Assembly: GCA_022614805.1 (NCBI GenBank)
Contig: JAKEHY010000012.1
Span: 1-37,555, forward strand
Direction of reading: 5' to 3'
DNA: 37,555 nucleotides
From: Candidatus Zixiibacteriota bacterium
GTDB lineage: Bacteria; Zixibacteria; MSB-5A5; DSPP01
The notes under the pieces are model-generated. The model was not told the origin of the DNA. It did not search any database and worked only from the letters and a program-made list of their open reading frames with translations. A program made the translations under genes and the position numbers. Below, piece after piece: positions 1 through 37,555 of the stretch. Position 1 is the stretch's first letter, and each line of letters begins with the position of its first letter.

Positions 1-99
1 CGCACAGCGCGCTGGGGATGAAGTCTCCCACGCAGTTCTATGCCGATTGGTTGTCAAAAATCAAGAGAATGCCTGTCCAAAATTAGGTGGGGCAGTACA
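1..99 (+). mobile_element. Right end of an IS3-like insertion sequence (partial)
   Basis: The left edge of the window cuts into an insertion sequence. A transposase C-terminus ends at 86. The 26 bases 74-99 start TGTCC and end GCAGTACA, so the inward complement starts TGTACTGCCCC. That matches the TG...CA terminal repeats of IS3-type elements, and such repeats commonly overlap the transposase stop codon, as this one does. The left end, the rest of the transposase and any target duplication lie outside the window, so the family call rests on the C-terminus and one terminus only. Confidence 0.55.
3..86 (+). CDS. Transposase C-terminal fragment, integrase-core (DDE) type, 5' end outside window
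   Basis: Reading frame 3 gives 27 residues beginning HSALGMKSPTQFYADWL and then a stop. This resembles the region just after the third catalytic acidic residue of IS3/IS481-type rve transposases, where an H-S-A-L-G-x-K-(S/T)-P-x-x-F-Y motif is common. The gene enters from outside the window, so completeness cannot be judged. The stop lies inside the presumed right terminal repeat. Confidence 0.6.
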   Translation, partial: HSALGMKSPTQFYADWLSKIKRMPVQN

Positions 100-298
100 G
101 GAGTATTGCAATTCCCTTTAAAGATAGAGGGAGACCAAATAGAATTAAGAATAGAGAATCATTATGAAACGAGATTAATTGTATTGTTGCCACCCAGAAA
201 GGTGAAATAGGAATTAGCAACAGAAGCGCCGTAAGGGCACATTTTTTGGGCGTATTAGTGCCATAGAATGAAGCGATTTTTCGAATAAGGTGCTTCAT
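83..298 (-). CDS. Hypothetical small membrane protein, 3' end run into the IS end
   Basis: A 71-codon frame with ATG at 298 encodes a short basic N-terminus and two hydrophobic stretches that could span the membrane, roughly residues 26-44 and 50-68. I do not recognise the family. Its last few codons and stop are read from the presumed insertion-sequence terminus at 74-99, so the original C-terminus was probably lost when the element inserted. The region is AT-rich compared with the genes to the right. No convincing ribosome site precedes the ATG; a GTG at 394 would extend the frame through two palindromic repeats and looks less likely. It may be non-coding. Confidence 0.3.
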   Translation of the reverse strand: MKHLIRKIASFYGTNTPKKCALTALLLLIPISPFWVATIQLISFHNDSLFLILFGLPLSLKGIAILLYCPT

Positions 299-511
299 AA
301 TTCCATTCTTAATGTCGGCAAGTTTTTGTTGATTGTAAAGTGTGAACCGGGTTAAAACCCGGCCTACGATTGGAGGAAAGGAGGGAAAGGGCACAACGGT
401 GTTGTGCCCCTACAAAATTCAAAATGATAAATTTCTTGATTTATCGGCAAAAATGCGTTTCATTTTCCATCCTGTGAATAGGAGGCGGCTGCTTTCAGGG
501 GAGAGGAAGAG
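299..511. repeat. Intergenic spacer with two palindromic repeat modules and a small hairpin
   Basis: At 347-363 there is a palindrome with arms CCGGGTT and AACCCGG, followed by CTACGA. At 389-409 the arms GGGCACAAC and GTTGTGCCC flank GGT and are followed by CTACAAAA. Both belong to the arm/arm/CTACRA family found in other gaps of this window. At 426-445 arms GATAAAT and ATTTATC flank TTCTTG. The sequence GGGGAGAGGAAG at 499-510 is the ribosome site of the helicase gene. No convincing promoter was found. Confidence 0.6.
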
Positions 512-2788
512 ATGAATTTAGCCCAGATGATTGATTGGCTGAAGGCCGAGCGGGCGTTCACCGAAAATGTGGTTTTCTGGCACACCCAACCGGCCAAACG
601 GGGAGACTTCGTTTCATTTCCGGCGTCGATGGATGAACGGATAAAGACCGTTCTGCAAAAACGGGGGATTCACCAACTGTATTCCCATCAAGTGGAGGCG
701 TACGAGAAAGCGGTTTCCGGCAAAAACTTCGTCGTCGTGACGCCGACGGCATCGGGAAAGACTTATTGCTACAGCCTGCCGGTTCTGAACGCCATCGCCA
801 AGGAACATCGTCATCGCGCCCTCTATATTTTTCCTACGAAGGCATTAGCCCAAGACCAATTGGTTGAATTGCACGATTTCATCACGCAGCTCGAACTGGA
901 CATCAAGACCTTCACGTTCGACGGCGACACGCCGCAGAACGCGCGCCGGGCCGTGCGGGCGGCCGGGCATATCGTGGTGACCAATGCGGATATGCTGCAC
1001 GCCGGGATTCTGCCCCATCATACGAAGTGGATAAAGCTGTTCGAGAATTTGAAATTCATCGTGCTGGACGAGCTGCATCAGTATCGCGGCGTTTTCGGCA
1101 GCCACTTGGCCAACGTTTTCCGGCGGCTCAAACGGATTGCCAATTTTTACGGCGCGCAGCCGCAGTTCATTTTTTCTTCGGCAACGATAGCGAATCCAAA
1201 GGAGTTGGCGGAAAGAATTTGCGAAGAGCCGGTGGAGTTAGTCGACAAAAACGGGGCGCCTTCCGGCACCAAACATTTCATTCTGTACAATCCGCCGGTC
1301 GTCAACAGGGAACTCGGTTTGCGGCGGTCCTCCTGGAGCGAGGCGGAAAAGCTGGCTTCCCATTTTATTGAGAACCAGATTCAGACCATTGTATTTGCCC
1401 CGTACCGGCTTTCGGTGGAAATCATCCTCGCGGGCTTGCAGAACCGACTGAAGCGGGCGAATATTTCGGAAGAGCGGGTTTCCGGTTATCGCGGCGGGTA
1501 CTTGCCGCTGGAACGCCGGGCAGTGGAGCAGGGGTTAAGGAAAAAGTCGCTTTTGGGGGTTGTCACAACCAATGCCCTGGAGTTGGGAATCGACATTGGC
1601 GAGCTGGAGGTTTCGATTCTGACCGGCTATCCCGGTACGGTGGCTTCCACTTTGCAACAAGCGGGACGGGCCGGACGGAAAAAGGAGGTGGCACTCTCGA
1701 TATTGGTGGCCAACAGTTCGGCTTTGGACCAGTTTCTGGCCTCCAATCCGGATTATCTTTTCGGTTCTCCGCCGGAGGCGGGAATTATTGACCCGAATAA
1801 TTTTTCCATTCTTACCAGCCAGCTAAAGTGCGCCGCTTTTGAACTGCCGTTCGATTCCGAGGAACGGTTCGGCGTTGACCCGACGCGGCCGTTTTTGGAA
1901 AAACTGACCGCCGAGCGGGTGTTGCACCTGGCGGGGAATCAGTACCATTGGGCGTCCGAGATTTACCCGGCGTCGGAGGTGTCCCTGCGTTCGGCCACGA
2001 TAGAAAACTTCGTTATCCTGAACCGTTCCAACGAGAACAAAGTCATAGGGGAGGTGGACTATCCCTCGGCGCCAATATTTCTGCATCCGCGCGCCATTTA
2101 TCTGCACGGCGGAGAGCGGTATCAGGTAGAGGAACTGGACTGGGAGGGGAGGAAGGCATACGTCAAGGAAGCGCCGGTGGATTACTACACGGATGCGGAG
2201 ACCAAAACGGAGGTCAAAGTTCTGTCCGAAGCGCGCAAGGCCGATTTCTTTCCGGACAAGGCCTATTTTGGAGAAATTTCGGTCACTTCCGCCACGGTGC
2301 TATTCAAAAAAATCAAATTCGGCACGGGGGAAAATCTGGGGGCCGAGCACGTCAGCCTGCCGCCGCTGACGATGCATACCAGTTCCTTCTGGACTTCCTT
2401 TTCGGAGGATTTGGCGCAGAAGGCGGGGATTCCGGCGGGTTCCTTGGGGGCCAGCCTGCGGGGGGTGGCGAATTTGCTGCAGAATCTGGTGCCGCTCTGG
2501 GTGATGGCCGACCGGAGGGACATTCGGGCTTTTTCGCAGGTGCGCTCCCCTTTTCTGGAACGGCCGGCGATTTTCGTTTACGACAACATTCCAGGCGGGG
2601 TCGGCTTTGCGGAGAAGATTTTCACCATGCGGGAGGAGATTTTCAAAGCGGCCTTGGCTTTGGCGCGCGGCTGCGGCTGCTTGGACGGCTGCCCCTCCTG
2701 CGTCGGCCCGACGCTCGAAGTGGGGCGGGCCAAGAACGATACGGTGGCGGTTCTGGAATATATGCTGGGGTCGGGGGTCACAGTTTAA
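512..2788 (+). CDS. mrfA: MrfA/YprA-type DEAD/DEAH-box helicase with C-terminal DUF1998 cysteine cluster
   Basis: The 758-residue protein is close to the length of Bacillus MrfA (YprA), a DNA repair helicase acting on mitomycin C damage. Motif I is TPTASGKT (77-84, Lys83). The Walker B box is DELH (186-189), motif III is SSAT (222-225), and motif VI reads QQAGRAGR (382-389). The last third is a DUF1998 region with four cysteines, CGCLDGCPSC (721, 723, 727, 730), the metal-binding pattern of this family. The start is ATG with a strong GGAGAGGA site just upstream. There is no MrfB-like exonuclease gene next to it, unlike in Bacillus. The DNA repair role is taken from the family; nothing here tests it. 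Confidence 0.9.
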   Translation: MNLAQMIDWLKAERAFTENVVFWHTQPAKRGDFVSFPASMDERIKTVLQKRGIHQLYSHQVEAYEKAVSGKNFVVVTPTASGKTYCYSLPVLNAIAKEHRHRALYIFPTKALAQDQLVELHDFITQLELDIKTFTFDGDTPQNARRAVRAAGHIVVTNADMLHAGILPHHTKWIKLFENLKFIVLDELHQYRGVFGSHLANVFRRLKRIANFYGAQPQFIFSSATIANPKELAERICEEPVELVDKNGAPSGTKHFILYNPPVVNRELGLRRSSWSEAEKLASHFIENQIQTIVFAPYRLSVEIILAGLQNRLKRANISEERVSGYRGGYLPLERRAVEQGLRKKSLLGVVTTNALELGIDIGELEVSILTGYPGTVASTLQQAGRAGRKKEVALSILVANSSALDQFLASNPDYLFGSPPEAGIIDPNNFSILTSQLKCAAFELPFDSEERFGVDPTRPFLEKLTAERVLHLAGNQYHWASEIYPASEVSLRSATIENFVILNRSNENKVIGEVDYPSAPIFLHPRAIYLHGGERYQVEELDWEGRKAYVKEAPVDYYTDAETKTEVKVLSEARKADFFPDKAYFGEISVTSATVLFKKIKFGTGENLGAEHVSLPPLTMHTSSFWTSFSEDLAQKAGIPAGSLGASLRGVANLLQNLVPLWVMADRRDIRAFSQVRSPFLERPAIFVYDNIPGGVGFAEKIFTMREEIFKAALALARGCGCLDGCPSCVGPTLEVGRAKNDTVAVLEYMLGSGVTV

Positions 2789-3107
2789 CCTCACCCCTCT
2801 CCATAGAATGGAGAGGGGAAGCGGGGTTTTGATGAATCAAACCCCTACAGACCTAACCCCTGTGTCCCCCTGGCCGAGCCCCGAGCTCGGCTCGGGCAGG
2901 CCTTCCCCTCGACTACGCTCGGGACAAGCCCGATGCGGGAAGGGGAATCTGTTTTATCTGTCCATATAACTTTCTTTCCTGCAGTGGGATGCCGTTTTGT
3001 GTCGGCAGGGTTTTTGTTCAATCTGCCGATATAAAAAAGGGGAGAAGCTTTTTCCCGGCAGGCCGGGGATTTTGCCGTCTCTTTATTGTTTTGCCAGCGA
3101 GGGGAGA
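2789..3107. repeat. Repeat-mosaic spacer between the helicase and kinase genes
   Basis: Six bases after the helicase stop is the palindrome CCCCTCTCC-N7-GGAGAGGGG (2794-2818), whose stem is shared with 12281-12305 and 27730-27754. Then come arms GGGGTTT/AAACCCC followed by CTACAG (2823-2850), a GC-rich block TGGCCGAGCC...GGGCAGGCC (2871-2902) related to 10457-10490, and the CTCGGGACAAG module (2908-2928). At 3002-3029 arms TCGGCAG and CTGCCGA lie directly before a TATAAA. The kinase ribosome site GAGGGGAG is at 3099-3106. Confidence 0.7.
3002..3035 (+). promoter_or_regulatory. Inverted repeat abutting a TATAAA box upstream of the kinase gene (possible operator)
   Basis: Arms TCGGCAG (3002-3008) and CTGCCGA (3023-3029) are exact inverted copies separated by 14 bases. 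They are followed at once by TATAAA (3030-3035), about 70 bases before the kinase start. I see no good -35 box at the right distance. It could be a regulator site or an RNA hairpin; the call is positional inference. Confidence 0.22.
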
Positions 3108-6053
3108 ATGGTCAGCCAGACGGTTTCGCATTACAAGATACTGGAAAAAATAGGAGAAGGGGGGATGGGCGTGGTGTACAAGGCCCACGACACCCGGCTG
3201 GACCGCACGGTCGCGCTCAAGTTTCTTTCCGACCATTTGGTCGAAAATCCCGCCATCAAATCCCGCTTCGTCCACGAAGCCAAGGGGACTTCGGCCATCA
3301 ACCACAAAAACATCACCATCGTTCACGACATCGACGAGGCGGAGGGAAAAGCCTTTATCGTAATGGAGTACGTCGAGGGGCGGGCGCTGAACGAATTTAT
3401 TGCCGAGGGCGTTTCCCTTCCACTGGCTCTGGAGCTGGCCGTGCAAACCACAGAAGGGCTTGCGGCCGCGCACAAAAGCGGAATTGTCCACCGAGACGTG
3501 AAGCCGGAAAACATCATGGTCACGCCGGACTGTACGGTCAAAATAATGGATTTCGGGCTGGCCAAGCTGAAGGGAGCCACCCGGGTCACCGGGGCCGGAA
3601 CGACATTGGGAACGGTGGCCTATATGTCCCCGGAGCAGGCAAAGGGGCTGGAGGTGGACGCCCGCACGGACATCTTCTCCGTCGGAGTCGTTTTATACGA
3701 GCTTCTTACCGGGCAGCTTCCCTTCAAAGGGGAACATATCGGGGCGACTTTGTTTTCCATCCTGAACGAAGAGCCCCAGCCGCCTTCCCGAATTAACGCC
3801 GGCCTTCCGCCGGAAATGGATGGAATCGTTTTCAAATGCCTTGTGAAAAACCGGGAGGAGCGTTATCCGTCGATGGAGGCTTTGCTGGCCGACTTGACCG
3901 CCGTTCAAGAAGGCATTCGACCATCCAGTTCCCCATCCGCTCCCGCTCACCTTCCGGCCGCCTCCCTCCGCTCGAAGCGGTTTGTGGTTTCCAGCCTGGC
4001 GACGGTCGCCCTTTTGGGGATATTGGTGTTCTTTTTCAATCCTTTTAAGATCCAGGTCACCCGCGACACCGGGGCGGAGGCCTCCGGTCATTCGCTGGCG
4101 GTGATGTATTTCGAAAACATTCCGGATCCCGCCGACCGGGAGCATACCGGGGAAATGCTGGCGAATCTTTTAATCACCTCCCTTTCGCAAAACCGGGGGC
4201 TGGAAGTCATCAGCCGGGAGCGGCTCTACGACATCCAAGCGGAACTTGGAGAGACAAACGGCGGCGCGGTTTCCCCCACGCTGGCCAACCGCATAGCCCA
4301 ACGGGCCGGGGTGAAGACCATGCTTTTGGGGAGCATTTTGCAAACCCGCCCGAATATGGCGGTTACTTTCCGGCTGATAGACGTACGTACCGGCAAAATT
4401 CAGAGTTCCCACCGGCTCGCGGGGTTCGGGTCCGAAAAGATATTTCCAATGGTGGACAGTCTCGCCGCGCTTGTGGGGCAGGGGTTGAATCTCGGGCCGG
4501 CGTCCTCCGGGGAGGCGAAGTCCGTGGCCGATGTCACCACCGTTTCGCCGGAAGCGTATCGCTCCTACGTGGAAGGGGTAGAACTGTACAAAAAGCTCTT
4601 TTTGACCGAAGCCCGGGCGGCCTTCCGGCGGGCGGTGGAACTGGACAACAATTTTGCGATGGCGTATTTCCGGCTTTCGCTGACGGACGATATGGCGGGC
4701 CGGAAGAAAGCGCTGGAAAAGGCCTGGCAGCTCCGAAACCACGTGACGGAAAGAGAGCGGCTGCAAATCGAAGCCGCCTACGCCAACCAGATTGAATACC
4801 GGCCGGACCGCGCAGCCGAAATACTGGAAGAACTTTTAAAAAAGTACCCCCGGCATCTGGGGGCCTACGAGCACCTCTCCCACGTTTATCAAAGTCTGGG
4901 GCGGCCGGAAAGAAGCGTGGCCACCCTTCTGGCCGGATTGAAGGTCGATTCGCTGGCCAAGAGTTTGTGGAATCTTTTGGCTTACAATTACGCTGGGTTG
5001 AATCAAAAGGGGCCAGCTCTGGAGGCGGTCAACCGGTATTTGCAACTGGCTCCCGGCGAGCCGAATCCCTACGACAGCAAGGGGGAGATTTATTTCGTAT
5101 TCGGAGAGGTGGATTCGGCTTCGGCCTGGTACCAGAAAGCGCTGACATTGCGGGCCGATTTCGTGACCGTGGAAAAGATGGGGTTCAATGCCGTGATTGC
5201 CGGCCAGTATGGCGAAGCCGAAAAATTTTTCGAACAGATGAAAGCGTCCGGGGACAAGGAAATGCAGGAAGAGGCCGGGTATAACCGGGTTAAAATGCTT
5301 GAGCGTCAGGGGCGGCTGGCCGAGGCCCGCTGGGCCATGCAACGGAATTTAGCCCGCCATGAGGAGGCCAGGCTTACCGGTTTGATTCCCGAGGATTATC
5401 TCTGCTTGGTGTACCTTTCCTACGGCCTCGGGGATTTTCCGGCGATGCTGTCGTACGCCCGGAAATTCTCGGCCTGGCAAAAGAAGGACCCGAGCAACCG
5501 GTTTTATGGGCGTCACTTTCTGGCTTGGGCGGAGCTGAAAAATGGCAACCGCCGGGGGGCCGAGCGCATCATGGAGGAACTTAAAAGAGACGTGTACGGC
5601 CAGCAACCCTCCTGGCAAACCATTTACGATTACAGCCAAGGGCTTTTGGCTTTTGAAGAGGGAAACTTTGCGGCGGCCTGCGATTATTTCAAGGCCGCCC
5701 TGGCGAAGCAGCTGCCCAACCGCTCGCCGCAGTTTCCATATGCCGTATCCCTTTTGCAATCGGGACGGCCGACCCAGGGGATCCACGAAATGGAACGGGT
5801 CTCCTGGTGGACGCCCATCTCCACGCCGGTCATCAGCTTGAATTACCTTCCGTTGGCGGAATTTTGGCCGGTTACTTCGGCCCGGGCGCATTACTGGCTG
5901 GGGATGGGGTTTGAACAGTCCGGCAATTCGGAACGGGCGAGGGCCGAATACCGGAAATTTCTGCAAATATGGAAATCGGGCGACATTGACACGCCTGAAC
6001 TGAAAGATGCCCGCGCCCGGCTGGGCAAACTGGAAGGCCTGGCGGCAAGGTAG
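3108..6053 (+). CDS. Membrane-anchored Ser/Thr protein kinase with FlgO/TolB-like domain and TPR repeats
   Basis: The 981-residue protein has a Hanks-type kinase domain at about 9-270: glycine loop GEGGMGVVYKA, Lys38, HRDVKPEN with catalytic Asp130, DFG Asp148 and GTVAYMSPEQ. A linker leads to one membrane helix at about 292-312. The next part (about 325-460) resembles the FlgO/TolB N-terminal fold (SLAVMYFENI, then LLITSLSQNRGLEVISRE). From about 480 to the end are TPR-like helices. This suggests signalling in which a cytoplasmic kinase is coupled to a sensing or scaffolding periplasmic part. I chose ATG 3108 because GAGGGGAG precedes it and kinase homology starts a few residues later; the frame stays open upstream to 2997 without coding character. 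No partner phosphatase is nearby. Confidence 0.9.
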   Translation: MVSQTVSHYKILEKIGEGGMGVVYKAHDTRLDRTVALKFLSDHLVENPAIKSRFVHEAKGTSAINHKNITIVHDIDEAEGKAFIVMEYVEGRALNEFIAEGVSLPLALELAVQTTEGLAAAHKSGIVHRDVKPENIMVTPDCTVKIMDFGLAKLKGATRVTGAGTTLGTVAYMSPEQAKGLEVDARTDIFSVGVVLYELLTGQLPFKGEHIGATLFSILNEEPQPPSRINAGLPPEMDGIVFKCLVKNREERYPSMEALLADLTAVQEGIRPSSSPSAPAHLPAASLRSKRFVVSSLATVALLGILVFFFNPFKIQVTRDTGAEASGHSLAVMYFENIPDPADREHTGEMLANLLITSLSQNRGLEVISRERLYDIQAELGETNGGAVSPTLANRIAQRAGVKTMLLGSILQTRPNMAVTFRLIDVRTGKIQSSHRLAGFGSEKIFPMVDSLAALVGQGLNLGPASSGEAKSVADVTTVSPEAYRSYVEGVELYKKLFLTEARAAFRRAVELDNNFAMAYFRLSLTDDMAGRKKALEKAWQLRNHVTERERLQIEAAYANQIEYRPDRAAEILEELLKKYPRHLGAYEHLSHVYQSLGRPERSVATLLAGLKVDSLAKSLWNLLAYNYAGLNQKGPALEAVNRYLQLAPGEPNPYDSKGEIYFVFGEVDSASAWYQKALTLRADFVTVEKMGFNAVIAGQYGEAEKFFEQMKASGDKEMQEEAGYNRVKMLERQGRLAEARWAMQRNLARHEEARLTGLIPEDYLCLVYLSYGLGDFPAMLSYARKFSAWQKKDPSNRFYGRHFLAWAELKNGNRRGAERIMEELKRDVYGQQPSWQTIYDYSQGLLAFEEGNFAAACDYFKAALAKQLPNRSPQFPYAVSLLQSGRPTQGIHEMERVSWWTPISTPVISLNYLPLAEFWPVTSARAHYWLGMGFEQSGNSERARAEYRKFLQIWKSGDIDTPELKDARARLGKLEGLAAR

Positions 6054-6341
6054 TTTTCTTTCGGCAACGATTTTTCCAGCATTTATTTTATAATGAACCT
6101 AACCCCTATCCCCTTCCCCTCGGCGAGCGTCAACGGTTTTATCGATCCCTTACCATAAAGGAGTTTTCGTAGGCGGCTTCAACCACCGACACGATAATTT
6201 ACGGGCCCTCATCAGAAAAATCTTGAAACAAAGGATGCTGTTCTATGCAAGCTCCTAAAAAAATGTTTCTTCCGCCGGCTCCCCAGAATTCTTGCTTTCT
6301 TCGGGTCCCCCGTGTCTCTGTGGTGTGAGTTGCTTTTTCGG
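6054..6341. repeat. Spacer between convergent kinase and mrp genes, with a dispersed repeat
   Basis: The two flanking genes converge here. I see no hairpin followed by a T-run in either direction. At 6096-6130 there is a fragment of the CTAACCCC/TTCCCCTC-rich intergenic repeat also seen near 2851. At 6303-6333 the lower strand reads CACACCACAGAGACACGGG, a motif I have seen as a dispersed repeat in other environmental genomes (memory, not a search). Nothing coding is evident. Confidence 0.5.
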
Positions 6342-7727
6342 TCAGGCTGTTCCAGTCGAGCCACATTTTCCGCAGGGACAAAGGGAGCGCAGGTAGTCGA
6401 AGGCGTAAATGCCGGTGGAGTGGCCGTCGCTCCACTGGAACCGCACCGCGTAGCGCCCGACGGGGTGAATCGCAGACGGATAAACATCCGGGGGAATCAT
6501 TTCGGCCCGCAGGCGGGGCTTGCGGCTCACTTCATCCACACACAGCGCGCAGAGGCAGGCCAGCCGCAGGTCGCGGGCCTGGTACAAACTCTCGTGCCCG
6601 TCTTTCCAGAGGATGCGAACTTCCCCCCGCTTTGGCTGCGAGATTTCAGCCGGGGTGGGACGGTCTTCCGGAACGCCGCCCAGATTCCGGATGCTCACCT
6701 GCGCCGCTAAATTCTCCGCGACCTGACGGAACGCTTTCGCCGCGGGCGAATCGGGCGCGGCTGCTACTATCGGCAAGCCGGAATCGGAGGTTTGTCGGAC
6801 TTCCGTAGCCAGTGGAATTTCACCTAAGAAAGGGATGTCGTGCTCCATACTGTAAGTCCGTGCGCCGCCAGAGCCGAAGATTTCTTCGCGCGCGCCGCAG
6901 TGCGGACAGACGAAGCCGCTCATATTTTCAATCAAGCCCAGGACCGGCGTATTCAACTTGCCGAACATGATGATGGCCTTCTCCGCCACCTGCAAAGCCA
7001 CATCCTGCGGGGTGGCCACGACCGCGGCGCCGGTCAAAGGAATCGTCTGGCAGAGCGAGAGCTGGATGTCGCCCGTGCCGGGCGGCAGATCGACGATCAG
7101 GTAGTCGAGTTCGCCCCACTCGACGTTGGAGAGGAACTGTTCGACCGTCTTGTGCAGCATCGGCCCCCGCCAGATGACGGCTTCGCCCGGCCGGATGAAA
7201 AAGCCGACGGAGATGATTTTGACCCCGTGCTCAACTGGGGGAATCAGCCGGTTGCCGGGCAAAGCCTGCGGCGGCTGTTTCACGCCCATAATCATCGGGA
7301 TGCTGGGACCGTAGACGTCGGCGTCCATCAGACCCACGCGAGCGCCTAACTGAGCCAGGGTCACCGCCAGGTTCGCACTCACCGTCGATTTCCCCACGCC
7401 GCCTTTGCCCGAGGCGACGGGCACGATGTTTTTAACCGCCGGGAGCATTTTTTCTTTCTTTTCGGATGGGGTAGAGCGCACCTGGGCGGTCATGGTCACT
7501 TCCACGTTTTTGAATCCCGGCAAGGCCAGCACCGCCTGACGCGCTTCTTCTTTCAACTGTTCGCGCACCGGGCAGGCCGGGGTGGTGAGTTCAATGGTGA
7601 AGGCGACGTTGCCGTCGGCCACCCGGACGTTTTTGACGAAGCCCAGACTGACGATGTCGCGGCCCAAGTCAGGGTCGCGCACCCGTCGCAACACCTCTAA
7701 GATTTCAGTTTCGCGCTCAACGGGCAT
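6342..7727 (-). CDS. mrp: Mrp/ApbC-type iron-sulfur carrier ATPase, MIP18-Mrp-DUF971 fusion (HCF101-like layout)
   Basis: The 461-residue protein has three parts. Residues 1-85 are a MIP18/DUF59 domain with TTPACPVR (Cys52). Residues 100-345 are the P-loop ATPase with deviant Walker A GKGGVGKST (107-115), DLPPGTGD and the CPHC pair (Cys274, Cys277) that bridges a [4Fe-4S] cluster between subunits in Mrp/Nbp35 proteins. Residues 364-455 are a DUF971 domain. The same order is known from chloroplast HCF101. The DUF971 part holds two tight cysteine groups, CLCALC (391-396) and CPCGKC (450-455), which might add a metal site. The protein should deliver clusters to apo-enzymes in the cytoplasm; complex I, encoded nearby, is a plausible client, but that is inference. 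The ribosome site is weak. Confidence 0.93.
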   Translation of the reverse strand: MPVERETEILEVLRRVRDPDLGRDIVSLGFVKNVRVADGNVAFTIELTTPACPVREQLKEEARQAVLALPGFKNVEVTMTAQVRSTPSEKKEKMLPAVKNIVPVASGKGGVGKSTVSANLAVTLAQLGARVGLMDADVYGPSIPMIMGVKQPPQALPGNRLIPPVEHGVKIISVGFFIRPGEAVIWRGPMLHKTVEQFLSNVEWGELDYLIVDLPPGTGDIQLSLCQTIPLTGAAVVATPQDVALQVAEKAIIMFGKLNTPVLGLIENMSGFVCPHCGAREEIFGSGGARTYSMEHDIPFLGEIPLATEVRQTSDSGLPIVAAAPDSPAAKAFRQVAENLAAQVSIRNLGGVPEDRPTPAEISQPKRGEVRILWKDGHESLYQARDLRLACLCALCVDEVSRKPRLRAEMIPPDVYPSAIHPVGRYAVRFQWSDGHSTGIYAFDYLRSLCPCGKCGSTGTA

Positions 7728-7780
7728 AGGAGACTCGCGGATTTTTCACCTCAGGCGCAGAAGTTACAGCCATCGAAGAT

Positions 7781-7809
7781 AATATACGCTAATTCGAGTC
7801 GGTCGACAA
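7781..7809 (-). promoter_or_regulatory. Probable sigma70-like promoter of mrp
   Basis: Read on the lower strand, TTGTCG (complement of 7804-7809) is followed after exactly 17 bases by TATATT (complement of 7781-7786). That gives 4/6 and 5/6 matches to consensus. It lies about 55 bases upstream of the mrp start and points into the gene. Confidence 0.42.
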
Positions 7810-7861
7810 CGAGCTGTCAAGCCGAAAGATGGCACATTCTGTATAAAGTGGGAAATACGGA

Positions 7862-7889
7862 TTGACTTGTCTCTAAAACCCCGTAATTT
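7862..7889 (+). promoter_or_regulatory. Possible promoter giving a nearly leaderless transcript for the gene at 7898
   Basis: TTGACT (7862-7867), 16 bases, then TAATTT (7884-7889). The ATG at 7898 lies only 8 bases beyond the -10 box, and no ribosome site precedes it, so the transcript would start at or next to the start codon. The -10 match is weak; a similar TTGACA/TAATTT pair lies before the propeller gene at 27415. Confidence 0.3.
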
Positions 7890-7897
7890 CTCAACCT

Positions 7898-8614
7898 ATG
7901 GCAGAAGCGACAAAAGTTGACGTCCCCGGCTTGACTGAGTATATAGAAAAAATTGCCGGGTGGAACATTGATGATTTAGCAGAGCGCAAGGAACTCGGCA
8001 TTATTAACTTTACTACTGCCAAGGAAACACTCCGAAAAGCCCAAGCGTTATTTAGGGAACTTCAAATTTTGCCGGTGCACTTACTACCGGAAGATGAGCT
8101 ACCAACCTTGAGCAGCCTAACACAACAAGTGTCCTCTACGTTTGATCAGATGGCCTCGTTCTCGATAGAAGGACCAAATCCCACCCAGAGGCGAGATGTT
8201 CTCATCACTCAACTACAAAACACCTACAGCAAAGCATATAAGGAATTTGGAAGATGGCTTGGTTTTCTTAGCTACAAAAGTACAAACGTTCAGGAGGCCG
8301 CTCGTGCGTTGAACGAAGCGGTGGTTGGGGCTAAGAGGGAGCTTGAAGGAGTCGTATCGTATGTTTTGGAGATGAAAAAGCAGGCCGATTCCATCGTAAA
8401 CGCTATGAAGGAAGCGGCGGCGACGGTTGGGGTGGGGCACTATAGCACCCGTTTTGAAGACGTTGCGAAGAAATACGCCAAGGACAGTAAAGGATGGTTA
8501 TGGGCAGCACTTGGGTTTGCCACAGTAGCGGTGATAGGTGCAATTCTTTCTGCGATTTTTTGGCCTCTCCCGGAGAATCTAAGGGAAATGGGGGGTCGGT
8601 GTTGCAACACGTAA
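7898..8614 (+). CDS. Hypothetical two-helix membrane protein, N-terminal part (frameshifted)
   Basis: The frame gives 238 residues, mostly helical and charged with likely coiled-coil stretches, then one clear membrane helix near the end (WLWAALGFATVAVIGAIL). After that the reading loses sense and stops within 11 codons of the GGGGGG run. The next frame (8596-8922) continues with a second membrane helix and a conserved-looking tail, so the natural protein is probably about 341 residues. The join point is G GGG GGT at 8590-8596, either a one-base deletion, a sequencing error in a homopolymer, or a -1 ribosomal slip site. I do not know a function. The DNA is visibly more AT-rich than its neighbours, which hints at horizontal acquisition. 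Confidence 0.6.
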   Translation: MAEATKVDVPGLTEYIEKIAGWNIDDLAERKELGIINFTTAKETLRKAQALFRELQILPVHLLPEDELPTLSSLTQQVSSTFDQMASFSIEGPNPTQRRDVLITQLQNTYSKAYKEFGRWLGFLSYKSTNVQEAARALNEAVVGAKRELEGVVSYVLEMKKQADSIVNAMKEAAATVGVGHYSTRFEDVAKKYAKDSKGWLWAALGFATVAVIGAILSAIFWPLPENLREMGGRCCNT

Positions 8615-8922
8615 TAACGAAAGTGATGGTCTTGTCGGTATTGATAACAGGTGCGCTGTGGTGCGCTCGAAATTACCGGGCACTTAGGCACTTACAGATA
8701 GCAAACGAACACCGGCAGCACGCTCTCGGAACATTCGAGACATTTGTGCAGGCCACAAAGGAAGATGACATAAAAGATGCGGTGTTGTTAGAAACCACAC
8801 GAGCAATTTTTCAGTTTGGAAGCAGTGGGTTTATTCCAAGCGAAGATTCAGCGCTTCCGGCTACAAAGATATTTGAAGTTGTTCGGAGTCTGAAGATTCC
8901 GTCTCAAAGTAGCTCTCAGTAG
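8596..8922 (+). CDS. Hypothetical two-helix membrane protein, C-terminal part (continuation in -1 frame)
   Basis: This frame starts making sense right after the G-run and encodes a second membrane helix (VMVLSVLITGALW) followed by ARNYRALRHLQIANEHRQ and a soluble tail that ends at a TAG. A membrane helix followed by a RNY-x-A-x-(K/R)-H...N-x-H-R-x-x-A-L pattern is a combination I recall from full-length hypothetical proteins that also carry the upstream coiled-coil part, so I read both halves as one gene. Independent starts are possible at ATG 8494 or ATG 8626, but neither has a ribosome site. No function is proposed. Confidence 0.5.
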   Translation, partial: SVLQHVITKVMVLSVLITGALWCARNYRALRHLQIANEHRQHALGTFETFVQATKEDDIKDAVLLETTRAIFQFGSSGFIPSEDSALPATKIFEVVRSLKIPSQSSSQ

Positions 8923-9103
8923 GGTGGGAAGGATTTTTCCGCGAGCACAGAAAAAGGCGGGGAAGGGAGACCTCTCAGCTTGACTAAAAGAGCGCAGTAT
9001 GTTTTTTTTGGGGTTGTGCACATTAGGGTAATAACGCGACGATTTCAAGAAAATGAGTTCTTAAAGTTGTCCCAGATTCCCCGCTTTATTGAAAGGACGA
9101 AAG
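8923..9103. other. Short spacer, no gene seen
   Basis: The 181 bases hold no convincing frame. GAAAGGA at 9091-9097 is the ribosome site for the CDGSH gene. No clear promoter or terminator is visible. Confidence 0.4.
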
Positions 9104-9334
9104 ATGCCAGCCAAAATAACGGCCAATAAAAATGGCCCGCTTCGAATCGAAGGGGAGTTTATTATCTGCGACCCGGAGGGGAAAACCTATGGCCTTTCCG
9201 GTCGGACGATAATTTCTCTCTGCCGCTGCGGCAATTCGGCCAACAAACCGTTTTGCGACGGCAGCCACAACCGGGTCGGCTTTCAGCACGAGCCGGCGAC
9301 CTTCGAGCTGCCGCCGCCCCAGCCGAAATTGTAA
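9104..9334 (+). CDS. CDGSH-type iron-sulfur protein (small)
   Basis: The 76-residue protein carries one CDGSH motif, CRCGNSANKPFCDGSH, with ligands Cys40, Cys42, Cys51 and His55. This three-cysteine, one-histidine set binds a redox-active [2Fe-2S] cluster in the mitoNEET/CDGSH family. There is no membrane anchor, so it should be a soluble cytoplasmic protein. ATG 9104 is preferred over TTG 9089 because AAAGGA lies at the right distance. The role of bacterial single-CDGSH proteins is not settled; electron transfer or cluster transfer are the usual proposals. It is followed by a repeat-filled gap and then the CADD-like gene on the same strand, with no evidence that they are co-regulated. Confidence 0.92.
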   Translation: MPAKITANKNGPLRIEGEFIICDPEGKTYGLSGRTIISLCRCGNSANKPFCDGSHNRVGFQHEPATFELPPPQPKL

Positions 9335-9524
9335 AGCTATAATTTCTATTCAGCCGGATTGAAAATCCGGCTTACGATGATAGTTTTGTCCCGCCATCTG
9401 GATGGGACTTTACGAGCCGGATTGAAAATCCGGCCTACGAAGAAAACAGACCCGGGCTGCCAGCGAAGAGGGCTTTACAAGCTCTATGGAACTTTTTATA
9501 TTGCCGCCACAAGGAGGAGGAAAA
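9335..9524 (+). repeat. Paired palindromic repeats with CYTACGA tails
   Basis: Two copies of a palindrome with arms GCCGGATT and AATCCGGC around GAA lie at 9353-9371 and 9416-9434, 63 bases apart. Each is followed by CTTACGA or CCTACGA. Between them GTCCC (9389-9393) and GGGAC (9404-9408) form another inverted pair. The unit belongs to the same arm/arm/CTACGA family as 347-369, 10728-10750 and 27681-27703. A strong ribosome site, AGGAGGAGG at 9512-9520, ends the spacer. Confidence 0.75.
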
Positions 9525-10217
9525 ATGGAAGGTCTGAACGAACTGAAAAATCTGATACGGGAAAAGAGCATACTGAAGCACCCATTCTATAAAGCTTGGG
9601 CGGTGGGGTTATTGTCGCAGGAAGATTTGCGGCGCTATGCCTGCCAGTACTACCACCACGTGCGGGCATTTCCGACCTACGTGGCGGGGATTATCGCCAA
9701 TTGCGAGAGCCCGCGCCTGCGGTCGATTTTACTGGAAAACCTGAATGATGAGGAAGGTTCGACGCCGACCCATCTGGATTTGTGGGTGAATTTTAGCCAG
9801 TCGCTGGGGCTTTCGCGCAGTGAAATGGAAAGTTCGGAGGTTTATCCGGAGACACGCAACTTCGTAGATTCCTTCAAAAACCTGACTCGCAACAGTTCGG
9901 CGCCAATCGGAGCGGCGGCTTTGTATGCCTATGAGTCGCAGATTCCGGCCGTTGCCTATGAGAAAATCGAGGGACTGAAGAAATACGAGTACGGCTCCAA
10001 CCTAAATGTGACTTTCTTTGCCGTTCACCAGGAAGCGGACGTGCGGCATACGGCCGATTTGGAAAAAGTCGTGGCGACAGCGCATCCGCAGGAGGAAACG
10101 AAAGCGGTTGCGGCTGTTCATCAGATTTTGAACGGGTGGTGGGGGCTTTTAGACGGGGTTTTGGAACGGTCGGCGGAGCTGAAAGAGAAAGTGGCCGCTT
10201 GCGAGATGCTGCAATAG
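9525..10217 (+). CDS. CADD-family di-metal oxygenase-like protein, possible p-aminobenzoate synthase
   Basis: The 230-residue all-helical protein belongs to the TenA/PqqC-like fold and closely resembles Chlamydia CADD. The metal-ligand pattern is complete: Glu76, His83, Glu137, His168, Asp172 and His175 (NDEEGSTPTHLDLW, YAYESQIP, HQEADVRHT). Tyr22 in HPFYKAW and Lys147 in YEKIEGL line up with the CADD tyrosine and lysine reported to supply, respectively, the ring and the amine of p-aminobenzoate in a self-sacrificing reaction (Tyr27 and Lys152 in C. trachomatis, numbering from memory). It may thus feed folate synthesis without PabABC. ATG 9525 is chosen for its AGGAGGAGG site; an in-frame ATG at 9486 lacks one. 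No other folate gene lies in the window. Confidence 0.85.
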   Translation: MEGLNELKNLIREKSILKHPFYKAWAVGLLSQEDLRRYACQYYHHVRAFPTYVAGIIANCESPRLRSILLENLNDEEGSTPTHLDLWVNFSQSLGLSRSEMESSEVYPETRNFVDSFKNLTRNSSAPIGAAALYAYESQIPAVAYEKIEGLKKYEYGSNLNVTFFAVHQEADVRHTADLEKVVATAHPQEETKAVAAVHQILNGWWGLLDGVLERSAELKEKVAACEMLQ

Positions 10218-10761
10218 GCCGTTGCGCACCAAGATTCGGGAGCGGAGCTGCCTCGCAACGGCGGGCACCTCACCCCCTGGCCCCCTCTCCGTCCTTCGAC
10301 TGCGCTCGGGACAAGCAAAGCACAGAGGGGGAATGCAGGCGGTTCGGGTGCAGAGCTCCCTCACAATCTTGGGGCTCCCTTACGCCATCGGGAAGTTTTG
10401 CTCGAACAGTATTTGACCCCACCCCTCGGCCCCGCTAAAGCGCGGCCTCGTTCCCCTGGCCGGGACCCGAGGCCTCGGCTCGGGCAGGCCTCCCCTTTAG
10501 GGGAGGGAAAAAACAAAGCGCAGGTATTGACACCTTTTATCCGCAAGCGTATATAGAAATAACAGGGGTTTAATGAATTGAACCCCTGCGGTGGAAAGGA
10601 GAAAGCAGGCGACTGCGGTTTTTTTTGAGCCGGTTTGTGAAAAAAATCACTTATAGCAGGGGTGGAGGTCTGAAGACCTTCCCTCAACTGCGTTCGGGAC
10701 AAGCCGCTACGCGCAATAAGACGGTTTGCCGGGTTGAAACCCGGCCTACGAACTAAAGCGT
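10218..10761. repeat. 544-base repeat-mosaic spacer upstream of the nuo operon
   Basis: No gene is seen. Right after the CADD-like gene, arms GCCGTTGCG (10219-10227) and CGCAACGGC (10254-10262) can pair. Then come TCGGGAGCGGAGCT (10235-10248, also at 12237-12250), a CCCCCTCTCC arm whose loop contains the CTCGGGACAAG module (10295-10315), a GC-rich block at 10457-10490 related to 2871-2902, arms GGGGTT/AACCCC (10565-10585), arms GGTCT/AGACC (10667-10678), another CTCGGGACAAG-type copy (10683-10703) and arms GCCGGGTT/AACCCGGC with CTACGA (10728-10751). The nuo promoter candidate sits at 10527-10555, so some modules would be in the nuo leader RNA. Confidence 0.7.
10527..10555 (+). promoter_or_regulatory. 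Probable sigma70-like promoter of the nuo operon
   Basis: A perfect TTGACA (10527-10532) is followed after 17 bases by TATATA (10550-10555). It points toward nuoA about 200 bases downstream and is the best promoter-like pair in the gap. The resulting leader would contain three palindromic modules before the nuoA start. Confidence 0.55.
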
Positions 10762-11118
10762 ATGTTTGAGACCTATTTTCCCCTGGCGGTAATGATTGCG
10801 GCGGCGACCGTAATCGGCGTCGGCCAGCTGGTGCTTTCGCATCTTTTGGGACGGAAATCAAAAAGCCCCAAAAAGCTCATTCCCTACGAATGCGGGGTGG
10901 ACCCGGTGGGCTCGGCCCGCGAGCGTTTTCCGGTCAAGTATTATCTGATTGCGATGCTTTTCATCATCTTCGACATCGAAGTGGTGTTTCTGTTCCCGTG
11001 GGCGGTGGTATATAAACAGTTGGCGCTTTTCGGATTCATCGAGATGGCGATTTTTATCTTCATTTTGTTTGTGGGGTACGTGTACATCGTCAAAAAAGGA
11101 GCCCTGCTGTGGGAATAA
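10762..11118 (+). CDS. nuoA: NADH-quinone oxidoreductase subunit A
   Basis: The 118-residue membrane subunit has three predicted helices (about 6-28, 60-82, 88-110). The loop between helices 1 and 2 holds the conserved YECGVDP, followed by [19 protein letters not shown], the acidic helix start near the quinone channel. In complex I this subunit sits at the junction of membrane and peripheral arms. It opens the 14-gene nuo operon. The stop overlaps the nuoB start by ten bases. No strong ribosome site precedes the ATG. Confidence 0.97.
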
Positions 11119-11645
11119 AGCCTAATTTGATTGACCTTGCGCCGCCGAAAAAAGGGCCGGAGGAGCTGGCGGCGGATTTGAAGGAAAACGTTTTTTTGAC
11201 CTCGGTCGAAAAGGTGGTGAACTGGGGGCGGAAATCCTCCATCTGGCCTTTGGGGTTCGGGCTGGCCTGCTGTGCCATCGAGATGATGTCCACCTTTGCG
11301 TCCCGCTACGATTTGGCCCGATTCGGGATGGAAGTGATGCGCTCTTCGCCGCGTCAGGCAGACCTGATGATCGTGGCGGGGCGGGTTTCCATCAACATGG
11401 CGCCGGTTTTGCGCCAGCTCTATGAACAAATGCCCAACCCGAGATGGGTGATTTCGATGGGGGCGTGCGCTTCGTGCGGCGGGATTTTCAACAACTACGC
11501 CATCGTGCAGGGAGTGGACCGCATCGTGCCGGTGGACATTTACGTCCCCGGCTGCCCGCCGCGGCCGGAGCAGTTGATTCACGGAATAACCTTGCTGCAG
11601 GAGAAGATAATGAAGGAAAAGCTCCTGCAGAAGAAAGTAAGTTAA
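11109..11645 (+). CDS. nuoB: NADH-quinone oxidoreductase subunit B
   Basis: The 178-residue subunit carries cluster N2, the last [4Fe-4S] centre before quinone. Ligands are the tandem Cys54-Cys55 ([11 protein letters not shown]), Cys120 (MGACASCGG) and Cys149 (VPGCPPRPE), with the spacing of the E. coli protein. The start is GTG inside the end of nuoA, implying translational coupling; an in-frame ATG is not available before the conserved core. It contacts NuoD around the quinone site. Forty-seven bases, including arms CGAGG/CCTCG at 11648-11660, separate it from nuoC. Confidence 0.97.
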
Positions 11646-11692
11646 TTCGAGGTTTCCTCGGGTGCGGAGGGAACCCAGTAGATAGATTTTGG

Positions 11693-12193
11693 ATGGGATT
11701 TGAACCGATAGAGAAACTGAAAAACAGATTCGGCGACCGGCTCGCAGAGGTTGTCAATTTCAGGGAAGAGTGGTCGGTTTATGTGCAAAAATCCGACCTT
11801 ATCGAAGTTTTGAAATTTCTCAAAACCGAGCCGGGGTGTGAATTCAATTTTCTTTCCGACCTCACCTCGGTCGATTTGTTCACCCAAAAGCCGCGTTTCG
11901 AAGTTTTGTATCATCTTTATTCCATTCCCCTCCATCACCGGCTGCGGGTCAAGGTGAGAGTGGAGGAAGGGGAGAAAGTCCCAACGGCCACGGTACTCTG
12001 GAATGCGGCCAACTGGCACGAGCGGGAAGTTTACGACTTGATGGGAATCGAATTTGAAGGCCATCCCGACCTGCGCCGGATTTTGATGCGGGAGGAATGG
12101 ATAGGCCATCCTTTGCGCAAGGATTTCCCGCTCACCTACGAGGCGCCGCATTTTTCTTTCAACAAGGACCTGCCACCGGAGATTATCAAGTAG
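11693..12193 (+). CDS. nuoC: NADH-quinone oxidoreductase subunit C (30 kDa)
   Basis: The 166-residue protein is a stand-alone NuoC, not fused to NuoD. The family signature is present near the end: WHEREVYDLMGIEFEGHPD followed by RRILM and GHPLRKDFPL. It is a peripheral-arm subunit without cofactors. I place the start at ATG 11693, since the frame remains open far upstream only as an overlap over nuoB; there is no good ribosome site (GGAGGG at 11666-11671 is too far). An unusual 175-base repeat mosaic separates it from nuoD. Confidence 0.93.
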   Translation: MGFEPIEKLKNRFGDRLAEVVNFREEWSVYVQKSDLIEVLKFLKTEPGCEFNFLSDLTSVDLFTQKPRFEVLYHLYSIPLHHRLRVKVRVEEGEKVPTATVLWNAANWHEREVYDLMGIEFEGHPDLRRILMREEWIGHPLRKDFPLTYEAPHFSFNKDLPPEIIK

Positions 12194-12368
12194 CGATGGA
12201 TAGCGGACTGGTTCCCTCGCTTGCGCTCGGGACAAGTCGGGAGCGGAGCTCCCTCACAACGGTGAACACCTCACCCCCAACCCCTCTCCACCGAATGGAG
12301 AGGGGAAGGGCGTATCGCGATACGCCCCCACAAAAAGGGCTATGTGAGGAGGGAGTTGCCGGGTAGAG
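12194..12368 (+). repeat. Repeat mosaic inserted between nuoC and nuoD
   Basis: The gap carries, in order, CTCGGGACAAG (12216-12236 module), TCGGGAGCGGAGCT (12237-12250), the palindrome CCCCTCTCC-N7-GGAGAGGGG (12281-12305), and a perfect 20-base palindrome with half-site GGGCGTATCG (12308-12327) followed by CCCACAAAAAGG. The same modules occur at 2794, 10235 and 27730. It sits inside an operon, so it must be transcribed; the stem-loops could alter RNA stability or translation of nuoD. Confidence 0.8.
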
Positions 12369-13541
12369 ATGGCCAAGACCGAGACAATGACCCTCAATAT
12401 GGGGCCGCAGCACCCCTCCACCCACGGGGTTTTGCGCCTCATTCTGGAACTGGACGGGGAAAGGGTGGTGAAATGCACGCCGGTGATGGGGTATCTGCAC
12501 ACCGGCATCGAAAAGAACGCGGAAGACAAGAAGTACATGCACGTTCTGCCGATGACCGACCGGATGGACTACCTGGCGCCGATGACCAACAATTTGGTTT
12601 TCTGTCTGGCGGTCGAGAAACTCTTAAACATCGAAATCCCCCCCAAGGCGCAATGGCTGCGGGTGCTTTTGAACGAGCTGACCCGCATCGGCTCCCACTG
12701 TGTCTGGCTGGGTACCCACGCCCTGGACATCGGGGCGATGTCGATGTTTCTGTACACCTTCCGGGAACGGGAGCGGATTTTGGAGATTTACGAAATGGTC
12801 TCCGGGCAGCGGATGATGTCCTCCTACTTCCGCATAGGGGGGGTGATGGAGGACGTGCCGCCGGACTTCGAGGAAAAAGTCCGCGCGATTTTGCGCGATT
12901 TTCCGGCCCGGTTCGACGAGTACGAGGCGCTTTTGACCAAAAACAAAATCTGGCAGAACCGCACCAAGGGGGTGGCCGTGATTTCCGGCGAGGATGCGGT
13001 CAACTGCGGGCTTTCGGGGCCCACTTTGCGCGGGTCGGGGGTGGACTGGGACATCCGCAAATCCAATCCGTATTCCGGCTACGAGAAGTTCGACTTTAAC
13101 GTGCCGGTCGGCCAGAACGGGGACGTCTTCGACCGGTATGTCGTGCGGATGGCGGAAATGCGGGAGAGCCTGAAAATCGTCCGGCAGGCCTTGGAGGGGC
13201 TGCCGGAGGGGGCCTGGATGGCGCGGGTGCCGGGCGTCACCCCGCCCCCCAAGGAGGAAGTCCTCTTCAAAATGGAAGCCTTGATTTTCCAGTTCAAAAT
13301 TTACACGGAGGGGTTTTCGCCGCCGGTCGGAGAAGTTTATTTTGCCATAGAATCGCCGCGGGGGGAATTGGGCTATTACGTCCGCAGCGACGGTACCCCG
13401 AAGCCGTACCGGATTCATTTCCGGACTCCTTCTTTCTGCAATTTGTCGGCCCTATCCAGGATGGTGGAGGGGCGGCTGATTGCCGACGTGGTGGCGGCCA
13501 TCGGCTCCATCGACATCGTTTTGGGGGACGTGGACCGGTGA
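12369..13541 (+). CDS. nuoD: NADH-quinone oxidoreductase subunit D (49 kDa)
   Basis: The 390-residue subunit forms most of the quinone pocket with NuoB. MGPQHPSTHG near the N-terminus supplies His19, a residue next to the quinone head group in studied enzymes, and YMHVLPMTDRMDYL supplies the conserved tyrosine. The C-terminus ends DIVLGDVDR, typical for the family, which descends from the large subunit of NiFe hydrogenases but lacks the nickel cysteines. GTGA at 13538-13541 couples its stop to nuoE. Confidence 0.97.
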   Translation: MAKTETMTLNMGPQHPSTHGVLRLILELDGERVVKCTPVMGYLHTGIEKNAEDKKYMHVLPMTDRMDYLAPMTNNLVFCLAVEKLLNIEIPPKAQWLRVLLNELTRIGSHCVWLGTHALDIGAMSMFLYTFRERERILEIYEMVSGQRMMSSYFRIGGVMEDVPPDFEEKVRAILRDFPARFDEYEALLTKNKIWQNRTKGVAVISGEDAVNCGLSGPTLRGSGVDWDIRKSNPYSGYEKFDFNVPVGQNGDVFDRYVVRMAEMRESLKIVRQALEGLPEGAWMARVPGVTPPPKEEVLFKMEALIFQFKIYTEGFSPPVGEVYFAIESPRGELGYYVRSDGTPKPYRIHFRTPSFCNLSALSRMVEGRLIADVVAAIGSIDIVLGDVDR

Positions 13542-14059
13542 ACGCGGCCGCGACGTATCAAACCGTGGAGAAAGCGGGCGTCAGAGTAGCCGTTTTGTCG
13601 CCCGCCACCGTCGAGAAAATCAAGCATGCGTTAGGACGGTTTCCGAAGCCGCTTTCGGCGGTTTTGCCCGCCTTTCACGCCGTCCACGAACAGTTCGGCT
13701 ACCTGGATGAGCCGATGTACGAGGCCATCGCCGAGGTTCTGGGGGTCACCCGGGCGGAAGTCGCCGAGGCGGCCACTTTTTACACCCTTTTTCCCAAACA
13801 GCCGGTCGGAAAAAATTTGATAATGGTCTGCAAGAATATCTCCTGCGCTTTGCGGGGGGCGGACAACCTCATCTCTTATCTCGAAAAGAGGCTGGGAATC
13901 AAAGTTGGCGAGACCACACCGGACGGGAAGTTCACCATCTGGAAGGTGGAATGCCTCGGTTCCTGCGGGACGGCGCCGATGATGCAGGTGAACGACCAAT
14001 TTCACGAAAATCTGACGAGGGGGAAGGTGGATGCGCTTTTGGAGAAACTGGCAAAGTGA
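13538..14059 (+). CDS. nuoE: NADH-quinone oxidoreductase subunit E (24 kDa)
   Basis: The 173-residue thioredoxin-fold protein binds the [2Fe-2S] cluster N1a through Cys98, Cys103 (VCKNISC), Cys139 and Cys143 (ECLGSC). With NuoF and NuoG it makes the NADH dehydrogenase module, so this complex should accept NADH directly rather than ferredoxin or F420. The start is GTG, overlapping the nuoD stop by four bases; the usual N-terminal helix region follows after about 20 residues. Confidence 0.95.
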   Translation: MNAAATYQTVEKAGVRVAVLSPATVEKIKHALGRFPKPLSAVLPAFHAVHEQFGYLDEPMYEAIAEVLGVTRAEVAEAATFYTLFPKQPVGKNLIMVCKNISCALRGADNLISYLEKRLGIKVGETTPDGKFTIWKVECLGSCGTAPMMQVNDQFHENLTRGKVDALLEKLAK

Positions 14060-14072
14060 AGAAATTTTTTGA

Positions 14073-14111
14073 TTGGATGATTTAGTGATTTGATGATTGA
14101 GTGAGTGAAAG
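14073..14111 (+). repeat. 39-base leader repeat, copy 1 (before nuoF)
   Basis: The AT-rich segment is built from short GATT/TGAT units and ends GAGTGAGTGAAAG, four bases before the nuoF ATG. It matches 15413-15451 before nuoG at about 33 of 39 positions by eye. Neither copy contains a good ribosome site. Confidence 0.7.
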
Positions 14112-14114
14112 TAT

Positions 14115-15416
14115 ATGGCAGAGAGAGTCTTGTTCAAATATATCGATGACCCGAAGCAACATCAGATGGACACCTATATCCGGCATAGCGGGTATTCCGC
14201 ATTGAAAAAGGCGTTGAAGGAAATCAAGCCGGCGGAATTGATTGAAATGGTCAAAAAATCGGGACTCCGCGGGAGGGGCGGGGCGGGATTCCCCACCGGG
14301 CTCAAGTGGAGTTTCGTTCCCAAAAATTCCGGCAAGCCGAAATACCTCTGCGTCAATGCCGACGAGAGTGAACCGGGAACTTTCAAGGACCGGCAGCTTA
14401 TGGAGGCCGACCCGCATCAGGTTTTGGAGGGGACGATTCTGGCGAGTTATGCCATCGGCTGCAATCACGCTTACTTCTACATCCGCGGCGAATTCGTTTT
14501 CGGCCACCAACGGATGGCGCAGGCGGTGGAGGAGGCGTATCAAAAGGGTTTTTTGGGGAAGAACATTTTGGGCTCCGGCTACGATTTGGACGTTACGATT
14601 GTCCGCGGCGGCGGGGCGTACATCTGCGGGGAGGAGACCGGGCTTATTGAATCGCTGGAAGGAAAACGGGCTTTTCCGCGCGTGAAACCTCCTTTTCCGG
14701 CGGTCTCCGGTCTCTACAATTGCCCCACGGTGGTCAACAACGTGGAGACCTTGGCCTGCGTGCCGCACATCGTCAACCGGGGGGCAGAATGGTTTGCCTC
14801 CCTCGGCCCCGCGAAAAGCCCCGGCACCAAGGTGGTCTGTTTGTCCGGGCACGTGAACAGGCCGGGGAATTACGAACTGGAGATGGGGACGCCGTTGCGG
14901 GAGTTGATTTACACCCACGGAGGGGGAATTCTCGGCGGCCGTAAGTTAAAAGCGGCCATACCAGGCGGCTCATCCGTGCCGATTCTGACCGAGAAAAGTA
15001 TCGACGTCAAACTGGACTTTGACTCTGTTGCAGCGGCCGGCTCGCTTTTGGGATGCGCGGCGGTCATCGTGATGGACGAGCGGACCTGCATGGTCTGGAT
15101 GGCGCAAAGGCTTTCGGAATTTTACGAGCATGAATCCTGCGGCAAATGCACCCCCTGCCGGGAGGGAACTTTCTGGCTGGTGGAGATTTTGTCCCGCATC
15201 GAAGAAGGCAAAGGAACAATGAAGGATTTGGATTTGCTTTTGAGCATCTGCGACAACATTGCCTTCAAAACGGTCTGCGCTTTGGCGGACGGGGCGGCGG
15301 CGCCGGTCGTTTCGGCCATCCAACACTTTAAGGATGAGTTTGTGGCGCACATTGAAGAGAAGCGGTGTCCGTGGCCGCATCGGGCGTTTGATTTTGACGG
15401 GTTTGTTCAAAATTGA
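14115..15416 (+). CDS. nuoF: NADH-quinone oxidoreductase subunit F (51 kDa, FMN and NADH site)
   Basis: The 433-residue subunit holds the FMN and NADH sites and cluster N3. GRGGAGFPTG (53-62) is the glycine-rich NADH/FMN loop, and GAYICGEETGLIESLEG is the second nucleotide-site segment. Cluster N3 is bound by Cys342, Cys345, Cys348 (SCGKCTPCREG) and Cys388. Electrons from NADH enter here and pass to NuoG. Its start lacks a clear ribosome site and follows an AT-rich repeat; the TGA stop lies inside the second copy of that repeat. Confidence 0.97.
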   Translation: MAERVLFKYIDDPKQHQMDTYIRHSGYSALKKALKEIKPAELIEMVKKSGLRGRGGAGFPTGLKWSFVPKNSGKPKYLCVNADESEPGTFKDRQLMEADPHQVLEGTILASYAIGCNHAYFYIRGEFVFGHQRMAQAVEEAYQKGFLGKNILGSGYDLDVTIVRGGGAYICGEETGLIESLEGKRAFPRVKPPFPAVSGLYNCPTVVNNVETLACVPHIVNRGAEWFASLGPAKSPGTKVVCLSGHVNRPGNYELEMGTPLRELIYTHGGGILGGRKLKAAIPGGSSVPILTEKSIDVKLDFDSVAAAGSLLGCAAVIVMDERTCMVWMAQRLSEFYEHESCGKCTPCREGTFWLVEILSRIEEGKGTMKDLDLLLSICDNIAFKTVCALADGAAAPVVSAIQHFKDEFVAHIEEKRCPWPHRAFDFDGFVQN

Positions 15417-15451
15417 ATGATTTAATGATTTGGTGATTGAGAGATTGAAAA
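15413..15451 (+). repeat. 39-base leader repeat, copy 2 (before nuoG)
   Basis: It is homologous to 14073-14111. The nuoF stop codon (15414-15416) is part of this copy, so the repeat overlaps the end of one gene and leads into the next. The nuoG ATG follows six bases after it. Confidence 0.7.
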
Positions 15452-15457
15452 ACAAAA

Positions 15458-18037
15458 ATGCACATTACGGTTGAAGGAAAGAAGATAGAGTTCAAGCCGG
15501 GGCAGACCATCCTGGAGGCGGCCCTGGCGGCGGGATTCTACATTCCAACCTACTGCTGGCATCCGAAGCTGGACCCGGTGGGGGCCTGCCGGATTTGCTT
15601 TGTGGAGGTGGAAAAATCCCCCAAGTTGGTGGTTTCCTGCTCGACGCCGGCGGCGGAAGGGCAGGTGGTCTGGATTGATTCCGAGAAAGCGAAGAAGGGT
15701 CGCGCCGGCGTCACGGAATTTCTGCTCATCAACCACCCGCTCGACTGCCCGACCTGCGACAAGGGGGGAGAATGTGACCTGCAGGATATTTCCTGGAAAA
15801 ACGGCGGGGACGTTAGTCGCTTCGAGGAACAGAAATACCGCTTCATCGTCGACCGCAACTCGACCTTCGACGATCTCTCCATCGGGCCGATGATTGTGCG
15901 CAACCAGAACCGCTGCATCCACTGCTACAAATGCGTGCGCTTCAACAAGGAGATTGCCGGAGAAGGGGATTTGGGGGCTTTCGAGCGGGGCTACCACACC
16001 GAAATCAACTCCATCGGGCCGGAGGGGATAGTCAACGAATACGCCGGGAACACGGTGGAGATTTGCCCGGTCGGGGCCCTGACCGCCAAGGATTGGCGCT
16101 ACAAAATCCGGGTCTGGCTGACGCAGAAAACTCCTTCGGTCTGCAACCAGTGTTCGGACGGGTGCAACACCACGCTGTGGACGTCGGCCCAGCATCTTTT
16201 CCGCATCACCTCCCGCCGCAACGACGCGGTGGACGAGGGGTGGATTTGCAACAAAGGGTGGTACAACTACCAACTCGTCAACCATCCGGAGCGGTTGAAA
16301 AAGCCGCTCATAAAAAGAAGCGGAAAATTTGAAGAGGTTAGCTGGGATGAGGCGCTCGACTTTGCCGCTGCCCAGTTATCCAAAATCCGGGATGAAATGG
16401 GGGCGGACCTAATCGGCGGTGTGACCTCTCCTCTCCTCTCCAACGAGGAGAACTACGTTTTCCAGCGGTTTTTCCGGCAGGTTATCGGGACCAACAACGT
16501 TGACTTCCGCGTGCGCTTCGGGAAAAACGCTCCACCGTCAGGACTTTTCAAGGAAGCGGTACGCATCCGGATGGAGGAGTTGGAACAAGCCAAGGGGATT
16601 CTGATTCTGGGAATGGACTCCAACCGGGAGCATCCGATTTTGAATTTACGTCTGCACAAGGCCAAGACGCGCAACGGCACAAGGCTTTTCGTCGCCCATT
16701 CACGCGGCGTGAAGTTGGGGGAATGGGCGGGGGGTCAGGTGGTTTACAAAGTTGGGAGCGAAATTGCGTTTTTGAATTCGATTCTGGCGGCTTTACTCGG
16801 CGACAAGGTTTTGAAGGAAATTCCAAAAGAAGCCACCGCTTTGGGGAAAAAGCTGGCGGAGTGGTCGCCCGAAAGCGCCAAGGAACAAACGGGCGTCGGT
16901 GCTTCACAAATAAAAGAATGGGCCAAAAGTTGGGCCGCCGCCGGGGAGTTGACCATTCTTCTGGGGCGGGAGATTGTTTTCCATCCGCAACGGGAGGAGA
17001 TAGTAAAGACCTGCCGGCTGCTTTCTTACCTCTTAAACGGGCCGGAACTGACAGCCCGGAAGGTCAATCTGCTATTTGAGGAAGGAAACACGCAGGGGAC
17101 GGCGGACGTCGGCTGTCTGCCGGACGTTTTGCCGGGGTATCGCAAAGTGGGCGACCCTACGGGGGATTTCAACGAAAAATGGGGGGACGTTTCGCTTCCG
17201 GACAAACCGGGGCGGGATGTTTTTGGAATGCTCTCCGCCGCGCGGGAGCGGAAGCTTTCGGCCCTTGTGGTTATGGGCCAGGATATTCTGTTTTCCTTTC
17301 CGGATTACCACTTCGCCCGTGAAGCCTTGGAGGCGGTGGGGTTCATCGTCGTCATCGACCAATTCATGACCCAGACGGCGAAGCTGGCGCAGGTGGTAAT
17401 TCCCTCGTCAGCGTTCGTTGAAAAAGAGGGAACCTATACCAACTGGGAAAGGCGGGTGCAGCGCTTCGGCCGGGCGTATCGGCCGCTTGGCGAAGCACGG
17501 CCGGGGTGGCAAATCATTGCCGACCTGGCCGATCGGATGGGAAGGCCGTTTTCCCTCCATTCCCCCCAAGGGGTTTTTGATGAACTGGCGCACATGATTC
17601 CGAGCTATTCCGGGATTTCCTACGCCGATTTGGCGGGTGAGGGAAAAGTGTGGGAAGGAAATGGCAACAAGCCCGCCGTTTACGAGATTTTCAGTCCGAA
17701 AGAAATTGTCCCGGAGAAAAACTTCCCGATACTTTTAGCCACCGGCAATTCTTTGCAGCATTCCGGCATCTTGCATTTCCCGACCGAGAACCAGCAGCGG
17801 ATGGAGCCGGAGCCGTATCTGGAAGTTAATGCCGACGAGCTTTTGAAAATGAAGAAGTATAAAGGGGACCGGGTCAAGGTCACATCGGCGCTCGGCGAAA
17901 TGGAGGTGCGGGTGCGGCCGTCGGAACTCATGCCTCCGGGGGTTGTCTTTTTGCCCGAAAACTTTCCCTCGGCGCAGGTCAACAAATTGATGAAGTGGGA
18001 CAAACCCTATTTGTGGGTGCGGCTGGAAAATGCTTGA
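15458..18037 (+). CDS. nuoG: NADH-quinone oxidoreductase subunit G (75 kDa, iron-sulfur)
   Basis: The 859-residue subunit starts with a ferredoxin-like domain: Cys33, Cys44, Cys47 and Cys61 bind the [2Fe-2S] cluster N1b, and His93, Cys97, Cys100, Cys106 bind N5. The pair of CxxCxxC-type groups (CIHCYKC and EICPVGA) bind N4. CNQCSDGC plus a later WICNKG cysteine keep the ligands of the off-path cluster N7, which many organisms have lost. The rest is the molybdopterin-oxidoreductase-like domain, which carries no cofactor in complex I. The last eight bases overlap nuoH. Confidence 0.96.
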   Translation: MHITVEGKKIEFKPGQTILEAALAAGFYIPTYCWHPKLDPVGACRICFVEVEKSPKLVVSCSTPAAEGQVVWIDSEKAKKGRAGVTEFLLINHPLDCPTCDKGGECDLQDISWKNGGDVSRFEEQKYRFIVDRNSTFDDLSIGPMIVRNQNRCIHCYKCVRFNKEIAGEGDLGAFERGYHTEINSIGPEGIVNEYAGNTVEICPVGALTAKDWRYKIRVWLTQKTPSVCNQCSDGCNTTLWTSAQHLFRITSRRNDAVDEGWICNKGWYNYQLVNHPERLKKPLIKRSGKFEEVSWDEALDFAAAQLSKIRDEMGADLIGGVTSPLLSNEENYVFQRFFRQVIGTNNVDFRVRFGKNAPPSGLFKEAVRIRMEELEQAKGILILGMDSNREHPILNLRLHKAKTRNGTRLFVAHSRGVKLGEWAGGQVVYKVGSEIAFLNSILAALLGDKVLKEIPKEATALGKKLAEWSPESAKEQTGVGASQIKEWAKSWAAAGELTILLGREIVFHPQREEIVKTCRLLSYLLNGPELTARKVNLLFEEGNTQGTADVGCLPDVLPGYRKVGDPTGDFNEKWGDVSLPDKPGRDVFGMLSAARERKLSALVVMGQDILFSFPDYHFAREALEAVGFIVVIDQFMTQTAKLAQVVIPSSAFVEKEGTYTNWERRVQRFGRAYRPLGEARPGWQIIADLADRMGRPFSLHSPQGVFDELAHMIPSYSGISYADLAGEGKVWEGNGNKPAVYEIFSPKEIVPEKNFPILLATGNSLQHSGILHFPTENQQRMEPEPYLEVNADELLKMKKYKGDRVKVTSALGEMEVRVRPSELMPPGVVFLPENFPSAQVNKLMKWDKPYLWVRLENA

Positions 18038-19010
18038 GCAGGCGATAATTGCAATCATCAAAGTGGCGGTGGTGCTTTTTGCGATTCTGACGGCCTGCGC
18101 CTACATCGTCTGGCTGGAGCGGAAGCTGGTGGCGCGGATGCAGGTGCGGCTGGGGCCGACGCGGGTGGGGCCGTTCGGTTTGCTGCAACCCCTGGCGGAT
18201 GCCATCAAGCTTTTCACCAAGGAGGAAATCATCGTCGAGCAGGCCAACAAGTGGCTCTATCTCGTCGCCCCGCTTTTGGCCTTCATCCCGGCCTTCATCA
18301 CCTTCGCCGTGATTCCCTTCGGCGATACGGTCACCCTCTTCGGCCGGGAGGTGGAGCTTTTGATTTCCGACTTCAATGTCGGGATTCTGTTCATTTTGGG
18401 GGTCACTTCGCTCGGCGTGTACGGCGTCGTTCTGGCCGGGTGGTCCTCCAACAGCAAATATTCGCTTCTAGGGTCGCTGCGGTCCGCGGCGCAGATGATT
18501 TCCTACGAGATTTCGCTCGGGCTTTCGGTCATCGGCGTTCTGCTTCTGGCGGGGAGCTTGAGCCTGGTCGACATCGTGAAAGCCCAGGGGTCGGTCTCCG
18601 AATGGTTCATCTGGAAGCAGCCGGTGGGGTTTTTCCTGTATTTGATTTCGGCCTTCGCCGAGACCAACCGGGCGCCGTTCGATTTGCCGGAGGCGGAAAC
18701 GGAGCTGGTGGCGGGGTATTTCACCGAATACTCCTCGATGAAATTTGCGATGTTCACCATCGCCGAATACGCCAACATGGTCACCGTGGCGGCCCTGGCG
18801 ACCACGTTGTTTTTAGGCGGCTGGCAGGGGCCGTTTTTGCCGCCGGTGGTCTGGTTTCTGGTAAAAGTGATGTTTTTCATTTTCCTGTACATCTGGGTGC
18901 GGGCGACACTGCCCCGTTTTCGCTACGACCAGCTGATGCGCTTCGGCTGGCTGGTGCTTTTGCCGGTCGGGCTGGTCAACGTTTTGGTCACCGCCCTGGC
19001 GGTGCTGTAA
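18030..19010 (+). CDS. nuoH: NADH-quinone oxidoreductase subunit H
   Basis: The 326-residue membrane subunit has eight predicted helices. RMQVRLGPTRVGPFGLLQPLADAIK-type sequence follows helix 1 (given here in part only), and FAETNRAPFDLPEAETELV is the acidic loop that lines the quinone cavity. NuoH connects the quinone site to the proton channels. ATG 18030 lies inside the end of nuoG. A GGAGCTGCG stretch at its 3' end serves as the ribosome site for nuoI. Confidence 0.97.
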   Translation: MLEQAIIAIIKVAVVLFAILTACAYIVWLERKLVARMQVRLGPTRVGPFGLLQPLADAIKLFTKEEIIVEQANKWLYLVAPLLAFIPAFITFAVIPFGDTVTLFGREVELLISDFNVGILFILGVTSLGVYGVVLAGWSSNSKYSLLGSLRSAAQMISYEISLGLSVIGVLLLAGSLSLVDIVKAQGSVSEWFIWKQPVGFFLYLISAFAETNRAPFDLPEAETELVAGYFTEYSSMKFAMFTIAEYANMVTVAALATTLFLGGWQGPFLPPVVWFLVKVMFFIFLYIWVRATLPRFRYDQLMRFGWLVLLPVGLVNVLVTALAVL

Positions 19011-19020
19011 AGGAGCTGCG

Positions 19021-19512
19021 ATGGAAGACAAAACCAAAGTTTCGGCGTGGGAGATTCCCCTGGCGATAGCAAAGGGGTTTTACACCACCTTCAAGCATCT
19101 TTTCCGCAAGCCCATCACCATCGAGTATCCGGAAAAGACCAAACCGGCGATGTATCCCCGCTACCGGGGGCTGCATTTTCTGGAGCGCTACGAGGACGGG
19201 AGCGAGCGCTGCGTTTCGTGCGGGCTGTGCGCGGCGGCCTGCCCGGCGGACGCCATCTATATGGAGCCGGCGGAAAACGAAAAGGGGGAACGGTACGCCA
19301 AGGTTTACGAAATCAACGAGCTGCGCTGCATTTTCTGCGGGTTCTGCGAGGAGGCCTGCCCGGAGGAGGCCATCTTTCTAGGGAAGGAATATGAGTTTTC
19401 CGCCGACCACCGGGACAAGTTCATCTACACCAAGGAGGATTTGCTGGTTCCCTGGCCGCGCAAAAAGCCCCCGGAGGTCGAGTTTAGACGCAAAACCCGG
19501 AGGGTGTTTTAA
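19021..19512 (+). CDS. nuoI: NADH-quinone oxidoreductase subunit I (23 kDa, 2x[4Fe-4S])
   Basis: The 163-residue subunit has two ferredoxin motifs, CVSCGLCAAACP (Cys64, 67, 70, 74) and CIFCGFCEEACP (Cys103, 106, 109, 113), that bind clusters N6a and N6b on the route to N2. An amphipathic N-terminal helix probably lies on the membrane. AAGGAGCTGCG precedes the start. Its TAA shares one base with the nuoJ ATG. Confidence 0.98.
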   Translation: MEDKTKVSAWEIPLAIAKGFYTTFKHLFRKPITIEYPEKTKPAMYPRYRGLHFLERYEDGSERCVSCGLCAAACPADAIYMEPAENEKGERYAKVYEINELRCIFCGFCEEACPEEAIFLGKEYEFSADHRDKFIYTKEDLLVPWPRKKPPEVEFRRKTRRVF

Positions 19513-20039
19513 TGGAAATGGCCGTTTTCCTCGGAGCCGGGTTTGTCGCCCTCGTTTCCGCCATTTTGGTTTTCACCCAGAAAAACCCGGTCGCCTCGGT
19601 GGTGTTTCTCGTCGTCACCCTGGCGGCGCAGGCGGTGTTGTTTCTGCTTTTGAACGCCCCGTTCGTCGCGGCGTTGCAGATTATCGTTTATGCCGGGGCG
19701 ATTATGGTTTTGTTTTTGTTCGTGGTGATGCTTCTGAATCTGGGACGGGACGAGTTCGGTCCTGAAAAGCGGAAATTCATCCGCCCGCTGGCGGTGGTGT
19801 TCGCCCTGGTTCTGGTCTTGGAAGTTCTGGCCATCTTCAAAACCGGGCTTTTGGACCAGGCGCGGTTGACCTATCATCTTGATTTCACGGGTGATTTTGG
19901 CACGGTGGCGGGGGTGGGGCTTTTGCTTTTCACCCGCTATCTCTACCCTTTTGAAATAACATCGGTTTTGCTTCTGGCGGCCCTTTTGGGGACGGTAATT
20001 CTGGCCAAGAAATTGCCGGGAAGGAAAGGAGAACTGTAA
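19512..20039 (+). CDS. nuoJ: NADH-quinone oxidoreductase subunit J
   Basis: The 175-residue membrane subunit has five predicted helices. [18 protein letters not shown] is the conserved third helix, which in other complexes contains the pi-bulge that changes during turnover. It overlaps both neighbours by one base (TAATG), so nuoI-nuoJ-nuoK are likely translated together. Confidence 0.96.
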
Positions 20040-20347
20040 TGGCGGCCGTGCCTTTGGACTGGTATCTCATTCTCGCCGGGCTGCTTTTTGCCATCGGCAC
20101 AGTCGGGGTTCTGGTTTCCCGCAACGCCATCGTGATTCTTATGGCGATTGAACTGATGCTGAACGCCGTCAATTTAACTTTTGTGGCGTTTTCCCATTAT
20201 ATGGGGAAAAATGACGGGCAGGTTTTGGTCTTTTTGGTGATGACCGTGGCGGCGGCGGAGGCGGCCGTGGGGCTGGCGATTATTCTGAACATTTTTCGCA
20301 CGCGGGAATCGGTGAACATCGACGACATCAATTTGATGAAATGGTAA
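20039..20347 (+). CDS. nuoK: NADH-quinone oxidoreductase subunit K
   Basis: The 102-residue, three-helix subunit keeps both membrane glutamates of the proton path: Glu38 in [13 protein letters not shown] and Glu74 in [12 protein letters not shown] (E. coli Glu36 and Glu72). It starts at the stop of nuoJ with AAAGGAGA upstream. A 58-base gap with a dispersed repeat follows before nuoL. Confidence 0.97.
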
Positions 20348-20350
20348 AAA

Positions 20351-20380
20351 GAGAGATTCTTCGCTTTGCTCAGAATGACA
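20351..20380 (+). repeat. Dispersed non-palindromic repeat between nuoK and nuoL
   Basis: The sequence GAGATTCTTCGCTTTGCTCA continues into GAATGACA. I recognise this phrase as a dispersed intergenic repeat of many environmental bacterial genomes (from memory, not a search). Only one copy lies in this window, three bases after the nuoK stop. Confidence 0.4.
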
Positions 20381-20405
20381 ATCTGGGGAGCGGGAGACAC
20401 TGATA

Positions 20406-22313
20406 ATGGACTTGGTCGGCTTAATACCACTTCTGCCCATTCTGGGTTTTGCGGCCATCGGTCTGGGGGGTAGGTGGCTGCCGAAAAAAGCGGTTTCGAT
20501 TCTCGGGCCGGGGGTGGTGGGGGCTTCTTTTTTGATGACCCTGGCGGTTTTCTTCCAGCTTTTTTCGCTGCCGCCCTCCGAGCGGAGGGTCGTTACCAGT
20601 CTTTTTTCCTGGGTGGTGGCGGGAAATTTTTCAGTCGACATCTCCTTTTTGGTCGACCCGCTTTCGATGGTGATGGCCCTGGTGGTCACCGGGGTCGGTT
20701 TTTTGATTCACGTCTATTCGGTCGGTTATATGGGAGAAGACCCCGGCTACCGGCGGTATTTCGCCTATCTCAACCTCTTCACCTTTTCGATGCTCTGTCT
20801 GGTTTTAAGCTCCAATTTTCTTTTGATGTATTTAGGCTGGGAAGGGGTGGGGCTCTGCTCCTATCTTTTAATCGGCTTCTGGTACGAAAAGAAAAGCGCC
20901 GCCGATGCGGGGAAAAAGGCGTTCATCGTCAACCGGGTGGGGGATTTCGGGTTCGCTTTGGGGGTGATGCTTATTTTCACGACTTTTGGAACGCTGGATT
21001 TCGGCGGAGTTTTTTCGCAGGCGCCGGCTTTGTCGACCGAGGGAGGCCAACGGATTGCCACGGCGATAACGCTTTTGCTGTTCCTTGGAGCCGTCGGCAA
21101 ATCGGCGCAGATTCCGCTTTATACCTGGCTGCCGGACGCGATGGAGGGGCCGACGCCGGTTTCGGCTTTGATTCACGCCGCCACGATGGTCACGGCGGGG
21201 GTTTATATGGTGGCACGCTGCCACGCCCTATACCTTTTGGCCCCTTTTTCGATGGCGGTGGTGGCAGTCATCGGCGCATTGACGGCGATTATGGCGGCCT
21301 CCATCGGGCTCGTGCAAAACGACATCAAACGGGTTTTGGCCTACTCCACCATCAGCCAGCTGGGGTATATGTTTCTGGCCTGCGGGGTGGGGGCCTTCAC
21401 CGCCGGAATTTTCCATCTGGTCACCCACGCCTTTTTCAAGGCCCTTCTGTTTTTAGGGGCCGGCTCGGTCATCCACGCCCTTTCCGGCGAGCAGGATTTG
21501 CGCAAGATGGGAGGTCTGCGAAAGTATATGCCGGCCACCTACACCACCTTCCTCATCGCCACCTTAGCGATTTCGGGGGTGCCTTTGCTTTCCGGATTTT
21601 TCTCCAAGGACCAGATTTTGTCGGCCGCCTTCTTTTCCCCCCAGGGGGGGAATTTTTTGTGGCTTCTGGGAATTGTGACCGCCTCCATGACCGCCTTCTA
21701 TATGTTCCGGCTTTTCTTTTTGACCTTCACGGGGGGTTGCCGGGCCTCCGAGGAGGTGCAGCACCACATTCACGAATCCCCCCATTCAATGACCGTGCCG
21801 CTTATGATTTTGGGCTTTTTGGCGGTTGTCGGCGGGTACATCGGGATGCCGCATGCTTTGGGAGGGGTGAACGCCATCGCCGGGTATCTCGCGCCGGTTT
21901 TCGCCGACCTTCCCCACCTGCCCGAGCCCTCTTTGGGGATGGAATATCTTTTGATGGCGACTTCCGTGGTGGTCGCCTTTCTGGGAATCAGCCTGGCCTA
22001 TTTTTTCTACGTCCGCTCGCCGCAGGCGGCGGAGCGTTTGAGGCAGAATTTTCTTTACACGCTGCTTTTGAACAAGTACTATGTGGATGAAATCTACCAG
22101 GCCTTAATCGTTTCCCCCATCGTTGCCGGCTCCCGCTGGGTGTGGGAGCGCTTCGATTTGGGGATTATCGACGGGGCGGTGAACGGCTCGGCCCGGCTGG
22201 TGGAAAAGCTGGCCCTCCGGGGGCGGCAGCTGCAAACCGGCTACGTGCGGCAGTATGCGATGGCGGTGGTTATGGGGGTCGTAATCATTCTGGCCTATTT
22301 GGTCTGGGGATAG
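20406..22313 (+). CDS. nuoL: NADH-quinone oxidoreductase subunit L (antiporter-like)
   Basis: The 635-residue protein is the distal proton-pumping subunit, related to Mrp Na+/H+ antiporter subunits. It has the helix-5 glutamate (Glu146 in YLGWEGVGLCSYLLIG), the lysine-bearing GKSAQIPLYTWLPDAMEGP segment and HAATMVTAGVY. The C-terminal part includes the long lateral helix that clamps the membrane arm in other complexes. Length is normal for the family. Confidence 0.97.
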   Translation: MDLVGLIPLLPILGFAAIGLGGRWLPKKAVSILGPGVVGASFLMTLAVFFQLFSLPPSERRVVTSLFSWVVAGNFSVDISFLVDPLSMVMALVVTGVGFLIHVYSVGYMGEDPGYRRYFAYLNLFTFSMLCLVLSSNFLLMYLGWEGVGLCSYLLIGFWYEKKSAADAGKKAFIVNRVGDFGFALGVMLIFTTFGTLDFGGVFSQAPALSTEGGQRIATAITLLLFLGAVGKSAQIPLYTWLPDAMEGPTPVSALIHAATMVTAGVYMVARCHALYLLAPFSMAVVAVIGALTAIMAASIGLVQNDIKRVLAYSTISQLGYMFLACGVGAFTAGIFHLVTHAFFKALLFLGAGSVIHALSGEQDLRKMGGLRKYMPATYTTFLIATLAISGVPLLSGFFSKDQILSAAFFSPQGGNFLWLLGIVTASMTAFYMFRLFFLTFTGGCRASEEVQHHIHESPHSMTVPLMILGFLAVVGGYIGMPHALGGVNAIAGYLAPVFADLPHLPEPSLGMEYLLMATSVVVAFLGISLAYFFYVRSPQAAERLRQNFLYTLLLNKYYVDEIYQALIVSPIVAGSRWVWERFDLGIIDGAVNGSARLVEKLALRGRQLQTGYVRQYAMAVVMGVVIILAYLVWG

Positions 22314-22317
22314 CGGG

Positions 22318-23904
22318 ATGGATGCGCAAATTCTAAGCTGGGTCGTTTTTCTGCCGCTGGTCGGGATTCCCGTAATTCTGCTTTTGCCAAAGCAGCGGCC
22401 GGATTTGGTCAAGTGGGCCGCCTTGGGGACGGCGGCGGCGGATTTTCTGGTTTCCCTTTACCTGCCCGCCAATTTCGATTCGGCCAATCCGGGAATGCAA
22501 TTCACGGTCACCCTCCCCTGGATTGAAAGTTTCGGCATTTACTACCGGCTGGGGCTGGACGGGATTTCCTTATTTCTTGTTTTGCTGACCACCTTTCTTT
22601 CGATGCTCTCCATTTACTCCACTTTTTCGGCCATCACCGAAAAAGTGAAGGGGTTTTACATCTCGTTTCTCTTGTTGCAGACCGGGATGCTGGGAGTGTT
22701 CGTCGCCCTCGATGTCTTTTTGTTCTACGTTTTCTGGGAAGGGATGCTCATCCCGATGTATTTTCTCATCGGCGTCTGGGGGGGGCCGAGAAAAATCTAC
22801 GCCACCATCAAATTCGTTTTGTTCACGATGTTCGGCTCCCTTTTGATGCTGGTGGCGATTTTGGCGCTTTATTTTCTCAACCGCTCGGCCACCGGCGGCT
22901 ATTCCTTCAACCTGTTCGATTTCTACCAGCTGGCGCTGCCGTTGAGCATTCAAGTTTGGCTCTTTTTGGCGTTTGCCCTGGCCTTCGCCATCAAAGTACC
23001 GATGTTTCCCTTCCACACCTGGCTGCCGGACGCCCACGTGGAGGCGCCCACGGCGGGCTCGGTCATTCTGGCGGGGGTTCTCCTGAAAATGGGGACCTAC
23101 GGCTTTCTGCGTTTCCTGTTCCCGCTTTTTCCGAACGCCACGTTCCAATTCATTCCGCTTCTGGCCGCGCTTTCGATCATCGGCATCATCTACGGCGCTT
23201 TGATGGCTATGGTGCAGAAGGACGTGAAGTCGCTGGTGGCTTTTTCCTCCGTCTCCCATCTCGGCTTCGTCACTCTCGGGCTTGTGGCGATGAATCTGCA
23301 GGGGTGGCAGGGGGGGATGTTGCAGATGCTGAACCACGGCGTTTCCACCGGAGCTTTATTTTTGCTCGTCGGAATGATATACGAGCGGCGGCACACCCGG
23401 CTCATCGACGACTTTGGCGGGCTGACCAAAGGGATGCCGATATTCGCCGTTTTCTTTATGATAATCACCCTTTCCTCCATCGGGCTGCCGGGGACGAACG
23501 GCTTCGTCGGTGAATTTTTGATTTTGCTCGGCACCTTCCGCACCAATCCGGTCTGGGCCGCCTTCGCCACAACCGGCGTCATCCTTTCAGCCGTCTATAT
23601 GCTCTGGATGTTCCAGCGGGTGATGTTCGGGGAGGTCAAAAACCCGGCCAACGCAGGATTGCCCGACTTGAACTTCCGGGAAAAAGCCGTCTTGGTTCCG
23701 CTGGTGGTTTTTGTCTTCTGGATCGGAATTTACCCGAACAGCTTTTTGAAGAATATGGAAGGGAGTTTGGCCGACCTTTTAAATCAGGTCAACCGGCGGG
23801 AGACGGTTCTGCGTTCGCTCCCCTCCCAAAGCTGGTCGGAGTTTTTGTCCGCCGGCCGGGGGACCCGGAGTCAGGCCGCTGTGCCGGTCAAACCGAGTCC
23901 TTAA
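22318..23904 (+). CDS. nuoM: NADH-quinone oxidoreductase subunit M (antiporter-like)
   Basis: The 528-residue membrane protein is the second antiporter-like subunit. Glu141 in FYVFWEGMLIPMYFLIG matches the essential helix-5 glutamate. AIKVPMFPFHTWLPDAHVEA is the signature of helices 7-8, and VQKDVKSLVAFSSVSHLGFV follows. Only four bases separate it from nuoL. The C-terminal 40 residues after the last helix are polar and not conserved as far as I can tell. Confidence 0.97.
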   Translation: MDAQILSWVVFLPLVGIPVILLLPKQRPDLVKWAALGTAAADFLVSLYLPANFDSANPGMQFTVTLPWIESFGIYYRLGLDGISLFLVLLTTFLSMLSIYSTFSAITEKVKGFYISFLLLQTGMLGVFVALDVFLFYVFWEGMLIPMYFLIGVWGGPRKIYATIKFVLFTMFGSLLMLVAILALYFLNRSATGGYSFNLFDFYQLALPLSIQVWLFLAFALAFAIKVPMFPFHTWLPDAHVEAPTAGSVILAGVLLKMGTYGFLRFLFPLFPNATFQFIPLLAALSIIGIIYGALMAMVQKDVKSLVAFSSVSHLGFVTLGLVAMNLQGWQGGMLQMLNHGVSTGALFLLVGMIYERRHTRLIDDFGGLTKGMPIFAVFFMIITLSSIGLPGTNGFVGEFLILLGTFRTNPVWAAFATTGVILSAVYMLWMFQRVMFGEVKNPANAGLPDLNFREKAVLVPLVVFVFWIGIYPNSFLKNMEGSLADLLNQVNRRETVLRSLPSQSWSEFLSAGRGTRSQAAVPVKPSP

Positions 23905-23907
23905 CGG

Positions 23908-25368
23908 ATGGACATCTTTTCGATTATTGGAACGGTGGACTACGGGGCGCTTTTGCCGGAGCTTTTCCTGCTCGGTTTTGCCCTTGTGGTGATGCTTTTG
24001 GAGCCGTTTTTGCCGGAGCGATACAAGCCGGTCAACTTTTACTTGACCGTTTTCGGCCTTCTTGCCGCCGCCGGCGGCTCCCTCTGGCTCTGGAACCGGG
24101 CGGGGGTGAACTTCGGCGGAATGGCCACCTCCGACAATTTTGCCGTTTTCTTCCGGCTGGTTTTCATCGCCGGGACGCTTTTGACGGTTTTAGTTTCCAA
24201 AAACTATCTCGCCTCCGAGAAGTTTGCCAACGGGGAATATTATGCCTTGCTTTTATTCTCCACCCTCGGAATGATGTTTATGGCCGGGAGTCTGGATTTG
24301 ATGGTCATCTTTCTCGGCTTGGAGGTGATGTCCATCCCCCTTTACATTCTGGCGGGTTTCCGCAAAGCCGACGTCCGCTCGAATGAAGCCGGGATGAAGT
24401 ATTTTTTAATCGGTGCCTTTGCCTCCAGTTTTTTTCTCTACGGCATCGCCCTCGTTTATGGCGCCACCGGAACCACCCATCTGCAGGAGATTTACAACCA
24501 GCTTCCGACCCTCCAGGGGCGGGGGGACTTTTTGATTTACGCCGGGGCGGCGCTTTTGACAGTCGGATTCGCCTTCAAAGTCGCGGCGGTGCCGTTCCAT
24601 ATGTGGGCGCCGGACGTGTATGAAGGGGCGCCCACGGTCGTCACCGCCTTTATGTCGGCCGGGCCGAAGGCGGCGGGTTTTGCCGCCCTTCTGCGGACAT
24701 TCGCTTTGTTTCTGGGGGATTATAAAGAAGCAATGGTGGCGGTTTTTTGGGTGCTGGCGGTTTTGACGATGACGGTTGGGAACGTTCTGGCTTTAGTCCA
24801 GTCCAACATCAAGCGGATGCTGGCTTATTCCTCCATCGCCCATGCCGGCTACGTGCTCGTGGCCGTCGTCGCCGGCGGGCCGGATGGGGTTTCGGCCGCC
24901 CTGTTTTATTTGCTGGCCTATACGGTGATGAACATCGGCGCCTTCGCGGTCGTTCTGGCGGTGGAGGGGAAGGAGGGTTCCAATCAGATCGGAGATTACC
25001 GGGGGCTGGTGAACCGGCATCCCTATCTGGCGGCGGCGATGACGATTTTTATGCTTTCTTTAACCGGCATTCCGCCGACGGCCGGATTTGTCGGCAAGCT
25101 GTATATCTTTTCCGCCGCCGTTTCGGCCAACCAGATTCCTTTAGTCGTCATCGCCGTTTTGAACTCTTTGGTTTCGGTGTACTACTATTTGGGAGTCGTT
25201 GTGGCGATGTATATGCATCCCTCGCCGGCGGCGGAGAAAAATCAAAGCTTCTACTCTCTGCCCCTTATGCTCGTTTTGGCCCTCACCGTTTGGGGCACCC
25301 TGCAGTTGGGAATTTTCCCGCAGGCCCTCCTGCGGGCCGCCAGCGATTCGCTGGTGGGGCTGTTTTAA
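23908..25368 (+). CDS. nuoN: NADH-quinone oxidoreductase subunit N (antiporter-like)
   Basis: The 486-residue protein is the third antiporter-like subunit. Glu139 in FLGLEVMSIPLYILAGF corresponds to the helix-5 glutamate; FKVAAVPFHMWAPDVYEGAP and VQSNIKRMLAYSSIAHAGYV are the other family segments. It ends the operon. The next gene is convergent, with only ten bases between the stops and no visible intrinsic terminator, so nuo transcripts may run into the antisense strand of the propeller gene. Confidence 0.97.
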   Translation: MDIFSIIGTVDYGALLPELFLLGFALVVMLLEPFLPERYKPVNFYLTVFGLLAAAGGSLWLWNRAGVNFGGMATSDNFAVFFRLVFIAGTLLTVLVSKNYLASEKFANGEYYALLLFSTLGMMFMAGSLDLMVIFLGLEVMSIPLYILAGFRKADVRSNEAGMKYFLIGAFASSFFLYGIALVYGATGTTHLQEIYNQLPTLQGRGDFLIYAGAALLTVGFAFKVAAVPFHMWAPDVYEGAPTVVTAFMSAGPKAAGFAALLRTFALFLGDYKEAMVAVFWVLAVLTMTVGNVLALVQSNIKRMLAYSSIAHAGYVLVAVVAGGPDGVSAALFYLLAYTVMNIGAFAVVLAVEGKEGSNQIGDYRGLVNRHPYLAAAMTIFMLSLTGIPPTAGFVGKLYIFSAAVSANQIPLVVIAVLNSLVSVYYYLGVVVAMYMHPSPAAEKNQSFYSLPLMLVLALTVWGTLQLGIFPQALLRAASDSLVGLF

Positions 25369-25378
25369 GTCCCCATCA

Positions 25379-27415
25379 TTACGAGCAGGGAAAAGGGATG
25401 CTCGAAAATACGGCGGCCAACTCGGTGACGATGTCGGCGCCACTAAACCTCCCATCGCAGTTGACGTCGGCAAGGCAGAACGGGCAGTTGCCGCTTTCTT
25501 GAAACACGCAGATAACCAGCGAAACCACGTCGGCGGCGGTGAAGTTGGCATCTCCGTTCAAATCGCCTCTTGCGGCCGGACAAACCAGGGGTTGAATGCT
25601 CCGAAAAACGCCGCCGTCCTCGGTGCCGGCGAAAATCTGCCCGCTTGCATCATTGATGGCCAGGGAGTAAACCGACGTATGGGTCAATCCGGCATTGAGG
25701 GGTGCCCAAGTATCCCCATTGTCCGTGGAATGAAAAACGCCACCCCCTTCCGTCCCGGCAAAAATCTCTCCGCTTGATTTTATAAGCAGAGTCAGGATTT
25801 CCGCATTGGTCAAGCCGGTATTGACCGGCGTCCAGTTCTCCCCGTTATCGGTGGAGCGAAACACCCCGCCGCCATCTGTGCCCGTAAAGAGGTCACCGGC
25901 CGAATTTACCGCCAGGGCATAGATGTCGAAATTAGTCAAACCGGTATTGACCGGAGTCCAGGTAGCTCCATTATCGGTGGAGCGAAAAACACCATCCCCT
26001 TCAACGAAAAAGTTAGTGAAAGTGCCAGCGAAAATCTCTCCGCTCGATTTGATAGCCAAAGCCCGTACAAATACAAAAGTGTCCGACAAACTGGTCTGGG
26101 TCCAGCTGTCGCCGTTGTCGGTTGAGCGAAACACGCCGGCGTACTGATCGCCGGCGAAAATATGTCCCGCTGGATTGATGGCAAGGGAATAAACGTAGAA
26201 GGGAGGTGGAGGGAGAAATGTCCAGTCAACCCCATTATTGGTAGAGCGATAAATGTAAGCGTTCGCTGCAAAAATATGTCCGCTGGAGTTGATGGCGAGA
26301 GCCTGGGTAGCATAATTCTTAAAATCGATGAAAATCCAGTTGTTTCCGTTATCCGTGGAACGAAAGAGACCCGGGCTACTATAACCCTCTCCCGTTCCAG
26401 CAAAAATCTGCCCACTGGGATGGACGGCCAAAGACAGAACCACAGGCGCCGGCAAGCCGATTTGGGTCCAGCTCGCTCCGTTGTCCCCGGAGCGAAAAAC
26501 CCCCTGGCCCGTGCCGGCAAACATCTCCCCGCTGGAGTTGATGGCAAAGGAATAGACCGCTCCGTCTGCAAAATCGGGTTTGACCGAGCTCCAGCTTTCC
26601 CCATTGTCAAGGGAGCGAAAAATTTCCCCGCTATAAGTTCCGGTTCCGGCAAAGAGATGGCCGCTGGAATTGATAATTACCGGTCTGACGTAGAGGTTCA
26701 GCAGGCCGGAGTTGATTTCGGTCCAGCTTGCTCCATTGTTCGTGGAACGAAAGATGCCGCCTCCCCAGGTGGGAGCGAAAATATCGCCGCTCGAATTAAT
26801 GGTTATCCGATGAGCAAGGAGATTGGTCATACCGGTGCTGACGGACGTCCAGTTGGCACCGTTATCGGTGGAGCGGAAAACCCCGCCACCAAAAGTGCCG
26901 GCAAAAATCTCCCCGCTGGAGTTGATGGCCAACCCGCGCACGTCGAGATTGGTCAGGCCACTATTGACCGGCGTCCAGTTATCCCCGTTATTTGTAGAGC
27001 GAAACACTCCGCCACCATAGGTCCCCACAAAGATTTCTCCGCTCGAATTAATGGCGACCGCAAAAACATGAGTGTTCGTCAGGCCGGTTATGACCGCTGT
27101 CCAGCTATCCCCGTTATCCGTGGAGCGAAACGCTCCCCCGGCTGTGGCGGCGAAAATGTGGCCGCTGGAATTGATGGCAAAAACGTAGACCGAGGGAGCT
27201 GTCAGGCTGGTTTTGGTCCAGTTTTCGCCATTATCGGAGGAGCGAAAGACGCCATCGCCATCAGTCCCGGCGAAGATGGTCCCGTTTGGATGAACGGCCA
27301 CAGAAAAAACATCCAAGCCGAAGGGACCATTGGTCTTTTCCCAAAAGTCCTCGGCGTTTACCTCGTTGGCCGCCACAAGGACGGTCGCCAGCAAAAAGTA
27401 ATAAAGCTTTTTCAT
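25379..27415 (-). CDS. Secreted BNR/sialidase-type propeller repeat protein with C-terminal dockerin-like domain
   Basis: The 678-residue protein has a signal peptide (MKKLYYFLLATVLVAANEVNA), then thirteen repeats of 43-49 residues plus a closing half unit. Each unit carries (F/Y)RSTDNG-x-x-W and SSG-x-IFAGT, the Asp-box pattern of BNR propeller blades; fourteen blades would fit two seven-bladed propellers (inference). The last 66 residues hold two calcium-loop helices, DLNGDANFTAADVV and DVNCDGRFSGADIV, as in type I dockerin repeats; such tails are common on secreted proteins of FCB lineages and need not mean a cellulosome. AAGGAGG lies five bases before the ATG. The substrate or role is unknown; catalytic residues of sialidases are not evident. 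Confidence 0.9.
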   Translation of the reverse strand: MKKLYYFLLATVLVAANEVNAEDFWEKTNGPFGLDVFSVAVHPNGTIFAGTDGDGVFRSSDNGENWTKTSLTAPSVYVFAINSSGHIFAATAGGAFRSTDNGDSWTAVITGLTNTHVFAVAINSSGEIFVGTYGGGVFRSTNNGDNWTPVNSGLTNLDVRGLAINSSGEIFAGTFGGGVFRSTDNGANWTSVSTGMTNLLAHRITINSSGDIFAPTWGGGIFRSTNNGASWTEINSGLLNLYVRPVIINSSGHLFAGTGTYSGEIFRSLDNGESWSSVKPDFADGAVYSFAINSSGEMFAGTGQGVFRSGDNGASWTQIGLPAPVVLSLAVHPSGQIFAGTGEGYSSPGLFRSTDNGNNWIFIDFKNYATQALAINSSGHIFAANAYIYRSTNNGVDWTFLPPPPFYVYSLAINPAGHIFAGDQYAGVFRSTDNGDSWTQTSLSDTFVFVRALAIKSSGEIFAGTFTNFFVEGDGVFRSTDNGATWTPVNTGLTNFDIYALAVNSAGDLFTGTDGGGVFRSTDNGENWTPVNTGLTNAEILTLLIKSSGEIFAGTEGGGVFHSTDNGDTWAPLNAGLTHTSVYSLAINDASGQIFAGTEDGGVFRSIQPLVCPAARGDLNGDANFTAADVVSLVICVFQESGNCPFCLADVNCDGRFSGADIVTELAAVFSSIPFPCS
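25600..27360 (-). repeat. Tandem propeller-blade repeats at DNA level
   Basis: Units of roughly 130 bases recur through the gene. Each contains, on the upper strand, variants of CGTTATCGGTGGAGCG and CCGCTGGAATTGATGGC. The similarity is strong enough to see by eye and makes this stretch prone to recombination and to assembly collapse. Confidence 0.85.
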
Positions 27416-27832
27416 CGGTTCCTCCTTTTTATTTTAGAAAGACCAATTACCAAGCGGGAAGGCGGGCTTTTTCCCAAAAGCTCCTTTCTCGTTATTTATG
27501 CGAAGTATCAAATTAACTATCTGCCCCGCGGCTGTCAAGTGAAAAATGCCCGGCTTGGAGCCGGCGGGTGATTCGCTTGCGGGGTTATCCTAACTGAAGC
27601 ATTGAGTCGTTGAATCCTTTCATCATTATTTAGGACCGCGCCCGTTTTTCTTGTTCATAGGCGGCACCTCCAGCGCCGCAGCCGGACTGAAGTCCGGCCT
27701 ACGGCCTCACTGCGACCTCACCCCTCCCTCCCCTCTCCGCAGAGTGGAGAGGGGAGGGCAGGCTCCCCTCAATTTCGCTCGGGGCAAGCGGGGGCCTGCC
27801 CCTACGAGTACAAAAAGAAATAAAAGACCGGG
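27416..27832. repeat. 417-base spacer between the two propeller genes, with promoter and repeat mosaic
   Basis: The right half of the spacer holds arms GCCGGACT/AGTCCGGC plus CTACG (27681-27702), the palindrome CCCCTCTCC-N7-GGAGAGGGG (27730-27754), a CTCGGGGCAAG module (27768-27788) and arms GGGCAGGC/GCCTGCCC followed by CTACGA (27756-27806). The left half holds the promoter of the gene ending at 25379. No coding frame is convincing. Confidence 0.7.
27510..27538 (-). promoter_or_regulatory. Possible promoter of the dockerin propeller gene
   Basis: On the lower strand, a perfect TTGACA (complement of 27533-27538) is followed after 17 bases by TAATTT (complement of 27510-27515). It lies about 95 bases before the start codon. 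The -10 box is poor, but the same TAATTT form occurs at 7884. Confidence 0.4.
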
Positions 27833-29866
27833 CTATTGACTTCGGAACACGCTGCTGCCGTCCGTTCCGGCGAAAATTTGCCCGCTGGAAGGCGCAGCCA
27901 GCGACAAGATGAAAGGGTCTGTCAGACCGTCATTAACGCTCGTCCAGGTGGCGCCGTTATCGGCGGAGCGCAAGACTCCGTTCCCGTATGTTGCAGCCAG
28001 GATATGGCCGCTGGAGTTGATGGTCAGGGCAGTGACGACGTGAATGGGCAGCCCCACGGCCTGCCAGTTGGCCCCGTCATCGGTGGAGCGGAAAATCCCG
28101 CGGTCCGTTCCGGCAAAGATGTGACCGCTGGAATTCACAGCGACGGAAATAACCGAGGTATTTGCCAAATCGAGGGGAGTCCAAGTGGCGCCATTGTCCG
28201 TGGAACGGAACACTCCTCCCCCAAGGCCACCCTCATAATAGTCTATTCCTGTCCCTGCCAGAATATGGCCGCTGGGGTTGATGGCAAGGGAGAGCACAAA
28301 GTCATTTCTTAAGCCGCTGTTGCCCTGTGTCCAGCTGGCGCCGTTGTCGGTGGAGCGATAAACGCCGTCGTTTGTTCCGGCAAAGATATGCCCGCTGGAA
28401 TTGATGGCCAAAGCATAGACGGAAGCGTAAAAGGAGGAATCGGAGCCGAGGCCGGTTGGTTCCCAGCTTGCTCCGTTATCGGTGGAGCGGAAAACGCCGT
28501 CGTAACCGGCTCCGGCGAAGATATGGCCGCTGGCGTTGATGGCCAGGGCATAAATGTAGGCTCCCAGGCCGGCCGCCGTCCAGGTGGCCCCGTTGTCGGT
28601 GGAGCGGAAAAGGTCACCGCCGGGATATTCCCCCGTCCCGGCGAAGATATCGCCGCCGGAATTGACGGCCAGAGACAAAACCCGGGCGACAGGCAGGCCG
28701 GTGCCGGTCCAGCTGGAGCCGTTATCCGCCGAGCGTAAGACACCGCTGCCGAAACTCCCGGCCAGAATGTTTCCGTTTGGAGCCACGGTCAGCGAGGGGA
28801 TGGAGGTGCCGGCTGGTTTGACGAATGTCCAACTGGCGCCGTTGTCCGTGGAGCGAAAAACGCCGCCGGAATCGGTATGCGAGGAAGCTTTGGATAAAAC
28901 GGAATGGTCTTTGCGCAGGCTGGAGAAAACCTCGAAATATGCTTCTGCCGTGGCGGTTTTTCGGGGTGTGGGGCCGCTTTGGATTTGCTTACCGAAGAAG
29001 CCGCCGCCCTGTGTTCCGGCAAAAATATCGCCGTTGCCATTGACGGCGAGAGATAGGACTCCCGAACTGGGGAGGCCGTTATTGACGGCCGTCCAACCGG
29101 TTCCGTTGTCGGTCGAGCGATAGACTCCGCCGGGCGAATAATAGTCCCCGGGAATGCCGATAAAAACGGTGTCTCCGCCGGGTTTGAAGGCGAAAGTATA
29201 GTCATATCTAAAGGGGGGGAGTCCGGTGTTAGCGGTGTCCCAGCTTGCTCCATTATCGGTGGAGCGGAAAACGCCAGCGTTGGTTCCTGCAAAAATTACG
29301 CCGCCCGGCTTGGCGGCCAGGGCATAAACGGAATTGACGTAATAGGGATACCCCAGGCCGCTGTCGGCGGCGGACCAACTGGCGCCATTGTCGGTTGAGC
29401 GGAAAATTCTGGCAGAACCGTAATAGGTCCCGACAAAAATATGCCCGGAACCATTAATGGTCAGAGCCGAAACCTGACCGGTTACGCCGCTGCCGACAGA
29501 AATCCAGCTGGTTCCGTTATCAGTGGAGCGATAAACCCGCCCGCTCGCCACAGCAAAAATATCTCCGCTGGAATTGATGGACAGGTCGCGGATATAATAC
29601 TCATCCGCCAGACCTACCAACACCCAGCTGGCGCCGTTGTCCATAGAGCGATAAACGCCGTTATAGGTTCCGGCAAAAATATGGCCGCTGGAGTTGGCGG
29701 CCAGCGAGGTAATCTCTCCCGCATAAGGGCCTTTGGTTTGTTGCCAGGAAATGGCGGCCGGAGGAGAAGGGTTCGGAGCCATCGGCGATTTCTTTTCGCT
29801 GCAAGCGGTTAGTAGAAGAATGGCGGGAATCAGCAACCAGCCCGATAGTTTTAGCCAATGGTTCAT
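27833..29866 (-). CDS. BNR-type propeller repeat lipoprotein
   Basis: The 677-residue protein begins MNHWLKLSGWLLIPAILLL and then TACSEKK, a lipobox with Cys as the first mature residue, so it should be anchored to a membrane. About thirteen Asp-box blades ((F/Y)RSTDNG-x-x-W, SSGHIFAGT) plus a closing half unit follow. It is clearly a paralogue of the downstream dockerin protein but has no dockerin. Around residues 290-333 one blade contains a non-repeat insert of about 40 residues rich in K, S and T. ATG 29866 is chosen because GGAGG precedes it and it leads straight into the signal; the frame extends eight codons further. Function unknown. Confidence 0.9.
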   Translation of the reverse strand: MNHWLKLSGWLLIPAILLLTACSEKKSPMAPNPSPPAAISWQQTKGPYAGEITSLAANSSGHIFAGTYNGVYRSMDNGASWVLVGLADEYYIRDLSINSSGDIFAVASGRVYRSTDNGTSWISVGSGVTGQVSALTINGSGHIFVGTYYGSARIFRSTDNGASWSAADSGLGYPYYVNSVYALAAKPGGVIFAGTNAGVFRSTDNGASWDTANTGLPPFRYDYTFAFKPGGDTVFIGIPGDYYSPGGVYRSTDNGTGWTAVNNGLPSSGVLSLAVNGNGDIFAGTQGGGFFGKQIQSGPTPRKTATAEAYFEVFSSLRKDHSVLSKASSHTDSGGVFRSTDNGASWTFVKPAGTSIPSLTVAPNGNILAGSFGSGVLRSADNGSSWTGTGLPVARVLSLAVNSGGDIFAGTGEYPGGDLFRSTDNGATWTAAGLGAYIYALAINASGHIFAGAGYDGVFRSTDNGASWEPTGLGSDSSFYASVYALAINSSGHIFAGTNDGVYRSTDNGASWTQGNSGLRNDFVLSLAINPSGHILAGTGIDYYEGGLGGGVFRSTDNGATWTPLDLANTSVISVAVNSSGHIFAGTDRGIFRSTDDGANWQAVGLPIHVVTALTINSSGHILAATYGNGVLRSADNGATWTSVNDGLTDPFILSLAAPSSGQIFAGTDGSSVFRSQ
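27840..29740 (-). repeat. Tandem propeller-blade repeats at DNA level, second gene
   Basis: Blade units of about 130-150 bases share GTTGTCGGTGGAGCG and GCCGCTGGAATTGATGGC variants with each other and with 25600-27360. The pattern is broken by a non-repeat stretch at about 28868-28999. Confidence 0.85.
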
Positions 29867-29902
29867 AATTGGTCCTCCTTCTCCGGCCAAGACCGCCGGG
29901 TT

Positions 29903-30073
29903 TTAGATTTGGGTGGTTCCCACTTTTTTGGCCGTAAATCGTGCGGGCATTCCTGCCCGTCCATTGGATATATACGCAACGGGACGGCCGAAGTTTGCGA
30001 GCTTTTTGTCCTTCCACGAACGCCCTGGGCAAACTTTATCGGGCGCCCGTTGCCGATCTGTCATAGCGTGCAT
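29903..30073 (-). CDS. Candidate small protein of 56 residues upstream of the propeller lipoprotein
   Basis: ATG at 30073 is preceded at five bases by GGAGGT (complement of 30079-30084), one of the best ribosome sites in the window. The frame reads MHAMTDRQRAPDKV and continues, basic and proline/glycine-containing, to a TAA at 29903-29905; the lipoprotein ATG is 36 bases further on. No family is recognised, and there is no signal or membrane helix. Part of the frame covers the CGGGCA/TGCCCG hairpin. It could be a real small protein, a leader peptide, or a decayed gene. Confidence 0.33.
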   Translation of the reverse strand: MHAMTDRQRAPDKVCPGRSWKDKKLANFGRPVAYISNGRAGMPARFTAKKVGTTQI

Positions 30074-30183
30074 TCTTGACCTCCTCTCTTTAGGGTTTTT
30101 TTCATTCCAGTTTCATATACATAAGAATAGAATCCGAGTTGTCACGGAAATGTTAAGAGAAAGTAAAGTTTTTTCAGGGTTTT

Positions 30184-30207
30184 TCAAAGTTTTCGGGCCG
30201 ACTTTGA
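30184..30207 (+). promoter_or_regulatory. Inverted repeat upstream of the DUF169 gene (possible operator)
   Basis: Arms TCAAAGT (30184-30190) and ACTTTGA (30201-30207) are exact inverted copies with a 10-base spacer, about 60 bases before the start codon. The spacing suits a dimeric helix-turn-helix regulator. No regulator gene is adjacent. Confidence 0.22.
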
Positions 30208-30265
30208 GCCGTCAAGAGTTCGTGCGGGCTTGCCTACCTTCCGGCTTTTTCATACTTTGTTTTCA

Positions 30266-31051
30266 ATGCCCGACCTGAAAAAATTGGATGAAGCATTAAA
30301 TCAGCATATCCACCCGGAAACGTTTCCATTAGCGATAAAGATGGCCAAGAAGGGGGAGGCGTTGCCGGAAAAAATCAAACGGCCGAAGGGGGATTTGGGA
30401 GTGGAGGTGGCCACCTGTCAGGGGTTTTCGCTGGCGCGGAGATACGGTTGGTCTTTGGCCATTTTTGGCGATGACATTTCCTGCCCGCTGACCAAGGTGG
30501 CCTTCGGATTCGAAAAGGAAGTTCCGTACTTCACCGACGGGCTGGCGTGCGAGGGGATGTACACGGTTTCCAAACAGGCCGGTAAAAAAACCGAAAGCGA
30601 AGTTCCCAAGTTCGGCTACAAGGAATACGAGTCCATCTGGGTGGCGCCGGTGGGGCGGGCTAATTTTGTGCCGGAGGTGATTTGCGTCTATGGGAATTCG
30701 GCGCAGATAATGCGGCTTTTGACCGCTTCGTTGTATAAGTCCGGCGGATACTTGGTTTCCCGCTCGGCCGGACGGATTGACTGCGCCGACATTGTCATCG
30801 AAACCTTGAAAACCGGCCGGGCGCACTACATTCTCCCCTGCTACGGCGACCGCATCTTCGGCCTGACGCAGGATTACGAGATGGCGTTTGCCTTTCCCTT
30901 CAGCTTTGCGGATGCGCTCATCGAAGGGCTGGAGGGGACGCACAAGGGGGGCGTGCGCTACCCGATTCCCTCCTTTTTGCGTTTCCAGGCGCAGTTCCCG
31001 GAGAAGTATCAAAAGCTGGCTGATTATTGGAAGAAAGAAGGAGGGGAATGA
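30266..31051 (+). CDS. DUF169 family protein
   Basis: The 261-residue protein matches my picture of DUF169: an N-terminal PLAIK(M)-type segment, repeated cysteines (VATCQGF, DDISCPL, GLACEGM, RIDCADI, LPCYGD) and a central VPEVICVYGNSAQIMRLL block. The family is found mainly in anaerobes and its biochemical role is not established; the cysteines suggest metal, cofactor or thiol chemistry (inference). It overlaps the next gene by four bases (ATGA), so the two are translationally coupled. ATG 30266 has no ribosome site; a TTG at 30230 is an alternative start. Confidence 0.82.
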   Translation: MPDLKKLDEALNQHIHPETFPLAIKMAKKGEALPEKIKRPKGDLGVEVATCQGFSLARRYGWSLAIFGDDISCPLTKVAFGFEKEVPYFTDGLACEGMYTVSKQAGKKTESEVPKFGYKEYESIWVAPVGRANFVPEVICVYGNSAQIMRLLTASLYKSGGYLVSRSAGRIDCADIVIETLKTGRAHYILPCYGDRIFGLTQDYEMAFAFPFSFADALIEGLEGTHKGGVRYPIPSFLRFQAQFPEKYQKLADYWKKEGGE

Positions 31052-32181
31052 ATCCGAAGGAAAGAATCGAAGCGCTTTTGACGGGTAAACAACCGGACCG
31101 AACGCCGGTGGCCGCCTGGCGGCATTTTTACGATATGGAATACTCGCCCGAGCTGTTCGTTTCTGCCACGGTCGCTTTCCAGCGCAAGTTCGGCTGGGAT
31201 TTCGTAAAAATAAATCCCCGCGCTTCCTACCACATCGAAGGCTGGGGAGCACAGTACGTCCCCTCCAAAAACCCTTTGGACAAACCGCAAAGGCTTTCCT
31301 TTCCGGTGGGGCTGCCCTCCGACTGGGAAAAAATCGAGGAGCTGCCGCTGGGCTCCGGCGTTCTGGCAGCCGAGCTTTTAACCGTTTCGCAAATTTCCAA
31401 AAAACTGGGAAAGTCGGTTTACAAGTTTATGACCGTATTTTCCCCCCTTTCCATCGCCGGGGACTTGGTCGGCACGGAGGCGCAGCTCGTCCGGGATATG
31501 CAGGAGTCCCCGCTTTTGGTGCAGGAGGCGCTGGAGGAAATCACCAAAACGTTTGTCCGTTTTTCGGTCGATTGTTTGAACGCCGGGGCGGACGGGGTTT
31601 TCTTCGCCACCACCGAATGGGCCTCCAAAAACGTCCTGACCGAGGAGGAGTACCGGAAGTTCGGGCGGCCGTACGATTTGGAAGTGATTGAAGCGGTGCG
31701 GGGGGTCGGCGGCAAAGTGATTTTGCACGTCTGCGAGCCTAACAACATGCTCTCACTTTTCACCGACTATCCGGTCGATATGGTGAGCTGGGCCGCCTCC
31801 GACCGTTCCAACCCGGCCCTCTCGGACGGGTACAGCCTGTTCAAAAAGCCGGTCATCGGTGGAATCGACCACACCTCCTCGCTTATGCTGGGGCGGAAGG
31901 AGGCTTTGGTTGGGTCGGTGCGCCCAATTCTGACTTTGTTAAAAAATATACCGGCGGTTTTGGGACCGGAGTGCGCCCTGCCGCCGGCGATGCCGGAGGA
32001 GAATCTCTTGGCATTGCGCCAGTTGGTGGAAAGGTCCGGCGGGGGAAGAAAAGCTGTGGCCGGGGCCCGACCCGTACGCAAAGCGGCGGGAAGCAAAAAA
32101 GCCAGGACCGCCCGACTCAAGCGCAAAGTCCAAAAAAGCGCAAGCGGAAAAGAAGTTAAACGGAAGAAGCGAAAAAGATAA
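31048..32181 (+). CDS. UroD-fold methyltransferase-like protein (MtaA type) with basic C-terminal tail
   Basis: The 377-residue protein has the uroporphyrinogen decarboxylase fold from residue 3 (NPKERIEALLTGKQPDRTP) to about 330. It lacks the HemE N-terminal substrate motif, but it has His227-x-Cys229 (ILHVCEP) and Cys309 (GPECALP), an H-x-C-x79-C spacing like the zinc site of MtaA/MtbA/CmuA corrinoid:thiol methyltransferases. It is therefore more likely a methyltransferase than a heme enzyme. Residues 331-377 form a tail with 21 Lys/Arg out of 47, resembling nucleic-acid-binding or histone-like tails. GGAGGGGA precedes the ATG, which overlaps the DUF169 stop. No corrinoid protein gene is in the window. 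Confidence 0.85.
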   Translation: MNPKERIEALLTGKQPDRTPVAAWRHFYDMEYSPELFVSATVAFQRKFGWDFVKINPRASYHIEGWGAQYVPSKNPLDKPQRLSFPVGLPSDWEKIEELPLGSGVLAAELLTVSQISKKLGKSVYKFMTVFSPLSIAGDLVGTEAQLVRDMQESPLLVQEALEEITKTFVRFSVDCLNAGADGVFFATTEWASKNVLTEEEYRKFGRPYDLEVIEAVRGVGGKVILHVCEPNNMLSLFTDYPVDMVSWAASDRSNPALSDGYSLFKKPVIGGIDHTSSLMLGRKEALVGSVRPILTLLKNIPAVLGPECALPPAMPEENLLALRQLVERSGGGRKAVAGARPVRKAAGSKKARTARLKRKVQKSASGKEVKRKKRKR

Positions 32182-32277
32182 TTCCGGCCCTTTAACCAAA
32201 AAAAACTGTTTAATTCCCCGCTCAATGGCTATATTCGCAGGCTCTTTACGGGTATAAATCATTTTGAGAGATTATAG

Positions 32278-34788
32278 GTGCTGAACCATAACGGGAAAGA
32301 CTGGCTGCACTACGGCTCGGCGGGGCTGGTATTTTTGGTCTCCTTTCTGGTCTTCAACTGGACCAAAGCCCCCACCATCTCCTTCTGGGACTGCGGCGAA
32401 TTTGTCGCCTGCGCCGCCATTTTGGGCATTCCCCACCCTCCCGGCGCGCCGCTCTACGTTTTAATCGGGCGGCTTTTCACTCTGCTCCCTGTCTCCGACG
32501 ACATTGCCGTGCGCGTCAATCTTGTTTCGGTGATTTCGTCGGCCTTCACCGCGATGGTCGGTTATCTAATCGTCCACCGGCTCGTTGGTTTCTGGACAAA
32601 AGAGAGGCCGGAATGGCCTTTCCGAATCTGGAAATACGTCGGCGGCATCTCCGCCGGACTGACAATGGCTTTTTCCCGCACCTTCTGGTCTTCCGCCGTG
32701 GAGGCGGAGGTGTACGGCCTGGCGATGCTTTTCACGCTCTTGATTCTTTACCTCGGCATCCTCTGGTGGCAGCGTCCCAGCGAGACGCGCGGAAATCAAT
32801 ATCTCATTCTGGCCGCCTATCTGGGAATACTCGGAACCGCTTTGCATATGACCGTTTTTCTGGCCCTGCCGCCGGTGATGTTTCTGGTTCTCTTCTCGGA
32901 TGAAGAGAAACGAAAAGACTGGCGCATCTGGGTCTCAGGCTTGGTCTTGCTTTTGGTGGTGGCCTCGCTCGATTTGTTTTTGCTTTCCTTGGCGGTGTGG
33001 ACTTTGATAACGGCGGGCGTGCTTTTGTCCAACCCGCGCTCCTTCGGCTGGCAGCTGCCGCTCGGGCTTTGTCTGGCAGCCGTTTTGGGATTTTCCTCCC
33101 AGCTTTTCATTCCGATACGGGCGGCCCAAAGCCCGCGCATCAACGAGAACGACCCGGATGACTGGCAAAGTTTCAAATATTTTCTCGAACGGAAGCAGTA
33201 CGGCCAGACCAATATGATAACAAGGGCGATGAAACGCCGCGGCCAATTGGAAAACCAGTTCGGCCGGTATCCGCGAATGGGTTTCTGGGGATTTTTTGAA
33301 AAGCAATACGGCCTTTCAAAGATTTTCATCCTTCCCTTGATTCTGGGACTTTTGGGTCTTTACGAGAGCTGGCGGAAGAGCCGCTCGCCGGGGGGGATGC
33401 TTGTCGTCACCGTCCTTTTGGGCACTGTCGGGTTGGTCTGGTATATGAACTTCGCCGACGGGACCAAACAGCACCCCGTAACGGGGGAGGATTACCTCGA
33501 AGTGCGCGACCGGGATTATTTCTGGACTCCCGGTTTTATCGCATTTGCGTTGTGCATCGGGCTGGGGCTGGCCGCGCTCGGTTATCGATTGACCGAGCGG
33601 ATCAAGGAAAGGAATCTATCCCGTCCCTTTTTGCTTGTTCCGTCGTCGGTGGCGCTGGCGGCGCTCTTTTTCCCATACTTTGGATTCGCCTCCAATTTTT
33701 CGGTAAACCAGCGCATCGACAACTACCTGCCCTACGACTACGCCCAAAATCTTTTATCCTCCTGTCAACCGAATGCCGTACTGTTCACCAACGGAGACAA
33801 CGACACTTTCCCCTTGTGGGCCTTGCAGGAGGCGTACGGCTTCCGGCGGGACGTGAAAAACATCAACTTGAGCCTGATCAACACCAGCTGGTACATCCTC
33901 CAAATGAAGCACCGATACGGCGTTCCCATCAGCCTCTCCGACAACGAGATTGCCCGCATCGGCCCCGATTTCGACCCTGCCACCGGCCGCATCGCCAAGC
34001 GGATACAGGATAAAATCATCGACAACGTTTTGGAAACCAACCAGTGGAAGCTGCCGGTGCATTTTTCGGTCACCTGCGCAACCGAAAGCCGGGTTTATCG
34101 CGGCCGCTCCGTCGACCCCTATTTGATTATGCGCGGGATGGTGTACGACGTGGTGCCGCAGGCGAACCCGGGCGGCGGCAGCCGGATAGACCTGGCCTCC
34201 AGCCGGAAGTTCTACGGGGAATCCTTCCAGTTCCGCGGCACGGCCGACCCCAAGGTCCGCAAGGATGAAAACGACTGGCGGATTGTACAAAATTACGTCT
34301 CCGCCTTTATGTTTTTGGCCGACACCCTGCGAAGGGCCGGCGATGCCGCCGGCGTGGAGCGGGTGATGCGCCGGGCCATCGCCATCGCCCCCCGGGAGAA
34401 TGCCGGCTACCAGTATTTCGCCCAATTTCTGATCGACCAAAACCGCCTGGCGGCGGCGGAGTCGCTCGTGGAGAGCGCTCCCCTGCCGGAAGTTTCCAAG
34501 GACAGCGTCCGATTTTACCTGGGGGCGGCCTACTTCCAAAAGGGGGATTTGAAGAAAGCGGAAGCGGTCTACCGGCAGGCCTACCAGCGGGACAAGGAAA
34601 AAAGCTTCCGCAACCTGGCCGGTTTTTATTACGAAACGAAGAATTATCCCGCCTTCGAGCGACTGGCCTCCGAATGGCTGGCCGATTTTCCTTCCAACCC
34701 GGAAGCCCCGGAAGTTCGCGCCTTTTTGGACCAGGTGCGCCGGCAGAACGCCGCCGACACGGCCCAAAAGCCCGCTCTGGCACACTAA
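32278..34788 (+). CDS. DUF2723 membrane protein (TMEM260/PMT-like) with C-terminal TPRs
   Basis: The 836-residue protein starts with a multi-helix membrane part carrying the DUF2723 signature FWDCGEFVACAAILG (Asp38, Glu41) and HPPGAPLYVLIGRLF (53-67). DUF2723 is related to GT-C glycosyltransferases; the animal homologue TMEM260 is a protein O-mannosyltransferase, so a lipid-linked sugar transfer outside the membrane is plausible. The central NGDNDTFPLWALQEAYGFRRD block is also typical. The last 200 residues look like TPR helices. The start is GTG at 32278; GAGAG upstream is a weak ribosome site. The family is widespread in Bacteroidota and relatives, which supports the FCB placement. Confidence 0.88.
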   Translation: MLNHNGKDWLHYGSAGLVFLVSFLVFNWTKAPTISFWDCGEFVACAAILGIPHPPGAPLYVLIGRLFTLLPVSDDIAVRVNLVSVISSAFTAMVGYLIVHRLVGFWTKERPEWPFRIWKYVGGISAGLTMAFSRTFWSSAVEAEVYGLAMLFTLLILYLGILWWQRPSETRGNQYLILAAYLGILGTALHMTVFLALPPVMFLVLFSDEEKRKDWRIWVSGLVLLLVVASLDLFLLSLAVWTLITAGVLLSNPRSFGWQLPLGLCLAAVLGFSSQLFIPIRAAQSPRINENDPDDWQSFKYFLERKQYGQTNMITRAMKRRGQLENQFGRYPRMGFWGFFEKQYGLSKIFILPLILGLLGLYESWRKSRSPGGMLVVTVLLGTVGLVWYMNFADGTKQHPVTGEDYLEVRDRDYFWTPGFIAFALCIGLGLAALGYRLTERIKERNLSRPFLLVPSSVALAALFFPYFGFASNFSVNQRIDNYLPYDYAQNLLSSCQPNAVLFTNGDNDTFPLWALQEAYGFRRDVKNINLSLINTSWYILQMKHRYGVPISLSDNEIARIGPDFDPATGRIAKRIQDKIIDNVLETNQWKLPVHFSVTCATESRVYRGRSVDPYLIMRGMVYDVVPQANPGGGSRIDLASSRKFYGESFQFRGTADPKVRKDENDWRIVQNYVSAFMFLADTLRRAGDAAGVERVMRRAIAIAPRENAGYQYFAQFLIDQNRLAAAESLVESAPLPEVSKDSVRFYLGAAYFQKGDLKKAEAVYRQAYQRDKEKSFRNLAGFYYETKNYPAFERLASEWLADFPSNPEAPEVRAFLDQVRRQNAADTAQKPALAH

Positions 34789-34831
34789 GTTTTTTCCGGA
34801 CAAAGGCTTAGTTTCCCGGCGTATAATTTGG

Positions 34832-34860
34832 TTGCCAAACGGGGCGGCTTTTGTTATCAT
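34832..34860 (+). promoter_or_regulatory. Strong sigma70-like promoter of rimP-nusA-infB
   Basis: TTGCCA (34832-34837), 17 bases, TATCAT (34855-34860): 5/6 matches in both boxes with ideal spacing, about 32 bases before the rimP ATG. A perfect TATAAT at 34822-34827 just upstream may belong to a second start site, but its -35 region is poor. Confidence 0.62.
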
Positions 34861-34864
34861 TTAA

Positions 34865-34878
34865 GGTTAGCTTTAACC
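34865..34878 (+). promoter_or_regulatory. Small inverted repeat in the rimP leader
   Basis: Arms GGTTA and TAACC flank GCTT right after the promoter, at or just past the expected transcription start. It may be an operator or a 5' hairpin; five-base arms can also arise by chance. Confidence 0.22.
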
Positions 34879-34891
34879 AGCAGGATAAATT

Positions 34892-35341
34892 ATGAACCTA
34901 AAGGAGCGAATCGAGCAGCCGGTGGCGGAAGTAGTGGAGAAGGAAGGTTTCGAGTTGGTGGAATTGGCGGTTTTGGACCGGGGGCATAAAACCCTCGTGC
35001 GGGTGTTTGCCGACCGGCCCGCCGGAGGGATTTCGGTGGAGGAGTGCGCCCGGCTTTCCCGCCGGCTTTCCGACCGGTTCGATTTGGAAAACCTGTTCGA
35101 ACGGAACTACGTTTTGGAAGTTTCCTCCCCTGGCCTGGACCGGTTTTTGACCTCCCGCCGCGATTTTCTACGAAAGGTGGGAAGGAATTTGCGAATCTGG
35201 TTCCGGAAGGAGGAGGGAACCGAGGAAGCGGCCGGGCGGCTTCTGGCGGTTTTGGAAGACGGCCTGCTTGTACAAACCGACCGGAACGGGGAACAAAAGT
35301 TTCCGTTCGACGCGTTGGTCAAGGGAAAGGAGATTCTTTAG
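34892..35341 (+). CDS. rimP: Ribosome maturation factor RimP
   Basis: The 149-residue protein matches RimP (YhbC/P15a), needed for 30S subunit maturation. Key segments are GFELVELAVLDRG, the helix ISVEECARLSRRLSDRFD and YVLEVSSPGLDRFL, the strongest family signature. AGGA lies six bases before the ATG. It heads the conserved rimP-nusA-infB order, here as the first gene behind its own promoter. Confidence 0.97.
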   Translation: MNLKERIEQPVAEVVEKEGFELVELAVLDRGHKTLVRVFADRPAGGISVEECARLSRRLSDRFDLENLFERNYVLEVSSPGLDRFLTSRRDFLRKVGRNLRIWFRKEEGTEEAAGRLLAVLEDGLLVQTDRNGEQKFPFDALVKGKEIL

Positions 35342-35347
35342 TTTTAA

Positions 35348-35365
35348 GCGCCGGAGTGCCGGCGC
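35348..35365 (+). other. GC-rich hairpin between rimP and nusA
   Basis: Arms GCGCCGG (35348-35354) and CCGGCGC (35359-35365) form a perfect seven-pair stem with loop AGTG. No T-run follows, so it is unlikely to be an efficient intrinsic terminator. It could be an attenuation or RNA-processing site. Confidence 0.4.
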
Positions 35366-35389
35366 GCCGGTCAAGCAAAGCGAGGATGA

Positions 35390-36952
35390 ATGGCTAAACG
35401 AGTAATGGAGAAAAACCGGGAGACCCAGTCCGGGGAAATTGCCGAAGCCCTTTCGGAAGTGGTGAAGGGGCGCAACGTGGAGGCGGACTACGTCCGCGAA
35501 ACCCTGGAGGCCGGGCTGCTCTCGGCGGTGAAGAAAAAGTACGGCCAGGCGGATAACGTCACAGTCAAAGTTGACCCCAAAAGCGGGCGGATTTCGATGA
35601 CCGCCCGGCGCAAGGTGGTGGAGGAGGTCGCCGATCCCGGGACGGAGATAACGCTGGAGGAACTGTCCGAAAAAGGGTTGAAGGGAAAACTGGGGGAAGA
35701 GGCGGACGTTCCCATTGATATTTCCGAATTCGGGCGCAACGCCATCGGGCTGGTCAAGCAGGTTTTGGTGCAGAAAGTGCGCGAGGCGGAACGGGAGCGG
35801 GTGTATGCCGAGTACATCGGCCGGGTGAACGAGGTGGTGGTGGGGAGCGTCCAGCAGATGGACAAAGGGAACGTCATCGTCAACCTCGGGCGGGCGGAAG
35901 GGGTGATTCCCCCCAAGGAGCAGATTCCGCGCGAGAAGTACCGCTTGGGGGAACGGATGCGCTGTCTGGTTTTGGACGTGCAGAAAGCGGCCAAGGGGCC
36001 GCCGGTCATCCTCTCCCGCGCCCATCCGGACCTCTTGCGCCGGCTTTTCGAGCTGGAGGTGCCGGAAATTTTTGAAAAAATCATCGAAATCAAGTCGGTG
36101 GCGCGGGAACCGGGTGAACGCTCGAAAATCGCGGTTTCCTCGGCCGACGAGCGCATCGACCCGGTGGGCGCCTGCGTCGGCATCCGGGGCATCCGGGTGC
36201 AATCCATCGTACGGGAGCTGGCGGGGGAACGGATAGACGTCATCGCCTGGTCCGCCAACCCGGAGGTGTACGTCACCCGGGCTTTGGCTCCTGCCAAGGT
36301 GTTTCACATCACCTCCAACGAGACGGAAAACGAGATGACCGTGGTGGTCTCGGACGACCAGCTTTCCCTGGCCATCGGCAAGCAAGGGCAAAACGCCCGC
36401 CTGGCGGCCAAGCTCACGGGCTGGAAAATAAACGTTCTGGCCGAATCGGAACACGAAGCCGAGCGGAAGCGCCGCCAGAAGGAACGGGTCCCGCTTTTCA
36501 GCCTGGAGGGAATTCCCGACGGGATGGCCAAGAAGCTGATGGAGCGGGGTTTTGAGACCGTCCAGCTTTTGGCTGCCGCCAACCCGGATGATTTGATGGA
36601 AATCGAGGGAATCGGCCCCAAAAAAGCGGAGAAACTGATCGCTTCGGCCAGGGAATTTCTCGAAGAGTTGAAAAAGCGACCGGCGGAGGGAGAAGAGGAA
36701 GAAGTTGAGGAAATTGAGGCGGAGGAAAAAGAGGAAGAAGAGGAAGAAAAACTGGATGCCGAGTCCGAGGAGATAGAGGAAGAGTCGGAGGAAGTTGAAG
36801 AAAGCGAGGGAGAGAAGGGGGAGAAGGAGGAGAAAGAAGAAGAGGAGGAAGAAGGAGAAGAAAAGGAGGAGAAAGAAGAAGAAGAGGAGGAAGAGAAAGA
36901 AGAAGAGAAAGAAGAAGAAAAGACGGGCTCCGATGAGGAGGAAGAAAGGTAG
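35390..36952 (+). CDS. nusA: Transcription termination/antitermination factor NusA with long acidic tail
   Basis: The 520-residue protein has the NusA N-terminal RNA polymerase-binding domain (about 10-130), S1 domain (about 144-205), KH1 (VGACVGIRGIRVQSIV, from 259) and KH2 (LAIGKQGQNARLAAKL, GxxG at 330-333), followed by a helix-hairpin-helix segment (EGIGPKKAEKLI). From residue 433 to the end comes an 88-residue tail with 60 Glu/Asp, broken mainly by Lys and Ser. E. coli NusA has two acidic-repeat domains there instead; a nearly pure glutamate tail is unusual. GCGAGGA precedes the ATG. The stop shares a base with the infB start. Confidence 0.96.
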   Translation: MAKRVMEKNRETQSGEIAEALSEVVKGRNVEADYVRETLEAGLLSAVKKKYGQADNVTVKVDPKSGRISMTARRKVVEEVADPGTEITLEELSEKGLKGKLGEEADVPIDISEFGRNAIGLVKQVLVQKVREAERERVYAEYIGRVNEVVVGSVQQMDKGNVIVNLGRAEGVIPPKEQIPREKYRLGERMRCLVLDVQKAAKGPPVILSRAHPDLLRRLFELEVPEIFEKIIEIKSVAREPGERSKIAVSSADERIDPVGACVGIRGIRVQSIVRELAGERIDVIAWSANPEVYVTRALAPAKVFHITSNETENEMTVVVSDDQLSLAIGKQGQNARLAAKLTGWKINVLAESEHEAERKRRQKERVPLFSLEGIPDGMAKKLMERGFETVQLLAAANPDDLMEIEGIGPKKAEKLIASAREFLEELKKRPAEGEEEEVEEIEAEEKEEEEEEKLDAESEEIEEESEEVEESEGEKGEKEEKEEEEEEGEEKEEKEEEEEEEKEEEKEEEKTGSDEEEER

Positions 36953-37555
36953 TGGCCAACCTTAGGATTTACCAGTTAGCCAAAGAAAACAACCTTTCCT
37001 CCGATGCGATGATGGCCATTCTGGCGGAGCTTGGTTATGCTCCCAAAAGCCACATGAGCCTCGCCACCGAGGGGATGATTGCCGCCGTTTCGGAGCGCTT
37101 CCGGAAAGAAAAGGAGGCCCTCAAGCAGAAGGAAGCGGAAAAGAAGCGCAAGCATGCCGAGTTCGAGAAAAAGGAGCGGGAAGCGGCGGTCGCGACCGTT
37201 CCCCCTTTGGCAACGGACATTGAAGAAGAGGTCGTTTTACCCAAGCTTGCCAAGGTTTTGGAGACTCCCCAAAAGGAAAAAATAAAACCCCGGCTGAAAG
37301 GGGGAAAGCCGGTCGACCGCCGGTCAGTGGAAGAAAGCTTCCGCAAAACGCTGGCGGATTTGGACAGCCAGCGTAAGGTCAGAAAGCATTACCGCCGGGA
37401 CGAGCGGGGAGAAGTCGCCGTCGAGGCGGAAAAGCTCATTCGCGTCAATGAGTTTATGACCGTCGCAGAACTGGCCCACGCGATGGAGCTTACCGCCGCC
37501 CAGGTTATCTCCAAATGCATGGAACTGGGGTTTTTCGCCACCATCAACCAGCGCC
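36952..37555 (+). CDS. infB: Translation initiation factor IF-2, N-terminal part (cut by window end)
   Basis: The frame begins GTG at 36952, overlapping the nusA stop by one base (TAGTG), and runs off the right edge after 201 codons. The start reads VANLRIYQLAKENNLSSDAM, the IF2_N module; then comes a charged Lys/Glu helix (about 46-72), and a second IF2_N-like module at EFMTVAELAHAMELTAAQVI, just before where the GTPase domain should follow. The GTPase domain lies outside the window. YlxR and the L7Ae-like gene that often sit between nusA and infB are absent. Confidence 0.95.
   Translation, partial: MANLRIYQLAKENNLSSDAMMAILAELGYAPKSHMSLATEGMIAAVSERFRKEKEALKQKEAEKKRKHAEFEKKEREAAVATVPPLATDIEEEVVLPKLAKVLETPQKEKIKPRLKGGKPVDRRSVEESFRKTLADLDSQRKVRKHYRRDERGEVAVEAEKLIRVNEFMTVAELAHAMELTAAQVISKCMELGFFATINQR

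Follow-up and report, generated by a model that had tools for sequence, protein, structure and literature searches.

The open frame at positions 9525–10217 (+) of the window, by which the whole analysed stretch of 37,555 nucleotides is meant, probably encodes the p-aminobenzoate (pABA) synthase of the cell, a predicted self-sacrificing enzyme of 230 aa of the CADD/PabS kind that would stand in for PabB and PabC. We assign this reading a probability of roughly 0.88, based on comparisons of sequence with the family profile TIGR04305 and with CADD in the PDB, on the overlay of a structure model, and on the pABA genes of the genomes in which such proteins occur.

The reaction, its single turnover and its metal are what we infer from the enzymes of Chlamydia and Nitrosomonas. 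By analogy with these, O2 would be activated at a dimetal site (Fe/Fe or Fe/Mn) held by Glu76, His83, Glu137, His168, Asp172 and His175, following which the oxidising equivalent would travel via aromatic residues to Tyr22, the side chain of which would be cut off to become the ring of pABA, leaving Gly behind. Lys147 would supply the amine, both carboxylate oxygens would come from O2, and each protein molecule would work once, with its pABA product passing on to dihydropteroate synthase (DHPS, encoded by folP). It has to be noted that, at an identity of ~37% to the CADD of Chlamydia trachomatis, an altered reaction is possible.

The sequence-only reading had presented the occurrence outside Chlamydia as the novelty, which is contradicted by the biochemical proof already reported for PabS of Nitrosomonas europaea (NePabS, NE1434), a protein that rescues E. 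coli delta-pabABC and of which Tyr25 and Lys159 are consumed (PMC11965152). The same source lists CADD enzymes in Wolbachia, Rickettsia, Chloroflexi, Sphingomonas and Nitrosomonas, and non-chlamydial enzymes that consume the same pair of residues are described in the available text of PMC11965152, PMC13108848 and PMC1971073. The window gene is thus a good new example of an enzyme type already known outside Chlamydia, and what is new here is the Tyr/Phe pair at the metal-selecting positions, the copies of the class falling outside a single clade, and the strength of the ribosome sites.

Conserved residues and metal-selecting positions

The window protein scores 231.3 bits with the CADD-family profile TIGR04305 (curated cut-off 200, E 9e-69), which places it in the family named by the sequence-only reading. 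The top matches in a sequence search of the PDB are the CADD entries 1rcw (CT610), with E 7e-44 across residues 3–214 of the window protein, and 8va9, followed by 9pj4, the chain of which is named 4-aminobenzoate synthase. A chance occurrence of the residues described below is not credible given the E value of the profile match.

In the alignment with 1rcw, Y22, E76, H83 and E137 of the window protein correspond to Y27, E81, H88 and E142 of CADD, and K147, H168, D172 and H175 to K152, H174, D178 and H181. The six dimetal ligands, three His and three carboxylates, are therefore all present, encoded (all on the + strand) at 9750–9752 (Glu76), 9771–9773 (His83), 9930–9935 (Glu137, together with the preceding Tyr136) and 10026–10049 (His168, Asp172 and His175, as HxxxDxxH). 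The codon of Tyr22, the predicted ring source (CADD Tyr27, NePabS Tyr25), lies at 9588–9590, that of Lys147, the predicted amine donor (CADD Lys152, NePabS Lys159), at 9963–9965, and that of Tyr38 (CADD Tyr43, NePabS Tyr41) at 9636–9638, with the roles taken from PMC11965152. Mutagenesis reported in that paper has Tyr25, Tyr41 and Lys159 of NePabS as essential and Tyr45 and Trp99 as helpful, and the window protein has all five, as Y22, Y38, K147, Y42 and W87.

A second alignment of 35 rows, comprising the window protein, 28 loci from an exact 8-letter-match search, five same-class rows and PDB 9pj4, agrees with the first in confirming the six ligands, Tyr22 and Lys147 at the CADD positions where they had been placed from the sequence alone. 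Y22, Y38 and Y42 are invariant (35/35), with the conservation of Y22 and Y42 being partly ascertained, since all 28 loci were recruited by an 8-letter match that included one or the other. The columns of K147, kept in 33/33 rows that reach it, and of the metal ligands are free of this ascertainment; the ligands are kept in all rows covering them with a single exception, the replacement of E76 by Ile in L027 (34/35), and the five rows without an 8-letter match keep every covered residue. As a separate observation, a cysteine occurs within the last 12 residues (219–230 in the window protein) in 19 of 31 CADD proteins, as compared with ~11% expected from the Cys content, and it is absent from the eight full-length Pelagibacteraceae rows; a redox role for this C-terminal cysteine is possible.

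Two further positions are reported to set the metal, with NePabS (Phe148/Phe177) preferring Fe/Fe and CADD (Tyr141/Tyr170) preferring Fe/Mn, and with the F148Y variant of NePabS being about equally active with either, i.e. cambialistic (PMC11965152). In the window protein the first position is Tyr136 (in 9930–9935) and the second Phe164 (10014–10016, +), an intermediate state that is the same as that of NePabS F148Y, and by analogy with this variant the window protein is predicted to be cambialistic for Fe/Fe or Fe/Mn. Tyr/Phe is also the commonest state among the relatives, accounting for 21 of the 32 rows covering both positions (9 are Tyr/Tyr, one, L027, is Leu/Tyr and one, 9pj4, is Phe/Phe), and the second position has changed at least three times on the tree. 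In the available text of PMC11965152 this genotype is studied only as the NePabS variant, and the window protein and its relatives could serve as test proteins for what sets the metal.

Likeness to CADD thus extends over the family model, the fold, the six ligands, the sacrificial Tyr and Lys and the equivalent of Tyr141, and the difference lies in Phe164, where CADD has Tyr170, apart from the overall identity given above. NePabS, in turn, shares with the window protein a non-chlamydial host, the sacrificial Tyr and Lys, the equivalents of Tyr41, Tyr45 and Trp99 and, according to PMC11965152, Phe at the second metal-selecting position, whereas the first is Phe148 there and Tyr136 here. The related 9pj4 has extra residues after residue 59, which the window protein lacks.

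pABA genes in CADD-bearing genomes

The genome to which the window belongs (2.56 Mb, 38 contigs, 93% complete) encodes DHPS (315.4 bits, cut-off 162.6) elsewhere than CADD, and since DHPS is present pABA is needed. Its sole chorismate-binding protein is TrpE, which reaches 557.6 bits against a cut-off of 517.7, as compared with 352.6 (cut-off 408.55) and 284.5 with the PabB models, and the gene of which adjoins a trpG/pabA-type gene and trpD. No PabB was found among the chorismate-binding proteins of this genome, and no PabC was found in it either, its single Aminotran_4 protein being IlvE (441.9 bits, cut-off 279). The presence of folP with no PabB found is a trait typical of CADD genomes, if not strictly defining them, and is seen here in an assembly that is 93% complete. 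On the pabA side, the TrpG of the trp operon could serve both pathways but is without a PabB partner. The proposal of an alternative folate route in a presumably free-living lineage, which had been tied to a lack of pabA, pabB and pabC, is accordingly supported in part, with no PabB or PabC found next to DHPS but with a pabA-type gene present as trpG.

Taken alone, the absence of PabB from this assembly is weak evidence and may reflect a gap, because the assembly is 93% complete and rpoB was not found in it. The congener G001 (99% complete), however, has CADD, DHPS and a haem-copper oxidase, with TrpE only as chorismate-binding protein, and this pattern speaks against the missing pabB being an assembly gap. 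The window's own genome likewise encodes one haem-copper oxidase, and a complex I operon adjoins the CADD region, both of which are in keeping with a cell that respires and can spare O2.

The survey was extended to 28 CADD genomes, six of them of the same class (G000, G001, G002, G011, G131 and G021, the CADD of the last being a contig-end fragment) and 22 standing behind the 8-letter-match loci, of which six Pelagibacteraceae loci were left out; where a locus is named, its genome is a MAG or was assembled from a single cell. Ten of the 28 have no chorismate-binding protein, and the remaining 18 have 22 matches, of which 21 could be classified, 18 with TrpE as best model, three as isochorismate synthase and none as PabB, with the last match, a 23.8-bit sliver in G149, falling below the cut-off. 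Among the TrpE matches, two of Rickettsiella type lie below the TrpE cut-off (424.2 and 417.3 vs 517.7), and those of L101 and L102 are fragments. Classified in this way, the chorismate-binding proteins of the 28 CADD genomes include no PabB. As a control, all three same-class genomes without CADD (G003, G009 and G017) have one protein each with PabB as best model, at scores slightly under the cut-off of 328.4 (290.6, 324.1 and 312.2).

The comparison also flags same-class genomes without a recognised pABA source: 42 of 132 have DHPS, with no chorismate-binding enzyme (TrpE, PabB, MenF) and no CADD, as for example G004, G005, G010, G013, G014, G016 and G018, and therefore the lack of PabB in the class does not alone require CADD. 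Seven such genomes fall in a sample of 20, with a haem-copper oxidase in three and none in four.

Since these 42 genomes manage without a detected pABA route, they lend some weight to an explanation in which the window gene encodes a CADD-like HDO that carries out another oxidation, on a small-molecule substrate, while pABA is salvaged from outside. The many reactions performed by UndA, BesC, HrmI, FlcD and PolF, all of which are among the fold matches of the structure model, point the same way. A small-molecule oxidase would not, however, be expected to need Tyr38, Lys147 and the other residues specific to the self-sacrificing reaction, all of which are kept, and such an explanation also sits poorly with the count of no PabB among 28 CADD genomes, which leaves it improbable.

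Even less probable appears an origin of pABA in a side activity of TrpE/TrpG, by which aminodeoxychorismate would be made and then finished by an unrecognised lyase, leaving CADD a minor or moonlighting part. There are bacteria in which a single TrpG supplies both routes, and the window's own genome does have TrpE next to a trpG/pabA-type glutamine amidotransferase. The TrpE, however, scores as an anthranilate synthase far above its scores with the PabB models, the only Aminotran_4 protein is IlvE and, beyond this genome, G002 and G011 have CADD and DHPS with no chorismate-binding protein.

The preferred reading, that of a CADD/PabS-type pABA synthase, would add to the indications that, in many unrelated lineages, a pathway of two to three genes is replaced by a single protein that depends on O2 and consumes itself.

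Fold and related enzyme families

The AlphaFold model of the window protein (26 sequences; mean pLDDT 96.7, pTM 0.92) overlays 1rcw with Z 31.8 and an rmsd of 1.3 Angstrom over 212 aligned residues, and 8va9, the Fe/Mn form, with Z 31.6, so that the fold is closest to that of CADD, with PqqC as the next fold family at Z 25.7. A placement of Tyr22 away from the metal site had been named as grounds for giving up the assignment, and this test was misstated: nearness to the metal is the wrong measure, because the sacrificial Tyr of CADD itself sits ~14 Angstrom from the metal site (PMC11965152).

The likeness to PqqC, BesC, UndA and HrmI is one of fold (Z 22–26), and the window protein scores low on the equivalog models of the first two, PqqC (TIGR02111; 59.7 bits, cut-off 240) and BesC (NF042919; 59.8 bits, cut-off 500), reaching neither cut-off. 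A PqqC or TenA acting in PQQ or thiamine metabolism, which would share the fold and the Pfam family PF03070, can practically be dismissed, as the PqqC score falls far short while the CADD profile is passed, and the dimetal ligands and the sacrificial residues are present.

Ribosome site, spread and neighbourhood

The 230-aa frame starts with ATG 9525 and ends with the stop at 10215–10217, and an alternative longer frame opens upstream at ATG 9486. The start at 9525 is preferred on the basis of the placement of the Shine-Dalgarno (SD) element AAGGAGGAGG (9511–9520, +), which serves it, and of the congener protein, which has an equivalent start with a similar site. The element forms the strongest anti-SD duplex among the 17 window starts compared, which bears out the strong ribosome site noted earlier. 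A palindromic repeat, GCCGGATTGAAAATCCGGC, is present in two copies closely upstream of the gene (9353–9371 and 9416–9434).

Strong sites are also seen across 26 CADD loci, where the mean fractional SD rank of CADD relative to neighbouring ORFs is 0.23–0.29 with three background cut-offs, as compared with the 0.5 expected. The first background held doubtful ORFs, and these values are from a rerun in which the length limits were stricter. The effect also holds there when each clade is represented by a single row (15 loci, hand-chosen, with predicted ORFs and starts), in which case the mean rank is 0.24, 0.27 and 0.32, and the simulated p 0.00014, 0.00044 and 0.006, for background ORFs of at least 150, 250 and 350 aa. 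Exceptions are L004 and L008, in which no site was found, and the archaeal loci L025–L027 have weak sites (first background); the score of L063 was -12.1 in the first run and -6.1 in the stricter one because the start window differed. The very strong site of the window gene would be accounted for by a stoichiometric demand of pABA on protein, and the strong sites of CADD genes in general fit a need for one protein per pABA; strong ribosome sites also have other causes. No paper on the SD strength of CADD genes was found among open-licence papers, to which the literature search was confined, and the window protein and its relatives could also be used to ask whether single turnover marks gene expression.

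The TIGR04305 cut-off is passed in 5 of 132 same-class genomes. A tree built from 32 proteins pairs the window protein with that of G001 (support 100/100), while the G002 copy groups with Pseudomonadota copies (96/94) and the G011 copy with a Bryobacteraceae copy (96/89). A single clade for the copies of the class is rejected (p-AU 0.0016) and one for the order (window/G001 plus G002) is not (p-AU 0.134), in tests for which the group was chosen after seeing the tree and in which several rows are long-branched. This patchiness suggests, without proving, separate acquisitions. For comparison, rpoB of the congener is 72–74% identical on shared columns to that of class-mates and 60–67% to the rows of Proteobacteria, Marinimicrobia, Bacteroidetes, Acidobacteria and Chloroflexi, the Verrucomicrobia row having too few shared columns. 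More tentatively, and at slightly less than even odds, CADD may be seen as a mobile, one-gene replacement of PabB/PabC that entered respiring lineages on many occasions, with an exceptionally strong SD in different phyla as the genomic signature of a protein that is its own substrate, and with mostly Tyr/Phe enzymes, predicted to work with Fe/Fe or Fe/Mn.

Clustering with folate genes, as described for ct610 (PMC1971073), was rejected for the window gene, since none adjoins CADD in the window. The flanking genes encode a helicase, a TPR-bearing Ser/Thr kinase and an Mrp/ApbC-type protein; two overlapping frames that match no family are also present, and from there nuoA onward follows. The congener retains helicase, CADD and nuoA, and in the 16 kb surrounding them neither the kinase nor the Mrp gene nor the frame at 7898 was found; relative to L062, the window segment 2997–8614 holds the kinase-TPR gene, the Mrp/ApbC-type gene and a family-less frame between helicase and CADD that were not found at this place in the congener. 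Three more neighbours of same-class CADD copies gave no family match, and of the others the G002 copy adjoins a predicted ABC permease/CPBP protein and the G131 copy cysK and IMP dehydrogenase. Elsewhere in the window, two large sortilin/BNR-repeat proteins are encoded next to each other at 25379–29890 (-).
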